A stretch of 64,000 nucleotides of DNA from Poseidonibacter antarcticus (GTDB taxonomy: Bacteria > Campylobacterota > Campylobacteria > Campylobacterales > Arcobacteraceae), in the NCBI RefSeq assembly GCF_003667345.1, contig NZ_RCWF01000014.1, positions 1 through 64,000 on the forward strand, written 5' to 3'. Below the pieces are notes generated by a model that ran no database searches, was not told where the DNA came from, and saw only the letters and a list, made by a program, of their open reading frames with translations. Position numbers and translations under genes: made by a program. Positions 1-64,000 of the stretch are shown one piece after another (positions within the stretch are counted from its first letter, which is position 1; every line of letters begins with the position of its first letter).

Positions 1-131
1 TCTAAAGCATATGCTGTTAAAGATCCTGATACTGTTCCTGTTTTAAATGCTTCATCTATTGTATCTGCAGCAAATGCTATATTTGTACTTAACAATAATC
101 CACATGTTACTAAACTAATTTTTTTATTCAT
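1..131 (-). CDS. Outer-membrane porin, N-terminal fragment (runs off window)
   Basis: Reading the minus strand from an ATG at 131 gives 43 codons starting MNKKISLVTCGLLLSTNIAF, followed by ADTIDEAFKTGTVSGSLTAY. The first 21 residues form a signal peptide with an AFA-A type cleavage site. The sequence after it resembles the mature start of Opr-family porins common in Campylobacterota (DEAFK..TVSG then a strand). A ribosome site AAGGAAA lies just upstream. The gene continues beyond base 1, so length and specificity cannot be judged. It is divergent from prs. Confidence 0.7.
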   Translation of the reverse strand, partial: MNKKISLVTCGLLLSTNIAFAADTIDEAFKTGTVSGSLTAYAL

Positions 132-309
132 ATAATTTCCTTTTGTTTTATTATTATAAATATGTACGCGCTACATATTAATTTTAGAAGAACATTAAAA
201 TTTTAGCATTAACTAAAAGATTCTATACAAAATAAATGTATATAAATTAGACATTAGTATTTATTTTAAAGAAAAAAACATTTTATCTATTCATTAAGTA
301 CTATTTGGA

Positions 310-315
310 TAAAAT
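310..315 (+). promoter_or_regulatory. Probable -10 box of prs
   Basis: TAAAAT lies about 30 bases before the prs ATG, matching TATAAT in five of six positions. No clear -35 box is visible. An in-frame TTG at 305 overlaps this region and is therefore an unlikely start. Confidence 0.45.
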
Positions 316-346
316 CGCAAATAATCATACAATTAAGGAAATTTTC

Positions 347-1279
347 ATGTCAAGGTATAAAATTTTTAGTGGTTCAGCTAATCCTGAATTTACAGCAAAA
401 GTTGGTAGTTATTTAGGTATTAGAGTGTCAAATGCTAAATGTGATAAATTTAGTGATGGAGAAATGTCTGTTCAAATTACGGAAAGTGTAAGAGGACAAG
501 ATGTTTTTATTATTCAACCCACATGTGCTCCTACAAATGATAATTTAATGGAACTACTAATTATGGTAGATGCATTAAAAAGATCAAGTGCAAAATCAAT
601 CTCTGCAGTAATCCCATATTATGGATATGCAAGACAAGATAGAAAAGCAGCTCCTAGAGTTCCAATTACTGCTAAACTAGTTGCAGATCTTTTAGAAGCT
701 GCAGGTATTACTAGAGTTGTAACTATAGATTTACATGCTGCTCAAATTCAAGGTTTTTTTAATATCCCTGCGGATAACTTATTTGGTTCAATATTATTTG
801 TTGACTATCTTAAAAGTAAAAACTTACCTAATCCAATAATTGCTAGTCCAGATATTGGTGGAGTTGCTCGTGCTAGATCATATGCAGACAAATTAGGATA
901 TGATTTAGTTATTGTTGATAAAAAAAGAGAAAAAGCTAATGAATCTGAAGTTATGAATATCATTGGAGATGTTAAAGGTAAAGATGTAATTTTAGTTGAT
1001 GATATGGTTGATACTGCAGGAACACTTGTAAAAGCTGCTGAAGTATTAAAGAAAAGAGGAGCAACTTCAGTTATGGCTTGTTGTACACATGGTGTTCTTT
1101 CAGGTCCTGCATATGAAAGAATTGCGAATGGTGTTTTAGATGAATTAATTGTTTCAGACACAATTCCTACACGAAAAGATGCTAAAAAGATAACTGTTTT
1201 AACTGCCTCTGTAATTATTGGTGAAACAATAAGAAGAATACAAAACAATGAATCTGTTAATTCAATATTTATTGCTTAA
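347..1279 (+). CDS. prs: Ribose-phosphate pyrophosphokinase
   Basis: This enzyme makes PRPP from ribose 5-phosphate and ATP for nucleotide, histidine and tryptophan synthesis. The 310-residue product has the family's usual length. Visible motifs are the catalytic loop RQDRK (96-100), DLHA (128-131) and the PRPP-binding loop VDDMVDTAGT (217-226). I chose ATG 347 because TAAGGAA lies just before it and the family begins close to KIFSGSANP. An in-frame TTG at 305 would add 14 residues but overlaps the promoter. It stands alone, divergent from a porin gene, with an OmpA gene 49 bases downstream. Confidence 0.97.
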   Translation: MSRYKIFSGSANPEFTAKVGSYLGIRVSNAKCDKFSDGEMSVQITESVRGQDVFIIQPTCAPTNDNLMELLIMVDALKRSSAKSISAVIPYYGYARQDRKAAPRVPITAKLVADLLEAAGITRVVTIDLHAAQIQGFFNIPADNLFGSILFVDYLKSKNLPNPIIASPDIGGVARARSYADKLGYDLVIVDKKREKANESEVMNIIGDVKGKDVILVDDMVDTAGTLVKAAEVLKKRGATSVMACCTHGVLSGPAYERIANGVLDELIVSDTIPTRKDAKKITVLTASVIIGETIRRIQNNESVNSIFIA

Positions 1280-1328
1280 TAGTTAATATTTAGCTATTAT
1301 ATAAAGTTATAAAAGAAAAGGAAAATAA

Positions 1329-2420
1329 ATGAAAAAAATTATTTTATCAACTGTAGTTTGCGCATCAATGATGTTTGCAGCTAATAGTGAATATAAGTAT
1401 GAGATTACACCAATGATTGGTGGAGCATATTCAGAAGGTAACTTAGGATTAGAAAAAGATTATATGAATGGTGGTATAGCATTAGGATTTAATCAATTCG
1501 ATTCGATGATTGATCAAGTTGAAATTGCTGCATTTAGAACAGTTGAAGATGTTGATTATACTAATTCAATAAATAGAGATACTGGTATTACAAGAATTTT
1601 TGTAAATGTTATAAAAGATTATCCATTAACTTCAAATATGTCTTTATATGCATTAGCAGGGGCTGGTGTTGAGTTCTTTGACGATGCTGCAAATAATAAC
1701 AATAATGAAGATGGTCTTGTAGGAAACTACGGTGGTGGATTCAAATATAAAATAGCAGATCAGTTTGCATTAAAATTAGATGTTAGACATTTAATCGAAG
1801 CAGATAGTGGAGATAATACTTTATTATATAACTTAGGATTCTCTGTTCCATTTGGAAAAGTTGCAAAAGCACCAATTGTTGTTCCTGCACCAGTTGTTGT
1901 TCCAAAAGATTCTGATAATGATGGTGTTATTGATTCAAAAGACAAATGTCCTAATACAGTTGCAGGTGCAGTTGTTAATGAAATGGGTTGTGAATTAGAT
2001 GATGATAATGATGGTGTTGTTAATAGATTAGACCAATGTCCTAATACAATTTCAGGTGCAGAAGTTGATACTATTGGTTGTATGACATTAGTTAATTTAA
2101 ATATTAATTTTGACACTAATTCAGCAGTTGTAAAAAAAGATTACCACCAAAGAATTGTAAACTTCGCAAATGCAATGAAAAATAACACTAAGTTAAAAGC
2201 AAGAATTGAAGCACATACTGATTCTGTTGGTACATCTAAATATAATCAAAGTTTATCTGAAAAAAGAGCAGCTTCTACAGTAGAAGTTTTAAAATCATTA
2301 AATATTGATTCTTCAAGATTAACAGCGATAGGTTATGGTGAAACTAAACCAGTTGCTAGTAATAAAACTAAAGAGGGAAAAGCTCAAAATAGAAGAGTTG
2401 AAGCTGTAATTATTAAATAA
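1329..2420 (+). CDS. OmpA-family outer-membrane protein with thrombospondin type 3 repeats (copy 1)
   Basis: The 363-residue product has a signal peptide (about 1-18), an N-terminal beta-barrel-like region (about 20-180), two calcium-binding type 3 repeats (DSDNDGVIDSKDKCPN and DDDNDGVVNRLDQCPN, about 195-255) and a C-terminal OmpA peptidoglycan-binding domain (NFDTNSAVVK, HTDSVGT, NRRVE). It probably tethers the outer membrane to peptidoglycan. A ribosome site AAAAGGAAA precedes the ATG. A closely similar gene follows 159 bases later, and a 24-base palindrome between them suggests separate transcripts. Confidence 0.92.
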   Translation: MKKIILSTVVCASMMFAANSEYKYEITPMIGGAYSEGNLGLEKDYMNGGIALGFNQFDSMIDQVEIAAFRTVEDVDYTNSINRDTGITRIFVNVIKDYPLTSNMSLYALAGAGVEFFDDAANNNNNEDGLVGNYGGGFKYKIADQFALKLDVRHLIEADSGDNTLLYNLGFSVPFGKVAKAPIVVPAPVVVPKDSDNDGVIDSKDKCPNTVAGAVVNEMGCELDDDNDGVVNRLDQCPNTISGAEVDTIGCMTLVNLNINFDTNSAVVKKDYHQRIVNFANAMKNNTKLKARIEAHTDSVGTSKYNQSLSEKRAASTVEVLKSLNIDSSRLTAIGYGETKPVASNKTKEGKAQNRRVEAVIIK

Positions 2421-2438
2421 TTAATTTCTTATTTAAAT

Positions 2439-2462
2439 AAGACTAGGATTAATCCTAGTCTT
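2439..2462 (+). terminator. Hairpin terminator after OmpA copy 1
   Basis: A perfect 24-base palindrome with half-site AAGACTAGGATT starts 18 bases after the stop codon. No long T tract follows, so efficiency is uncertain. Confidence 0.6.
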
Positions 2463-2542
2463 AACTACTATCCCTATATCCGCACTAAAATTAAATTCTA
2501 AATCATAATAAAACTTTTAATAAAAAAATAAAAAAATTTAGC

Positions 2543-2548
2543 TATAAT
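2543..2548 (+). promoter_or_regulatory. Probable -10 box of OmpA copy 2
   Basis: A perfect TATAAT sits 31 bases before the ATG at 2580 and beyond the upstream palindrome, so copy 2 probably has its own promoter. No -35 box is obvious. Confidence 0.5.
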
Positions 2549-2579
2549 AAATAAAATTATTTTAATAGAAGGAAGTTGT

Positions 2580-3683
2580 ATGAAAAAAATATTATTAACA
2601 TCAACGTTATGTGTATCTTTTATGTTTGCACAAAGTGCTCCAAGCAGTAACTATAATTATGAAGTAACACCATTTGCAGCAGGAATTTTATCAGATAGTC
2701 AAGCAAACCTTGATGATGATCATTATCTAAATGGAGGTATTTCTTTAGCAAAAAATTTAGAAGAATCTTTTATTGATCAAGTAGAACTTGCAATTATGAG
2801 AAGTGAAAGTATTGAATATAAAAGTGGTGGAAATACAAATGTAAATAGGGTATTTATAAATGCTGTAAAAAAACTACCTTTAACTGAAAAACTAGCCGCG
2901 TATGGTCTAGTTGGAGCTGGTTATCAAGATGTAACTCAAGAAAAAAAAGATAATGATGATTCAGCTTTATTAAATTATGGTGTTGGGTTAAGATATGATT
3001 TACCATACTATGGAATAGCTTTAAAAGGAGATGTTAGACATCTTTTCGGAATTAATGATAAATCAAATGATTTTATGTATACAGTAGGTTTAGCTATGCC
3101 TTTAGGAAAAAAATATCCTGAAAAAATTGTAGCAAAAGTTCCTGTAGTTAACGAAGAAATAGAAGATGGAGATGATGACAATGATGGAGTATTAAACTCA
3201 AAAGATTTATGTCCTAACACATACCCAGGAGCTAAAGTAGATGAAAATGGTTGTGAACTAGATGATGATAATGATGGTGTAGTAAATAGACTTGACAAAT
3301 GTCCAGATACATCTCCAGGTGTTAAAGTAAATAAAGACGGTTGTGTTGCAACAATTGATTTAAAAATTAATTTTGATACAGATAAAACTATAATCAAACC
3401 TAAATATAGTGGTAGACTTCATGAATTTGCGAAAATTTTAAAAGAAAACTCTAAATTGACTGCACTTATTGAAGGACATACAGATTCTGTAGGTACAGAA
3501 GAATATAATGAAGATTTATCAGCAAGAAGAGCTGCCTCAGCTGTTAAATATTTAGAAAAATTAGATATTGATCCTTCAAGATTAGAATCAACTCACTATG
3601 GTGAAACTCAACCAATTGCTTCTAATGCTACAGAAGAAGGAAGAGCTGAAAACAGACGTGTTATTGGTTTAATTAATCAATAA
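2580..3683 (+). CDS. OmpA-family outer-membrane protein with thrombospondin type 3 repeats (copy 2)
   Basis: This 367-residue paralogue of the previous gene has the same plan: signal peptide (about 1-17), barrel-like N-terminus, two type 3 repeats (DDDNDGVLNSKDLCPN and DDDNDGVVNRLDKCPD) and an OmpA C-terminal domain (INFDTDKTIIK, EGHTDSVGTEEYN, NRRV). The barrel halves differ more than the repeat and OmpA domains, which fits an old tandem duplication with divergence of the surface part. GGAAG precedes the ATG and a hairpin follows the stop. Confidence 0.92.
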   Translation: MKKILLTSTLCVSFMFAQSAPSSNYNYEVTPFAAGILSDSQANLDDDHYLNGGISLAKNLEESFIDQVELAIMRSESIEYKSGGNTNVNRVFINAVKKLPLTEKLAAYGLVGAGYQDVTQEKKDNDDSALLNYGVGLRYDLPYYGIALKGDVRHLFGINDKSNDFMYTVGLAMPLGKKYPEKIVAKVPVVNEEIEDGDDDNDGVLNSKDLCPNTYPGAKVDENGCELDDDNDGVVNRLDKCPDTSPGVKVNKDGCVATIDLKINFDTDKTIIKPKYSGRLHEFAKILKENSKLTALIEGHTDSVGTEEYNEDLSARRAASAVKYLEKLDIDPSRLESTHYGETQPIASNATEEGRAENRRVIGLINQ

Positions 3684-3696
3684 TTTTTAAATATAA

Positions 3697-3725
3697 AAAG
3701 ACTTAGATATTTTATCTAAGTCTTT
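3697..3725 (+). terminator. Rho-independent terminator after OmpA copy 2
   Basis: A 13-base stem (AAAGACTTAGATA with its complement) and a 3-base loop begin 13 bases after the stop. The stem ends in TTT. Confidence 0.75.
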
Positions 3726-3783
3726 ATCTCACTATAAAAAAACATACTTTCTTAATTTAACTATAAACTTACAAAACTTTAGA

Positions 3784-3789
3784 TATAAT
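3784..3789 (+). promoter_or_regulatory. -10 box of lepA
   Basis: A perfect TATAAT, followed by CGCG, lies 33 bases before the lepA start. Confidence 0.6.
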
Positions 3790-3822
3790 CGCGATAAATA
3801 ATATACATTAAGGACAATAACC

Positions 3823-5610
3823 TTGCAAGAAAATATTAGAAACTTTAGTATCATTGCACATATCGATCATGGAAAATCTACGCTAGCTGATAGAATTATT
3901 CAAGAATGTGGTTCAGTAGCAGATAGAGATATGTCAGCACAAGTTATGGATACAATGGATATTGAAAAAGAGCGTGGAATTACTATTAAAGCTCAAAGTG
4001 TTAGACTTGACTATGTTAAAGATGGACAAAATTATATTCTAAACTTAATTGACACACCGGGTCATGTTGACTTTTCTTATGAAGTATCTCGTTCTTTAGC
4101 ATCATCTGATGGCGCACTTTTAATTATAGATGCTACACAAGGTGTTGAAGCACAAACTATTGCAAATGTATATATTGCAATGGATAATGATTTAGAATTA
4201 TTACCAGTTGTTAACAAAATTGACCTACCTTCTGCTGATCCACTTAGAGTATTAGAAGAAGTTGAAGAAGCTATTGGTCTTGATTGTACAGAACATAATC
4301 TAATAAGTGCTAAAACAGGAGTTGGAGTAAGAGATTTAATTGATTCTATTGTAGATAGAGTTCCATCTCCAGTTGGTGATACAAATGCACCTACTAAAGC
4401 ACTTATTTATGATTCTTGGTTTGATAATTACCTTGGAGCATTAGCATTAGTTCGAGTATATGATGGTAGTATTAAAAAAGGTCAAGTTGTACGTATGATG
4501 AATACAGAACACGAACAACAAGTATTATCTTTAATGTATCCTCATCCTTTAAAAAAACAAACTACTGATGAGATTAAAACAGGTGAAATTGGAATTGTTG
4601 TACTTGGGATTAAAACTGTAGATATCATTGCAGTTGGAGATACAATTACTGATGCAAAAAATAGAACAGCTAAAGCTATTGATGGGTTTGAACCTGCTAA
4701 ACCATTTGTATTTGCAGGAATTTACCCTATTGATACGGATAAATTTGAAGACTTAAGAGATGCCTTAGATAAATTAAGACTAAATGATTCTTCAATCTCT
4801 TATGAACCTGAAAGTTCAGCAGCACTTGGAAGTGGTTTTAGAGCAGGTTTCTTAGGTATGCTTCATATGGAAGTAATTAAAGAAAGATTAGAGAGAGAAT
4901 TTAACCTTGATTTAATTGCAACTGCACCAACAGTTATTTATGAAGTATTAACAAATACTGGTGAAAAAATTGTGATTCGTAATCCTAGTGAACTACCAGA
5001 ACCAAATCATATTGATACAATTTTTGAACCTTATGTAAAAGCTACTATTTTAGTACCTGATGAATTTTTAGGAAATGTAATAAAACTTCTTAATGATAAA
5101 AGAGGTATCCAAAATAAAATGGATTATATAGGTAAAAGAGTTTTACTTGAATATGATATTCCAATGAATGAAATTGTAATGGATTTTTATGATAGATTAA
5201 AATCTACAACAAAAGGTTATGCATCTTTTGATTATGAACCAATTGGATTTAGACCAGGTGTTTTACAAAAACTTGATATTAAAGTTGCAGGAGATGTTGT
5301 TGATGCACTTTCTATTATTGTTCCTGAAAACAAAGCACTTTCAAAAGGTAGAGAGTTTATTAAAGCATTAAAAGAGTTAATTCCAAGACAACTGTTTGAA
5401 GTTGCTATTCAAGCATCTATTGGCTCTAATATCATTGCACGTGAAACTGTAAAATCAACAGGGAAAAATGTAACTGCAAAATGTTATGGTGGTGATATTA
5501 CAAGAAAGAGAAAACTTTTAGAAAAACAAAAAGCTGGTAAAAAAAGAATGAAATCAATAGGGAAAGTAAACGTTCCTCAAGAGGCATTTATGGCTGTATT
5601 GAAGATTTAA
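3823..5610 (+). CDS. lepA: Elongation factor 4 (LepA), ribosome back-translocase GTPase
   Basis: The 595-residue protein has the length and order of LepA. The G1 loop AHIDHGKST is at about 12-20, then DTPGH and NKID, the EF-G-like domains, and the LepA-specific C-terminal domain ending [18 protein letters not shown]-like (here [18 protein letters not shown]). It acts on stalled or mistranslocated ribosomes. The start is TTG: AAGGAC lies eight bases before it, and the family begins next to [10 protein letters not shown], so no ATG fits. It is transcribed alone and faces the glycosyltransferase gene. Confidence 0.97.
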
Positions 5611-5645
5611 ATTCTTCGATACAAGCTTTTCATAAACTTCTTTTT

Positions 5646-5673
5646 AGAAGATAATTTTTAATTTTTATCTTCT
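5646..5673. terminator. Bidirectional hairpin between lepA and the GH17-GT2 gene
   Basis: A 9-base stem AGAAGATAA/TTATCTTCT with an AT-rich loop lies between two convergent genes and spans the stop codon of the minus-strand gene. Confidence 0.5.
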
Positions 5674-8195
5674 CTTATAGCTTTTAATTCTAAATATCTC
5701 ATAATAATAGCTGAAATATAAGGAATACTTTGAATTAAAAGTGTAACTGCAAATACATAAATTTCTACAATTCTAGATTCGTTGGTAAAGATTAATGCAA
5801 AAAACGAACCCAATAATAAAACTGCAAATATTGTTTCATATTTTATTGGATTTGTGCTTCCTTTTGTAGCTTTAGATCCACCTTTTTCAGTTCTTTTAAA
5901 AGGAAGTCCATCTTTTATAAATCCATCAAATACGGCTTTAAATATAATTAATTGTAAACTCATCGAAGCAATTGAACTTAAAAATGTATTTCTAAATGAA
6001 GTTTTAACATTTATTCTATACAAAATAAATGTATGTAATATATTTACCAAAAATGCTGTGATAATAGGAATTGTAAGAGCAATTGTAGGAATTGTAACAC
6101 CTACAAATATTATTACAGGAACCCATATAATATTCATTACAGCCATCACAGGACCTAATGCATCACTTAGCCAGAAGAACCATCCTGTGACGAATTTATT
6201 TTTCTGTCTTCTATTTAATTTTCTTGAAGAAGGAAAAAATTCTTTATAATGTTTTTTTAATATTTGAATCGCACCATATGCCCATCTATGCCTTTGTGTT
6301 TTAAAAGCTTCAATGGTATCAGGTAATAATCCATATCCATATCGTCTATTTGTATAATGTGCTTGATACCCTGCTTCAAAAAGACGAAGTCCTAGTTCAC
6401 TATCTTCTACAATAGTATCTGTTCCCCATCCACCAACTTCAATCATAGAAGAAAGTCTTATAAGAACCATTGTTCCATGTACAACAATAGCATTTTCTTC
6501 ATTTCTATCAATCATCCCAATATCAAAGAAACCTGCATATTCTGCATTCATTGCAGCTTTTACTAGTGATTCGTCACCATCTCTATGATCTTGAGGAGCT
6601 TGAACAATAGCAACTTTTGGATCATCAAAAACGGGAACTAAATCTGTTAACCATGGTGATTCAACTTCATAATCAGCATCAATTACTGCAATAATTTCTG
6701 TTTTCTTATTTGTATATTCTAATGCCTTATTTAATGCCCCTGCTTTAAATCCTGTACATGTAATATTTAAGAAAACAAACTTATCACCTAAGTCTTTACA
6801 TAATTTTTCAATAGGTTTCCAATAAAATTCTTCAGGTGTATTATTTATAATAACAAGTACTTCATAATTTGGATATTTAAGCTTTGATAACGCTGTCAAA
6901 GTTTCTGCTAAAACATGTGGTTGCTCTTTATATGCAGGGACATGAATCGATACAAAAGGAGTATTATCAGATTTTAAATCATTTTGAATTAATCTTTTAG
7001 GGGCTGTTCCAATAGAGTTTTTAAATAATTCATTTGCTTTTGCTAAAGTAATTACAACTAAAGGAACCATTAAAAGTGTACCCATACTCCACATTACCCA
7101 CATACCAAAATTCATATAATTATTAAATGGATAAACAATTGCCATTACAATACCAAAAGCCATACCTTGTGCTGCGATACTATATGCAAAGGCATGGTAT
7201 AAATTTAGTCTTTGATTTCGAAGACCATAAAGAGTTAAAAATGCACCAATTAAAATTGCCGCAAGCATTTGATAAATCCAATATTCATTTACTTCGATAT
7301 CACCATTTATATAAAACTTTAATTTTCTATCTTCATTAAAAATACCCCAATATTGCCCTACATTTCCTTCTTCATAACCTTTCCATGGTTGATCAAAAGC
7401 TTCAATAATATTATATTTAATATTATTATCCTTTGCAGCATTTAAAAAACCTCTAATCGCTGTAGCTTGATTTTTTATACCTGGTTGTGAGCCTTTGTTA
7501 TTATATCCATTACTTGGCCATCCTGTTTCACCAATAACTACTTCTTTGGGTGAAAATTTCCCTTTAATATAAAAATATTTTTCTAAGAGATAAGAATTAA
7601 AATCTTCTATTTTAACCTCTTCCCAATAAGGTAAAATATGCACTGTAATAAAATCAACATTATTTGCTAAAGCTGGGTAATCATCCCAAGTTTTCCATAC
7701 TTCTGCAGTAGTCACCTTATTTTCAACAGAACTTGATATATAGTTTAAATATCCAATTAATTCAGTACTGTTTAAATCTTTTCTTAAAATTGTTTCATTT
7801 CCAACAATAATATTATTAATACTATGAGGGTATTCTTTACTAAGTTCAATTGCATGAGATATTTCTTTAAAGTTATCTTTATAATTACTACTTAACCAAA
7901 TACCTAAGTCAATAGTCATATCGTATCTTTTTCCAATAACTTTTAAAATTGCATCAGCATCAGCTGTTGAATAAGTTCTAAGCCTTTTAGTAAAAAAAGA
8001 CAACATTTTTACATCCTCTTCAATCTGTTTATCAGAGAGTAAATCCTTTTTATATCCATAATAAGGAGAATAGGATAAAGAATCAATACTTCCATAAGAA
8101 TCTTGACTCAATGATATTCGATTATCTTGAATAAGCCAAAAGAAAACTTGGAATAAACCTGCCATAAGAAGCCCTAAAAATACAATATATCTCAA
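5658..8195 (-). CDS. GH17-like/GT2 fusion membrane glycosyltransferase, putative beta-glucan synthase
   Basis: The 845-residue protein starts with a signal anchor (about 1-21). A GH17-like domain (about 35-300) follows, with both catalytic glutamates visible: E134 in VGNE and E223 in IGETGWPS. After two to four membrane helices (about 308-385) comes a GT2 domain with VIDADYE (DxD-type, 506-508), VEDSELG (597-598) and TQRHRW (633-638), then further helices. The GT2 motifs match processive beta-glycan synthases. GH17 enzymes cut or transfer beta-1,3-glucans, so a beta-glucan made at the membrane and remodelled in the periplasm is a reasonable inference. The product is not established. It is monocistronic. 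Confidence 0.8.
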   Translation of the reverse strand: MRYIVFLGLLMAGLFQVFFWLIQDNRISLSQDSYGSIDSLSYSPYYGYKKDLLSDKQIEEDVKMLSFFTKRLRTYSTADADAILKVIGKRYDMTIDLGIWLSSNYKDNFKEISHAIELSKEYPHSINNIIVGNETILRKDLNSTELIGYLNYISSSVENKVTTAEVWKTWDDYPALANNVDFITVHILPYWEEVKIEDFNSYLLEKYFYIKGKFSPKEVVIGETGWPSNGYNNKGSQPGIKNQATAIRGFLNAAKDNNIKYNIIEAFDQPWKGYEEGNVGQYWGIFNEDRKLKFYINGDIEVNEYWIYQMLAAILIGAFLTLYGLRNQRLNLYHAFAYSIAAQGMAFGIVMAIVYPFNNYMNFGMWVMWSMGTLLMVPLVVITLAKANELFKNSIGTAPKRLIQNDLKSDNTPFVSIHVPAYKEQPHVLAETLTALSKLKYPNYEVLVIINNTPEEFYWKPIEKLCKDLGDKFVFLNITCTGFKAGALNKALEYTNKKTEIIAVIDADYEVESPWLTDLVPVFDDPKVAIVQAPQDHRDGDESLVKAAMNAEYAGFFDIGMIDRNEENAIVVHGTMVLIRLSSMIEVGGWGTDTIVEDSELGLRLFEAGYQAHYTNRRYGYGLLPDTIEAFKTQRHRWAYGAIQILKKHYKEFFPSSRKLNRRQKNKFVTGWFFWLSDALGPVMAVMNIIWVPVIIFVGVTIPTIALTIPIITAFLVNILHTFILYRINVKTSFRNTFLSSIASMSLQLIIFKAVFDGFIKDGLPFKRTEKGGSKATKGSTNPIKYETIFAVLLLGSFFALIFTNESRIVEIYVFAVTLLIQSIPYISAIIMRYLELKAIREDKN

Positions 8196-8279
8196 TACTA
8201 ACCTTTTTATAATTTAATTGTTTATTTTTTGTATATTATCATAATCTTCTAAAATATCTGTAGTCAAAAGCTTTACATT

Positions 8280-8285
8280 TATAAT
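8280..8285 (+). promoter_or_regulatory. Possible -10 box of comF
   Basis: TATAAT lies 20 bases before the comF ATG. No ribosome site is visible in the short leader. Confidence 0.35.
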
Positions 8286-8305
8286 AATTTTAAGTATTAT
8301 TAATT

Positions 8306-8878
8306 ATGAAATGTCTAACTTGTGATAATTTATCTTTTTCTATTATTTGTAAAACTTGCCAGAAAAACTTATTAACTCCTGCTTTTCATAAAAGAGAAAT
8401 TTCTAAGAATTTTTTTAATTATTCATTTTATGCTTTTAGTGATATAGAAGATTTAATCTCTTCAAAATACTACTTTCACGGAGATAGAGTTTATAATTTA
8501 TTAGCAAAAATCTCTTTTCATAAATTCGCAATAAACTTTAATTATAAAGAAAATATTATTGCAATACCAATAGATGACCATACTAGACATGATTTTTCAC
8601 ATACTGCAATATTAGCCCATCATTTATTATCACAAAATATAAAACCTTTATATAATGTATTAAAAGCTACAAAAATTGTTAGATATGCAGGTAAAGATTT
8701 AGAATTTAGAAAAAATAATCCAAGAAGATTTAAAGTAAATAAATTAAAGAATCAAACTGTGATTCTTTGTGATGATTTAATTACAACAGGAAGTACGATA
8801 TTAGAAGCAAAAAAAGCCTTGGAAAAAGAAAATAATAAAGTCCTCTTTTCTTTAACCCTAGCTGATGCTAAACTTTAG
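8306..8878 (+). CDS. comF: ComF-family phosphoribosyltransferase-like protein
   Basis: The 190-residue product has an N-terminal cysteine pair region (CLTCDN, CKTCQ) like the zinc ribbon of ComF, and a C-terminal PRTase domain with the PRPP loop VILCDDLITTGST (about 151-163). ComF proteins are linked to uptake of transforming DNA in naturally competent bacteria. The precise biochemical role is unsettled. Its stop codon abuts the TATAAT box of hisH. No clear ribosome site precedes the ATG, so initiation may be weak. Confidence 0.85.
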   Translation: MKCLTCDNLSFSIICKTCQKNLLTPAFHKREISKNFFNYSFYAFSDIEDLISSKYYFHGDRVYNLLAKISFHKFAINFNYKENIIAIPIDDHTRHDFSHTAILAHHLLSQNIKPLYNVLKATKIVRYAGKDLEFRKNNPRRFKVNKLKNQTVILCDDLITTGSTILEAKKALEKENNKVLFSLTLADAKL

Positions 8879-8884
8879 TATAAT
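8879..8884 (+). promoter_or_regulatory. -10 box of hisH-hisA
   Basis: TATAAT starts immediately after the comF stop codon and 29 bases before the hisH start. Confidence 0.55.
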
Positions 8885-8907
8885 CACGTTTTATAAAAGG
8901 GATTAAA

Positions 8908-9513
8908 GTGATAGGAATTATTGATTATAATATGGGAAACTTAGCAAGTGTTTATAATGCTTGTCATTTGTTAGATGAAAAAGCAACGATTATTAAAGAT
9001 CCAAATGAATTGAAAAACTTTGATAGAATCATATTACCAGGTGTTGGAGCATTTAAAGATGCAATGAAACACTTAAATGATACTGGAATGTATGATGCAA
9101 TTCATGAATTTTCAAAAAGCGGAAAACCAATGATTGGTATTTGTCTTGGAATGCAACTTTTATTTGAAAGTTCACAAGAATTTGGACATACAGAGGGTCT
9201 TGGTTTGATTGATGGGCATGTTATTAAATTTGATAAAACAAAAATGCATGAAGATATTAAAATACCCCATATGGGTTGGAATACAATTGTTAATAAAGAG
9301 CATGCTCTTTTTGAAGGACTAAAAGATCCTTACCTTTATTTTGTTCATTCATACCATGCAGTTACCAATGAAAGAAATGTAATTGGAAAAACAACTTATG
9401 GATATGATTTTGTAAGTGCAGTAAATAAAGATAATATTTATGGTTTCCAACCACATCCAGAAAAGTCACATGATAATGGACTTAAAATTTTAAAAAACTT
9501 TACAAATATATAA
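8908..9513 (+). CDS. hisH: Imidazole glycerol phosphate synthase, glutaminase subunit
   Basis: HisH supplies ammonia from glutamine to HisF in histidine biosynthesis. The 201-residue class I glutamine amidotransferase shows the nucleophile motif [10 protein letters not shown] (Cys near residue 80), the oxyanion region [10 protein letters not shown] and the His-Glu pair in FQPHPEKS near the C-terminus. The start is GTG, with AAAAGGG seven bases upstream. hisA follows after 22 bases with its own AAGAGGAAA site. HisF is not in this window. Confidence 0.96.
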
Positions 9514-9535
9514 AAATATAAGAGGAAAAGAAAAC

Positions 9536-10243
9536 ATGGATATATTACCAGCAATTGATCTAAAAGATGGAAAAGCAGTAAGACTAAGTAAAGGTCTAAT
9601 GGAAAGTGCAAAAATCTATTCTGATGAACCATGGCAAGTTGCTAAGAGATTTGAAGAATTAGGCTCAAAATGGCTTCATATAGTTGATTTGAATGGTGCA
9701 TTTGCTGGTGAACCAGCTAACTTAGAACAAATTAGAAAAATCAGAGAAAACTGTAATCTAAAAATAGAACTTGGTGGTGGTATTAGAGATGAAGAAACTA
9801 TCAAAATGTATATTGAACTTGGTGTTGATAGATTAATACTTGGTTCAATTGCAGTTAAAGATCCACAATTTGTAAAAGATATGGCTGCAAAATATCCAAT
9901 TGCTGTTGGAATTGATGCTATGAATGGAATGGTTGCAGTTGAAGGTTGGGCAGAAGTATCAACAATGGAAGCTACAACGTTAGCTAAAGAGTTCGCAAAT
10001 GCAGGTGTTAAAGCTATTATTTGTACTGATATTTCAAAAGATGGAATGCTTTGTGGTGTGAATGTAGAATTTACGGAATCAATTGCACTTGCATCAGGTG
10101 TTGATACAATTGCAAGTGGTGGAGTAAAAGATATTAATGATATTACAAACTGTAAAGCAAATGGAAATATTGCAGGTGTTATTGTAGGAAAAGCATTTTA
10201 TGAGGGAACACTAGATTTAGAAGAAGCATTTAAAGTACTTTAA
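9536..10243 (+). CDS. hisA: Phosphoribosylformimino-5-aminoimidazole carboxamide ribotide isomerase
   Basis: HisA performs the Amadori isomerisation of ProFAR to PRFAR in histidine biosynthesis. The 235-residue (beta/alpha)8 protein has the catalytic Asp in [18 protein letters not shown] (D8), the second in [11 protein letters not shown], and phosphate-binding [10 protein letters not shown] and IASGGVKDI segments. It follows hisH as an operon. Its stop overlaps the ATG of a previously unlisted 53-codon gene by one base. Confidence 0.96.
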
Positions 10244-10404
10244 TGTGTCTTCTAATTTCCATAATATTTGCAGGGCTTGCATATACCTTTTTTGATGATG
10301 GGAATATGCAAGGCTTTTATATAAATATATCTATCTCTTTATTTTTCATATTACTAATGATTAGAAATATTATAAAAACTAAAAAAGATAGAAACTCAAA
10401 ATGA
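10243..10404 (+). CDS. Small two-helix membrane protein (53 aa) between hisA and an MFS gene
   Basis: The frame runs ATG (overlapping the hisA TAA as TAATG) to TGA (overlapping the next ATG as ATGA). The product starts [17 protein letters not shown], then DDGNMQGFY, then a second hydrophobic stretch (ISISLFFILLMI) and a basic tail RNIIKTKKDRNSK. Two membrane helices with a short loop and a cytoplasmic positive C-terminus are predicted by eye. Stop-start overlaps at both ends argue strongly for translation. I do not recognise a family. It may assist the following transporter, but that is only inference. Confidence 0.65.
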   Translation: MCLLISIIFAGLAYTFFDDGNMQGFYINISISLFFILLMIRNIIKTKKDRNSK

Positions 10405-11726
10405 GAGAAAAACTTAGATTAAAATCAGAATCAATTTATGAAAAAATGATGAATGAAGAAGATGCTAGAGTTTGTAAAGCTATTGATGAAAATGCTTGTA
10501 AAGTAGTTCCTGGAAACTTTTTCTTAACTATTATTAGCTATTTTTTTAATAAACTTGCAGATTCAGTTGCAAATACAAAAGTGATTATTCCTTGGATTAT
10601 GGAAGCACTTAATGTTCCTCTTTTTTTAATTGCTTTTTTAGTTCCAATACGTGAATCAGGTGCCCTACTTCCTCAACTTTTAATAGCTGCTTATGTTAGA
10701 AAACTTCCTATAAGAAAATACATTTGGTCTATTGGTGCACTTTTACAAGCATTTAGTATGATAGGTATTGGAATCGTAGCTTGGAATATGCAAGGGTTAA
10801 ATGCAGGTATTGCAATCATTACTTTAATCATACTTTTTAGTTTAGCACGTGGACTTAGTTCTGTTGCTGCAAAAGATGTACTTGGTAAAACTATTCCAAA
10901 AACTAGACGTGGTGCTTTAAATGGATATTCTGGAAGTTTGGCAGGACTTTTAATAATAGGTCTTGGAATATATTTTCTTCTTGTAGGAGAAAAACCATTT
11001 TCACCTCAAAACTTTGGGATACTGCTTTTTATTGCTGGTTTCTTTTGGATAATTGCAGCTATTGTTTATTCAAAAATTAATGAATTTGATGGAGAAACAG
11101 ATGGTGGTGGAAATGCAATAAGCGTTGCTCTAAAGAAAATTGGTTTATTAAAAACGGATAAAGATTTTAGAAATTTTGTAATTTCAAGAGCATTATTTTT
11201 ATGTTCAGTATTATCTGCACCATTTTTTGTAATATTAGCACAACAACACGCAAACTCTAATACTTATCTTTTAGGTCTATTTATACTAGCTGGTGGTTTG
11301 GCAGATTTTTTATCGTCAGTAGTTTGGGGAAAACTTTCAGATGTTTCTAGTAAAAGATCTATGATACTAGGTGCAAGTATTTCTACAATCTTAGGATTTT
11401 TGGTATTTATTCTAGCTACATTTTTTGAAAATATCTTTTCAGTTATTTGGATAATGCCTTTGATATATTTTGCATTAATAGTTGGTTATCAAGGCATTAG
11501 AATAGGAAGAAAAACTTATTTAGTAGATTTAGCTGGTGGAAATAGAAGAACTGATTATGTGGCTGTTAGTAATACTATTATAGGAGTGATTTTACTTTTT
11601 ACTGGATTTATTGGAACACTTTCTACAATTATTGGATTAAATGGAATAATCTTATTATTGTCAATTTTTGGATTACTTGGAATTATAATGGCTTCTAAGT
11701 TACCTGAAATACAAGAAGAAGATTAA
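10401..11726 (+). CDS. MFS transporter
   Basis: The 441-residue protein has about 35 cytoplasmic residues, then roughly 12 hydrophobic helices. Typical MFS features are PIRESGALLPQL in the first half, RGLSSVAAKDVLGKTIPKTRRG in the central loop and GKLSDVSSKRSM in the second half. The substrate cannot be deduced. It overlaps the 53-codon gene by four bases (ATGA), so the two are translationally coupled and probably part of the hisHA transcript. Confidence 0.85.
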   Translation: MREKLRLKSESIYEKMMNEEDARVCKAIDENACKVVPGNFFLTIISYFFNKLADSVANTKVIIPWIMEALNVPLFLIAFLVPIRESGALLPQLLIAAYVRKLPIRKYIWSIGALLQAFSMIGIGIVAWNMQGLNAGIAIITLIILFSLARGLSSVAAKDVLGKTIPKTRRGALNGYSGSLAGLLIIGLGIYFLLVGEKPFSPQNFGILLFIAGFFWIIAAIVYSKINEFDGETDGGGNAISVALKKIGLLKTDKDFRNFVISRALFLCSVLSAPFFVILAQQHANSNTYLLGLFILAGGLADFLSSVVWGKLSDVSSKRSMILGASISTILGFLVFILATFFENIFSVIWIMPLIYFALIVGYQGIRIGRKTYLVDLAGGNRRTDYVAVSNTIIGVILLFTGFIGTLSTIIGLNGIILLLSIFGLLGIIMASKLPEIQEED

Positions 11727-11758
11727 AAGAGTTTTAGTAGTTTATACTAAAATCTCTT
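11727..11758. terminator. Bidirectional hairpin between the MFS gene and qhpG
   Basis: AAGAGTTTTAGTA pairs with TACTAAAATCTCTT with one bulged base. It lies between convergent genes and overlaps the qhpG stop. Confidence 0.6.
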
Positions 11759-13076
11759 GAGAAATAAACCATCTTTTTAATGCAATATAAAACTTCTCAT
11801 CGAGATGTTTATCTTTACAAAACTTCTCAAAATACTCTAAATATTCTTCATTTTTTTCTTCTAAACAATATTTAGCTAGATTTGCTACTTCAATATTCCC
11901 AAAACACCAAACTCCCATTGGGTTATCTTTTGTAATAACAACATTATTTTCATAAATAAATGAATTATTAACTACTGCTCTTTTTTCTATTCTTGGCAAT
12001 TTTATTTGATGTTCCACTATCTTATCTTTTGGCCAATTTTGTCTTTTATCCCAAAAATCACTTTTAAATCTTTTTTCTAAACAATAAAATTTCTTACCTA
12101 CTTTTGTAAACTTATCAAAAATAAACTCTACCCTACTTTTATAAAAGTTCATAGCTACTTTTTGTTCATACTCTTCTTTATTTAAAATCGTATTTATAAC
12201 AAAAGGAGCGATACTAGACATACTCATAGCTTGAAAAGCACCATTTCCAGAAAGTGGGTCAATACTTGAAGCACTATCGCCTATTAGCATCATTTTTGTA
12301 TTTATTATCTCTTTATGAATTTTACAATAAGAATCTCTTTTCACTATTTTTCCAATAGGTTTAGAAGTTTTTAAAGACCAAAAACTTCTATCTTGCATAT
12401 TTAAAATTTTTAATAAATCATCAAAATTATTAACTTTATTTGCAAAATCTTCATCACAAGAAAATTGGATATATCCTTTTTTATTTCCAACATAAGCTTG
12501 CCAAATCCAACCATCTTTTACAGAATCAATTGAAGTTTTATTTTCATCTATATCTGATATTTCTAATTCTTGTAATAATGAAAAATTCTTAGGGCCACAA
12601 ATATATTCATCTTTAAAAGGTGTAAATCTTCCTCTTGCATCAACTATAAAATCTGCTAATAATTCAAACTTATTTTCATTTATTTTGCATATAATTTTTG
12701 CTTTATTATTCTTATCATCAATTGATCCAATAACTTTTGCTTCGATTATTTTTATATCTTTTTCTTTTACATCATTAAGTAATGCTTCATCTAAATCTTT
12801 TCTACAAACAACATATTCATAGTTGACTTGATTTGAAGAATTTGCCCAATTTGAATTTCTTAAAGATTGTTTGTCTAATAATTTTGAAGCCTTTATACAT
12901 TCTTGAGAGATTAAACCTTCTTTTGTTTTTTCACTAAAACCTTCATAAGAGATAAAGGGTCTATTTTTATATATTATTGTTACATCAAATCCTAATTTTT
13001 TAAGTCCAATTGCACTTGTACATCCTGCAATTCCAGCTCCAATAATAATGATTTGTTTATCTTGGTTTTGGTTCAT
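11742..13076 (-). CDS. qhpG: FAD-dependent monooxygenase of quinone-cofactor biogenesis (QhpG)
   Basis: The 444-residue flavoprotein has the N-terminal dinucleotide fold IIIIGAGIAG (about 9-18) and, later, GDSASSIDPLSGNGAFQAM, the second FAD-binding motif of the tryptophan-halogenase/hydroxylase superfamily. In Paracoccus, QhpG hydroxylates the tryptophan of the cross-linked QhpC peptide to begin forming cysteine tryptophylquinone. The same function is inferred here because it is the last gene of a complete qhp set. AAGGAGAG precedes its ATG, which lies 20 bases inside the end of qhpE. It ends at a convergent terminator. Confidence 0.87.
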   Translation of the reverse strand: MNQNQDKQIIIIGAGIAGCTSAIGLKKLGFDVTIIYKNRPFISYEGFSEKTKEGLISQECIKASKLLDKQSLRNSNWANSSNQVNYEYVVCRKDLDEALLNDVKEKDIKIIEAKVIGSIDDKNNKAKIICKINENKFELLADFIVDARGRFTPFKDEYICGPKNFSLLQELEISDIDENKTSIDSVKDGWIWQAYVGNKKGYIQFSCDEDFANKVNNFDDLLKILNMQDRSFWSLKTSKPIGKIVKRDSYCKIHKEIINTKMMLIGDSASSIDPLSGNGAFQAMSMSSIAPFVINTILNKEEYEQKVAMNFYKSRVEFIFDKFTKVGKKFYCLEKRFKSDFWDKRQNWPKDKIVEHQIKLPRIEKRAVVNNSFIYENNVVITKDNPMGVWCFGNIEVANLAKYCLEEKNEEYLEYFEKFCKDKHLDEKFYIALKRWFISQEILV

Positions 13077-13704
13077 TTACTCTCCTTTGTGAGAATTCAT
13101 TTAAAATTTCTTTTTTTGTATATCCTTTTTTTAGATATTCACAAAATTCACTTGTAAACTTAGCAACTGAAACACTAGAACCTGTTACTTCTTTTTTATT
13201 TGAGAAAGGATTTGCTCCAAAGAATAATTTTTCAGCTTCTAAGGCAACAACTTTTTCATCTTTAACCATAAACTCAGATGTTACTTTAATCACTTCATCA
13301 TAGGAAGCTGGATAAATATTAGTATTAGAACGTCTTGGATAAGAAGCTATTATTGTTACACCTTTTTTTATTAACTTTTCACATAATTCTTTTATTTCTA
13401 CAAAATTACTTGTAAAACCTAAACTTAGATTTATTACATCAACTTTTTTATCAAGCAAATATTTTAAAGCATGAAAAACTTGAATTGGTGTAGTTGTTAG
13501 ATTTTCATCAAAAACTTGTATGTCATAAATATTTATATTTTCTGCTTTTATTATATTTGCAATAACATCACCATGATTAAAATTTATCTTTTTTTGATCA
13601 CTTATTTTGCAATTATGATTATCATCAATTTGTACAGATACTTTGTCAAAAGTATCAAAACTACAACCACTGTCTAAAATAGCTACAAAAATTTCTTTAT
13701 TCAT
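13057..13704 (-). CDS. qhpE: Subtilisin-like protease for QhpC leader removal (QhpE)
   Basis: This compact S8-family protease of 215 residues has no signal peptide, in line with a cytoplasmic maturase. The triad is visible as D11 (AILDSGC), H44 (NHGDVIAN) and probable S177 (TGSSVSVAKF). INLSLGF supplies the conserved strand. In Paracoccus, QhpE cuts the leader from the cross-linked QhpC peptide. The same job is inferred from its place between qhpF and qhpG. It overlaps qhpF by eight bases and qhpG by 20, so translation is coupled. It is shorter than most subtilases because it lacks a propeptide. Confidence 0.87.
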   Translation of the reverse strand: MNKEIFVAILDSGCSFDTFDKVSVQIDDNHNCKISDQKKINFNHGDVIANIIKAENINIYDIQVFDENLTTTPIQVFHALKYLLDKKVDVINLSLGFTSNFVEIKELCEKLIKKGVTIIASYPRRSNTNIYPASYDEVIKVTSEFMVKDEKVVALEAEKLFFGANPFSNKKEVTGSSVSVAKFTSEFCEYLKKGYTKKEILNEFSQRRVNEPKPR

Positions 13705-15358
13705 TTTCTATACTTTTAATATTTTTAATAGTCTTATTTTCTAACTTATAATATTTTGCATTTTTATAACAATCATGATGTGAGATTATAATTTTTGTAG
13801 AATCTTTAAAGTTTTCATCAATTAATTTATCAATTATTTTTACAAATTCTTTATCTAAAGAAGATGTAGGCTCATCCATAACCAAAATTGAAGGGTTTTT
13901 CAGAATAAGTCGGGCAATTGAAAGTCGTTGTTTTTGTCCCCCTGATAAATCTTGACCACCTTCACTAAGTATTGTATTTAATGCATTTGCTAAACTTTTA
14001 AACCATAAATCTAAACCAACTTTTTTCAATACATTAATCAATACCTCATCACTTATATCTTTTTTTGCAATTAGAAGATTTTCTTTTAATGTTGTTGATA
14101 AAATCACGGGATTTTGTTCTACTAAACCAATACTATTTTGAATAGTTTCATTTTTTATTTTTTTAATATTAACACCATTTAATAATATCTCACCATTATT
14201 AACATCAATAAAACTTGTTAATAAATCAATTAATGTACTTTTCCCACTCCCATTATTTCCAAGTAAAACTATCTTTTCTTTATGTTTTATTTTGAGATTT
14301 AGATTTTCAAATAAGATATTTTTATTATCATAAGAAAAAGAAACATTTTTAAACTCTATATCTAAAGCTCTAGGAAGTTTTATATCTTCTTTTCTAGCTG
14401 ATTCATTAGGTAAAATTTCATTTAATCTATTAATACTAACTTGTAGTTTTGGAATATTGTTTAATATTCCTAAGAGTGTATGAACAGGTGATAAAACCAT
14501 TGCAAAATAACTTAAAAAAGCAATTAATGCTCCTATTGAGATGTCACCATTTATTACTTTTATTCCACCATAAACTATTAAAGCAGTTCTTGCTATTAAA
14601 CTTATGATTACTGGTATTTGTGTAAATATTATCTGAACTTTTTGTTGTTTAAGAATATTATCTTTATTTTTATCTTGTAATAAAACTAATGTTTCTTTTC
14701 TATCTTCAATATTATTAAACTTTTTCAAAAAATTGATATATCGTAAAGACTCAATTATAAAACTTCCTATAACTGCACTACTTTGTCTAACTTCTTTTGT
14801 AACATTATGCATTTTTGGATAAATTGGTTTTAACAAAAAGAATTCAATTGGAAATAAAATCAAAGCAAAAAAAGCTAAAGTTGAATCATAAAAAAACATA
14901 ATACAAACAGCACCAACAAGTCCTAATATTGCAGAAAAAAGTGCAAAAATAGAATCAATACCAAATCTTTGAAGTTCACTAATATCACCTTCAAGTCTTG
15001 AAAGTAAATCACCTATTCGATTTCTTTGAAAAAAAAGTTTATTATTTAAAAATATTTTTTCAAAAATATCTATTCTTAGATTATATAAAATTTTTACAGA
15101 TAAGGCTGTATATTTGTATTGTAAAAAAACAGAAAGAACTATTGAACAAATTGATACAACAACAATTAATGTAACATAGAAGTAGAAATTATCAATACTT
15201 TTTAATATCAAAGCATCATCAATAAATTTTTGCATTAATAAAGGTTGTATTATCGCAATTACACTTGCTATCATAGAGATAGCAAGTAAAAAAATAATAG
15301 TTCTTTTTTCTTTAAATATATATACAATTAATTTATTTAAAGCTCTGTTTTTTATCAT
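13697..15358 (-). CDS. qhpF: ABC transporter, fused membrane and ATPase domains (QhpF)
   Basis: The 553-residue half-transporter has about six membrane helices (about 15-300) followed by an ATPase domain with Walker A LLGNNGSGKST, signature LSGGQKQRLS and Walker B ILVMDEPTSSLD. In the qhp system QhpF is needed for the biogenesis of QHNDH and is thought to export the processed gamma subunit to the periplasm. That role is inferred here from the gene order. Only two bases separate the qhpB stop from the ATG, with no separate ribosome site, so it is translationally coupled to qhpB. As a half-transporter it probably works as a homodimer. Confidence 0.87.
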   Translation of the reverse strand: MIKNRALNKLIVYIFKEKRTIIFLLAISMIASVIAIIQPLLMQKFIDDALILKSIDNFYFYVTLIVVVSICSIVLSVFLQYKYTALSVKILYNLRIDIFEKIFLNNKLFFQRNRIGDLLSRLEGDISELQRFGIDSIFALFSAILGLVGAVCIMFFYDSTLAFFALILFPIEFFLLKPIYPKMHNVTKEVRQSSAVIGSFIIESLRYINFLKKFNNIEDRKETLVLLQDKNKDNILKQQKVQIIFTQIPVIISLIARTALIVYGGIKVINGDISIGALIAFLSYFAMVLSPVHTLLGILNNIPKLQVSINRLNEILPNESARKEDIKLPRALDIEFKNVSFSYDNKNILFENLNLKIKHKEKIVLLGNNGSGKSTLIDLLTSFIDVNNGEILLNGVNIKKIKNETIQNSIGLVEQNPVILSTTLKENLLIAKKDISDEVLINVLKKVGLDLWFKSLANALNTILSEGGQDLSGGQKQRLSIARLILKNPSILVMDEPTSSLDKEFVKIIDKLIDENFKDSTKIIISHHDCYKNAKYYKLENKTIKNIKSIENE

Positions 15359-15360
15359 TT

Positions 15361-16497
15361 TTATTTAACTCTAAATACTTGAAGAGTTCCAGCTCCAACA
15401 TCACCATCAGGTAAAACAATTGTTTTTATTTTTTCTAATGTTTCAGGATCATAAATAGCAACATGATTATATGTTCCACCTAAGTAAATTTTAGAAGCAT
15501 CAGTAGAGAAGTTTATACAATAATATGTATGATCTAAATCAACTCTTTTTATTACTTTTTGATTTTTTCTATCAAATTTTGTTAAATCAGTTAAAACTCC
15601 ATATAAAATATTTGAATCTTTTGGATTAGTCATTCCTGTAAACATAACAGTTTCTAAAGGAGCAAAATCTTCTTGTACAATTTCTCCCGTTGTTAAATCT
15701 AGTCTAGTTGCACCCCAAACAAATTGGGCTTCATCCATATTCATTTTATCATTTGGAAATTTTGCAGCTGTATACATAAGTAAAAATTCATTTGATACAT
15801 TACCAATTGGCCACATAGCTAAAGTATCAGGAGATGAATAATTTTTTCTATCCCAATGTCTTGCTTTTGCAGCAATTGTAACTTCTTTTTTTTCTGGATT
15901 AATTTTATATAAATTAGCGCCAGATGCATAAATACTACCATCATCAGCAGTTGCCATTACAGTGATTTGTCTTGGAGCTTTAAAACTATTTATAGCTTTT
16001 GCTTCTAATCCATCATCTGTATTAAAAGTTTTAAATACAGGATCTAATACTTTATATCTATCTATTTGCATTTCCGTAGGATTTGAAATAGTATATAACT
16101 TTTTACCATCTTTACTTAAAGTAAATGAATAAAGAGACATTGCTCTTACATTATCATGTGAGAATTTTGCTTTAAAGAAATTTTCACAAGTATTTAAATC
16201 ATACCCATAAACAGCACCCCAATTATCTTGTAATACATAAGCTTTTGTCCCTTCGGGTGAAATAATTATTCCCCCTGACATATAATCACCTTGCAACTTA
16301 CAAGTTTTATATAATTTATCTGTTTTACCATCAATTATATGTAATACATTTTTTCTACTTATTGTTGCTAAATAATCTCTATCTTTTTTAAGTTCTAAGT
16401 TTTGTTCTTTTAAACTAGAAGTTGATGGTTGAGAAAAACTACAACCTGATATAAAGATACTTAAAATAAGTGTTGATAATATTAAATTTTTTTTCAT
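15361..16497 (-). CDS. qhpB: Quinohemoprotein amine dehydrogenase beta subunit (QhpB), apparent lipoprotein
   Basis: The 378-residue product resembles the seven-bladed beta-propeller subunit of QHNDH: repeated YVLQDN, LYTISNPTEMQIDRYKVLDP, IYASGANLYKI and IYLGGTYNHVAIYDPET units follow the N-terminus. The subunit contributes to the active-site cavity around the quinone-bearing gamma chain. It starts MKKNLILSTLILSIFISGCS, where ISGC with Cys19 is a good lipobox. This predicts membrane anchoring, whereas the Paracoccus enzyme is soluble in the periplasm. The gene lies between qhpC (11-base gap) and qhpF, with an AAAGG site. Confidence 0.88.
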   Translation of the reverse strand: MKKNLILSTLILSIFISGCSFSQPSTSSLKEQNLELKKDRDYLATISRKNVLHIIDGKTDKLYKTCKLQGDYMSGGIIISPEGTKAYVLQDNWGAVYGYDLNTCENFFKAKFSHDNVRAMSLYSFTLSKDGKKLYTISNPTEMQIDRYKVLDPVFKTFNTDDGLEAKAINSFKAPRQITVMATADDGSIYASGANLYKINPEKKEVTIAAKARHWDRKNYSSPDTLAMWPIGNVSNEFLLMYTAAKFPNDKMNMDEAQFVWGATRLDLTTGEIVQEDFAPLETVMFTGMTNPKDSNILYGVLTDLTKFDRKNQKVIKRVDLDHTYYCINFSTDASKIYLGGTYNHVAIYDPETLEKIKTIVLPDGDVGAGTLQVFRVK

Positions 16498-16508
16498 CTT
16501 TAAACCTT

Positions 16509-16832
16509 TTAATCTTCATCTATTGGGAAAACAGAACTTAGCTTTCTCCAATCTTTTGAGCTTGAAGGAGATTTTGAACTCCAACCTGGGTTATTCATAG
16601 TATCTGGAACTTGTGTTGGCCACCAACATGGATCTGAACATCCATAAAGATCTGCTTCCATTGGTTGACATAAACCAGCAACTCCACCAAAGGCATCTAC
16701 TTCCCAACCTGGATCAAATGTAGATGTACATCCAACAATACTTTGCATTGCAACAACTTCTTTCTCTGTTCCCTCTTTTATAGATTTATTTAATAAATCT
16801 GCTTTTGGATTTAAAGGTTTAAATAAGCCCAT
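16509..16832 (-). CDS. qhpC: Quinohemoprotein amine dehydrogenase gamma subunit precursor (QhpC), ribosomally made and cross-linked
   Basis: This 107-residue peptide carries the cysteine tryptophylquinone cofactor after maturation. All modified residues of the Paracoccus subunit are present at identical spacings: Cys35-Glu44, Cys55-Asp61 and Cys69-Asp77 for the three thioether bridges, and Cys65 with Trp71 for the quinone. The core [24 protein letters not shown] and the C-terminal DWRKL..VFP are conserved. By alignment, mature residue 1 would be Met29, leaving a 28-residue leader, the same length as in Paracoccus. AAAGGAG precedes the ATG, which overlaps the qhpD end by 14 bases, so peptide and radical-SAM enzyme are made together. 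Confidence 0.95.
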
Positions 16833-18222
16833 TTACATCTCCTTTTTCTTCTCTAAAATATAAGTCAAAAAACTCTGGATTATTATTTCTAATTTTTGAA
16901 TATGCATATAATCCAAAATCTATCCAATCTCTCATAATATCGCAGTAGTGTAAAACTGCTTTTGATGGATCGTTATATCTAATATAACTTTCATGATAAC
17001 AACCACCTGCACATAAATTTCTAATATGACAAGTTGAACAATCTCCATCATTTGTATTTAATCTTTTCTCAATAAAGTTTGATAATTTTGGTTTATCAAG
17101 TCCTGTTTTTACATTTCCAAAATTCCCAAAATCTGTTCCTGTAAATCTATGACATAAGTCAAAGTTCCCTTCATAACTTACTGCTAAAAGACCAACACCT
17201 GCACCACATGGTAGTTTTTTCTTTCTTCCCGCATGAATATCACCTAATAGTCTATGTATATTTGAAAATCCATTGAACTCACCTTCTAAAGCTGCATCAA
17301 TATATTTTTCTCCCATTAGTTTAAATTCATTAAAAACTTTTAATAATTCATGTTCACTAAGATTAAATATTGCATCATCACTTGCAGTTGCAGGTGCAAA
17401 TCCAACTTCTGCAAATTTTAAATCATTAAATAAATGATCCCAAATTTCTTCAATTTGTGTTACACCTCTTGTAAGTGTAACTCTTGCTCCAATTGGTCTA
17501 TTGGTATACATACTTAAAAGTAATTTTACTTTTTTCCTAACTGCATCATAACTTCCAGTTCCTGCATTTGTAAGTCTTGTTTTATTATGAATTTCTTTTG
17601 GACCATCAATACTAATAGTTACACCAAATTTATAAGCTTGTAAATAATTAATAATCTCTTTTGTTAATAATGTTCCATTTGTTGTAATTGTAAAATCAAC
17701 TAAAGCTTTTCTTTCTTGGAAGAACTTTACTGCATATTTTGTAACTTCTTGAATCAAGGTAAAGTTACTTAAAGGTTCTCCTCCAAAAAAAGTAACATTG
17801 TATATTGGCTGATTTGGTGCACCAGCATATAACTGGTCAATAGCTAATCTAGCCGTTTCAAATGTCATGTTTCCACTGTTATCTAATGTTTCTAAATCTG
17901 CTTTATAACAATATGTGCAACTTAGATTACATCCAGATGCGATATTTAAAATTAATGTAGTTGCTGGAAATTTTTTAACTTCTATATACTCATGCTTTTC
18001 TGGGTTTCCACCTACTATATTTAATTTTTCTAATTCAATAATCTCTTCTTTCGTAAAATCATTAATATCTATTTGATTTCCTTGAAGTTTATTAATTAGT
18101 TTTTCATTTTCTTCATCAAGTTCAAAAAGAGAAGTTGAAGGAACATGAAAAAGTAAATTTTGCTCATCTTTTCTAACAATTCGATAATTCTCTTTATTTA
18201 TTTTTAATTCATTATTACTCAT
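16819..18222 (-). CDS. qhpD: Radical-SAM peptide cross-linking enzyme (QhpD)
   Basis: The 467-residue SPASM-type radical-SAM protein has the cluster motif CNLSCTYC (C98, C102, C105) and a cysteine-rich C-terminus (C339, C357, C395, C398, C404, C408, C427) able to bind two auxiliary iron-sulfur clusters. The GGEP motif lies at 147-150. In Paracoccus, QhpD makes the three Cys-to-Asp/Glu thioether bonds in QhpC. The exact conservation of those target residues next door supports the same reaction. TTAGGAG precedes its ATG. It follows qhpA by eight bases and overlaps qhpC. Confidence 0.93.
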
Positions 18223-18230
18223 ATTAACTC

Positions 18231-19823
18231 CTAATTAATTGGGGGATTAACCCATTTTTGAACAGTTACCATCATATGAGAATCTGCACTAAATATTTTA
18301 TTTCCATCTTTATATGTTGCAATAACTTTAATATTACCAGCATTATTTGTACTAAACTTTCTTTTTGGATTTGGTCCTGCGAATGAAGGAGTAAATCTTC
18401 CACTAAAGGCATCCATTTCACCTACAAATTTAACATCTTGATCTGCTGCTGCTCTTTGATCAAAAGGAGCAATACTCCATTTAGCATCTACTTTTCCAAT
18501 TGAGATATCATCATCTGTTCCAATTTTTCCATCAACTCCTGCTAAGTATCCAGTTGCTTCAAAAATTGCATGTTGTTTTGGCATAGCACCACCACCATCT
18601 CCAACTCTAGCTATTGCATAAGAAGGTAATACTTTTAAAGAATCAATTTTTTTATAAACAACTAATTTATCTTTAAAATTATTTGAACCAATATTTAAAG
18701 AGATTAGTTTAGAATCATATTTTGAACTAGCACTTACATCTAATACAATTTTATTTTTTGATTTTTCTAAAATCTTATTAAGCTTTAAACCAGTTGATAA
18801 TTTCACTGATTTATCTAAGTTATTACCAAAGATTGTAATAATTCCATTTGTCCCAGCTTTAATAGATTTTGGATATATTCCTAAAATATTAGTTTTACTA
18901 TTTGTACTTTTTACACCTTTAATACTTGCATATTCTTCAGAATGAAGAGTTTCAAACATACTTCCACTTAATTCATAAGTTTTTGGATTAACTGCAAATA
19001 CTTGGTTATATTTTTTTCCATCAATACTTAATGTAGATCTAAACTCATAACCGCTAAATACATTTGCAATTCCACTTGCTTTAAAATCTCTTCCATCAGT
19101 AAATTTACCATCAAATGATACTTTATACTTATCTATTGAATCTTTAGAAAGGGTCATTGTTCCATAAAAATCACCATCACCTAATTTATGTCCAAATAAA
19201 TTCCAAGTTCCTTCAAAATTTACTTTTTCTAAATTAAATTTTTTATCATTTCCATATTTTTTTGCTAACATTGGCGAAACTTCATTTATAGCAATATTAA
19301 ACCAATCTCTATCTCTTGCTAATGCTTCGTATTCTAAAGTTGGAAATTTTCCTAAATGAAAGTTAACAAGATTTTTCCATTCGTCAAGTGTTCTTCTTTG
19401 TAATCCAACTCTAGCACCACTGTGACATCTAGCACATGATTCTACAAACATTGTATTTTCAAAATCTTCTTGATAATTAGGTGTTTTTTCTAGGATATAT
19501 CTTAAGGGTTTAGTCTCTTCATAATTTAATCCTTGAATATCTGCTAAATACTTAACAACACTTTTTTCTTCTTCTTTTGTTAGAATCAGTCCATGATCCT
19601 TTTGCATTCTATCTACAGTCATAAACCAACCCTCAGGTGTTTTTCTTAAGTCAGAAATTCTGCTTAAACCCTCAGATGAATTAGATGTAGAGATATGACA
19701 TGCTACACATTTAGTATCAAGTATAGTTTTCCCATCAATTATGCTTGATGCATTTAAACTAACTGTTCCTAACAAAAGACCAATACTTACTTTTAGTATT
19801 GAATTTAAACTTTTAGTCTTCAA
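18231..19823 (-). CDS. qhpA: Quinohemoprotein amine dehydrogenase alpha subunit, dihaem (QhpA)
   Basis: From the chosen TTG start the product has 530 residues: a signal peptide (about 1-25), a dihaem cytochrome c domain with CVACH (39-43) and CARCH (130-134), and beta-rich domains to the C-terminus. It passes electrons from the quinone in QhpC to soluble or membrane cytochromes during oxidation of primary amines to aldehydes. I chose TTG 19823 because AAAAGGAG lies five bases upstream and it gives a clean signal peptide. An in-frame TTG at 19850 would add nine residues and has no ribosome site. It is first in the qhpADCBFEG operon. Confidence 0.93.
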   Translation of the reverse strand: MKTKSLNSILKVSIGLLLGTVSLNASSIIDGKTILDTKCVACHISTSNSSEGLSRISDLRKTPEGWFMTVDRMQKDHGLILTKEEEKSVVKYLADIQGLNYEETKPLRYILEKTPNYQEDFENTMFVESCARCHSGARVGLQRRTLDEWKNLVNFHLGKFPTLEYEALARDRDWFNIAINEVSPMLAKKYGNDKKFNLEKVNFEGTWNLFGHKLGDGDFYGTMTLSKDSIDKYKVSFDGKFTDGRDFKASGIANVFSGYEFRSTLSIDGKKYNQVFAVNPKTYELSGSMFETLHSEEYASIKGVKSTNSKTNILGIYPKSIKAGTNGIITIFGNNLDKSVKLSTGLKLNKILEKSKNKIVLDVSASSKYDSKLISLNIGSNNFKDKLVVYKKIDSLKVLPSYAIARVGDGGGAMPKQHAIFEATGYLAGVDGKIGTDDDISIGKVDAKWSIAPFDQRAAADQDVKFVGEMDAFSGRFTPSFAGPNPKRKFSTNNAGNIKVIATYKDGNKIFSADSHMMVTVQKWVNPPIN

Positions 19824-19867
19824 TTTTGCTCCTTTTAAACTTTCTACCAATATTAATTGATAGGAAA

Positions 19868-19873
19868 ATTATA
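19868..19873 (-). promoter_or_regulatory. Probable -10 box of the qhpADCBFEG operon
   Basis: TATAAT on the minus strand lies 44 bases before the TTG of qhpA. The -35 position (about 19891-19896) reads TATACA, which is weak, as expected for a promoter that needs an activator. Confidence 0.4.
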
Positions 19874-19897
19874 GAAGTTTAAAAAAATTATGTATAG

Positions 19898-19979
19898 AAA
19901 AAAAGCGACATTTCTGTATATAAATTATACATTTTAAAAGTTCATTTAATATTTTTCTTACATTATAAAAAAAACGACA
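19898..19979 (-). promoter_or_regulatory. Two direct repeats, possible AraC-type activator sites
   Basis: On the plus strand an A7-G-CGACA element (19898-19910) and an A8-CGACA element (19967-19979) are 69 bases apart, each followed by an AT-rich tail with TATA. The first abuts the -35 position of the qhpA promoter, which is the usual place for an AraC-family activator. The second lies between the two divergent promoters. The match is short and the area is AT-rich, so this is tentative. Confidence 0.35.
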
Positions 19980-20062
19980 GTTTTACATTATATTTTAAAT
20001 TTAATAGTATTCTCTGTTCCTTTTTTAAACATTTTAAATTTAGAAAATAGTTTTATAGAGGT

Positions 20063-20068
20063 TATACT
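20063..20068 (+). promoter_or_regulatory. Possible -10 box of the TorF-porin/AraC transcript
   Basis: TATACT lies 26 bases before the ATG at 20095, which has its own AAAGGG ribosome site. Confidence 0.4.
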
Positions 20069-20094
20069 GTTAATATCTTATTAAAGGGAAAAGA

Positions 20095-20769
20095 ATGATA
20101 AAAATAAAATCACTATTATTAAGTTCAATTATTGCCTGTGGAACTATTACAAATGTACAAGCAAGTAATATAGATGTTATTGCAAGTATATCTGGAACAT
20201 CTAACTATATATCAAGAGGGATGACACAATCAAATGATAAAGGTGCTGTTTTTGTAGAAGGAACAGTATTATATGGAGGATTTTTTGGTGGACTTTGGGC
20301 ATCAAATGTTGAATTTGAAGGTGCGGATGCTGATTCTGAGATAGATTTATACCTTGGTTATGCAACTGTATTAGGAAACTTAGAAACTTCTCTTTCTTAT
20401 ACTAGATTTTTATATCCTAATTCTAATGATATTCCTACTTTAGATGAAGTTGCTATAGAATTAGTTTATCCTATTGATAAATTATCTATTGGAGGTAAGT
20501 ATATATGGGGTGTTTATACTGAAAATGATGGTGAAAAGTATGATTATTATGAAGGATTTGCTTCATATGATTTTGATATATTAAAACTTAATTCTAGTGC
20601 TGGTTCAATGCAAGATACAGGAGATAACTTTACAATTGGAATTTCAAAAGATTTTGAAATATCAGATACTGCATTAAATTTAGATTTATCTTATACAAAG
20701 TTTTATGATGACAATACTTCTAGTAATGACCAAGAAAATGTTTATGCTACAATTACCTATGCATTTTAA
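20095..20769 (+). CDS. TorF-family putative outer-membrane porin
   Basis: The 224-residue product has a signal peptide (about 1-23, VQA-S) and the characteristic TorF opening SNYISRGMTQSNDKGAV, followed by alternating amphipathic strands and a terminal aromatic residue (YATITYAF) as in outer-membrane barrels. It is divergent from qhpA and only 14 bases before the AraC gene, so it is probably part of the amine-oxidation locus. A role in admitting amines to the periplasm is inference from position only. Confidence 0.8.
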   Translation: MIKIKSLLLSSIIACGTITNVQASNIDVIASISGTSNYISRGMTQSNDKGAVFVEGTVLYGGFFGGLWASNVEFEGADADSEIDLYLGYATVLGNLETSLSYTRFLYPNSNDIPTLDEVAIELVYPIDKLSIGGKYIWGVYTENDGEKYDYYEGFASYDFDILKLNSSAGSMQDTGDNFTIGISKDFEISDTALNLDLSYTKFYDDNTSSNDQENVYATITYAF

Positions 20770-20783
20770 TTAAGGAATTCTTT

Positions 20784-21623
20784 ATGTTTAATTCAAAGAT
20801 GTTTTTACCTGACTATAGATTAAATAATTGGATAAAAGTGTACTGGTTTTTAGAAGGAAGAGGAGTTGAAAATAGCTCTTCTTATAGACAAATACTACCA
20901 GATGGCTGTGCTACTATTGTCATAGTTTTAGATGGAGTAATGAACTTAAACCACTATAAAAATGGTAAAATAAAAAGAGGTATTCATATAGTCCCTCCTG
21001 TAATTAAACCTCATTATGACTTAATCAGTGATAATATTAATTTAATTGATATTCAACTAAATCCTAGTGTATTTTATAAACTTTTTAAAGTTCCCGTAAG
21101 TGAATTAGAGAATAAAATTTATTCATTTGATGATATTTCGCTAGATTTTGATAACTCTATTTTAGAGAAACTTTATAAGGTAAAGAATAATAAAACTAAG
21201 ATGAACTCTTTACTTAATACATATATGATTGATTTATTTAATAAATTAGATTTTAAAGAAGATGAAATAATTTTAAGTATTAATGAACTCTATAAATTTG
21301 GAGATTTAAACAAGTTTTTTGCTAATCATAATCTATCTGTAAGACAATTAGAAAGGAAAGTAAAAAGCTACTCAGGATTAACTCCAAAAAATTTAAGTAA
21401 ATTAGGAAGGTTTTATTCAATTTTAGAATATATGAAATTTAGACAATTTAATATAAAGTTTAGCCAATTATCACAAGAACATAATTTTTCTGATCAATCA
21501 CATTTTATAAGAGAGTTTAAATCATTTTCTAATGAAACACCATCAAGATTTATTAAAGATACAAATAATTATCCACAATTTAACGGATTATGTCATTTAA
21601 CTGAAATCATTCATCATAAATAA
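20784..21623 (+). CDS. AraC-family transcriptional regulator, probable QhpR counterpart
   Basis: The 279-residue protein has an N-terminal sensing domain (starting FLPDYRLNNWIKVYWFLEG, with RQILPDGCATIVI) and a C-terminal AraC DNA-binding domain: first helix-turn-helix around LSVRQLERKVKSYSGLTPK and second around FSQLSQEHNFSDQSHFIREFK. The Paracoccus qhp locus has an AraC-type regulator, QhpR, that activates the operon in response to amines. This gene is the obvious counterpart, though the N-terminal domain is not diagnostic. It forms a short operon with the TorF-type porin. Confidence 0.85.
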   Translation: MFNSKMFLPDYRLNNWIKVYWFLEGRGVENSSSYRQILPDGCATIVIVLDGVMNLNHYKNGKIKRGIHIVPPVIKPHYDLISDNINLIDIQLNPSVFYKLFKVPVSELENKIYSFDDISLDFDNSILEKLYKVKNNKTKMNSLLNTYMIDLFNKLDFKEDEIILSINELYKFGDLNKFFANHNLSVRQLERKVKSYSGLTPKNLSKLGRFYSILEYMKFRQFNIKFSQLSQEHNFSDQSHFIREFKSFSNETPSRFIKDTNNYPQFNGLCHLTEIIHHK

Positions 21624-21634
21624 GTTTTATTTTT

Positions 21635-24589
21635 TTACTCAATCATTGAATAATGTAATTCCAAACCATTAGAAGTAGCTACAAATCCATTTACATTTAT
21701 CGTTCCATCATGTACCATTTTGTGATGTTCTTTACATAAAGGTATTAAATTATATTTATGGTTTTGATTTATATGGCCTATAAATCCATCTTTATTTGCT
21801 GTATTTTGCTCTTTTATATGGTGTACATCATCACAAGCTTTTCCACAAATCACGCATGTTGAACTATAGACGTTTTTATTATATTTAGAAGTTTTACGTT
21901 GTGATAATCTTTCTACTGAATCATAATCATTTGTTAGTTTTTTTCTAATATCATTTGCTACAGATAAAAACTCTTTATCCATATGCAATGATTTTGCATA
22001 CTCTAATCCATACATAGAAGAACCACTTCCGAAAGCTAATTTTCTATCAAAAATTAATTTGTCATCTTCATTATTATACATTACTGATAAATGAAGTGCT
22101 ATTATATTTTTTAGTTTTTCAATCTCTTCTATTTCTGGTAACTGATGTAAATGCGTTGCAAATACAAAAATAGCTTCTAATTTTGAAAGCTTTAAAATAG
22201 AACTTGCAACTATTGATAATCCACTCATTGTTTCTGTACTATGAGATATTTCATCTCCTAGGATTAGTGATTTTTTTGTAGCTCTATTAAATATATTTTT
22301 TAATTCTAGCATTTCAACTGCAAAAGACGATAATCCTTTTGCGATATTATCAGCTCCACTTATTCTTGTATAAACTGCATCAAAAATAGAAAATCGCATT
22401 GATTTTGCAGGTACATAAAAACCTGCTTGTGCTAAAATCACTGCTATTCCAATTGCTTTCATTAAAGAGGATTTTCCTGATGAGTTAATTCCATATAATA
22501 AAACACCGTGCATTTTATTATTGTTTATATTTATAGGATTTGAGTTTTTAATAATTACATTATTTTTATACTCTTTAGATGCAAGACTAAGTTCGCCTAA
22601 AATAATATCATTTGGTACATAAATACCTTGCTCTTCATTTGATTCAATTATTGGATGTCTTAAATCAATAACTTCAATAAAGTTTTCATTATCTTTTGTT
22701 TTTACAATTTTTGGGCAAACATAATTATTCTTTTTCGCTGTTTTTATATTTGATACTGTTAAATCAACTTCTGCTATAAACTGGACTAATTCTTCTAAAA
22801 CAGATGCAAACTTTTTCTCAAATTCTGCTATTTTCTCTTGAAAAACTAGTTTATTTAATTCAATGATTTTTCTTAAATTATGTACATATTTATCTGAAAC
22901 CTCATCAGTTAATTTACAGAATACTTTTACTGAATTTGTTTGTACTTTTATATTAAAATCTTTAAATAATAATAGTTCATCATCAATTATAATATGTGAA
23001 TTAAGTAATTTTTCTTTTATTAGATTAAATCTATTTTTTGTTAGTGTTAAAAAAAATCCTTCTTTATCTAATCTATTAATTCCTACAAAATTAGAATCTT
23101 CACTAGCATTTAAAAAACTTAAAATATGTGTTCTTAAAAGCTCTAATTTTGAATATAAAACATCATTTTGAGTATTTAATTCATCTATTTTAGTATTTAT
23201 TCCACTATTTACCATATTTCCATCAACGTCTTTTAACATATATTTACCACAAATTGATAAGTCAAATGTTGAATCAATAGATTGTATAAATAGCTCTAGT
23301 TCACTACTTGAACAAGGTGGAGTAATAAACTTATAATTTTCCATAAAGCTTACAACTTCTTTTATACTAAGAAGTGAATCATATAAATAGTTTAATTCAA
23401 AAGGATGTAAACGATTTAGTTTAATTCTTCTTGTTAATCTTTCAATATCATAAATATTTGCTAACTCATTTTCAATTGGAAGATGATAATCATATAATTC
23501 TTTTGATAAAGCAAATCTTCTTAATAGCTCTTTTGGATCTTTTACAGGATGTGTTAATCTTTCTTTTAAAAGTCTTTTTCCCATTGCTGTTGAAGTATTG
23601 TTTATAAGTTTTATTAAACTTGGATTATGCGATGTTTCAATTATATTTAATTGCTCAATAGCATTATTTCCTAAATAAATATATTTACTAATATCTAATT
23701 TATTAGGAAGTGAGAGTTTTTGAATAATATTTGAGTCATGACCTATTACAAAATCTATTAATACACAAAGAGATTCTGTACTTAAAGGAACTCTTTCCAT
23801 ATCAAGATGTTCAATTGATGTTAATAGTGATTGAATATTAAATACATTTTTAAATAATTCATTTTGATAAGAAATTTTTGGTCTAAAAGAACCAATATGA
23901 AAAGTTTTTAAAGATAATTCTAAATAATCAATTACTTCTTTTTGATTTATATTTTTATCAGCAAAAGTAACTATAACTTCATTTGTTTTATGCATATTCA
24001 TATAATTAAATACTTCATCTAATGCAAAAAATTTATCTTCACTTGTTCCGTGAACTTCATTGTAATAACATTTTCCAGTTGTTACATCAATAGCAGAATA
24101 TCCAAGTAAATAAATACCTCTTATTTGATCTATCAAGATTGAAGTTATATTATTTTCATCTTGATTTAATACAAAATCAAAATTTGTGCCAGGACTTACA
24201 ACTGTATCTAAGTATCTTGATACATTTGGTGGAACACCTTTTTGTTTGATTAATACTACTGTATATTTTTGTTCAGCAATTATTCTAGCTAAGTGCTTTT
24301 CAAGTGATATTGCAGGAACTCCTGCCATTATAGGGTTAGTTTGAGAGTTTTCTAAAATAGTTTTATTTTTTCTAGTTAATTGAATATTTAATAATTCTGC
24401 AATTTCTTTTGCTTTTCCTATTTGTTCTTCATCATTATTAACTTCATATACTTCAAAAAAAGTACCTATTTCAATAAGAACAAGAGTATTTTTTCCATAC
24501 TTCTTTTCAAATAATCTTTGTAATTTGAAATATATAATTGTTAAAAGTGTTTTTTTATCACTTAATATTTCAGCTACTTCTTCTCTCAC
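21635..24589 (-). CDS. MutS7-type mismatch-binding ATPase fused to an HNH nuclease
   Basis: The 984-residue protein starts with a MutS mismatch-recognition domain (GTFFEVYE at 42-49, in place of the usual FYE segment). It continues through the connector, lever and clamp regions to an ATPase with Walker A YGINSSGKSSLMKA (near 700) and Walker B LILGDEISHS (near 778). A C-terminal HNH module (about 910-965) has CVICG, HHIKEQ, NLIPLCKEHHKMVHDG. This layout is that of MutS7, described from octocoral mitochondria, giant viruses and some Campylobacterota. It may couple mismatch binding to strand cutting without MutL. The start is GTG, one base after the upstream stop codon. Confidence 0.9.
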   Translation of the reverse strand: MREEVAEILSDKKTLLTIIYFKLQRLFEKKYGKNTLVLIEIGTFFEVYEVNNDEEQIGKAKEIAELLNIQLTRKNKTILENSQTNPIMAGVPAISLEKHLARIIAEQKYTVVLIKQKGVPPNVSRYLDTVVSPGTNFDFVLNQDENNITSILIDQIRGIYLLGYSAIDVTTGKCYYNEVHGTSEDKFFALDEVFNYMNMHKTNEVIVTFADKNINQKEVIDYLELSLKTFHIGSFRPKISYQNELFKNVFNIQSLLTSIEHLDMERVPLSTESLCVLIDFVIGHDSNIIQKLSLPNKLDISKYIYLGNNAIEQLNIIETSHNPSLIKLINNTSTAMGKRLLKERLTHPVKDPKELLRRFALSKELYDYHLPIENELANIYDIERLTRRIKLNRLHPFELNYLYDSLLSIKEVVSFMENYKFITPPCSSSELELFIQSIDSTFDLSICGKYMLKDVDGNMVNSGINTKIDELNTQNDVLYSKLELLRTHILSFLNASEDSNFVGINRLDKEGFFLTLTKNRFNLIKEKLLNSHIIIDDELLLFKDFNIKVQTNSVKVFCKLTDEVSDKYVHNLRKIIELNKLVFQEKIAEFEKKFASVLEELVQFIAEVDLTVSNIKTAKKNNYVCPKIVKTKDNENFIEVIDLRHPIIESNEEQGIYVPNDIILGELSLASKEYKNNVIIKNSNPININNNKMHGVLLYGINSSGKSSLMKAIGIAVILAQAGFYVPAKSMRFSIFDAVYTRISGADNIAKGLSSFAVEMLELKNIFNRATKKSLILGDEISHSTETMSGLSIVASSILKLSKLEAIFVFATHLHQLPEIEEIEKLKNIIALHLSVMYNNEDDKLIFDRKLAFGSGSSMYGLEYAKSLHMDKEFLSVANDIRKKLTNDYDSVERLSQRKTSKYNKNVYSSTCVICGKACDDVHHIKEQNTANKDGFIGHINQNHKYNLIPLCKEHHKMVHDGTINVNGFVATSNGLELHYSMIE

Positions 24590-24590
24590 T

Positions 24591-25010
24591 TTATTTTCTA
24601 ACTCCTGTCCATTTTCGTATTAGACTTCTTTGTTCTTTTGTTAAATCAGCTTCAGGATGAAGCCATATATAACTAGGCAATGGCATTACTGTATAAACTG
24701 TTCTATAAATAGCTTTTAATTCTTCTTGTTTTTCTTCTTGTGTATATGTTTCCCATATTGAAAAATTTAAAGCATCTCTTCCACTATTAACATGAGATGA
24801 AATAACCCATGAAGCAGGTGCAATTTGAGAATACCAAGGCCATTCTGCTTTATTTGAATGACAATCAAAACATGAACTTTCTAAAATCGAATAAACTTCC
24901 AAAGGTGCTTTTATCTCTTGATCTTTTATTATTGCTGTATCACTTTGCTCTACTCTTATAAACTGCATTACTAAAAATATTACAAAAAAAGTTAGGAGTG
25001 TTTTTTTCAT
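24591..25010 (-). CDS. Haem-binding domain protein, exported
   Basis: The 139-residue protein has an N-terminal signal or anchor (LLTFFVIFLVMQFI) and one c-type haem motif CFDCH (47-51). After it come NKAEWPWYSQIAPASWVISSH and TVMPLPSYIWLHPEADLT, typical of the single-haem haem-binding domain family of unknown redox role. It is the middle of a compact run, with the thioredoxin-like gene four bases upstream and the mutS-HNH start one base downstream. Function beyond haem binding is unknown. Confidence 0.8.
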   Translation of the reverse strand: MKKTLLTFFVIFLVMQFIRVEQSDTAIIKDQEIKAPLEVYSILESSCFDCHSNKAEWPWYSQIAPASWVISSHVNSGRDALNFSIWETYTQEEKQEELKAIYRTVYTVMPLPSYIWLHPEADLTKEQRSLIRKWTGVRK

Positions 25011-25014
25011 TTTT

Positions 25015-25344
25015 TTACTTTTCCATTAAATTATATGGTCTTTTTAATTCTTGAATAAAAAGTGGAACTGACATATTTCGTCCCTTTCTAAAAAACTCTT
25101 TTTTATCAAAAAATACCAATATTGTAGGTATAGAAAATACCGTAAAATGACTTGTGATTTCTTTATGTATATCTGTTTTCACTTCATAAGTTTCAAATAA
25201 AGGAAAATTCTTTTTTACTTCTTCTTCAATTTTTGGTTTAAGTACCTTACAAACAGGACAATTTTCACCTGAGAAATAAATTAATACTGGATTTCCTGTA
25301 TTAATATATTTAAGCGTTTGAGTTAGATTTTCTATTTGTTTCAT
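25015..25344 (-). CDS. Thioredoxin-family protein
   Basis: From ATG 25344 the product has 109 residues, a normal thioredoxin length. The redox motif is CPVC (C29, C32) in YFSGENCPVCK, and the cis-proline is in FSIPTILVFF. I chose this ATG because AAGGAAA lies about 10 bases upstream and family alignment begins there. Longer in-frame starts (25386, 25365) would only lengthen the overlap with the transporter gene. Even so it overlaps the DUF1538 gene by 35 bases. It lacks a signal peptide and should be cytoplasmic. Confidence 0.8.
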   Translation of the reverse strand: MKQIENLTQTLKYINTGNPVLIYFSGENCPVCKVLKPKIEEEVKKNFPLFETYEVKTDIHKEITSHFTVFSIPTILVFFDKKEFFRKGRNMSVPLFIQELKRPYNLMEK

Positions 25345-27331
25345 AGCTATTTTCCTTTTCTTCATCAAGACAAGTAATAGGCTCATCTTTTTTTAAATTT
25401 ACTTGATAAGATTGTTCTTTAAAAATATCTTCTTTTGACAAAGAGATACCTTTCATATGAGATAAAGGGAAAGCAAAAGCAATACCTTTTCCACTTGTAG
25501 TAATATGAAGAGAATGAATTACTGATTTTACAACATCATTTACTAAATACTTTGGAAGTAAAAAGAATAATAATGCTTCATTCGCTTCAAAAGATGTTCT
25601 ATAAAAATTAGCCATTTCATCAAGTCCAATACCATCTGCACTAAGAACAGTAACACCAGAAGCACCTGCTTTATGTGCAGCTTGAATTGCATCGAGTTTT
25701 TTATCAATAGGAACAATGACTACAACTGCTGAAAACTCTAATGATAAAGAGTGTCTTGTTGTTGAACCATCAATATTAATTGTTGCTAAATCCATATTTT
25801 CAGCATCAGCTAAATTATCATGAAGTAAATCTTCTTTTTCAATTTGGCTATCTGATTTAATACCAAATTTTTCAGTCAAAATACCATAAAGCATTACTGT
25901 AATCATTGGAAAAAGTGAAGCAAAAGCAATTAATCCAAACCCATCAATTAAAGGAGATCTGCCTTCAATATTAGTAGCTAATCCAATACCAAGTGCTGCA
26001 ACTAAAGGAACTGTAACTGTTGAAGTTGTAACTCCTCCTGAATCATAAGCAATTGGAATAATATATTTTGGAGCTATAAAAGTAAGAATAATCACAACAA
26101 AATATCCTACAATAATATAATAATGAATATGTCCACCATCTACAATTCTAAATGCTCCTAAAGCAATACCAATTGCAACACCAAGTGCTACAAATAATCT
26201 TAGAGCAAAATCATTAATTTTACCATCTGAAATATCTTTTGCTTTTTTCGCAATTGCCATAAGTGCTGGTTCTGCCATAGTAGTTGAAAACCCAATAGCA
26301 AATGCAAATGCATAAATCATTAATACAGAATTTGACTTAGTAAGTTGATATGCCATTGTCTCACCAAGTGAGAATAGCCCCATTTCAAGTCCTAGAATAA
26401 ATGCATATAAACCTAAAATCACTAAAGTAAAACCTAAAAATACAGTTTTTATATTATGTATTGGTTTTTTTAATACTGCATATTGAAAAAACAGAATAAT
26501 AGCTAAAATAGGAATAACATCTTTTACAACAGCTAAAATTCCAAAAATAAGAGATTTTAAAGTAATATCTGTTGGTGAAGAAACAATAGGATTTATTACA
26601 ATATTTGCAACAGTATGTGCATCAACTAGATTATAAACAGCTATTCCATAAATTTGTACAAAAATCATAGGTGTTAATGAAGCAAAAGCAATAAGTCCAA
26701 AACCGTCAATTACTGGATTTCTTCCTTTTATATTTGAGGCTAGTCCAATACCAAGTGCAGCAACTAAAGGAACTGTAACTGTTGAAGTAGTAACTCCACC
26801 TAAATCATATGATAATCCAATAATTTCAGGAGGTGCAAAAAATGTTATACTAACTACTATAATATATCCAGTAATAATATAATAATGAATAGGATGACCT
26901 TTAATAATCCTAAAAACACCTAATAAAATTGCGAATCCAACAGAACCTGCAACAACAAATCTAAGAATCGTAGCATCAATTCTACCACTTGATATAGAAG
27001 CTGCTTTATCAGCAATTACAGCAAGTGCAGGTTCTGCTATGGTTGTACCAAAACCAATCAGAAAGCCAAAAATTAGAATCCAAGTAATCCAGCCAGATTT
27101 TGCAAAATCTCTTGCTAATCCTTCTCCAATTGGAAATACACCAATTTCAAGACCTTGTAAAAATATTGCTAAACCAACACCAACAATACCCAAGCCTATA
27201 GCTGTATTTACCCATCCATCTGGAACTGTTTGTATAATTGCTAATTGAAAAAATAAGATAACTATTATAATTGGAAGTAAATCCCTAAAAGATTCTTTTA
27301 AAAGTTTTAAAAAGAAGTTAAACTGCATCAT
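25310..27331 (-). CDS. Duplicated DUF1538 membrane transporter with PII-like C-terminal domain
   Basis: The 673-residue protein holds two homologous membrane halves (about 1-240 and 260-490). Each carries GLEIGVFPIGE or GLEMGLFSLGE, FGTTIAEPAL or FSTTMAEPAL, and a near-identical GGVTTSTVTVPLVAALGIGL block followed by IDGFGLIAFASL. About 540-650 resembles a PII/ACT-like domain (VVVIVPIDKKLDAIQAAHKAGASG). DUF1538 proteins have been linked to cation/proton antiport in a halophile (UmpA/UmpB), where the two halves are separate proteins. Here they are one chain with a regulatory tail. The substrate is unknown. Confidence 0.82.
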   Translation of the reverse strand: MMQFNFFLKLLKESFRDLLPIIIVILFFQLAIIQTVPDGWVNTAIGLGIVGVGLAIFLQGLEIGVFPIGEGLARDFAKSGWITWILIFGFLIGFGTTIAEPALAVIADKAASISSGRIDATILRFVVAGSVGFAILLGVFRIIKGHPIHYYIITGYIIVVSITFFAPPEIIGLSYDLGGVTTSTVTVPLVAALGIGLASNIKGRNPVIDGFGLIAFASLTPMIFVQIYGIAVYNLVDAHTVANIVINPIVSSPTDITLKSLIFGILAVVKDVIPILAIILFFQYAVLKKPIHNIKTVFLGFTLVILGLYAFILGLEMGLFSLGETMAYQLTKSNSVLMIYAFAFAIGFSTTMAEPALMAIAKKAKDISDGKINDFALRLFVALGVAIGIALGAFRIVDGGHIHYYIIVGYFVVIILTFIAPKYIIPIAYDSGGVTTSTVTVPLVAALGIGLATNIEGRSPLIDGFGLIAFASLFPMITVMLYGILTEKFGIKSDSQIEKEDLLHDNLADAENMDLATINIDGSTTRHSLSLEFSAVVVIVPIDKKLDAIQAAHKAGASGVTVLSADGIGLDEMANFYRTSFEANEALLFFLLPKYLVNDVVKSVIHSLHITTSGKGIAFAFPLSHMKGISLSKEDIFKEQSYQVNLKKDEPITCLDEEKENSYETNRKSNSNA

Positions 27332-27434
27332 CTAATATCATATCCCTTATAATTACTCTAAATTATTTAATTTAGATAAATAGATATAGTATACAGTCTT
27401 TTTAATAAATTATTGATATGTATCAAGGCAGTTA

Positions 27435-27462
27435 ATATAAAGCAGATTTAACTGCTTTATAT
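27435..27462 (-). terminator. Hairpin after leuA
   Basis: An 11-base perfect stem ATATAAAGCAG/CTGCTTTATAT with a 6-base loop begins two bases after the leuA stop. No long T tract follows. Confidence 0.6.
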
Positions 27463-27464
27463 AA

Positions 27465-29018
27465 TTATACTTGATGAGAAGTTTGTTTTGATAATCTTTC
27501 TTTTTGAGAAAGATATGAGTTTAAAGCACTAATATATGCTTTTGCAGTTGCTAACATAGTATCAATACTTAAACCATGTCCTACAAATGCAGGCGAGTTA
27601 TCATCAAAAGAAACTCTTGTAGTAACTTTTGCTAATGCATCTTTACCTTCAGATACTGATGTAACTTTATAATCTTTTAATTCACCGTTATATCCAGTTA
27701 ATCTATCAATTGTTTTAAATATTGCATCCATTGTTCCATCACCAATAGCTGCATCTCTCATAATTTGATCTTGGAATTTAATCGCAACAGCTGATGTTGG
27801 AACACCATTTGAACAGTCTGAAATTTGTAATCCAACTAATTCATAAGTTTTATCTTGATTTAAAGCTTCATCTGTGATTAACATTCTAATATCATCATCT
27901 GTTACATCTTTTTTCTTATCAGCTAAAACTTTGAATCTTTCAAAAGCAGCATTTAACTCTTCATCTGTTACTTTATCAAAACCAAAGTGTTCAATTTTAT
28001 CTCTAAACGCAGCACGACCTGAATGTTTACCTAAAATTAATGTAGATTCTTTAAAGACACCAACATCTTCAGCTTTCATAATTTCATATGTTTCTTGATG
28101 TTTTAACACACCATCTTGGTGAATTCCACTTTCATGTGAAAATGCATTTTTACCTACAATTGCTTTGTTTTGTTGTGGTTCTACACCTGTAACTGTTGCT
28201 ACCAATCTAGATGTAGGATAAATTTCGGCTGTATTAATTCCTGTATATAAATCTCCAAAAGCATCTTTTCTAGTTTTAATAGCCATTACTGCTTCTTCTA
28301 ATGCAGAATTTCCAGCACGCTCTCCTAAACCATTGATTGTAACTTCAATTTGTCTTGCCCCATTCATAACTGCTGCTAAAGTATTAGCTGTTGATAATCC
28401 TAAGTCATTATGATTATGTACAGAAATAATTGCGCGATCACCTGCAAAGTCTGATAATTCTTTAACCATTGCACCTAATTCGTTTGGTAATCTATAACCT
28501 ACAGTATCTGGTAAGTTAATAGTTGTAGCACCTGCAGTCATTACAGCATCCATTACTTCTTTCATAAAAGAAATATCAGATCTTCCTGCATCTTCTAATG
28601 AAAATTCAACATCGTCAACAAAAGTTCTTGCATATTCAACTGCATGAATTGCTCTTTTGATTACTTCATCTTCACTCATTTTTAATTTATATTTCATATG
28701 AATCGGTGAAGTTGCGATAAATGTATGAATTCTATGTTTAGGTGCTTTACAAACGGCTAAACCTGATTGTTTAATATCATTATCAATTGCTCTAGATAAA
28801 GAACAGATTGATGAGTTTTTCACTCTTTCAGCAATTCTACTAACAGCATCAAAATCCCCTGGACTTGCTGCTGCAAAACCAGCTTCAATAACGTCAACAC
28901 CTAACTTTTCTAATTGTAAAGCAATTTTAATTTTTTCTTCTGTATTCATTGAACAACCAGGTGATTGTTCTCCATCTCTTAACGTTGTATCAAATACTAT
29001 AATCCTATTTTTGTCCAT
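27465..29018 (-). CDS. leuA: 2-isopropylmalate synthase
   Basis: LeuA condenses acetyl-CoA with 2-oxoisovalerate, the first committed step of leucine synthesis. The 517-residue product has the usual length. It has the HMGL-like TIM barrel with [12 protein letters not shown] (10-21), VSVHNHND-type metal ligands ([10 protein letters not shown]) and HESGIHQDG, then a C-terminal leucine-binding regulatory domain (about 380-500). AAAGGGTG precedes the ATG. Upstream is a leader peptide with tandem leucine codons and a hairpin, so attenuation by leucine supply is likely in addition to feedback inhibition. The leuBCD genes are not in this window. Confidence 0.96.
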
Positions 29019-29104
29019 TGTGCACCCTTTAATAATGTATGTTATTATAACTTTTTTTAAATAAAAAAAGAAAAACTGTAATGTATCTTGTTGATTTGTA
29101 AAAG

Positions 29105-29124
29105 TCTAATTTATAAAAATTAGA
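29105..29124 (-). terminator. Candidate attenuator hairpin before leuA
   Basis: TCTAATTT and AAATTAGA form an 8-base perfect stem with a TTAT loop, followed by CTTTT. The stem begins inside the stop codon of the leader peptide, so a ribosome finishing or stalling on the leader would change its folding. The T run is short. Confidence 0.5.
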
Positions 29125-29197
29125 GAGAGGTTGTAAGTAGCAATGAAGAGTTAACACTTTTGATGAAATGGTTATTACAAAAATTAAATATTTTCAT
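29120..29197 (-). CDS. leuL: Leucine leader peptide of leuA (25 aa)
   Basis: The short frame starts at an ATG preceded by AAAGGAGAG at good spacing. It encodes MKIFNFCNNHFIKSV followed by NSSLLLTTSL and a TAA stop. Leucine makes up four of the last seven residues, three of them consecutive and encoded by TTG, CTA and CTT. The stop codon lies within a stem-loop 80-100 bases before leuA. This matches the pattern of amino-acid attenuator leaders. leuL is used by analogy with enterobacteria; there is no sequence homology to claim. Confidence 0.7.
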   Translation of the reverse strand: MKIFNFCNNHFIKSVNSSLLLTTSL

Positions 29198-29228
29198 AGA
29201 ACTCTCCTTTTGATTTTAAATATGCATA

Positions 29229-29257
29229 AGTATAATTAATTTAAACTATTTTGTCAA
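29229..29257 (-). promoter_or_regulatory. Strong sigma-70 promoter of leuL-leuA
   Basis: On the minus strand, TTGACA (29252-29257) and TATACT (29229-29234) are separated by exactly 17 bases. A transcript would start near 29222, about 25 bases before the leader ATG. The -35 box overlaps the stop codon of the upstream GGDEF gene. Confidence 0.75.
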
Positions 29258-30540
29258 GAGTTTGTAGAGAATTCTGAAAGAATAACTTGATTACGCCCTT
29301 TCATTTTTGCTTCATATAAAGCAACATCTGAATATTTATACAATGTCTCTTCATCAGTCAGTTCAAATGCATTTTGAATAATAACACCAGCGGAAATAGT
29401 CACAAAATCACTATTTTCACTATTTTTATGCTCTATTTCTAATGCTTCAATTTCATTAATGATCTCTTGAACATGAAGTAAAGAATCTTTACTTTTAAAA
29501 CCTGAAAAAATTAAACAAAATTCTTCTCCTCCAATTCTAAATGCAAAATCACTTGATCGTCCAGTATTGCTTTTTAAAACTTTTCCAATCATATATAAAA
29601 CTTTATCACCCATAGGATGACCATAAGTATCATTGTACTTTTTAAAATGGTCAATATCTATACTCACTAAGGTAATTGTAGAATTTTCTCTTTTAACTCT
29701 TCTTATTTCTTGGTTTAAAATAGTATTAAAATGCCTTCTATTAAAAAGTTTTGTTAAATCATCTTCTATAATTAATTGTTCTAATTTCTTTTTACTTGTA
29801 ATATCATTTCTAATAGCTATATAATTAGCAATTTCATTATCTTCAAAGACTGGAGTAATTGTTAAATTTGCCCAAAATTCTGTGCCATCTTTTTTTCTAT
29901 TTTTAATTTCTCCTGTAAATCTTTTACCTGAAGTAATAATATTCCATATATTCTCATAAAAACTGTTAGGTGTTTGTTTATCTTTTAATATTCTATGTTG
30001 TTTTCCAATTAATTCATCTTTATCATATTGTGTAAATTCACAAAATGCATTACTTGCATCAATTATTACACCATTTTTATCAGTAATTGAAATAAGTACA
30101 TTTTCATCAACAATTTTTAAAAGATTCTCTTTTTCTAAAAGTTTATTTTGGAAATAACTATCACTAACACAATCTTGAACATCTAAAATCATATTTATTA
30201 AATTAATTGGTTTTATTACAAATTTACAAATTTTAAGTTCAATAGCTTTTAGAAAATATTCTATATCTGAGTATGCAGTAGTAATTATAATAGGTACAGA
30301 AGTTGGACCAATTTTTTTTATCATCTCAAGACCATTCATTCTTGGCATTTGAATATCTGTGATTAAGATATCAGGTTGTAATTCTTTAAAAAGTTTAAGT
30401 CCATCTTCTCCGTTATTTGCTACATGAAAATACTTAACGTATTTCTCAAAATAAAAAGAAACTTCTTCACTAATCATTTCTTCGTCTTCAACATAAAGAA
30501 CAGTAATGTTACTTAATAATGTTTTATTTATTTTTTTCAA
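29254..30540 (-). CDS. Response regulator with PAS and GGDEF (diguanylate cyclase) domains
   Basis: The 428-residue protein has a receiver domain (about 10-125, phospho-acceptor D62 in ILITDIQMPRMNG), a PAS domain (about 145-255, SITDKNGVIIDASNAF and GKRFTGEIKNRKKDGTEF) and a GGDEF domain with active-site GGEEF (near 335-340). An RxxD product-inhibition site (RSSD) lies five residues before it. It should make c-di-GMP when phosphorylated, with feedback inhibition. The likely partner kinase is the gene 69 bases upstream. The stop region contains the leuA promoter. Confidence 0.9.
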   Translation of the reverse strand: MKKINKTLLSNITVLYVEDEEMISEEVSFYFEKYVKYFHVANNGEDGLKLFKELQPDILITDIQMPRMNGLEMIKKIGPTSVPIIITTAYSDIEYFLKAIELKICKFVIKPINLINMILDVQDCVSDSYFQNKLLEKENLLKIVDENVLISITDKNGVIIDASNAFCEFTQYDKDELIGKQHRILKDKQTPNSFYENIWNIITSGKRFTGEIKNRKKDGTEFWANLTITPVFEDNEIANYIAIRNDITSKKKLEQLIIEDDLTKLFNRRHFNTILNQEIRRVKRENSTITLVSIDIDHFKKYNDTYGHPMGDKVLYMIGKVLKSNTGRSSDFAFRIGGEEFCLIFSGFKSKDSLLHVQEIINEIEALEIEHKNSENSDFVTISAGVIIQNAFELTDEETLYKYSDVALYEAKMKGRNQVILSEFSTNS

Positions 30541-30609
30541 AGCTACTTCTTTATGAATTATTTATTTTTTCTTCAAAGTATACAATTATCAAACTTTATA
30601 ATAGAATAA

Positions 30610-32205
30610 TTAGTTATATTCTTTAAATAAAGGGAGCATTACAGTGAACTCTGCACCATATTTTGTATTATTTACATATAAAATTCCATTCATATTCTTT
30701 TCTATAATTATCTTAGACATATATAATCCAATCCCCGTTCCTTTACCTTCTTCTTTAGTTGTAAAATATGGATCAAAAATTTTATTCATAATAGATACAG
30801 GTATTCCGCCTCCATTATCTCTTATAATAATATATCCATGAGTTTTAGATTTTTTAGTTTCTAATGAAACTTTTCCATCACTTATACCTTTTTCAACAAT
30901 TGCATCTTTCGAATTTGATAAGATATTTAAAATTACTTGCGAGAATTCATTTGGGTATCCAAAAACTCTGATATCATTTCCAAAAGTATATTCTATAATT
31001 ATATTTTTATGTACAAAAGTTGAACCAATTAATTTTAAGGAATTTTGTATTGAAACATCTAAACTGAATTCTGTAATCTCTTTATTAGCTTTAAAGAAAT
31101 TTCTAAAATCATCAATTGTTTTAGACATAGATGAAGTTAATAAATTTGCTTTAGAAACAGACTTCTGCATAAATTTATCATCTAACTCTTCCATCATATA
31201 ACTCAATTGTATATTTTGGATTACTAAGCCTAAAGCATTTAATGGCTGTCTCCATTGATGTGCTATATTTCCAATCATTTCTCCCATAGAGGCAAGTTTT
31301 GATTGTTGAATAAGAAGTTGTTCTTGTTTTTGTCTTTTTTGAATTTCATCTTGAACAATACTTTCAAGATTATTGTTCAGTTCTTCTAGTTGTTTAGATT
31401 TACTTTCTAATTCATCAGTTCTTTTTTTTACTCTATTTTCTAATTCATTATGAGAGTTTTTCAATTCTACTTGAGATTTTTCTAAACTATCAATCATTTT
31501 ATTAAAGGTAATTGATAATTTTCCGATTTCATCATTTGTTTCAACACTAACTCTTTTTGATAAATCACCATTGTAAATTTTTTCTGAGACCTCTTCTAAT
31601 TTTACAATTGGTTTTGAAACCATTTTAGCAATAATAAAAGAAACTATTAACATAGTAATTAAAACAATAATCGATAAAATAAGAAATTGTTTATACATAC
31701 TATTAATTTTCTCATTATATTCATCTAATGATAATTCAAAATCTATCCAACCCCAGTGAATTGAAGAAAGATAAATCGGATATGAATATTTAAAAACATT
31801 TTCATTTACTGAATTTGAATATTCAATTTTATACTCTTCTTTTTTTATAATATTTTCATCTTTAAGCTTGTTTTTTATAACATTTTCTTTTAATTCCCAT
31901 TTTTTCTCTTGAATTATTAAATCATTACCATTTCTTCGTGAAAGAGTTAGTTGTTTAATATCCTTATTTACTTGAACAAAATCATAAATAAATTCAAGTA
32001 TTTTTACTTCATCATTGACAATCATAAAATCCGTATTAACAAAAACTATAGAATCAGCCATACTTTTTGCTTTTGATTCAATGGTATCAAGAATTGATTT
32101 TTGTTGTAATCGTGTAGCTTCATAAGAAAATATACTTAAAACAAAAAAAATTGCCATCAAAATCAATATAAAAACTTTTAAAAATAAAGTATTTTTAATA
32201 TTCAT
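30610..32205 (-). CDS. Membrane sensor histidine kinase
   Basis: The 531-residue kinase has an N-terminal helix (about 7-25), a periplasmic sensor segment (about 30-170) and a second helix (about 173-195). A HAMP domain (SKPIVKLEEVSEKIYNGDLSKRV) and a long coiled coil (about 240-300) follow. The phospho-acceptor region is GNIAHQWRQPLNALG (His near 316) and the ATPase has N, G1 and G2 boxes (NILSNSKDAI, DNGGGIP, GKGTGIGLYMSK). It overlaps the binding-protein gene by four bases, so the two are made together, and it probably signals to the GGDEF response regulator downstream. Confidence 0.92.
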   Translation of the reverse strand: MNIKNTLFLKVFILILMAIFFVLSIFSYEATRLQQKSILDTIESKAKSMADSIVFVNTDFMIVNDEVKILEFIYDFVQVNKDIKQLTLSRRNGNDLIIQEKKWELKENVIKNKLKDENIIKKEEYKIEYSNSVNENVFKYSYPIYLSSIHWGWIDFELSLDEYNEKINSMYKQFLILSIIVLITMLIVSFIIAKMVSKPIVKLEEVSEKIYNGDLSKRVSVETNDEIGKLSITFNKMIDSLEKSQVELKNSHNELENRVKKRTDELESKSKQLEELNNNLESIVQDEIQKRQKQEQLLIQQSKLASMGEMIGNIAHQWRQPLNALGLVIQNIQLSYMMEELDDKFMQKSVSKANLLTSSMSKTIDDFRNFFKANKEITEFSLDVSIQNSLKLIGSTFVHKNIIIEYTFGNDIRVFGYPNEFSQVILNILSNSKDAIVEKGISDGKVSLETKKSKTHGYIIIRDNGGGIPVSIMNKIFDPYFTTKEEGKGTGIGLYMSKIIIEKNMNGILYVNNTKYGAEFTVMLPLFKEYN

Positions 32206-33083
32206 TTATATTTCTTTTGTAACATAAAATATTCATTATAATATTTATCTAAATTTTTTAAATAGTCATCATTGACTCTAAATAAAGAATTGAATTTTAA
32301 TAAAGCAATAATATGTTGACTTCCTTTTATTTCATTTAAGTCTTTACTTAATTTAAAAAATGATTCGATAGATAATTTATTTATATCTTTGCGGAACAAA
32401 CCAATAAAAGGAATATGAATTTTTTCTGATTTTTGAACAATTTCTAATTTTTTACTAATTGTAGGATTTAATTCTGAAATAATATCCCAAGTTTTTTTTC
32501 TTACAATTGCAAAATCTGATTTATTAAAAAATACATTTAATATAGCAGTTGATTCTTTTTTTTTCTCTAATATTCTTTTTGTTATTTTTTTTGATGATTT
32601 TTTATTACTAATAAGAGAATTTTTATCTAACCAAACTGAAGCACCAATATTACCTTTTTTCAAAGATATTGTTTTCCCTTTTATATCTTTGAAATTTTTA
32701 GCATTTAAAGATTTTTTTGCAATTAAATAATATTGTGAATATTTATCATCAAGCATATTTAATGCCCAGAAATTATCGCATGTTTCTAGAATATCTTTTT
32801 TATTTTTGAAAAAAAATGGTAAATCTAGGACTACCATATCTAGTTCATTATTCTTTAATGCATTATATAAAGAATCTGAATTATCATAAAATTCAATATT
32901 TAATTTACCTTCATATCTTACAGCTACATCTTCAAGCCAAACTTTTAATGCAACTCTTGCATCTTTAAATGATGATAATAATGTACCTTCTGAAAGAAAT
33001 CCAAATCGTGATTCAAACTTATTTTCTGCTTGTAATGATAAGGATATAGTAAATATAAGTAATAATTTAATTAAATTATTCAT
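32202..33083 (-). CDS. Phosphate/phosphonate-type (PhnD-like) periplasmic binding protein
   Basis: The 293-residue product has a signal peptide (about 1-19, SLQA-E). The fold is that of PhnD-like solute-binding proteins: GFLSEGTLLSSFKDARVALKVWLEDVA, then ALKNNELDMVVLDLPFFF, KDIKGKTISLKKGNIGASVWL, and a later NKSDFAIVRKKTW. No transporter gene accompanies it. Its ATGA overlap with the kinase suggests a sensory accessory that presents a ligand to the kinase's periplasmic domain. The ligand is unknown; phosphonate is not implied. Confidence 0.78.
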   Translation of the reverse strand: MNNLIKLLLIFTISLSLQAENKFESRFGFLSEGTLLSSFKDARVALKVWLEDVAVRYEGKLNIEFYDNSDSLYNALKNNELDMVVLDLPFFFKNKKDILETCDNFWALNMLDDKYSQYYLIAKKSLNAKNFKDIKGKTISLKKGNIGASVWLDKNSLISNKKSSKKITKRILEKKKESTAILNVFFNKSDFAIVRKKTWDIISELNPTISKKLEIVQKSEKIHIPFIGLFRKDINKLSIESFFKLSKDLNEIKGSQHIIALLKFNSLFRVNDDYLKNLDKYYNEYFMLQKKYK

Positions 33084-33135
33084 AGCTTACCTATTGTTTT
33101 ATTTCTATTAAGTATAGCAAAAATAATATAATTAA

Positions 33136-33163
33136 AAGAGGTAAAAAAGTTTTTACCTCTTTA
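33136..33163 (-). terminator. Rho-independent terminator after ftsH
   Basis: A 13-base stem AAAGAGGTAAAAA/TTTTTACCTCTTT with a 2-base loop lies 10 bases after the ftsH stop. Confidence 0.7.
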
Positions 33164-33172
33164 ATAATTTAT

Positions 33173-35161
33173 TTAGTCGATTTTTGGTTTATCGTCTTCT
33201 TCTTTTACATCTTCTGCATCTTTATCTAATGCATCACTATGTAAATCTTCTTCTTCAAAAATAGTTCCACCATTTTCTTTAATGATTTCACGAACTCTCT
33301 GTCCTGAGATAACTTCAATATCTAACAATTCAGCTGTCATTTGTTCAATTGCATTATTGTTGTCTTTTAAAGATTGAAGAACAATTGCATATCTTTCATT
33401 TAAAATAGTTTTAACATGCTCATCTAAATTTTTAGCCATATCATCAGAGAAATCTTTTTGTGTTTGTCCACCTAAGAATTGATTTTGTCTTTTTTCTAAA
33501 ACCATAAGTCCAGCAACATCACTCATACCATAAATAGTAGCCATAGATTTAATAATATCAGTAGCTCTTTCAAGGTCATTTCCAGCACCTGTAGAAATTT
33601 CATGAATAAACACTTCTTCAGCTGCACGTCCACCTAATAATGTATCAACTTCAGCTATTAACTCATGTTTTTGCATTAAGTATTTATTTTCTTCAGGAGT
33701 ATTAAGTGTATATCCTAAAGCTGCCATACCTCTTGGAACAATAGATACTTTATTTACTTTTTTAGCACCTTTAGTAATTTCTGCAATAAGTGCATGTCCT
33801 GATTCATGATAAGCTACAATTCTTCGCTCTTTTGGAGAAATTCTTCTTGATTTTTTCTCTAAACCAGCTATTTGTCGCTCAACTGCTTCTTTGAAATCTT
33901 CATAATTAACTTCTTCTTTATTAGCACGTCCTGCTAATAATGCAGCTTCATTAACAATATTTGCTAAATCTGCACCAGCAAGTCCAGCTGTCATACGTGC
34001 TACTTCAACTAAATCTACATCTTTTCCAACTTTTACATTTTTAATATGTACATTTAATATTTCTTTTCTACCTTCAAAATCAGGTTTATCAACTAGCACT
34101 TGTCTATCAAATCTTCCTGGTCTTAAAAGTGCAGGATCTAGTACTTCTGGTCTATTTGTTGCAGCTAATACAATAACAGGAGCTTCTTCTGTAGCAAAAC
34201 CATCCATTTCAGCTAGTAATTGATTTAGAGTTTGTTCTCTTTCATCATTACCACCCATTGGTCCACCACTAGCTCTACTTTTACCAATTGCATCAATTTC
34301 ATCAATAAAGATAATTGCAGGTGCAACTTTTTTAGCTTGTTCAAATAAATCTCTTACTCTTGATGCTCCAACTCCTACAAACATTTCAATGAATGCAGAA
34401 CCAGATACAGATAAAAACTCAACATCTGCTTCACCAGCAACTGCTTTTGCAAGTAATGTTTTACCAGTTCCTGGAGGTCCTACTAAAAGAACACCTTTAG
34501 GAATTTGAGCTCCTAATTTAACATATCTATCAGGATTTCTTAAAAATTCAACTACTTCTTGAACTTCTTCTTTTGCTTCTTTATTTCCAGCCATATCATC
34601 AAAAGTAACATTTGGTTTTTCAGAATTAATCATCTTTTTAGATGATCCAATTCCTAGAAGACCTCCGCCTCCTCCACCCATAGATTTTGACATTCTTTTT
34701 GCAATAAACATCCAAATAGCAAAGAATATAAAAATAGGTAAAACCCATCCAAATAAAATATCTGCTAAGACATTTTCTTCATTGATACCACCATAATTAA
34801 TTCCACTTTTTTCTAAAGTAGGAACTAATGTTTCATCTGGAATAACTCTTCTTGCAGTATACGTTGTAACTTGACCAGAACCTGATTTTGAAACTGCTTT
34901 AATTTGAGTATTACCAATTCCCACATACTCAATTTTTCCAGAAGTAATTAATTTCTTTAAATCTGAATATGGAATATTTTGATTTTTTGCTTGAGAATTA
35001 AATGGTGTTACACCATTATTCGTACTACTTCCCATTTGATCTTCAGGGAATAATGCTTTAAAAGCAAAAATAGTAACTATTGAAAAAATTACAAATACTA
35101 ATAATGGATTATTGTTAAAAAAATTGTTGTTATTATTATCATTGTTTTGTTTATCGTTCAT
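33173..35161 (-). CDS. ftsH: ATP-dependent zinc metalloprotease FtsH
   Basis: FtsH degrades misassembled membrane proteins and selected cytoplasmic substrates. The 662-residue protein has an N-terminal helix (about 17-35), a periplasmic segment and a second helix (about 130-150). The AAA domain has Walker A GPPGTGKT (near 230), Walker B IIFIDEIDAIG and second region of homology ATNRPEVLDPALLRPGRFDRQ. The protease domain has the zinc motif HESGH (near 450). The tail is acidic. prmA ends three bases before the ATG, so they are cotranscribed. A terminator follows. Confidence 0.97.
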   Translation of the reverse strand: MNDKQNNDNNNNNFFNNNPLLVFVIFSIVTIFAFKALFPEDQMGSSTNNGVTPFNSQAKNQNIPYSDLKKLITSGKIEYVGIGNTQIKAVSKSGSGQVTTYTARRVIPDETLVPTLEKSGINYGGINEENVLADILFGWVLPIFIFFAIWMFIAKRMSKSMGGGGGGLLGIGSSKKMINSEKPNVTFDDMAGNKEAKEEVQEVVEFLRNPDRYVKLGAQIPKGVLLVGPPGTGKTLLAKAVAGEADVEFLSVSGSAFIEMFVGVGASRVRDLFEQAKKVAPAIIFIDEIDAIGKSRASGGPMGGNDEREQTLNQLLAEMDGFATEEAPVIVLAATNRPEVLDPALLRPGRFDRQVLVDKPDFEGRKEILNVHIKNVKVGKDVDLVEVARMTAGLAGADLANIVNEAALLAGRANKEEVNYEDFKEAVERQIAGLEKKSRRISPKERRIVAYHESGHALIAEITKGAKKVNKVSIVPRGMAALGYTLNTPEENKYLMQKHELIAEVDTLLGGRAAEEVFIHEISTGAGNDLERATDIIKSMATIYGMSDVAGLMVLEKRQNQFLGGQTQKDFSDDMAKNLDEHVKTILNERYAIVLQSLKDNNNAIEQMTAELLDIEVISGQRVREIIKENGGTIFEEEDLHSDALDKDAEDVKEEDDKPKID

Positions 35162-35164
35162 AAA

Positions 35165-35983
35165 CTAGAACTCCTTATTATTTTTAAATACAACTGTAAC
35201 CCATTCATTTTTATGAATAAGTTCTAATTGTTCTAAATCTTTAAATTTATTTAATACTCTATCAATATGCTTATCTAAAATACCTGAAATGATTAGTATT
35301 CCATTATCATTTAAGCAATTTTTTAAATCTTTTGAAATCATTGCCAATACATCTGCAACAATATTTGCTATTACTACATCATATTTTTTAACTGCTTTAT
35401 TAGCTGAACCAATCCAAGAATTTTCAAAATCTACTGCATTTAATTTAAAATTACTAGCAGTATCTTTAATACAAACATCATCAGTATCACAAATATCAAC
35501 ATTACAGTTTTTCTTTGCTGCTGCTATTGCTAAAATTCCACTTCCTGTACCTACATCTAAAACATTTGATTTTTCAGCCACATATTTATCAATAGCTTCA
35601 ATACAAGATGAAGTTGTTTCATGATGACCTGAGCCAAAAGAGAGTGCTGGATCAATTATAATATCAATTTTTCCATCTCTTTTTTCTTCCCATGATGGGC
35701 GAATATAGAAATTACCAATTTCAACTGATTTTACAGATTGTTGGTATTGTTTTATCCAGTCTATGTTTTCTTTTTTTTCATGTGAAGTTTTACATTCAAT
35801 GTTTAAAGCTTCTGCAAACTGTTTAATACCCTCTTGTACATCACTTAAATCTTCTTCACTTCTTGCAATTAAAGAGCCATCAAGCTCTTCAATTGCGTTA
35901 TTTGTTAAAGACGTAAGCAAGTCTAAAAAAAGTTCGTAATTTTTATTTGGTTTAATTATTAATTCAAAATAGTATTCAGACAA
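35165..35983 (-). CDS. prmA: Ribosomal protein L11 methyltransferase
   Basis: PrmA trimethylates lysines of L11. The 272-residue protein has an N-terminal substrate-binding region and a SAM-dependent methyltransferase domain with DPALSFGSGHHETTSSC, the SAM loop VLDVGTGSGILAIAAAK and the catalytic-region motif DVVIANIVADVL. The usual length is about 290 residues, so it is slightly short. It lies directly upstream of ftsH (3-base gap). Confidence 0.93.
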   Translation of the reverse strand: MSEYYFELIIKPNKNYELFLDLLTSLTNNAIEELDGSLIARSEEDLSDVQEGIKQFAEALNIECKTSHEKKENIDWIKQYQQSVKSVEIGNFYIRPSWEEKRDGKIDIIIDPALSFGSGHHETTSSCIEAIDKYVAEKSNVLDVGTGSGILAIAAAKKNCNVDICDTDDVCIKDTASNFKLNAVDFENSWIGSANKAVKKYDVVIANIVADVLAMISKDLKNCLNDNGILIISGILDKHIDRVLNKFKDLEQLELIHKNEWVTVVFKNNKEF

Positions 35984-36048
35984 ATATTTCCTTTTTTTTT
36001 AACTATATAAAATTTAATTATTTTATCTAAATTACATTATATATAATA

Positions 36049-36996
36049 TTAAGAAGGATCAAAAAAGCTTTCTATCATATCTCTCATTACTTTTGCATCA
36101 GAAATTTTATTTATAATATCTCTGAATTCATGAGCTCCCGTATAACCTTTTGAGTAAGAATGTAATAGTTTTCTAAACATTATAGCACCGTGATCACCAT
36201 GAAATTTTAATGTTGCATCAAAATGCTCTAAAACTATCTGTTTTTTTAAACTTTCAGATATATCTTTATCTTCAATTTGCTGTTTTAGTTGATGAAATAT
36301 CCAAGGTCGACCAATAGCCCCACGACCAATCATAACACCATCAGCTTTTGTATATTCCAATACTTCTTTAGCTTTTGCATAATCTTTAATATCACCATTT
36401 GCAAAAACTGGAATAGAAATAGCTTCTTTCATAGCTTTGATTGCATCATAATCTACAGGAGCTTTATATTTACCTGCTCTTGTTCGTCCATGAACAGAAA
36501 CAAAATCAACACCACAGGCTTCAACAGCTTTGCCAATTTCTACTGGTATTTTTTCATTTACACCTAGTCTTACTTTTGCACTTGTATATTGTTTTGTAGA
36601 ATATTTTTTAACAGTTGATAGAATCATTTCAAGTTTTTTTAAATCACCTAAAAGATTTGAACCAGATCCATGAGAAAAAACTTTAGGAGCAGGACATCCA
36701 CAGTTTAAATCTATTCCGTCTATTCCCTCTATATCATTTAAAAGTAAAACTGCATCTCTAACTAATTCAGGAGTATTTCCTGCAATTTGAACAATATAAG
36801 GATCCTCACTAGGAGATTTTTCAATCATTTTAAGAGTTTTTTCAGATTTGTAAACTAAAGCATTAGAAGAAATCATTTCAGAAATTGTAATATCTGCACC
36901 AAATTTTTTTACTACAGATCTAAACGGTAAGTCAGTATAACCAGCAAGTGGTGCCAACACCATTAAGGGTTGGCTAAAATCAATTTTCTTTCTCAT
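36049..36996 (-). CDS. dusB: tRNA-dihydrouridine synthase
   Basis: The 315-residue FMN enzyme reduces uridine to dihydrouridine in tRNA. It shows the TIM-barrel start MVLAPLAGYTDLPFR, the catalytic cysteine C101 in DLNCGCPAPKV, VHGRTRAGKYKAPVDY and the FMN phosphate site GVMIGRGAIGRPWIF. Family layout fits DusB, but paralogues are hard to separate by eye. The ATG follows the upstream stop codon with no gap, so it is coupled to the membrane-protein gene. Confidence 0.92.
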   Translation of the reverse strand: MRKKIDFSQPLMVLAPLAGYTDLPFRSVVKKFGADITISEMISSNALVYKSEKTLKMIEKSPSEDPYIVQIAGNTPELVRDAVLLLNDIEGIDGIDLNCGCPAPKVFSHGSGSNLLGDLKKLEMILSTVKKYSTKQYTSAKVRLGVNEKIPVEIGKAVEACGVDFVSVHGRTRAGKYKAPVDYDAIKAMKEAISIPVFANGDIKDYAKAKEVLEYTKADGVMIGRGAIGRPWIFHQLKQQIEDKDISESLKKQIVLEHFDATLKFHGDHGAIMFRKLLHSYSKGYTGAHEFRDIINKISDAKVMRDMIESFFDPS

Positions 36997-38010
36997 TTAT
37001 TTATAAGAAATAGATTCTAAATCGTAATGTTTACCAGCATCTTTTAAATCTAAAAGTGCTTTAAACGATGAATATTCACCCTCAGGTGTAGTATCAACAA
37101 TTTCTCTAACTTTGTCAATCATTTCATATTCAAATAATACATGTAAATATGCAGGAGTTGATGCATCTATTTCTGTACTTAATTTTTCAAATAGTTCAAT
37201 AATTTGATCAGGTTGTAAAATAGCTTCATAATTTTTTGCAAGTGCTATATAATCTTCAGTTGTATAATCTAAATCTTTTACTATCTTAGAAATTTCTTCT
37301 GATGTAAATCCAAAGTCATTATTAGCAGCATCTTTTTCAAATAATCTTTTTGCTAAGTCTTTATCTAGTTTAATATTTTTATATAATTTTTTTATAGTTG
37401 TCATTGACTTTTCATTTAATACATTAATAAAAGCTTGTCTAACTATATTAGGAGCATAATTTTCAACTTTTTTAAGAACTTCAACTGAAAAATCAATTTG
37501 ATCATTAACTTTATTAAGTAAATTCTGATTTGCTAATTCTGACATTTCACTTATTTTTAATGATTTATCAACTACATGTTTCCCTGCTTTTATATCTTGG
37601 ATAGCTGCGATTAAGTTGTTTAATTCAGCATCTGAAGAAGAAAATGTAGAATCATTTACTGTTAATTTCAATTGAGAAATTATAGATGACAATTCTTTGA
37701 AAGCTTTAGTTTTAAATCTTTTTGGAGGATTTTTTTCTAATAAATTTGATTTAATTAGAGTTATCATTGTCTCTTTATCTTTATTTATTGCTCTTTGTCT
37801 AAATATATTAATTAAACCATAAAATAGAATATGCCCTATTGTTGCAATAAATAAAATTACTAATGGAAGTATAATCCAAACTGCTACTGGTAAAAGTACT
37901 GAGATATCAAGAATTGTAACTTTATAATCTCCTAACTCTAAACTAAATGCATATCCATAAATTATACCAATGAATAATACTGAAAAAACAATATATTTTT
38001 TAAAACCCAT
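36997..38010 (-). CDS. Uncharacterised membrane protein with large cytoplasmic domain
   Basis: I do not recognise a named family. The 337-residue protein has a first hydrophobic segment (about 5-23) and a second (about 33-68), then a soluble, mostly helical region (about 75-337) with lysine- and glutamate-rich stretches, for example NKDKETMITLIKSNLL and EEISKIVKDLDYTTEDYIALAKNY. No catalytic motif is visible. It sits between dksA (16-base gap) and dusB (zero gap), and its place in this housekeeping run suggests stable inheritance in the lineage. Confidence 0.75.
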   Translation of the reverse strand: MGFKKYIVFSVLFIGIIYGYAFSLELGDYKVTILDISVLLPVAVWIILPLVILFIATIGHILFYGLINIFRQRAINKDKETMITLIKSNLLEKNPPKRFKTKAFKELSSIISQLKLTVNDSTFSSSDAELNNLIAAIQDIKAGKHVVDKSLKISEMSELANQNLLNKVNDQIDFSVEVLKKVENYAPNIVRQAFINVLNEKSMTTIKKLYKNIKLDKDLAKRLFEKDAANNDFGFTSEEISKIVKDLDYTTEDYIALAKNYEAILQPDQIIELFEKLSTEIDASTPAYLHVLFEYEMIDKVREIVDTTPEGEYSSFKALLDLKDAGKHYDLESISYK

Positions 38011-38026
38011 AATTAAATCCTTTTTA

Positions 38027-38380
38027 CTATTTTTCTACTTCGTAAATCTCTCTACACGGTGTACAAAACTTTGCGAATGGCTTAGCTCTTAATCTACCAA
38101 TTGCAATTGATTCATCACACATTTCACAAACACCATAAGTTCCTTCTTGAACTCTTTTTAATGCTTCTTCAATCTCAGCTAATTCTTTAACTTGTTGGCT
38201 TGCAATAATACCTTCTTTAAAACTATCACTCGATATTTCAGCATAATCATATTCATCTCTACATTCAGAAGATTTAAAAGAATCCATACTATCCTTACTT
38301 CCTTGTAAATGTTTTATAATTAATTCTTTTTTATCTAATAAGATTTGTTTTAATTCTTCAACTTGTTTCCCGTTAGCCAC
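38027..38380 (-). CDS. dksA: DksA-family RNA polymerase-binding transcription factor
   Basis: The 117-residue protein has a coiled coil whose tip carries the DxxDxA motif (D42, D45, A47 in RDEYDYAE), needed by DksA to act on RNA polymerase with ppGpp. It also has a C4 zinc finger (C85, C88, C106, C109). It is shorter than the 151-residue E. coli protein but matches the short DksA type of Campylobacterota. It should help shut down rRNA synthesis in starvation. It leads the dksA-membrane protein-dusB run. Confidence 0.88.
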   Translation of the reverse strand: MANGKQVEELKQILLDKKELIIKHLQGSKDSMDSFKSSECRDEYDYAEISSDSFKEGIIASQQVKELAEIEEALKRVQEGTYGVCEMCDESIAIGRLRAKPFAKFCTPCREIYEVEK

Positions 38381-38430
38381 ATTATACCTTTATAATTAAA
38401 ATTTTGCCATTATACAAAAATATTAATAAA

Positions 38431-38886
38431 TTACTTATGATATGGGTGGTTATTTTTAATACAAAGCCCCCTGAATATCTGTTCAGTCAAGACAATATTG
38501 GCTATTTTATGTGCCATTGTTAAATCACTTAATGATATTATACTATCACATTTCTTTAAAAATTCTCTCTTGAAGCCAAAAGCACCACCAATAAAAAAAT
38601 TTATTTCATTTTTACCATCTAATATTTCAGAAAAAGCATATGAATCTATTTTTTTTCCTAAAACATCTAAAGCAACATTATAACCTTTTAATAATGGTTC
38701 ATATGCATCGCTATAAGATTGTTGAGCTTCTCTTTCACCAATAGATTGCGCTTTTGCAATTGTTTTATTAAATATATAATTTACTTCTACTTTTGCATAT
38801 TTTGAAGACATTTTAATAAATTCTTTAATTAAATCATCAAATTGGTCTTTTGAAGGTTTTACAATTGAATAAACATTAATTTTCAT
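38431..38886 (-). CDS. rlmH: 23S rRNA pseudouridine-1915 N3-methyltransferase
   Basis: RlmH methylates pseudouridine 1915 of 23S rRNA. The 151-residue SPOUT enzyme has the knot motifs FFIGGAFGF and the classic C-terminus LSDLTMAHKIANIVLTEQIFRGLCIKNNHPYHK (given in parts: LSDLTMAHKIA, LTEQIFRG, HPYHK). I chose ATG 38886 over an in-frame GTG at 38895 because the ribosome site AGGGAG overlaps that GTG. It overlaps thiE by 11 bases. Confidence 0.95.
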   Translation of the reverse strand: MKINVYSIVKPSKDQFDDLIKEFIKMSSKYAKVEVNYIFNKTIAKAQSIGEREAQQSYSDAYEPLLKGYNVALDVLGKKIDSYAFSEILDGKNEINFFIGGAFGFKREFLKKCDSIISLSDLTMAHKIANIVLTEQIFRGLCIKNNHPYHK

Positions 38887-39484
38887 AAAAACCACTCCCT
38901 ACAACATTAAATGTAATATTTTTGATTTTATCATCAATTTTAACACCACCTATTGCACAAACAGGATGTTTAGAAATTTTTGATAGATATACAATATTAT
39001 CACCTAAAATATTATCAACTTCTTTTGTAGTTGTATTTCTGTAAGCACCTAAACCTATCATATCAATATCTAGTTCGTTTGCTTCTAAAATCTCAATTTC
39101 ATTATGAGTTGAAAGACCCAAAAGTTTATCTTTAATTTTTCTTCTTATTAATTTTATAGCTATATTCTTATCTTTATGTATTAAAGAAAAATCTTCTTGT
39201 CCTAGATGTAAACCATCACAAAATTCAATTAATTCAATTTTATCATTTATTAATATAGGAATATCTAAGTTCTCTTTTAGAAAAATCAAATTTTTTCTTT
39301 GGATTTTTATAGAAGAAACTTTATCTCTATATTGTATTAATTTTACATTTGCACTTTTACAAAGTTCTACAAATTGTTTAAGGGAAATATTTTTTTTCTG
39401 AAGTGTTTCATAATCGCATAAAACATATAATAAATTAGAAGCTTTAAGTTCAAAACCTAAAGCTTTTTCTAAATTTGATAGCAT
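38876..39484 (-). CDS. thiE: Thiamine phosphate synthase-like protein
   Basis: The 202-residue TIM barrel shows ThiE landmarks: KLIQYRDK, PILINDKIELIEFCDGLHLGQED, LLGLSTHNEIE, IGLGAYRNTTTK and CAIGGV. ThiE joins hydroxymethylpyrimidine diphosphate and thiazole phosphate. The TTTK threonines and the RDK lysine that bind the substrates are present, so activity is likely. TenI-type relatives cannot be wholly excluded by eye. The ATG overlaps the accD stop by one base. Confidence 0.82.
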   Translation of the reverse strand: MLSNLEKALGFELKASNLLYVLCDYETLQKKNISLKQFVELCKSANVKLIQYRDKVSSIKIQRKNLIFLKENLDIPILINDKIELIEFCDGLHLGQEDFSLIHKDKNIAIKLIRRKIKDKLLGLSTHNEIEILEANELDIDMIGLGAYRNTTTKEVDNILGDNIVYLSKISKHPVCAIGGVKIDDKIKNITFNVVGSGFYEN

Positions 39485-40353
39485 TAATTAGCTATTTCTT
39501 CTTTTTGAAACATTGTTAATAAATCAGATAAAGTTTGTTTCATCTGTGCTCTATTTACAACCATATCAATAGAACCTTTTTCAAGTAAAAATTCTGCTCG
39601 CTGGAAACCTTCTGGTAAATCAGCTCCAATAGTTTGTTTAATAACTCTTTGACCTGCAAAACCAATTAAAGCACCAGGTTCTGCCATTATAATATCACCT
39701 AAAAAAGCAAATGATGCAGAAACACCACCCATTGTAGGATCTGTTAAAATAGAAATATAAGGTAGTTTTGCATGATCTAATTTTTTTAAGGCTGCTGAAG
39801 TTTTTGCCATTTGCATTAATGCAAAAGTAGACTCTTGCATTCTTGCACCTCCTGAAGCTGATACAATAATTAAACCTTGACGTTTTTCAATAGCTCTATT
39901 TACTGCACGTACTATTTTTTCACCTTCTACTGAACCTAATGAACCACCCATAAATGAAAAGTCAAATACAACAATCTGTACTGGTATTTCATTTATTTCA
40001 CATTCTCCACTTAAAACAGAAGAAGTTCTACCTGTTTTCTTCTCTGCTAATTCAACTCTTTTTTTATAAGAAGTTTTATCAACAAATTTTAAAGGATCGT
40101 TCGGTCTTAAATTCTCATCATATTCTACAAATGTACCTTGATCAGCTAAAATTTCTATTCTTCTTTTAGCTCCAATTCTCATATGAAAATTACATTTAGG
40201 ACATATATTATCTTGACTTTCAACCTCTTTAAAAAACATTAAAGCGTGACATTCTGGACATTTTACCCAATGAGAAGGGGCATCCTTTTTTGTTGCTTGT
40301 TCCCTTGAAGAGCTGTCAAACGATATTTTACTAAATAAGTTTTTTAAATCCAT
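39484..40353 (-). CDS. accD: Acetyl-CoA carboxylase carboxyltransferase subunit beta
   Basis: AccD is part of the carboxyltransferase that makes malonyl-CoA for fatty-acid synthesis. The 289-residue protein has the N-terminal C4 zinc ribbon (CPECHALMF and CPKCNFH) and the crotonase-like domain with [21 protein letters not shown] and [12 protein letters not shown]. The length is normal. It precedes thiE, rlmH in a run of overlapping genes and follows metK after 21 bases. Confidence 0.96.
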
Positions 40354-40374
40354 ACTAAATCCTTTTTTCTAATT

Positions 40375-41583
40375 CTATAAATTTTTAAATTTTTCTAATT
40401 CGTCAAGTTTTTCCCAAGGGTAATCACTTTGACCAACTTGCCCCCGCGCTGCAACATCAGCATAAAGGAAAGTTTCAGCACTTGGTTTATCTAAAGCAAA
40501 TTTATCTGTAATCCATCTTGGAGTTAATGAGAAAGTATCCATTACAAATGAAGATAATTCATCATCATTTATTCTTGTATATGTACCCATTGTATCAACT
40601 GAAACAGAAGTAGGACGTGCTACTCCAATTGCATATGATATTTGAACTACAGCTTTTCCTGCAAGTCCAGCTGCAACAATATGTTTAGCTAACCATCTAG
40701 CTGCATAAAGTCCAGATCTATCAACTTTTGTATAATCTTTTGAACTTTGAGCTCCTCCACCTATTGGTGAGTAACCTCCAAAAGAATCAACAATAAGTTT
40801 TCTTCCTGTTAATCCACTATCATGTAATGATGAGTGAGATACATATCTTCCTGTTGGATTAATATGAATAATTGTATTTTCTTTGTCATACATTTCTACA
40901 GGAAGTCCTGAATCATCAATTAAACCTTGAATTAATTCTCTTACTTCTTTAATATCCATTCCTTCAACAGAAGGAGCTGAAACTACAATAGTATGAATTT
41001 TTTGAGGTTTACAATTTTCAAAATTTTCTTTTGAACCATAATCAACAGTAACTTGTGTTTTAATATCAACACCTAATTTATGATTATGAGCTAATGCATA
41101 TGCGTAAACTTTATCACTTAACATTCTAGCATATGAAATAGCAGCTGGCATATAATCAGCAGTTTCAGTTGATGCGAAACCAAACATAATACCTTGATCT
41201 CCAGCACCAATATCACCTGTTGTTTGATCAACACCTTGAGAAATATCAGGGCTTTGTTGGTTTAATAAAACTTGAACATTTACATCATCAGGATGTAAAC
41301 ATTGCTCTTTTGTAAAAGCAGACTTTCCGTCATAACCAATTTTTGCCAAAGCATCTTTAACTAATTTTTCATAATCTTCATTACTTAATTGGCAAGTTGA
41401 TTTAACTTCTCCACCAATTACTACATTTTTTCCTGCAACAAAAACTTCAGATGCAACTCTGCTGTTTTTATCTTCAATAATTAATTTATCAACAATAGTA
41501 TCCGCAATAATATCTGCACATTTATCAGGATGACCTGGGCTTACTACTTCTGAAGTAAATAAATACTGTTTTTTGTTTTCCAT
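40375..41583 (-). CDS. metK: S-adenosylmethionine synthetase
   Basis: MetK makes SAM from methionine and ATP. The 402-residue protein has VVSPGHPDKCADIIAD near the N-terminus, the ATP motif GAGDQGIMFGFA (near 125) and GGGAQSSKDYTKVDRSG in place of the usual GGGAFSGKD phosphate-binding loop. The length is close to the family norm. The loop variant is typical of a divergent MetK branch, and I infer normal function. A repeat of TTTTGTTTTCC-like sequence precedes the start codon. Confidence 0.94.
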   Translation of the reverse strand: MENKKQYLFTSEVVSPGHPDKCADIIADTIVDKLIIEDKNSRVASEVFVAGKNVVIGGEVKSTCQLSNEDYEKLVKDALAKIGYDGKSAFTKEQCLHPDDVNVQVLLNQQSPDISQGVDQTTGDIGAGDQGIMFGFASTETADYMPAAISYARMLSDKVYAYALAHNHKLGVDIKTQVTVDYGSKENFENCKPQKIHTIVVSAPSVEGMDIKEVRELIQGLIDDSGLPVEMYDKENTIIHINPTGRYVSHSSLHDSGLTGRKLIVDSFGGYSPIGGGAQSSKDYTKVDRSGLYAARWLAKHIVAAGLAGKAVVQISYAIGVARPTSVSVDTMGTYTRINDDELSSFVMDTFSLTPRWITDKFALDKPSAETFLYADVAARGQVGQSDYPWEKLDELEKFKNL

Positions 41584-41679
41584 GTTTGTTTTCCTTTAAG
41601 GTTTTCCATTTTTGTTTTCCATTATTTTTAATTACAATTTTGCTGTTAAAAAAATAACAAATACAACAGCAAGTTGAAT

Positions 41680-43485
41680 CTATTCTACTGTAACTGATTT
41701 AGCCAAGTTTCTTGGCATATCAACATCATTTCCTAATCTAACTGATATTTCCATAGAAAATAGCTGTAAAGCTATTAACATTTCAAAAAATTCTAACATA
41801 TAATGATCAGTTTTTCTAGTTTTTATAAAATCATCACTTAAATCAAATTCAAGTGGTGATATAGAACAAATTGTACTATCTCTAGCACTTAGTTCTTCAA
41901 CATTGGATTTTATCTTATCATAAAGTAAATTTTCAGGCATAAGTGCAATAGTGAACAACTCAGGATCAGCTAATGCAATTGGACCGTGTTTCATTTCACC
42001 AGCAGGATAACCCTCTGCGTGTAAATATGAAATTTCTTTAAGCTTTAAAGCTCCTTCTAATGCTAAGGGATAGAAAACATCCCTACCTATAAAGAAGAAA
42101 CCATGACCATGAAGGTACCTTTTAGAAAGTCTTTTTGTTTTTTCATGAATTTTATCATCAATAACTAAAGACTTTGGAACTTCTCTTAATGATTGAAGTT
42201 CACTTTGTAATTTATCACTTTGTATTACATTTTTTGCTTTTGCAAAATAAAGTGCTAACATCCATAAAACTACTGTTTGTGTAGTAAATGCCTTTGTTGA
42301 TGCAACACCTTTTTCAATTCCTGCACGTGTTAAAATTGTAGCATCTGCTGTTCTTGTCATAGAAGAATTATCAACATTACAAATAACGAGTGATTTTAAA
42401 CCTGCTTGTTTTGCCATTTTCAAAGCTTCTAAAGTATCAGCTGTTTCACCACTTTGGCTTATTACAATAAATAAAGTATCTTTAGTTAATAAAGGTTCTT
42501 TATATCTGAACTCACTTGCAATTTCTACATTACATTTAATTTTAGATAATCTTTCAAAAAGATATGCAGCTGTAAGTCCTGAATGATATGAAGTACCACA
42601 AGCACAAATTTTAATTTCATTTATACCTTCAATTAATGATCTATCAATTTCATCAAATGAAATTTCTTCTTCATTAAGTCGTCCAAGCATACAATCACCT
42701 ACAACATTACTTTGTTCATAAATTTCTTTTTCCATAAAAAATCTAAATCCATCTTTTTGTGCATGCTGTTTTGAAGTAGGAAGAGTAGACCATGAATAAT
42801 TATCATTAAAAAATTCAACGCCATTAGCACTTGCAATTCCACCAACATTATCTTCTAAATAAACAACTTTTTTTGCTAAACCAATTAGAGGAGCATCAGA
42901 AGAAGAAAATAAAACTTCATTTTCTTCCTTACCAAGTGCTACAATTAATGGAGACCCAGATTTAAAAAAGAATACTTTTGTAGGATCTACTTTTGTAATT
43001 AGAAGAATTGAAAAAGCACCTGATAATCTTTTTATTGTATCTTCAAAAGCTTTTTTTGTATTATTAATCTTATTATAATAATCTTCAAATAAATGAACAA
43101 TAACTTCTGTATCCGTTTGAGATACAAAATTATGTCCTTTTTTTATTAGCTCTTCTTTTAATTCTTTATAATTCTCAATAATCCCATTATGAACAACATA
43201 TGAATATTCACCTAAGTGTGGATGTGCATTTAATTCTGTTGGTTTCCCATGAGTTGCCCATCTTGTATGACCAATTCCTAAATCATAAGATTCTATTGTA
43301 TTGTTAGCAGAAATCTTTTTTTCTAAATTACAAAGTTTCCCTAAGGCTTTAAATACATCTATTCTATCTTTATTTAAAACAGCAATACCAGCAGAGTCAT
43401 AACCTCTGTATTCAAGCTCTTTTAAACCATTAAGTAATATTTTTGTTGTATCGTTTTTACCTATATAACCAACAATTCCACACAT
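41680..43485 (-). CDS. glmS: Glutamine-fructose-6-phosphate aminotransferase (isomerising)
   Basis: GlmS makes glucosamine 6-phosphate for the cell wall and lipopolysaccharide. I chose ATG 43485 so that the catalytic cysteine is residue 2 (MCGIVGYIG), exposed after Met removal. An upstream in-frame start would bury it. AAAGGTG lies at proper spacing. The 601-residue product has the glutaminase domain (GHTRWATHGKPTELNAHPH, VVHNGIIENY) and two SIS domains (CGTSYHSGL, SQSGETADT, KGVASTKAFTTQ, SYLHAEGYPAGEMKHGPIAL). It lacks a visible glmS ribozyme upstream. Confidence 0.96.
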   Translation of the reverse strand: MCGIVGYIGKNDTTKILLNGLKELEYRGYDSAGIAVLNKDRIDVFKALGKLCNLEKKISANNTIESYDLGIGHTRWATHGKPTELNAHPHLGEYSYVVHNGIIENYKELKEELIKKGHNFVSQTDTEVIVHLFEDYYNKINNTKKAFEDTIKRLSGAFSILLITKVDPTKVFFFKSGSPLIVALGKEENEVLFSSSDAPLIGLAKKVVYLEDNVGGIASANGVEFFNDNYSWSTLPTSKQHAQKDGFRFFMEKEIYEQSNVVGDCMLGRLNEEEISFDEIDRSLIEGINEIKICACGTSYHSGLTAAYLFERLSKIKCNVEIASEFRYKEPLLTKDTLFIVISQSGETADTLEALKMAKQAGLKSLVICNVDNSSMTRTADATILTRAGIEKGVASTKAFTTQTVVLWMLALYFAKAKNVIQSDKLQSELQSLREVPKSLVIDDKIHEKTKRLSKRYLHGHGFFFIGRDVFYPLALEGALKLKEISYLHAEGYPAGEMKHGPIALADPELFTIALMPENLLYDKIKSNVEELSARDSTICSISPLEFDLSDDFIKTRKTDHYMLEFFEMLIALQLFSMEISVRLGNDVDMPRNLAKSVTVE

Positions 43486-43574
43486 AAAGCAACACCTTTT
43501 TAGCAAAATTTAATCAAAGATTATATTTAAAAGTTACTAAAAAATTGCTTTGTTACTAAAATATTACTTTTAAT

Positions 43575-44348
43575 CTAAAGATTTAAATTTCGAATCAACT
43601 CATTATGTATATGATTATTTGATGCTACAATATATTTATTTTCAAATAAAATATAATCATTTCCATCAATATTAGATACTTTTCCACCAGCTTCTTGAAG
43701 TATTATTAAACCAGCACTAACGTCCCAAGCTTTTAAATTCATTTCATAATAACCTTCATAAATTCCACGTGCAACATAACATAAATCAAGTGCTGCTGAT
43801 CCTAATCTTCTAATATCTTGACATTTTGGTAAAATAATTTTCATTTTTTTCATTACATCATTTAAATCATCTTCGCATGTCCCAGATGTATAAGGGAAAC
43901 CAGTTGAAAGTAATGCTTTTTGAAAAACACTTTCATCTGATACTTCTATTTTTTCACCATTACAATAAGCACCTTCTCCTACAACAGCTGTATATAATTC
44001 ATCTAAAATAGGGTTATACACAATTCCAATAAATGGTTTTTTGTCTTTATATACTCCAACTGATATTGCTGTATGCGGTAATTTATTTACAAAATTTGTT
44101 GTTCCATCTATTGGGTCAACTATAATTGAATCTGAAAATATTTTATCTGTATTATCTGACTCTTCTGCAATTACATTGAATTTGGGAAATTCTCTTCCAA
44201 ATCTTTCTTTTAAAAAGTTTTCAACTGCTACATCATATTTTGTAACTAAATCTTTTTTAGCTTTAAAAGTTACATCTTTTTTTGAATAGTAACCATCTTT
44301 TAATATTTCACCAGCTTCTTTTATAATTTGTATTAACTTATCTTTCAT
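43575..44348 (-). CDS. suhB: Inositol monophosphatase-family phosphatase
   Basis: The 257-residue protein has the metal-binding motifs of this family: AEESD (about 60), DPIDGTTNFVNKLPH (about 80) and WDVSAGLIILQEAGG near the C-terminus. Members dephosphorylate inositol phosphate or related sugar phosphates or PAP, and the E. coli SuhB also acts in rRNA antitermination. The substrate here is not decided by sequence. It is transcribed alone, divergent from the HD-GYP gene. Confidence 0.85.
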   Translation of the reverse strand: MKDKLIQIIKEAGEILKDGYYSKKDVTFKAKKDLVTKYDVAVENFLKERFGREFPKFNVIAEESDNTDKIFSDSIIVDPIDGTTNFVNKLPHTAISVGVYKDKKPFIGIVYNPILDELYTAVVGEGAYCNGEKIEVSDESVFQKALLSTGFPYTSGTCEDDLNDVMKKMKIILPKCQDIRRLGSAALDLCYVARGIYEGYYEMNLKAWDVSAGLIILQEAGGKVSNIDGNDYILFENKYIVASNNHIHNELIRNLNL

Positions 44349-44496
44349 TTAAAATCCAATTTTTATTTTATTTTAGCAAAGAAGAATTATAAAACAATTA
44401 ATCTATTCATAATAAAATATTATTTATTTTTTTGTTCTATGAAATAATTATGATACTATTGATATAACAACAGTATATAAAAAATTATAAAGGAAA

Positions 44497-44520
44497 TTGA
44501 AAGTTATTTTATACTTTCAA
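44497..44520 (+). promoter_or_regulatory. Hairpin between ribosome site and ATG of the HD-GYP gene
   Basis: TTGAAAGT and ACTTTCAA form a perfect 8-base stem with an 8-base loop. The ribosome site AAAGGA (44489-44494) lies just before it and the ATG (44530) nine bases after it. Folding would shorten the effective spacing from 35 to about 11 bases. The TTG at 44497 is in frame with the ATG but only two bases from AAAGGA. Confidence 0.4.
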
Positions 44521-44529
44521 AAAAACAAA

Positions 44530-45963
44530 ATGCAAAAAGAATTAACAATAAAAAATTTAATCAATTTAAAAACTAGATTATTCCTATATATATCATCTTT
44601 ATTTGCACTCTTATTTTTACAAACTTTTTGCTCAAATATTTGTGAGTTTATTGATGGACTAATGCCAAATCAATTATTTAGAAATCTTTTTATTGTATTT
44701 ATTATACATACAATTTTTAGAGAATTTTTATATTGGTTTTTTCAGAAAAAAAAGAAAAATTTATCACTACCAAGACAAGCTTATTTTCTAAGTATAATAT
44801 CATGGATTTTTGCAGGTTTTGTTGCTTTTATATTGCACTATTTTTTATATCCAGATTTTCCAATATTAAGTCATATTCGAATTTTCTTAAGTTATCTCAT
44901 TTTAGGAGCTGCTATTCTTTCACAACTTGAGTATATTCTATTTGAGATGAGATACAAAGAAATTTCAAACAATATAAATTACACATTTTTTAATGAAAAA
45001 ATATCTAGAAGAGTCATTGAAACTTTTTTAATTTTTACAATATCACCTATTCTAACATTATTACTTATAATATTAAGATATAACACTGAAGGTATAATTA
45101 ATTCACATGTAACTATTGATGTAATATATATTGGAACTCTTATGATTTTTATAGCAATAATTTTATCTTTTGCATTTGGAAGAATGCTAAAAAATGATAC
45201 AAAAGTAATAATAGAAAATATCAATATCGTAAAAAATGGTCAATATTCAAATACTAAAATAATTAATAGACCAGATGAATTAGGGGAAATATCCTTTGCA
45301 ATTAAGAATATGTCTATGTCTATAAAAGAAGGTATTGAACAAATTGAATTGTTACATGATGAAATTACAAATACACAAAAAGAAATAATTTATACAATGG
45401 GAGAAATTGCAGAAACACGAAGTAAAGAAACAGGTAATCATGTAAAAAGAGTTGCTGAGTATTCATATATTTTAGCTATTAAGCTTGGACTATCTCAAGA
45501 AGAAGCAAGTACTCTAAAATTAGCATCTCCAATGCATGATATTGGAAAAGTTGGGATACCTGATAATATCTTAAATAAACCCGGCAAACTTACATTTGAT
45601 GAATTTGAAATAATGAAAACACATGCCCAATTGGGTTTTGAAATGCTAAAGCATTCAAAAAAACCAATACTTCAAGCAGCTGCAATTGTTTCAAGAGAAC
45701 ATCATGAAAAATATAATGGTTTAGGATATCCTAGAGGATTAAAAGAATCACAAATTCATATTTTTGCACGAATAACTGCAGTTGCTGATGTTTTCGATGC
45801 ATTAGGAAGTAATAGAGTGTATAAAAAAGCATGGGAAGATGAAAAAATATTTAAGCTATTTAGAGAGGAAAAAGGTAAGCACTTCGATCCTAAAATAATA
45901 GAATTATTCTTTGAAAATATCGATGAAATTTTTAAAGTTCGTAAGATGTTTCAAGATATATAA
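44530..45963 (+). CDS. Membrane-bound HD-GYP cyclic-di-GMP phosphodiesterase
   Basis: The product has 477 residues from ATG 44530 (488 from TTG 44497). It has about six N-terminal helices (to about 215), a HAMP-like linker (IVKNGQYSNTKIINRPDELGEISFAI) and an HD-GYP domain: SPMHDIGKVGIPD (near 335), THAQLGFEML, REHHEKYNGLGYPRGL (the GYP segment) and RITAVADVFDAL. These residues bind the metals and c-di-GMP, so it should lower c-di-GMP. Neither start is clear: TTG is too close to AAAGGA, and ATG is 35 bases away with a hairpin between. A terminator follows. Confidence 0.87.
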   Translation: MQKELTIKNLINLKTRLFLYISSLFALLFLQTFCSNICEFIDGLMPNQLFRNLFIVFIIHTIFREFLYWFFQKKKKNLSLPRQAYFLSIISWIFAGFVAFILHYFLYPDFPILSHIRIFLSYLILGAAILSQLEYILFEMRYKEISNNINYTFFNEKISRRVIETFLIFTISPILTLLLIILRYNTEGIINSHVTIDVIYIGTLMIFIAIILSFAFGRMLKNDTKVIIENINIVKNGQYSNTKIINRPDELGEISFAIKNMSMSIKEGIEQIELLHDEITNTQKEIIYTMGEIAETRSKETGNHVKRVAEYSYILAIKLGLSQEEASTLKLASPMHDIGKVGIPDNILNKPGKLTFDEFEIMKTHAQLGFEMLKHSKKPILQAAAIVSREHHEKYNGLGYPRGLKESQIHIFARITAVADVFDALGSNRVYKKAWEDEKIFKLFREEKGKHFDPKIIELFFENIDEIFKVRKMFQDI

Positions 45964-45987
45964 AGTTTTATTTTATATATCTTGAAA
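45949..45987. terminator. Bidirectional terminator between the HD-GYP and NifX-like genes
   Basis: A perfect 16-base stem (TTTCAAGATATATAAA and its complement) with a 7-base loop spans the stop codon of the HD-GYP gene and lies between two convergent genes. Confidence 0.75.
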
Positions 45988-45992
45988 AACTA

Positions 45993-46361
45993 TTAAGAAT
46001 GTTTATGTGAGCCTTCATGATTTTTTATAATTTTTATCATACTATCTTCATCAAGTTTTTTTAGCATATCTTTTTTATACAGTTCGATTACTTCATTTGT
46101 TGTAATTCTATCTTCTCCTGCATAATAAATATTCATATTTGTTGCTTGTATTTTTTTATATGGATTAATTCCCATCTCTTTAATTATAATATCATTTACA
46201 CCTTTTTGTATAAACCATTCAATAATTGCCGAACCACCTTCTTTTTTATTTTCTTCAATAGTTAAATTCTCACCATCATAAAAAGCAAAATATTTTGCTT
46301 TTCCAAAAAGTGGTGAAACTGCTGCGTTTTCTTTATTTGTTTTTACTGGAAATGATATCAT
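45993..46361 (-). CDS. NifX/NifB-family iron-molybdenum-cofactor-binding-like protein
   Basis: The 122-residue protein begins MISFPVKTNKENAAVSPLFGKAKYF and continues FYDGENLTIEEN, then GVNDIIIKEMGINPYKKI, typical of the dinitrogenase iron-molybdenum cofactor domain found also in non-nitrogen-fixing bacteria. It ends in a His-rich tail (HEGSHKHS). No nif gene is nearby, so it is probably a metal or cluster carrier of unknown purpose. It lies downstream of the cytochrome bd genes with its own AAAGGA site and may share their transcript. Confidence 0.78.
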   Translation of the reverse strand: MISFPVKTNKENAAVSPLFGKAKYFAFYDGENLTIEENKKEGGSAIIEWFIQKGVNDIIIKEMGINPYKKIQATNMNIYYAGEDRITTNEVIELYKKDMLKKLDEDSMIKIIKNHEGSHKHS

Positions 46362-46467
46362 TTCTATTATCCTTTATAATATAATGTTTATAAAAGCTTT
46401 CGCTTATATTTATTAAAATCATTAAAAAAAAGAAGTAAATAAAACTCTTTTTCATAATATAAATCAT
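46333..46467 (-). CDS. Putative 44-residue membrane protein coupled to the cydX-like gene
   Basis: The frame's ATG overlaps the TAA of the cydX-like gene (TAATG) and its stop lies 29 bases inside the NifX-like gene. The product starts MIYIMKKSFIYFFFLMILIN, one hydrophobic helix, followed by a polar tail ISESFYKHYIIKDNRNDIIS. The coupling favours translation, but there is no separate ribosome site and no family I recognise. It could be a chance frame in AT-rich DNA. Confidence 0.35.
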   Translation of the reverse strand: MIYIMKKSFIYFFFLMILINISESFYKHYIIKDNRNDIISSKNK

Positions 46468-46562
46468 TAAATCTTCTTTATATTTCTTAAAATTAATTTA
46501 TAAGAGATATAAGTAACAAGTGGCCAAGAAATCAACCACAGTATTGGTGTTAAATATTCCAT
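46467..46562 (-). CDS. CydX-like small subunit of cytochrome bd oxidase (31 aa)
   Basis: The frame starts at an ATG with AAGGA overlapping the cydB stop, 11 bases after cydB. It reads MEYLTPILWLISWPLVTYIS followed by YKLILRNIKKI: one membrane helix rich in tryptophan, with a basic C-terminus. CydX proteins are single-helix subunits of about 30-40 residues directly downstream of cydB that stabilise the oxidase haems. Size, helix, aromatic content and position agree. Sequence identity to enteric CydX is not evident to me, so the assignment rests on context. Confidence 0.65.
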   Translation of the reverse strand: MEYLTPILWLISWPLVTYISYKLILRNIKKI

Positions 46563-46573
46563 TATTTTATTCC

Positions 46574-47707
46574 TTAGTATTTATGTCCAGTAGGATCTTC
46601 TATTTCTTCTTTTGTAATTTTTACTTTGTCCATTTGATACCAAGCATAAGCAATATACGCTAATACAAAAGGAACTAATAAAGCAACATATGCCATTACT
46701 GTTAAAGTATAATGACTTCCAGAACTATTTATAATAGTTAAAGAACTTTGTAAATCAAATGTAGATGGATAATATGAAGTATTATTTAATCCAACATTTA
46801 AAAATAAAGTCATAACAGTAAGAACAACACCTACTCCAGCTGTTTTAATACAACAAGTTCTTTCAAATCTAATTGTAAAAAATACAGCAATAACAACCAT
46901 AAGAACACCAATAATAAACAAGGCAAAAACATAAGGCATTTGCAAAAAGTTTATTAAATATTTATATTCAATAATATGTACAACTTGATTAGCATCATAT
47001 CCATATCCACTATTTGTAAATAACATAAATAAAAATATCAAAAAGAAAAAAAGAAAAATTAACATATCTATTTTTATACTTTTCACTGCCCTATTTCTAA
47101 TAATATCATTGTCAATATTATTAATAAAATATAATGCCCCTAAAATACGAGATAATAAAAATAATGCAAATCCTAAAGATAAATTAAAAATACTCAAAAG
47201 TGCTTCTAATCCTCTATACGGAGTTTGCCAATGAGAGAAATTATTATCATCAACTAAAAAGTTTGAACCTGAAAAAAATGTTGCTATTGCTACACCTAAT
47301 AAAATAACTCCTAAACTTCCATTTACAAATAAAAATCCTTCATAAACTTTTTGTCCTAGAAAATTATTAGGCTTTTTTCTATACTCATAACTCACAGCTT
47401 GAATAGTAAAACAAAAAAGAATTAACATCCAAACCCAATATGCTCCCCCAAAACTTGTCGCATAAAATAATGGGAAAGCTGCAAATAAAGCTCCTCCAAA
47501 TAAAACTAATGTAGTAAAACCTAATTCCCATTTTCTACCAAGAGAATTAATTAACATAGTTTTGTATACTTCATCACCTTTAGATAATCTTCCTAATAAT
47601 GTTTGTCCACCTTGAACAAACATGATAAAAGCAAAAAGTCCGCCAAGTAGTGAAATAATTATCCACCACAATTGTTGTAATTGTAAAAGTGTTAAATTTT
47701 CAAACAT
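46574..47707 (-). CDS. cydB: Cytochrome bd-type quinol oxidase subunit II
   Basis: The 377-residue membrane protein has about eight to nine helices and the CydB opening LTLLQLQQLWWIIISLLGGLFAFIMFVQGGQTLLG, then PLFYATSFGGAYWVWMLILF. I chose ATG 47707 because AAAGGAGG lies just upstream and it follows the cydA stop by one base. An in-frame upstream start would overlap cydA. With CydA it forms the quinol-oxidising, oxygen-reducing terminal oxidase. Confidence 0.94.
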   Translation of the reverse strand: MFENLTLLQLQQLWWIIISLLGGLFAFIMFVQGGQTLLGRLSKGDEVYKTMLINSLGRKWELGFTTLVLFGGALFAAFPLFYATSFGGAYWVWMLILFCFTIQAVSYEYRKKPNNFLGQKVYEGFLFVNGSLGVILLGVAIATFFSGSNFLVDDNNFSHWQTPYRGLEALLSIFNLSLGFALFLLSRILGALYFINNIDNDIIRNRAVKSIKIDMLIFLFFFLIFLFMLFTNSGYGYDANQVVHIIEYKYLINFLQMPYVFALFIIGVLMVVIAVFFTIRFERTCCIKTAGVGVVLTVMTLFLNVGLNNTSYYPSTFDLQSSLTIINSSGSHYTLTVMAYVALLVPFVLAYIAYAWYQMDKVKITKEEIEDPTGHKY

Positions 47708-47708
47708 C

Positions 47709-49235
47709 CTAGTGTCCTCCTTTAGGTCCAATTTTTATTTGTTTTAACATAATTTTCACCTCAGCTATTAATAAGATAGTGAATAATGTTGCAAACATAA
47801 AAAATGATATCATCACATTTGTAGTTCCTATATCAGTTGCAGCAAGACCTACTGGCATTAAATCTTGAATAGCCCAAGGCTGTCTTCCAACTTCTGCAAC
47901 TATCCAACCAGCTTCACTAGCTACATATCCAAGAGGAATTGAGCAAACCGCACTTATTAAAAGCCATCTATAATTTAAAATTTCTCTTTTCATTGTAAAG
48001 AAAAGAATTAATCCAAAAAGAACAAGAAACCACGTTCCTAATGCTACCATTAGGTGAAAAGTATAAAAAGTAATTGAAATAGGAGGGACGATATCCTCTG
48101 GTTTTTCTAAATGACCATAACCAAAGTATTTCATATTATCATTTAATATTTTTTCATATTTTGCTATGTTTATTAGATTATTCTCTTCTTTTGCAATTTT
48201 ATACATTTTTAAAGCATTTACTGCAATTTTTCCTTTATCCATTTTACTTTGAGCTGATTCAATATTGTATTCTTCATTTCCATATACTAAATCTTTTAAA
48301 CCAGGAACAAAAGCATGTATATTATGAAAAGATAAAAGAGATAAGGCATAAGGTGCTTCAACTTGGAATAAAAACTCATCTTCATCATTTTGCAGTGTTT
48401 TTTTAGGATTTAAAATACCTACACCTACAAGAGCTGCATCTGTTTTACCTTCGTAAAGACCTTCCATAGCAGCTAGTTTTACTGGTTGTTTTAATGCAAT
48501 TTGATGAGCAGATTCATCTCCTGTTAGTATTACAAAAATTGACATAATAAAACCAAATGTTGCAGCTACTACCATAGATTTTTTAGCAAATTGTATTTCT
48601 CTTTTTTTTAATAAATACCAAGCACAAACACCAATAACAAATAATGAAGCAACAATATAAGAACTTGTAATTGTATGTAAAAACTTTGAAACAGCAACAG
48701 GTGAGAATAATATATCCCAAAAATTATCCATTTCATTTCGTACAGTATCTGGATTAAATTTCATACCAACAGGATTTTGCATCCAAGCATTTGCAACTAA
48801 AATCCAAAGAGCACTTAAATTTGAACCAATAGCAACAAGCCAAGTTGAAAGAAGATGAAAACCTTTTGATACCTTATCCCAACCAAAAAACATAACAGCA
48901 AAAAATGTTGATTCCATAAAAAAGGCTAAAATACCCTCAACAGCTAAAGGAGCCCCAAAAATATCTCCAACAAACCAAGAGTAATTTGCCCAATTTGTAC
49001 CAAACTCAAACTCCATAATAATTCCAGTTGCAACACCAATAGCAAAATTAATTGCAAATAATGTCATCCAAAACTTTGTAGTTTTCTTCCAAAACTCATC
49101 ACCTGTTTTTACATATATAGTCTCCATAAATGCAATTATAAATCCAAGTCCTAGTGTCAAAGGAACAAAAAGCCAGTGATAAATTGCTGTTAATGCAAAT
49201 TGAGCACGTGACCAATCAACTAAATGTTCTTCCAT
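47709..49235 (-). CDS. cydA: Cytochrome bd-type quinol oxidase subunit I
   Basis: CydA carries the haems and the quinol site. The 508-residue protein has RAQFALTAIYHWLFVPLTLGLG near the N-terminus (haem ligand His20), the helical core LAINFAIGVATGIIMEFEFGTNWANYSWFVGDIFGAPLA-type region (here seen as GVATGIIMEFEFGTNW and GDIFGAPLAVEG), the quinol-binding loop (about 255-360), and SEAGWIVAEVGRQPWAIQDLMPV. High-affinity oxygen use under low oxygen is the known role. It overlaps the DUF4492 stop as TAATG. Confidence 0.96.
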   Translation of the reverse strand: MEEHLVDWSRAQFALTAIYHWLFVPLTLGLGFIIAFMETIYVKTGDEFWKKTTKFWMTLFAINFAIGVATGIIMEFEFGTNWANYSWFVGDIFGAPLAVEGILAFFMESTFFAVMFFGWDKVSKGFHLLSTWLVAIGSNLSALWILVANAWMQNPVGMKFNPDTVRNEMDNFWDILFSPVAVSKFLHTITSSYIVASLFVIGVCAWYLLKKREIQFAKKSMVVAATFGFIMSIFVILTGDESAHQIALKQPVKLAAMEGLYEGKTDAALVGVGILNPKKTLQNDEDEFLFQVEAPYALSLLSFHNIHAFVPGLKDLVYGNEEYNIESAQSKMDKGKIAVNALKMYKIAKEENNLINIAKYEKILNDNMKYFGYGHLEKPEDIVPPISITFYTFHLMVALGTWFLVLFGLILFFTMKREILNYRWLLISAVCSIPLGYVASEAGWIVAEVGRQPWAIQDLMPVGLAATDIGTTNVMISFFMFATLFTILLIAEVKIMLKQIKIGPKGGH

Positions 49236-49447
49236 TATTCATCCTTTATAAGATTGTTTAATATAAATTCAATTTTTTTATCATCTGTTTGATATTCACT
49301 ATTTATACTTTTATCATAAATAAAAAATCTTAAGAAAACTAGAATTACAATAAGTTTAATTAATATAAGTTTCCATAAAACTTTACCTACTACTAGATTA
49401 GAAAATCCATCTTTGTAAAATAAAAAAATATTATGTAATGCATTCAA
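49235..49447 (-). CDS. DUF4492 small membrane protein preceding cydA
   Basis: The 70-residue product (NIFLFYKDGFSNLVVGKVLWKLILIKLIVILVFLRFFIY as its helical core, in parts FFYKDGF-type start and LWKLILIKL) has one membrane helix and matches the DUF4492 pattern seen immediately before cydA in Campylobacterota and Bacteroidetes. The start is TTG, with TAGGAA eight bases upstream and no in-frame ATG. Its stop overlaps cydA by one base, so it is an oxidase-linked gene of unknown function, perhaps an assembly factor or an extra subunit. Confidence 0.75.
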   Translation of the reverse strand: MNALHNIFLFYKDGFSNLVVGKVLWKLILIKLIVILVFLRFFIYDKSINSEYQTDDKKIEFILNNLIKDE

Positions 49448-49479
49448 TTTGATATTCCTATAATTAAATATTATGTGAA

Positions 49480-49498
49480 AGTATACAACTAATTAGTT
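49480..49498 (-). promoter_or_regulatory. Candidate promoter and palindromic operator of the cyd operon
   Basis: On the minus strand TATACT (49480-49485) is directly preceded by the perfect palindrome AACTAATTAGTT (49487-49498), where a regulator would overlap the promoter. No -35 box is clear. In such AT-rich DNA a 12-base palindrome is only weak evidence. Confidence 0.3.
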
Positions 49499-49559
49499 AA
49501 ATATTTATTAAATTTATTATAACTTCTACTTATAAAAGTAAATATTTAGAATTAAAGTT

Positions 49560-49874
49560 TTAAGCAGAAATTTTTAATCCAATAACACTAATTATTATCA
49601 TCATTATAAAACATATTCTTTTCAAATCTTTTGACTCACCATATAATACTATTCCTAAAATAGCAGCTCCTGCACCTCCAATTCCTGTCCATATTGCATA
49701 AGTAAGTCCCATAGGCAAAGTTCTCATTGCATAAGATAAGAAGAAAAAGCTTAATGAAAATCCTAATATTATTAATAATATTCCTAAAAATCCTTTTTTA
49801 TGCTTATATCTATTCATCATAGCTATACCGAAAACTTCTGAACAACCTGCAAGAACAAGTACAAACCAATCCAT
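49560..49874 (-). CDS. Small multidrug resistance (SMR) transporter, second subunit
   Basis: The 104-residue four-helix protein has the essential membrane glutamate E13 in VLAGCSEVFGIAMM, the family segment LPMGLTYAIWTGIGGAGAAILG and a hydrophobic C-terminus. It resembles SugE/YkkC-YkkD-type exporters of quaternary ammonium or guanidinium-like cations. Its ATG overlaps the previous SMR stop by one base, so the two probably form an antiparallel heterodimer. Confidence 0.88.
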   Translation of the reverse strand: MDWFVLVLAGCSEVFGIAMMNRYKHKKGFLGILLIILGFSLSFFFLSYAMRTLPMGLTYAIWTGIGGAGAAILGIVLYGESKDLKRICFIMMIIISVIGLKISA

Positions 49875-50221
49875 TATAACTTTCCTTTTTCAAGTTCTAT
49901 ATCATTATTAGTTGTAACTAATTTAAGTCCCATAACACCTAGAATTAATATTAAAATAAAAAAAACTTTTATTGCTTTTAATTCTTCTCCAAAGAAGATA
50001 ACATCAACTAATATTGTTCCAATAGTACCAATACCTGTAAAAATAGTATAAGTTGTTCCAATAGGTAGTTTTTTTTGTGCAAAAATCATCAAAACAAAAG
50101 TAAGTGCAATACATATAATTGTTGCAATCCATTCTGATATTGATGAAGCATATTTAAGACCAATTACCCATAATACTTCAAAAAGTGTTGCTATTAAAAC
50201 ACTAAACCAATATATATTCAA
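49874..50221 (-). CDS. Small multidrug resistance (SMR) transporter, first subunit
   Basis: The 115-residue four-helix protein has the essential glutamate E15 in LIATLFEVLWVIGLKY and LPIGTTYTIFTGIGTIGTILVD. A short polar tail (TTNNDIELEKGKL) extends beyond the usual 105-110 residues. It overlaps the TetR gene by four bases and the next SMR gene by one, forming one repressor-efflux operon. Paired SMR genes usually need each other for activity. Confidence 0.88.
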   Translation of the reverse strand: MNIYWFSVLIATLFEVLWVIGLKYASSISEWIATIICIALTFVLMIFAQKKLPIGTTYTIFTGIGTIGTILVDVIFFGEELKAIKVFFILILILGVMGLKLVTTNNDIELEKGKL

Positions 50222-50835
50222 TTTTTTTCTCCTGTATTTTCTTTTTTCAATAATTTATCAATCATAATTAAATATTCAGACAAATAAGTTTTAAGATCAT
50301 AATTCTTATCCATCAATGAGTGTATATACATACCATCTGCTGTTGCTATTAGACTACGTGGAAAAATCCTTGCTTCTTCTTTTAAATAAGCATTATTAAT
50401 CATTTCATCAAAAATATTTTCTATATTTTTTAATACTTTATTATTAAAATTTCTATTTAACTGTTGAATATCCTTATTTTCTGTATCAATATATAAATGA
50501 AAACTACTCTTTAATAACTTATTCCAATTAGCAAAGTTAGGATTTAAATCATCTAAAAAAAATGCAAAAAATGCAAACATCTTTTCAAGAAATGTTGATT
50601 TTGATTTTGTTTGCTCGTATGTATAATTAAAAACTTCATAACTTTTATTATCTATAGTTTTAGATATTAGTTCATCTTTTGTTTTAAAATAATAATAAAA
50701 CTGCCCCTTTGACATTTGAAGTTCTGCAATAAATTTATTTAATGAGAAATTATTAATACCATCTTTTAATAATTCTTCATAAGCTTTCTCACAAATATAC
50801 TCTATTTTCTCATTTTTAGTATTTTCATTTGACAT
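50218..50835 (-). CDS. TetR-family transcriptional regulator of the SMR pair
   Basis: The 205-residue protein has the TetR helix-turn-helix at about 25-50 (NFSLNKFIAELQMSKGQFYYYFKTKDEL) and an all-helical ligand-binding domain. It is the first gene of an operon with two SMR exporters (ATGA overlap). Two near-identical palindromic repeats lie directly upstream of its start, as expected for autoregulation relieved by a toxic cation. Confidence 0.9.
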   Translation of the reverse strand: MSNENTKNEKIEYICEKAYEELLKDGINNFSLNKFIAELQMSKGQFYYYFKTKDELISKTIDNKSYEVFNYTYEQTKSKSTFLEKMFAFFAFFLDDLNPNFANWNKLLKSSFHLYIDTENKDIQQLNRNFNNKVLKNIENIFDEMINNAYLKEEARIFPRSLIATADGMYIHSLMDKNYDLKTYLSEYLIMIDKLLKKENTGEKN

Positions 50836-50848
50836 TATTTTCCTTTTT

Positions 50849-50916
50849 TTAAACTAGTGGTCTAATAATAGCAATAAAAATATAAATGATTTATTAAACT
50901 AGTGGTCTAATGGTAG
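50849..50916 (-). promoter_or_regulatory. Twin TetR-type operators before the TetR-SMR operon
   Basis: A 23-base element occurs at 50849-50871 and 50894-50916 with 21 identical positions, 45 bases apart start to start. The core TTAAACTAGTGGTCTAA is an imperfect palindrome (TTAAAC and GTCTAA arms around TAGTG). The nearer copy lies 14 bases before the TetR ATG. Spacing and symmetry fit two dimer sites flanking the promoter. Confidence 0.65.
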
Positions 50917-50935
50917 TATTTTTAATTCAATTTAA

Positions 50936-51055
50936 AAAAATAATGATGTTCAATTTGAAATAGTTATTAATGATGTAGAAAAAGTAATTGATGATTTATT
51001 CACAAGATATTGTAAAGTATTTTGGCTAATAAATAAAGAAGAGATACTAATATAA
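50936..51055 (+). pseudogene. Possible 3' remnant of a degraded gene
   Basis: A 39-codon open stretch without a start codon reads in part NDVQFEIVINDVEKVIDDLF and TRYCKVFWLINKEEILI, ending at TAA. The balanced charged and hydrophobic composition looks protein-like, unlike neighbouring spacer. The stop lies within the hairpin at 51032-51073. I cannot name the parent family, and chance in AT-rich DNA is possible. Confidence 0.2.
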
Positions 51056-51073
51056 TCAGTATTCTTCTTTATT
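51032..51073. terminator. Terminator downstream of groEL
   Basis: AATAAAGAAGAGATACT pairs with AGTATTCTTCTTTATT with one bulged base and a 9-base loop. T-rich tracts flank both sides, so it can act on either strand. It lies 41 bases after the groEL stop. Confidence 0.7.
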
Positions 51074-51114
51074 TTTATTTTGTTGGAAATGTTAAAAAGA
51101 AATCTTTTCTTAGA

Positions 51115-53014
<1,900 letters not shown>

Positions 53015-53061
53015 GTTAATCCTTTTATAAGTTTTAAAATATATTTAAATAATTAATTATT

Positions 53062-53088
53062 TTAGCACTCTATTTTTTTGAGTGCTAA
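53062..53088 (-). promoter_or_regulatory. CIRCE element (HrcA operator) of groES-groEL
   Basis: A perfect CIRCE inverted repeat is present: TTAGCACTC, nine bases, GAGTGCTAA. It begins directly after the -10 box, so HrcA bound here would block transcription. hrcA itself is not in this window. Confidence 0.95.
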
Positions 53089-53117
53089 ATTTTATATAAT
53101 TTTTGTTTAATTGTCAA
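53089..53117 (-). promoter_or_regulatory. Sigma-70 promoter of groES-groEL
   Basis: On the minus strand TTGACA (53112-53117) and TAAAAT (53089-53094) are 17 bases apart. The CIRCE element starts at the next base. Confidence 0.8.
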
Positions 53118-53153
53118 GGGAGTATGAGTTAAATTGACTAAGAGTTTAGATTT

Positions 53154-54032
53154 TTATAGAGATTTTTTATCTATTTTATGTCTATTTATATATTTTAGAA
53201 GTAATTCTTCTAAAGATTGTTTTAAATTCTTATCTAATGTATTTAATATTTTTTCACATTTGTCTGCTAATTTATCCGCAGAATTAATAGCACCATCAAG
53301 TCCTAATAAATTTACAAATGAATTTTTAGCATCATCATTTTGTGTTGTTTTTCCTGCTTCTTCTTCTGTATAAGTTTCATCAATAATATCATCTTGAATT
53401 TGAAATAGTAAACCTAAGTCAATTCCAAAATTATATAATTTTTCTTGAGTTTGAAAATCATATTCACTAATAATTGCACCCATTTTTAATGAAGCTGCAA
53501 TTAGTTTTGCAGTTTTATGAATATGTAAATATTCTAATTGCGAAAGTTCAAGTATTTTATTTTCAAAATAACAATCAATTGCTTGACCTATTATCATTCC
53601 ATCAATTCCACCATTTGATGATAAACATTTAATTAATTCTATTTTTACATCATTGTGCAAAGGTGCATTTGATATTTGTTTAAAAGCTTCTGTATTTAAA
53701 GCATCACCTACTAATATTGCAGTAACTTCATCATATTTTTTGTGTAAAGTCTCAAAACCTCGTCTTAAATCAGCGTTATCCATAGAAGGTAAATCATCAT
53801 GAATAAGAGAATAGGTATGAAGCATCTCTAGGCCTAAAGCAACTGGCATAGAATTTTGTATTAATAAATTTTTATTTGATTTAACAACTGAAAGTAAAAG
53901 CATTGGACGGAATCTTTTTCCACCTGCTTGGAGCATATTTCCTAAAGCATCTTCAAAATAAGGATGAAAAGTTTTAGAAACAGGAAGATTATTTATTAAA
54001 TAATCTTCAAAATTTGTAAGTAATGTTTTCAT
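53154..54032 (-). CDS. ispA: Polyprenyl (farnesyl/geranyl) diphosphate synthase
   Basis: The 292-residue prenyltransferase has the first aspartate-rich motif DDLPSMDNADLRRG (near 84) and the second DDIIDETYTEEEAGK (near 220), plus GGKRFRP and SLIHDDL around them. Enzymes of this length usually make farnesyl diphosphate for quinone and undecaprenol synthesis. Product chain length is not certain from sequence alone. It follows the YbaB-family gene by three bases. Confidence 0.92.
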   Translation of the reverse strand: MKTLLTNFEDYLINNLPVSKTFHPYFEDALGNMLQAGGKRFRPMLLLSVVKSNKNLLIQNSMPVALGLEMLHTYSLIHDDLPSMDNADLRRGFETLHKKYDEVTAILVGDALNTEAFKQISNAPLHNDVKIELIKCLSSNGGIDGMIIGQAIDCYFENKILELSQLEYLHIHKTAKLIAASLKMGAIISEYDFQTQEKLYNFGIDLGLLFQIQDDIIDETYTEEEAGKTTQNDDAKNSFVNLLGLDGAINSADKLADKCEKILNTLDKNLKQSLEELLLKYINRHKIDKKSL

Positions 54033-54035
54033 TTA

Positions 54036-54356
54036 CTATTTTTTTCCTATAGAACCTAATCCACCCATCATATTCATGGCCATCATTTTTTGGTTTTCTT
54101 CTGTTTGCTTAATAACATCATTCATACATGAAATTAATAAAATTTGTAGTGAATCTTTATCTTCAAGTAAAGAATCATCAATTTTTAAATCAACAACTTC
54201 TGAATTACCATTAATTGAAATTTCAATCATTCCACCACCAGCTTTTGAAGTAAATATTTTTGAAGCATTTTCCTCTTTTGCACTAGCTGCCATATTTTGA
54301 AACTGTCCCATCATTCCATTTAAATCTAAATTTTTTAAATCAATTCCATCAAACAT
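54036..54356 (-). CDS. YbaB/EbfC-family nucleoid-associated protein
   Basis: The 106-residue protein has the YbaB core: [41 protein letters not shown], and [29 protein letters not shown]. These dimeric proteins bind DNA with little specificity. It is smaller at the N-terminus than E. coli YbaB but in the family range. It overlaps panD by eight bases. Confidence 0.88.
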
Positions 54357-54732
54357 GATCGCTCCCCACTAATTCATTTGTAATCATATCAATATTATTT
54401 TCATCATCTACAATAACTATAATAGGTTTATAATTTTCTAGTTCTTTTTCAGAATAAGAAGCATAAGAAATAACTATAATCTTATCTCCAATTTCAACTT
54501 TTCTTGCAGCAGCTCCATTAAGACACATATCTTTACTTCCTGCTTTACCTTTAATAACATAAGTAGCAAATCTTTCGCCATTATTAACGTTTACAATTTC
54601 AACTTTTTGACCAACTCTTAAACTTGATGCTTTCATTAATTCTTCATCAATAGTAATCGATCCCACATAGTTTAAGTTAGCATCAGTAACTGTCGCTCTA
54701 TGAATTTTACTATATAGCATATCAAATGTCAT
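54349..54732 (-). CDS. panD: Aspartate 1-decarboxylase proenzyme
   Basis: PanD makes beta-alanine for pantothenate and coenzyme A. The 127-residue proenzyme has the self-cleavage site Gly24-Ser25 in [12 protein letters not shown], which creates the pyruvoyl cofactor at Ser25. The conserved INVYNGERF-like [11 protein letters not shown] and the [19 protein letters not shown] segments follow. The length is normal. Confidence 0.97.
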
Positions 54733-54747
54733 ATACTTTAGTCCTCT

Positions 54748-55110
54748 TTAATTTTCTAATTTTATAGCTTCACCCCAATGTTGTTTAGGTATTAAATACT
54801 CAACAACTGGACTTCCACCTAATATATGTTCTTCAACTATTTTATCTATTTTTTCCTTAGATAACTGACAATACATATGATGTCCTGGCTCAAGTAACAT
54901 AACCGGACCCATTTCACATCGACCTAAACAAGAAGTTCTAACCACTTGAACAGGTCCCATTAATCCCTTTTGCATTAATAATTTTGTAGTGTAATTAAAT
55001 AAATCTCTAGTATTCTCATTTACACATGATGGTTTTGGCATCCCTGGTGGTGAAGCTTGTTCACACTTAAAGATATAAAACGTTGGTTGAGGAATTGATG
55101 GTATTTCCAT
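54748..55110 (-). CDS. Thioredoxin-like [2Fe-2S] ferredoxin
   Basis: The 120-residue protein has the cluster-binding cysteines of the thioredoxin-like 2Fe-2S family: C16 and C29 (KCEQASPPGMPKPSC) and C61 and C65 (CLGRCEMGPV). It may be a small electron carrier related to the NuoE/HoxE C-terminal domain. Its partner is not obvious, since no dehydrogenase gene adjoins. It precedes panD by 15 bases. Confidence 0.83.
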   Translation of the reverse strand: MEIPSIPQPTFYIFKCEQASPPGMPKPSCVNENTRDLFNYTTKLLMQKGLMGPVQVVRTSCLGRCEMGPVMLLEPGHHMYCQLSKEKIDKIVEEHILGGSPVVEYLIPKQHWGEAIKLEN

Positions 55111-55257
55111 TATCTTTTCCTTTTTAAGATAAAATAATACATATTTTAATGAATTTTAACACTTTTTTATTAAAAATTAATAAAAAAAGTAATTTTATTT
55201 TTTTTTAAAGCTAAAATAATATACTATTTCCTCAAATCTTAACAATAAAGGCTATAT

Positions 55258-55788
55258 ATGAAAAAAATACTTTTTATTCTTTGTTCATTTATATTATATT
55301 TACAAGCAGCAAATCCTCTTGCAATAATTGAAACAAATCAAGGGGAAATACAGATTGAATTAAGACCTGATATTGCACCTAAAGCAGTTGAGAACTTTAT
55401 AACACATTCAAAAAATGGTTATTACAATGGTTTAATTTTCCATAGAGTTATTAGAGGTTTTATGTTGCAATCAGGAGATCCAACAGGAACGGGTACAGGT
55501 GGAGAATCTATCTGGAAAAAGAATTTTGAAGATGAGTTCTCTCCATCAGCACTATTTGATAAAGCGGGTGTTTTAGCAATGGCAAATAGAGGTAGAAATA
55601 CAAATGGAAGTCAATTTTTTATAACAACAGTTCCAACATATTGGTTAAATGGTAAACATACTATTTTTGGTTATGTTACAAAAGGAATGGATATTGTTAA
55701 AAAGATAGAAAGTGTTCCAACAACAGGTAGAAGTGGAGGAGATAAACCACTTAGTGAACAAAAAATAATTAGCATCACTATTAAATAG
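55258..55788 (+). CDS. ppiA: Peptidyl-prolyl cis-trans isomerase (cyclophilin), exported
   Basis: The 176-residue product has a signal peptide (about 1-17, LQAAN) and a cyclophilin domain: PKAVENFITHSKNGYYNGLIFHRVIRGFMLQSGDPTGTG in parts (LIFHRVIRGFMLQSGDP), LAMANRGRNTNGSQFFITT, and NGKHTIFGYVTKGMDIV. It should catalyse proline isomerisation in the periplasm. The gene stands alone between divergent and convergent neighbours and ends in a terminator. Confidence 0.93.
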   Translation: MKKILFILCSFILYLQAANPLAIIETNQGEIQIELRPDIAPKAVENFITHSKNGYYNGLIFHRVIRGFMLQSGDPTGTGTGGESIWKKNFEDEFSPSALFDKAGVLAMANRGRNTNGSQFFITTVPTYWLNGKHTIFGYVTKGMDIVKKIESVPTTGRSGGDKPLSEQKIISITIK

Positions 55789-55813
55789 ATCAAGGATAAC
55801 TTGATCTATTTAA
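55781..55813. terminator. Bidirectional terminator overlapping two stop codons
   Basis: A perfect 14-base stem TTAAATAGATCAAG/CTTGATCTATTTAA with a 5-base loop contains the stop codons of both ppiA and the convergent receiver-PAS gene. Confidence 0.8.
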
Positions 55814-57165
55814 CCAAAAATTTTATTCATCATATCTTTATCACCATAAGTCATAATTTGTTTCTCTAAATTTTCAAGTCTTTTAGATTCATTACTTGCT
55901 TTTTCTTTCCAATATTCTAATTTCTGAACTAAAACATCATCCGTTTCAATTGCTTCATATTTTTCTCTTAATTTTGTTAATGCGTTAGTAATTTCATCAA
56001 TTTCAATTTGAAAATTAACTTCTATTTGTTTCTTTTCTTTTAAAAATTTATTTTCATTATCTTCTATTTTAATTTTTAATCTTTTAATATCTTGTCTTAA
56101 ATCTGAATTTTCTTTTGACAATTTTAAAGAGGTATTATGTTTATCTGAATTTCTTTTATAAATAGATAATTCACTTTTTAAATTTCTATTTTCTAAAGAA
56201 TATTTTTCAGCTGTATATATATATTTATCTGTATTTTTTTGAACTTTAAAAAGTTCATTTTGAGCATTTTCAAGTTTAATCTTTAAATCATTAATAATTG
56301 CATATTGTTCAGCATTACCTTCTTTACTTCTTATAAAAATCTCACTTTTATCTTTCATTAAAGCACGTTGCATTTCTCTTTTTCTAACTAATTCTTCTGT
56401 AATATCTTTTTGAATAGAAATAGCACCTTCAACTTCTCCAGCATCATTTAAAATTGTAATCATATAACAGTCAGTAGTAAAAAATCCATTATCTTTTGTT
56501 CTATTTTTTAAATTTCCATGCCATGGTTTATTATTAAGAACTTCGGCATACATTTTTACATATAAGTCATTTGAAGTATCAAGATGTTTTAAAAACTTAA
56601 AGTCTTGTCCAATTAATTCTTCTTTTGAATATCCAGAAATCTTGCAACAAAGTTCATTTACTTTTACAATTTTCATATGAATATCAGTTTCAATAACAAT
56701 ATTATTTAAATCAGTAACTTCTTTATACTTTTCTAACTCTTTATTCTTCTGATCTATTAAAAAATCTTGATATAAAATTTCAGCTAAATCATTCATAAGT
56801 GAAAGTAAATGTCTTATGTCAATTGGTTTTATTATATATTCATAAATCTTTAATTTTATAGCTTCTGAGAGAAATTCATTATCTGAATGTGCTGTTGCAA
56901 AAAAAATAGGAACTTTTGAATCAACTCCACGTATTGCTTTTACCATATCAATACCACTTAATTTTGGCATATTAATATCTGATAAAATAATATCAATTTC
57001 ATCCTGATTACGAAGATAAATTTCTAAACCTTCTTTTCCATCTTCTGCTGTATATACAGTTTCAAAAAAATTAGATAATAACTGAGATAATTCAGTTCGA
57101 ATAGTAGCATCATCTTCTACATATAATATTCTTAGACGTTTAAGTAATTTTTTATCTATTTCCAT
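55810..57165 (-). CDS. Receiver-PAS protein with long coiled coil, no catalytic output domain
   Basis: The 451-residue protein has a receiver domain (about 5-130, acceptor Asp in IILSDINMPKLSG near 61), a PAS domain (about 150-270, VIETDIHMKIVKVNELCCKISGYSKEELIGQDF) and a heptad-rich coiled coil (about 285-440). It ends DKDMMNKIFG. No kinase, GGDEF, EAL or DNA-binding domain is visible. It follows a single-domain receiver and CheW in one operon, so a scaffold or adaptor role in a chemosensory path is possible, but no function is established. Confidence 0.85.
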   Translation of the reverse strand: MEIDKKLLKRLRILYVEDDATIRTELSQLLSNFFETVYTAEDGKEGLEIYLRNQDEIDIILSDINMPKLSGIDMVKAIRGVDSKVPIFFATAHSDNEFLSEAIKLKIYEYIIKPIDIRHLLSLMNDLAEILYQDFLIDQKNKELEKYKEVTDLNNIVIETDIHMKIVKVNELCCKISGYSKEELIGQDFKFLKHLDTSNDLYVKMYAEVLNNKPWHGNLKNRTKDNGFFTTDCYMITILNDAGEVEGAISIQKDITEELVRKREMQRALMKDKSEIFIRSKEGNAEQYAIINDLKIKLENAQNELFKVQKNTDKYIYTAEKYSLENRNLKSELSIYKRNSDKHNTSLKLSKENSDLRQDIKRLKIKIEDNENKFLKEKKQIEVNFQIEIDEITNALTKLREKYEAIETDDVLVQKLEYWKEKASNESKRLENLEKQIMTYGDKDMMNKIFG

Positions 57166-57168
57166 ATT

Positions 57169-57558
57169 TTATTTTACTTTCATACTTGTTATAAGTTCAA
57201 TAAACTTTATAAAATCAAAAGGTTTTAATAAATATTCACGAACACCATATTCTTTTGCTTTCATTATATATTCTTCTTCAGTATGTGCAGACATTACAAT
57301 TATTGGAATATGAAGGTCTTGATTTGCAATGTTCTTTATCATATCTAAACCATTCATTACAGGCATATTAATATCAGTAATAATTACATCAATATCTGGA
57401 TTTTTTTTTAGTAATTCTAATGCTTCTAAGCCATTATTTGCAGTGAGAAAATTTGCTTGTAGTTTTGTTAATGCATCACTAATTATAGATAATAAGTCTT
57501 TTTCATCCTCAACAAAAAGAAGTTTAAGACCTCTTAGTTTTTCTATTTTTTCATGCAT
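57169..57558 (-). CDS. Single-domain response regulator
   Basis: The 129-residue protein is a CheY-like receiver with the acidic pair VEDE (about 16-19), phospho-acceptor in VIITDINMPVMNG, IVMSAH and the conserved lysine in LLKPFDF. It has no output domain. It lies between CheW (15-base gap) and the receiver-PAS gene (3-base gap), suggesting one phosphorelay. Confidence 0.9.
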   Translation of the reverse strand: MHEKIEKLRGLKLLFVEDEKDLLSIISDALTKLQANFLTANNGLEALELLKKNPDIDVIITDINMPVMNGLDMIKNIANQDLHIPIIVMSAHTEEEYIMKAKEYGVREYLLKPFDFIKFIELITSMKVK

Positions 57559-57573
57559 AATTTTCCTATATGT

Positions 57574-58053
57574 TTAATCTTTTAATTCTTCTTTATCTAC
57601 TACTCTTTCTATATCCATAACAACAAGCATTTCATTATTATCCAATCGTACATAACCTTTTAAATATTTAGAAGGAATAGCTGAACCCATTTCAGAAACA
57701 GGTGCTAAGGTACTTGTATCTAATCTTTGAACATCATCAACCAAATCAACAATAATCCCAACCATTCTTTTATCTTCAGTTATTACAGCAATTACAGATG
57801 TATTTTCATCATAAGTGCTTACACTTGTATTAAATTTTATTCGAATATCCAAAATAGGTACAACTTCACCTCGTAAATTTATAAGTCCTTTTACCCAATC
57901 TGAAGTATTTGGTAGTGGTGTAATATTATCTGGATAAGTTAAGATTTCTCTAATTTTTGGTAACTCAATTGCATATTTCATTGAACCTAGCTCAAATGTC
58001 ATAAATTCACTAGTATTTGCATAATTAATTACTTTTTCTTCATTAACATCCAT
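57574..58053 (-). CDS. cheW: CheW-like chemotaxis coupling protein
   Basis: The 159-residue CheW domain reads FMTFELGSMKYAIELPKIREIL, VKGLINLRGEVVPILDIRIKF and VDDVQRLDTSTL, the pattern of adaptors linking receptors to CheA. No cheA gene is in the window. It leads an operon with two receiver genes, so it could serve either the main flagellar chemotaxis array or a separate one. Confidence 0.9.
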   Translation of the reverse strand: MDVNEEKVINYANTSEFMTFELGSMKYAIELPKIREILTYPDNITPLPNTSDWVKGLINLRGEVVPILDIRIKFNTSVSTYDENTSVIAVITEDKRMVGIIVDLVDDVQRLDTSTLAPVSEMGSAIPSKYLKGYVRLDNNEMLVVMDIERVVDKEELKD

Positions 58054-58123
58054 AATTTTCCTTTATTTGTATGCTTCATTATCAACGTATTATAATTTAT
58101 TCTAGCGATTATAAACTTAAAAC

Positions 58124-59377
58124 TTATTGTTTTTTTAAATTATTTATTACACACGTAGCAATATATTTAGGACTTTGTAAAGAGACTGTATCGCCTACTT
58201 TTAAATTATCTAAAGAAATTATTTTATTCTCTTTTGATATTTGTACAAATCCATTTTTATCTTTTTTATTAGGATGATTTAATTCATAATTATTTTTTAA
58301 TAAATCAATATTATTTTGAAGTTTTGATATATTTTGAGAATAATTATTTTTAAAAGTTTTTACAAGCATTTCTATTTCATTTTCATAATGTATTATTTTT
58401 TGAGATAAATTTGATTGAAAAGAAGATTTTAAAAGTTTTATTTCTGATTCAATAAATTTAAACTTACTTTCCATTGAATTTTGTTCAAATAATCTTTTTA
58501 AATTAATAATATCTTGTTCTTTATTAAATAAAATTCTTTTAAATAAATTATCATATTCATTACGTAAAGAATCCAAATACATTCTATGCTCATTTATATC
58601 AGGAAGAGCAATTTCAATTGCATTAGATGGAGTTGCTGCTCGAACATCAGCTACAAAATCTGAAATTAAATAATCAACTTCATGACCAACTGCTGAAATA
58701 ATAGGAGTATTAGCTTCATAAATAGCATTTGCAACTATTTCTTCATTAAAAGCCCATAAATCTTCAATACTTCCACCACCACGACCTACAATCATAATAT
58801 CAACACATAAAGTATCCGCATATTTAATAGCATTTGAAATATCATAAGCAGAACCCTCACCTTGAACTAAAGTTGGAATTAAAATAAATTCAACCAGTGG
58901 CCAACGATGAAGTGCTACTTTTTTCATATCTTCAATAGCTGCACCAGTTGCAGAAGTAACAAGTGCAATTTTTTTAGGATATTTCGGAAGAGTTTTCTTT
59001 CTTAACGGGTCAAAATACCCTTTTTGTTCTAACTTAGTTTTTAATTGTTCATAAGCAAGTGCTAAGGCACCTTGTCCTGAAGGTTCAATTTTATTACATA
59101 ATAATTGATAATTTCCTCTTGGTGCATAAACTGTAATATTTCCAGTAATTACTATTTTTTGTCCAACTTCAAGTCTAAATTTTAAATATTTAGTATTTCC
59201 TCTAAACATTACACAAGAAATAGTAGAATTTTGATCTTTAATAGAAAAATATATATGCCCTGAATTATGATAAGTTAGATTTGAAACTTCACCTTCAACA
59301 TAAACTTGTATAAAAGTTGTCTCTAAAAGAGACTTTATTTGTGAATTTAAAGTTGATACATTAATTGGTGAATTCAT
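58124..59377 (-). CDS. xseA: Exodeoxyribonuclease VII large subunit
   Basis: XseA degrades single-stranded DNA as part of exonuclease VII. The 417-residue protein has the N-terminal OB fold (YVEGEVSNLTYHNSGHIYFSIKD), the catalytic core (VTSATGAAIEDM, RGGGSIEDLWAFNEE, SAVGHEVDYLISDFVADVRAATPSNA) and a long coiled coil, then a short C-terminal segment (GDTVSLQSPKYIATCVI). The length is slightly below the usual 440-460. xseB is not adjacent. Confidence 0.94.
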   Translation of the reverse strand: MNSPINVSTLNSQIKSLLETTFIQVYVEGEVSNLTYHNSGHIYFSIKDQNSTISCVMFRGNTKYLKFRLEVGQKIVITGNITVYAPRGNYQLLCNKIEPSGQGALALAYEQLKTKLEQKGYFDPLRKKTLPKYPKKIALVTSATGAAIEDMKKVALHRWPLVEFILIPTLVQGEGSAYDISNAIKYADTLCVDIMIVGRGGGSIEDLWAFNEEIVANAIYEANTPIISAVGHEVDYLISDFVADVRAATPSNAIEIALPDINEHRMYLDSLRNEYDNLFKRILFNKEQDIINLKRLFEQNSMESKFKFIESEIKLLKSSFQSNLSQKIIHYENEIEMLVKTFKNNYSQNISKLQNNIDLLKNNYELNHPNKKDKNGFVQISKENKIISLDNLKVGDTVSLQSPKYIATCVINNLKKQ

Positions 59378-59397
59378 AAAATCTCTTTCTTCTTAAT

Positions 59398-60108
59398 TTA
59401 TAATTTTTTTGCAATAATTAAAGTTGAAATATTCATAGAAAAAGCTTTTACATGAATTGGTTCAAGTCCTGCTAATTTTAACTCTTTACATAAATTATCA
59501 GTAGTTAAAAATTCATCAATAGAGTTTGGTAAATAAGTATAAGCTTCTTTATTTCTTGAAATTAATCCACCTAAAGTTGGTAAAATTTTATTCATATAGA
59601 AATCTGTTACATAATGAATAGGTTTTGTTTTTTCATTTTTTGTAAATTCAGAAATTACAACTAATCCATCTTTTTTCAGAACTCTTGCAAACTCGACAAA
59701 GGCCTCTTGTCTTTGAACAACATTTCTAATTCCATAAGAAATAGAAATAATATCAGCACAATCACTATCCAGAGGCATAGATGCAGCTCCAGCTTCAATA
59801 AATTCAACATCAGGAAGTTTTTTCTTTGCAACTTCCATCATTCCAACACTTGGATCTACTCCAACAATATTTTCTAATTCAATATTGTTAGTTTCAGCAA
59901 TTTTTTTCCAATGTTGAATCATATCACCTGTTCCACAAGCAACATCAACTATCTTTTCTAATTTCTTTTTCCCATAAAAATCAAAAGCTAAATTACAAGC
60001 TTTATTTCTCCATGATTTATCAATTCCCATCGATAAAACTCTATTTGCAACATCATAAGTTCCAGCAATGTCATTAAACATTGAGACAATTTTTTCTTGT
60101 TTACCCAT
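59398..60108 (-). CDS. ubiE: Ubiquinone/menaquinone biosynthesis C-methyltransferase
   Basis: The 236-residue SAM-dependent enzyme has the UbiE/MenG landmarks YDVANRVLSMGIDKSWR, the SAM loop VDVACGTGDM, SISYGIRNV and FTKNEKTKPI. In Campylobacterota it most likely acts on demethylmenaquinone (MenG). It precedes xseA by 20 bases in the same direction. Confidence 0.93.
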   Translation of the reverse strand: MGKQEKIVSMFNDIAGTYDVANRVLSMGIDKSWRNKACNLAFDFYGKKKLEKIVDVACGTGDMIQHWKKIAETNNIELENIVGVDPSVGMMEVAKKKLPDVEFIEAGAASMPLDSDCADIISISYGIRNVVQRQEAFVEFARVLKKDGLVVISEFTKNEKTKPIHYVTDFYMNKILPTLGGLISRNKEAYTYLPNSIDEFLTTDNLCKELKLAGLEPIHVKAFSMNISTLIIAKKL

Positions 60109-60132
60109 TCTTACTTTTCCTATTTAATTATT

Positions 60133-60402
60133 TTATAATATATATTTTCCAACTAAAAGTCCTAATATAAAACCTATGTTAATTGCAACAGCTAAAAACA
60201 TAAATGACATTTTTTTATCAGATTGTGGAAGTTTTTCTAAAATTTGCTCTTGCTTAATAAGAGTTTTGTCGAAATTTTCACTAGCTCTTCCTAAAGTTTG
60301 GTATGATTCATCCAAAACTTTTGTCGCATTTTTAAGTGCTAATTCTGAAAATTCCATTCTTTCAACAAGTTCTTTTGCTTGTTTAAAACTCATTTCACTC
60401 AT
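60133..60402 (-). CDS. Small tail-anchored protein paired with the ParA-like ATPase
   Basis: No family is recognised. The 89-residue product is mostly helical with a charged, coiled-coil-like N-terminus (MSFKQAKELVERMEFSELAL, TKVLDESYQTLGRASENFDK) and a C-terminal membrane helix (FMFLAVAINIGFILGLLVGKYIL). It starts within the end of the ParA-like gene (ATGA overlap), which suggests a stoichiometric partner: a membrane anchor for the ATPase is a plausible guess. Confidence 0.7.
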   Translation of the reverse strand: MSEMSFKQAKELVERMEFSELALKNATKVLDESYQTLGRASENFDKTLIKQEQILEKLPQSDKKMSFMFLAVAINIGFILGLLVGKYIL

Positions 60403-61190
60403 TTCTTTATATCAATCCAAGTATCTAAATCACAAAAAATTTTATTCAAAACATTAATTACATAATCTTTTGCTTCTGTTTGAATTCTTCTAAAAAACAA
60501 ATATTTTCTTGCACTTTCAATATCACCTAATTCTTTTGCTCTTATTGCTTTTTGTGCAAAATCAGTATTGTTATATGCCATTTCCCAAACAGTTGAACCT
60601 AAGTATCTACTCATTGTGATAACTTTATCATTTTTTACAGGAAAATATTTTGGATTCTTAACAAAATCACAAATTACAGAATTTGAATCAATATATTTAT
60701 GTCCAAAAAAGTTAATAAATTGTTCTTCTATATAATCATCTTCCATAGAAATAGCCCTACTTAATGCAAAGATTACATTATTTGAAGCATTTTCATCAAT
60801 TCTTTTAATTTTTTTCATTGTCGCAATTGCATTTTTCCCATCAAGTTCACCATCACCTAAAGGTATAATCCATTTAACATTTCCAAAAGTTCCTACTTTT
60901 TTTATCTCATCTAATACTAATGAAGATGTTTTATTTCCACCAACATCAACAATAACCTCATGGTTATCATCCATTAAAATCAATTCATCTAATTGAGTTA
61001 ATTTATTAGTTCCTAACATTCTTTTATTTACTATCTCAGTTCTTGTAAATGATTGTGAATCATTATTTTCATCATCAATTTCGATATATGTGATTCTTTT
61101 ACCATGTTTTTTATAAAGATATGGTGCAATAACTTGCATTGCAACTGTAGATTTACCTACACCACCTTTAGTTTGTGGAATAATAATCAT
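60399..61190 (-). CDS. ParA/MinD-like P-loop ATPase, chromosomal, without ParB
   Basis: The 263-residue protein begins MIIIPQTKGGVGKSTVAMQV, the deviant Walker A (KGGVGKST, about 8-15) of the ParA/MinD superfamily, followed by YIEIDDENNDSQSFTRTE and a Walker B-like EVIVDVGGNKTSS. The C-terminal half has no recognisable partner domain. It sits between a DNA glycosylase gene and its small membrane partner, not next to ParB, MinE or oriC genes. Its closest analogues seem to be plasmid-type ParA proteins. Cargo unknown. Confidence 0.82.
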   Translation of the reverse strand: MIIIPQTKGGVGKSTVAMQVIAPYLYKKHGKRITYIEIDDENNDSQSFTRTEIVNKRMLGTNKLTQLDELILMDDNHEVIVDVGGNKTSSLVLDEIKKVGTFGNVKWIIPLGDGELDGKNAIATMKKIKRIDENASNNVIFALSRAISMEDDYIEEQFINFFGHKYIDSNSVICDFVKNPKYFPVKNDKVITMSRYLGSTVWEMAYNNTDFAQKAIRAKELGDIESARKYLFFRRIQTEAKDYVINVLNKIFCDLDTWIDIKK

Positions 61191-61194
61191 TTAA

Positions 61195-61836
61195 TTAACC
61201 TTTTGGATTACGTTTCATAAACTCGATAATTTTCCCATGAAACCTTGAATAAACTTTATTTAATGAGATTTCATAATTATATAATTTGGCTATTTTATCG
61301 TAATTTTCATTAATTCCATATTCGCACCAATTTTGTAATTCTTCGTAACTTTCAAACTCGTATCCAAATCTTTTTAACAATCTATTTGTATAAGAATCTA
61401 CAACCATATACTCTTGTTTACAAGAATAACATAAAATGGCATCGGCAGTTTCAGGACCAATCCCTTTTTGTTCTAAAAGCCATCGTCTATCTACTTTTAA
61501 ACAAAAATTTTCAAATGTTCCAAATACTTCAAGTATATTTTTTGACAATGAGATTAATCTTACAGATTTTTGATTCTTAAAACCACTTGGTGTAATTGCA
61601 AAAATAAGAGTTTGTAAATCAATTTGTGATAATTTTTCAAGAGAGTTTATATTTAAATTTTTTAAATTGTCTAAAGACTTTTCAACATTAGTCCATTTAG
61701 TATTTTGTGTTAAAATGGCACCTAATAAAATTTCAAAACTATTATCATTAGGCCACCAATATTCATCCTTTTCATCTATTAAATTTTGTTCTTTTAAAAA
61801 CAATAATAAATCATAGGAATTAGATATACTAATCAA
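61195..61836 (-). CDS. MagIII-like 3-methyladenine DNA glycosylase (endonuclease III superfamily)
   Basis: The 213-residue protein has the helix-hairpin-helix-GPD fold: ILLGAILTQNTKWTNVEK, the hairpin LLEQKGIGPETADAILCYSCK (in parts QKGIGPETADAI) and the catalytic aspartate D147 in VVDSYTNRLLKRFG. The lysine of bifunctional endonuclease III is replaced by Glu129, and the C-terminal four-cysteine iron-sulfur motif is absent. Both traits match Helicobacter MagIII, a glycosylase for 3-methyladenine with no lyase activity. It overlaps ymdB by eight bases. Confidence 0.82.
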   Translation of the reverse strand: MISISNSYDLLLFLKEQNLIDEKDEYWWPNDNSFEILLGAILTQNTKWTNVEKSLDNLKNLNINSLEKLSQIDLQTLIFAITPSGFKNQKSVRLISLSKNILEVFGTFENFCLKVDRRWLLEQKGIGPETADAILCYSCKQEYMVVDSYTNRLLKRFGYEFESYEELQNWCEYGINENYDKIAKLYNYEISLNKVYSRFHGKIIEFMKRNPKG

Positions 61837-62656
61837 TCATAGCCTTTGTAATAATATATTCTTGATTATTACATAATTTTTTGATTTTAAAACACTGCGT
61901 TGCTTTTCCTTCTTCATTAATATCAGTAACCATCATTTGAAGAATCGATTTGCAAGAACTAGGAACTTCAAAGTGACCACCTAAACCTGTTATTACTTTT
62001 TGAATTGGTATTTTTTTATCCATTCCTATTACATTATCTCTACAACCAGTTAATCCAATATCAGTTAAATATGCAGTATTATTAAATATTTGTAAATCAT
62101 CAGTTCCTACATGAGTATGTGTTCCACAAATCATACTAACTTCATTTTGAAGCATCATAAGCATAATTCTTTTTTCACTTGTAACTTCTGCATGAAAATC
62201 AATAAATATACTTTTAATTCCATCATCGTGAAGTTGATTTACAAGTTTTCTTGCCCAATTAAAAGGATTTTCAACAACAGGCATTGTATATTGTCCCATT
62301 AAATTTATAACTGCAAGTTTTTCAATTCCATTAGGAGTTTGAACTTCACAAACTTTTAAGCCACTTCCAATTAACCCAGCAGGATAATTATCAGGTCTTA
62401 AAACAGGTTTTGTTTCAAGTAAAACCATCATTTCTCTTTTTTTATCAAAAGAGTGATTTCCACCTGTAATTAAATCAATACCCATTTTTAATAATTCATC
62501 ACAATTTTTAATAGTTAAGCCAAAACCATGACTTGCATTTTCACCATTAGCAACTACAAAATCAATATTATATTCTTCTCTTATTTTAGATAAATTTTCT
62601 TTTATTATCTTTCGTCCAGGTCGACCTACTATGTCGCCTATAAATGCAATTCTCAA
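61829..62656 (-). CDS. ymdB: YmdB-family metallophosphoesterase
   Basis: The 275-residue protein has the metal ligands of the TIGR00282 family: GDIVGRPGR (D8), VVANGENASHG, GGNHSFDK, DFHAEVTSEK and GTHTHVGTDD. Members are 2',3'-cyclic-nucleotide phosphodiesterases affecting motility and biofilm choice in Bacillus. The role in Campylobacterota is unknown. It lies upstream of the MagIII-like gene in the same direction. Confidence 0.9.
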   Translation of the reverse strand: MRIAFIGDIVGRPGRKIIKENLSKIREEYNIDFVVANGENASHGFGLTIKNCDELLKMGIDLITGGNHSFDKKREMMVLLETKPVLRPDNYPAGLIGSGLKVCEVQTPNGIEKLAVINLMGQYTMPVVENPFNWARKLVNQLHDDGIKSIFIDFHAEVTSEKRIMLMMLQNEVSMICGTHTHVGTDDLQIFNNTAYLTDIGLTGCRDNVIGMDKKIPIQKVITGLGGHFEVPSSCKSILQMMVTDINEEGKATQCFKIKKLCNNQEYIITKAMID

Positions 62657-62727
62657 TTGAATCCTTCGAAATTTTTTTCATTATATTTTTGTGATTGTAG
62701 CAAGTGTATGGTTAGGGATAACTTTTT

Positions 62728-63885
62728 TTATAGTTTGTTTAACTCTTTTGCACAAATATTTGCTTGTGAAAATGCTATTTGGAAATTAAATCCACCTAAT
62801 TCTCCTGTAATATTTAAGCATTCTCCAATAAAATACAAACCTTTTTGTTTTAAACTTTCAAAAGTATTATGATTAATTTCATCAGTATTAATACCACCTT
62901 TTGTAACTTCAGCTTTTGTATATCCGAAGTTTCCAGCTGGTGAGAATTCATAATATTTTAATTTTGAAAGCTTTTCTCTCTCATCAATTTTTAGTGAAGA
63001 AATAGCTTTATCTTCCAAATCAATTGACTGTAAAAACTCTTCAATAAATCTTTTTGGAAGAGGTAGTGCTGAAGATATTTTTTTATTACTTTTAAAAAAA
63101 TCTTCTATTTTTTTATTTGGCAAAAAATCAATAGCTAGCTGTCCTTTTTTCCAATATAAAGATGAAGTTAAAATTATAGGTCCTGAACATCCCTTATGTG
63201 CAAAAAGTAAAGAACCTTCAAATTTTCTACCATCAACAAAAGTATTAACGTATGTTGAAATCCCTGATAATTTCTTGAACCAAAATTGGTCTTTTTGAAC
63301 GGTAAAACCAACAAGTGCTGGTTCAAGTTTTTCTATTGTATGTCCATATTTTTTAGCAATATCAAATGCAATAGAAGTAGCACCTAAAGAAGAAAAAGAT
63401 AAACCACCACTAGCGATAACTATTTTTTTTGATTGTATATCTTGTTTATTTGTTTTAATTTTATATGAATCTGATTCTATAATATTTTCAATATCTAAAA
63501 CTTTTGTATCAAGATATTTTTTTATATGTGTAGTTAATTTTAAAAACATATCAATAACATCTTGAGATGAGTTACAAAAATAAGTTCCCTTCACAATTTT
63601 AGGATTGATTTTTGGAACAACACCATTTTTATTTAAAAAATTTAATAAATCATCTTTTGTATATTTATGTAAAATCTCTTCTACAAAATCTTTATCACCT
63701 AAATAGTTTTTATTTGTAACAAGCTCATTTGTAATATTACATTTAGCTCCACCTGAAACTTTTATTTTTGAACCAACTTTAGAGTTCGTATCAATAATAC
63801 ATATGTTCTTATATTTTCTTTTATTTAATGTGGAAGCTAGCATCAAAGAACTTGCTCCTCCCCCAATAATCGCTATATCGTAGAT
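62728..63885 (-). CDS. HI0933/BaiN-type NAD(P)/FAD-dependent flavoprotein with apparent ATC start
   Basis: The product shows the HI0933 family core: KVGSKIKVSGGAKCNITNE, KIVKGTYFCNSSQDVIDMF, IVIASGGLSFSSLGATS, ALVGFTV, and the C-terminal FSPAGNFGYTKAEVTKGGI, FIGECLNITGELGGFNFQIAFSQA. The FAD fold needs IYDIAIIGGGASS, which lies upstream of the first TTG/ATG (63846/63843). In that frame the stretch back to the nearest stop has no ATG, GTG or earlier TTG. ATC at 63885 has AAGGA six bases upstream and gives 385 residues. Alternatives are ATA, ATT or a lost start. Confidence 0.75.
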   Translation of the reverse strand: MYDIAIIGGGASSLMLASTLNKRKYKNICIIDTNSKVGSKIKVSGGAKCNITNELVTNKNYLGDKDFVEEILHKYTKDDLLNFLNKNGVVPKINPKIVKGTYFCNSSQDVIDMFLKLTTHIKKYLDTKVLDIENIIESDSYKIKTNKQDIQSKKIVIASGGLSFSSLGATSIAFDIAKKYGHTIEKLEPALVGFTVQKDQFWFKKLSGISTYVNTFVDGRKFEGSLLFAHKGCSGPIILTSSLYWKKGQLAIDFLPNKKIEDFFKSNKKISSALPLPKRFIEEFLQSIDLEDKAISSLKIDEREKLSKLKYYEFSPAGNFGYTKAEVTKGGINTDEINHNTFESLKQKGLYFIGECLNITGELGGFNFQIAFSQANICAKELNKL

Positions 63886-64000
63886 TCTTTTTCCTTTTTA
63901 CAAACAAATCTATTTAAACCATTTATATATTCATATTCTAAAGTATAATTATTGGCTTTTAAAATATTATGTACAATATATAAACCTAATCCAAATGAAT
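63873..64000 (-). CDS. Histidine kinase, C-terminal fragment (starts beyond window)
   Basis: The last 42 codons read SFGLGLYIVHNILKANNYTL then EYEYINGLNRFVCKKEKESTI and a TAG stop. GLGLYIV is the G2 box of the kinase ATPase domain, followed by the usual C-terminal strand pair. The gene enters from outside the window. It overlaps the 5' end of the HI0933-type gene by 13 bases, counted to the ATC start, so translational coupling is possible. Confidence 0.75.
   Translation of the reverse strand, partial: SFGLGLYIVHNILKANNYTLEYEYINGLNRFVCKKEKESTI

Follow-up and report, generated by a model that had tools for sequence, protein, structure and literature searches.

Features of the region upstream of leuA

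The locus studied here raises the question of whether a very short open reading frame (ORF) carrying leucine codons, located immediately upstream of leuA, controls the expression of this gene and, if so, by which output. The window, i.e. the whole stretch of 64,000 nucleotides that was analyzed, corresponds to positions 1 to 64,000 of contig NZ_RCWF01000014.1 of Poseidonibacter antarcticus (GCF_003667345.1). The leuA leader and all the features given below lie on its minus strand. The leuA gene (27465–29018) encodes a 2-isopropylmalate synthase of 517 aa, and a Shine-Dalgarno (SD) sequence, AAAGGG, can be read in front of it (29025–29030). The leader ORF (leuL, 29120–29197) has 25 codons followed by TAA, its stop codon being separated from leuA by 101 A/T-rich nt, and its predicted product is MKIFNFCNNHFIKSVNSSLLLTTSL, with four Leu among the last seven residues (codons 19–21 and 25). 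The first three of them form the run TTG CTA CTT (29135–29143), which is retained in relatives, and the fourth, CTC, immediately precedes the stop codon. The strong leader SD, AAAGGAGAG (29202–29210), is also kept in relatives. Further upstream, the promoter P1 (29229–29257) consists of TTGACA (29257–29252) and TATACT (29234–29229) separated by 17 nt, matching the consensus at 11 of 12 positions, and in nearly all of 32 relatives the TTGAC and TATAMT motifs are found at a constant distance from the leader start. The ORF of 25 codons, the strong ribosome site and the four Leu codons described in the initial annotation of this DNA are all present in the sequence.

Conservation of the leader among Campylobacterota

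The leuA gene was found in 60 relatives and in 298 genomes of the phylum, and 150 upstream regions, representing 15 families of Campylobacterota, were examined. An ORF in which Leu codons cluster toward the end was present 5' of leuA in 122 of these regions and in 13 of the 15 families, these calls being automatic and a few of them, mostly from family f13, weak. The Leu runs persist while the remaining peptide varies between families. Because the leader ORF is conserved at orthologous positions it is more than a chance reading frame, and the presence of a leader peptide 5' of leuA is confirmed. The initial annotation had proposed a leader peptide with regulatory Leu codons and had made this proposal depend on Leu enrichment in orthologous leaders. 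This enrichment is found, and its conservation, together with the rare-codon use described below, strongly supports the proposal. These results also support control of leuA by a Leu leader as a rule across Campylobacterota.

The family of the window (f1), which we take to be Arcobacteraceae, usually has a leader peptide of the form MKIF-x-F-x-N-N-H-FIKSVN-[ST]-LLLL followed by a variable C terminus. Seven f1 regions are leaderless: six in which leuA is placed behind a gene of the same strand, and L024. More generally, the leader is missing where leuA directly follows another gene (e.g. L033, L034, L049, and L050). In L024 the leader seems to have decayed by a recent loss; the TATAAT element (P2, see below) and the last part of the leader region are retained, the start codon and Leu run being gone. 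No leader was detected in families f15 (none of seven genomes) and f7 (a single genome), nor was a comparable leader found upstream of leuC and ilvB in the genome of P. antarcticus. In f15 (L093, L094, L096, L102, L113, L118, and L047), leuA lies directly behind a promoter of TTGACA or TTGAAA type.

Leucine codons and leader peptide sequence

The window leader agrees with the Campylobacterota LeuL leaders in being an ORF of 20–35 aa with a ribosome site and several C-terminal Leu codons directly 5' of leuA, and also in its choice of rare Leu codons, as it uses TTG, CTA, CTT, and CTC whereas TTA makes up 65% of the Leu codons of the window ORFs. Across leaders, the Leu codons of the last 12 residues are CTC (197), CTT (136), CTG (128), CTA (67), TTG (21), and TTA (20). 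Taking as background the window ORFs, which represent the codon use of this one genome (TTA 1091, CTT 338, CTA 135, TTG 76, CTC 14, and CTG 12), CTN codons account for 93% of the leader Leu codons versus 30%, and CTC for 35% versus 0.8%.

The residues preceding the Leu run are conserved at the amino acid level. The pN/pS ratio of leader codons 2–16 is 0.20 and falls to 0.06 for FIKSVN in f1 (pS 0.77, pN 0.046). A second peptide, LPKIEIKN, is common to 36 leaders of six families (L151–L215, e.g. L186, L174, and L160), in which this octapeptide is almost invariant while its synonymous sites are saturated (pS 0.875, pN 0.009, pN/pS 0.011). The flanking codons of the conserved peptides have ratios of 0.33–0.82; for LPKIEIKN these are 0.42 over the seven preceding codons and 0.62 over the four following ones. 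When 84,980 species were scanned blind for LPKIEIKN-x-LL, 65 stretches were recovered, of which 60 had leuA close downstream, four were truncated by a contig end and one was unrelated; Sulfurospirillum, Hydrogenimonas, Nitratiruptor, and Campylobacter concisus are among the named matches. A literature search did not find the motif.

Amino acid conservation of the residues that would occupy the exit tunnel at the stall is a property of arrest peptides, and this sequence pattern suggests a role for the nascent peptide. Moreover, conservation stops where the Leu run begins, consistent with residues that act in the exit tunnel of a stalled ribosome. FIKSVN or LPKIEIKN may thus contribute to setting the stall, as in TnaC or SpeFL, a reading compatible with Leu-codon attenuation that we regard as a serious possibility, if short of even odds. 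The near confinement of LPKIEIKN-x-LL to sites upstream of leuA favors it; a peptide acting in trans, which is also possible, would nevertheless be conserved too. The almost invariant octapeptide makes the use of a nascent peptide by a biosynthetic attenuator directly testable.

A hairpin at the leader stop codon

A hairpin, TCTAATTT-TTAT-AAATTAGA (29124–29105, −4.4 kcal/mol), spans the leader stop codon and is followed by CTTTT. In the initial annotation this stem-loop was placed as starting inside the stop codon; its existence and the adjacent CTTTT hold, and it recurs in f1, but it begins in the last Leu codon. Compared with dinucleotide-shuffled downstream sequences, the hairpin is on average more stable in 13 f1 genera (z −12), and this is maintained (z −8.65, 11 genera) when the window's genus g1 and g3, which shares the g1 stem, are left out. 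By this stability measure, five of the 13 f1 genera have no hairpin, and it was not seen in the six other families in which it was sought. The fold of the whole leader does not go beyond chance (z −0.87).

The hairpin is not a canonical terminator, its stem consisting almost only of A-U pairs with no U-run behind it. A T5 tract at +8 to +32 from the stop codon is found in none of 31 relatives, a consensus scan for a terminator-like site was negative and most other families lack a terminator-like hairpin, so that a phylum-wide intrinsic terminator was ruled out. No stable hairpin with a U-run lies between leader and leuA, nor was a conserved, mutually exclusive antiterminator fold detected. The segment TTTGTAA and the two complements with which it had been proposed to form alternative folds are indeed in the sequence; alignment showed that this pairing is limited to the P. 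antarcticus genome and is missing from the sister species. An Rfam search of the leader region gave no matches, the Leu_leader family (RF00512) being detected neither at the gathering threshold nor at E values up to 5. The attenuator fold as initially drawn is therefore unsupported, given the near-AU hairpin without U-run, the few families with a terminator-like hairpin and the genome-specific TTTGTAA. The position of the hairpin, about 10 nt past the final codon of the Leu run, would place it at the mRNA entrance of a ribosome occupying the Leu codons.

Genus g29 (L142, L143, L124, and L125) presents a hairpin of another kind, UGCUAC-NNNN-GUAGCA, formed from the Leu codons and the stop codon and varying in sequence (also GCUGC...GCAGC). 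It is a better terminator candidate than the hairpins of other genera. The L142 leader type is that of the Campylobacter concisus records.

Pairing of the leader SD with the Leu-codon segment

In the window, GGAGAGUU (29207–29200), from the leader SD region, pairs with AACUCUUC (29152–29145, codons 16–18) in a helix of 8 bp (−9.9 kcal/mol). This 3' arm is directly 5' of the Leu codons in the window and overlaps them in most relatives, and about 72% of the SD pairing in folded leaders lands in the Leu segment. Other examples are AGGAGCAG with CTGCTCCT (L029), AGGAGAGT with ACTCTCCT (L031), and AAGGAGTaAATA with TATTcACTCCTT (L037). Among 55 non-redundant leaders of the phylum, the pairing energy of the SD is −10.3 kcal/mol with the native ORF versus −9.0 kcal/mol with swapped ORFs (z −5.2), a value reached by none of 20,000 permutations, and none of 300 synonymous recodings matched the real pairing. 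With one leader per genus the swap test gave a median p of 0.0005; with one per family it was marginal (median p 0.04, n = 13), and inside the LPKIEIKN group alone it was not significant (p 0.076). The leader SD and the Leu-codon segment are covarying arms, and their pairing would likely keep further ribosomes from initiating on the leader after the first one has departed. In Escherichia coli leuL, too, the SD can close onto the final part of the leader ORF (computed, −12.8 kcal/mol), and therefore SD closure may be general in such leaders.

The spacer and a second promoter motif

The spacer between the leader stop codon and the leuA SD (29032–29119) contains 9 C and only 4 G and is a candidate Rho loading stretch. 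Across the phylum, the first 40 nt 3' of the leader stop have a C/G ratio of 3.0, as compared with 0.91 for a set of 119 other upstream regions taken from related loci. An excess of C over G with a G-poor stretch after the ORF is the pattern of Rho-type upstream ORFs (uORFs), and the genome contains a rho gene. The G depletion at the spacer start fits Rho, being by itself no proof of Rho action, and Rho-dependent early termination would be the most economical output.

A TATAAT element preceded by a T/A-tract (P2, 29044–29049) is located 26–31 nt upstream of leuA. It is present in 32 of 32 f1 leaders, at approximately 26–37 nt from leuA (46 in one case), whereas in shuffled spacers TATAAT occurred anywhere in a mean of 13 and a maximum of 22 of the 32. 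Therefore leuA probably has, judging from this sequence pattern, a second promoter outside leader control. Between leader and leuA, a TTTGGGTAAAATTAGAC-like element recurs in f6 (L061–L066, L072, L076, and L085), where it is perhaps a second promoter of its own.

Proposed mechanism and alternative explanations

The explanation that we favor, with a probability of about 0.7, is that the leader is a LeuL-type, leucine-responsive attenuator of leuA. We infer a response to leucine, premature termination, Rho as its agent and an active P2, which would operate as follows. The leader ORF would come first in the RNA made from P1. Under a shortage of charged Leu-tRNA, a ribosome would stall at the rare Leu codons close to the ORF end and cover the 3' part of the leader, and transcription would proceed into leuA. 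With ample leucine, the ribosome would complete the ORF and depart, the leader SD would then pair with the Leu-codon segment and block further loading, and the bare, G-poor spacer past the stop codon would lead to an early end of transcription, most likely via Rho. P2, beside leuA, would give leader-independent expression. The distribution of the leader, including its absence where leuA follows another gene and upstream of leuC and ilvB, the maintenance of Leu runs in differing peptides, their codon choice, the SD pairing and the composition of the spacer in a genome with rho all argue for this attenuator, as does the LeuL of Campylobacter jejuni considered below. Against it stand the absence of a canonical intrinsic terminator in most families, the weaker swap tests at family level and in the LPKIEIKN group, and P2 itself, which would allow leuA to bypass the leader. 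A more specific version, in which Campylobacterota LeuL is a two-part sensor that combines an exit-tunnel peptide with rare Leu codons, SD closure by the Leu segment and a Rho output, is tentative and less likely than not; if true, leucine attenuation would here depend on the sequence of the peptide as well as on codon identity.

Other outputs were considered. A classical attenuator, with the stop hairpin as terminator and the TTTGTAA pairing as antiterminator, is unlikely: the hairpin is real, recurs across f1 genera and adjoins CTTTT in the window, and the g29 hairpin of Leu codons and stop codon has −7.5 kcal/mol, with a U-rich tail in some species, but the AU stem, the lack of T5 in the tails of relatives, the negative consensus scan and the unconserved antiterminator count against it. 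Still less probable is translational attenuation, in which the leader region would hide the leuA SD until a ribosome stalls. Masking the Leu codons does raise the predicted accessibility of this SD in the window's genus; sequestration by the leader was nevertheless rejected, since the swap test gave the leuA SD no pairing advantage with its own leader over foreign leaders (p 0.90) and showed that this SD avoids its own spacer (p 0.996). We give equally little weight to the possibility that the product of the leader is a short RNA of its own or a small protein, with leuA expressed from P2 alone. The nearly fixed distance of P2 in all 32 relatives and the selection at peptide level would agree with it, but families with spacers of approximately 50–60 nt keep the leader beside leuA with no P2-like motif in the spacers read there, and it is hard to see what a run of rare Leu codons would do for a small protein acting on its own.

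Comparison with known leaders

The leader is not new in kind, since LeuL has already been described. According to Porcelli et al. (PMC3847290), who named it in C. jejuni in 2013, it has 28 aa with five rare Leu codons, its RNA ends shortly past the stop codon, transcription attenuation was proposed, and LeuL occurs in most Epsilonproteobacteria with leucine genes in a genome set including three Arcobacter species. Froschauer et al. (2025; PMC11955535) showed translation initiation of LeuL in C. jejuni; their tBLASTn survey recovered leuL from no species other than C. jejuni and its Campylobacter relatives. Hence the earlier remark that attenuation by leader peptides is poorly documented in this phylum is only partly true. 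In their accessible portions, neither PMC3847290 nor PMC11955535 reports the SD:Leu pairing, the peptide-level selection, the lack of a terminator or P2. The new details are selection on the peptide, the covarying SD:Leu pairing, the G-depleted spacer start and the conserved second promoter motif. Campylobacterota LeuL departs from the textbook attenuator in having no terminator in most families, in the covariation of SD and Leu segment and in a near-invariant octapeptide in six families.

The E. coli leuL leader (Rfam RF00512, Leu_leader) shares the short ORF, the Leu run and the position 5' of leuA, but the leader studied here has a different peptide, no GC-rich terminator and no Rfam match. 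Stalling of ribosomes on the E. coli tnaC uORF is tied to Rho-dependent termination. This is also the case for E. coli toiL (PMC12121999), whereas the link to Rho would here be deduced from spacer composition, and the tnaC and toiL uORFs respond to tryptophan or antibiotics rather than to leucine. In the ilv-leu attenuator of Staphylococcus aureus (PMC5794164), the leader ORF is also rich in Leu and its Leu codons are kept in different species, but it has a predicted terminator hairpin with poly-U 52 nt past the stop codon, which the window leader lacks. With the LeuL of C. jejuni and other Epsilonproteobacteria (PMC3847290), the window leader shares an ORF of 20–35 aa, Leu codons toward the C terminus, which in C. 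jejuni are of the rare type, and the location 5' of leuA, the peptide sequence being different from that of C. jejuni (compare the g44 type, MKQIFEISNSVQQKSKDNTFNLLLQLSL). The g44 leaders, of the 28-aa type, fit the published description of C. jejuni LeuL.
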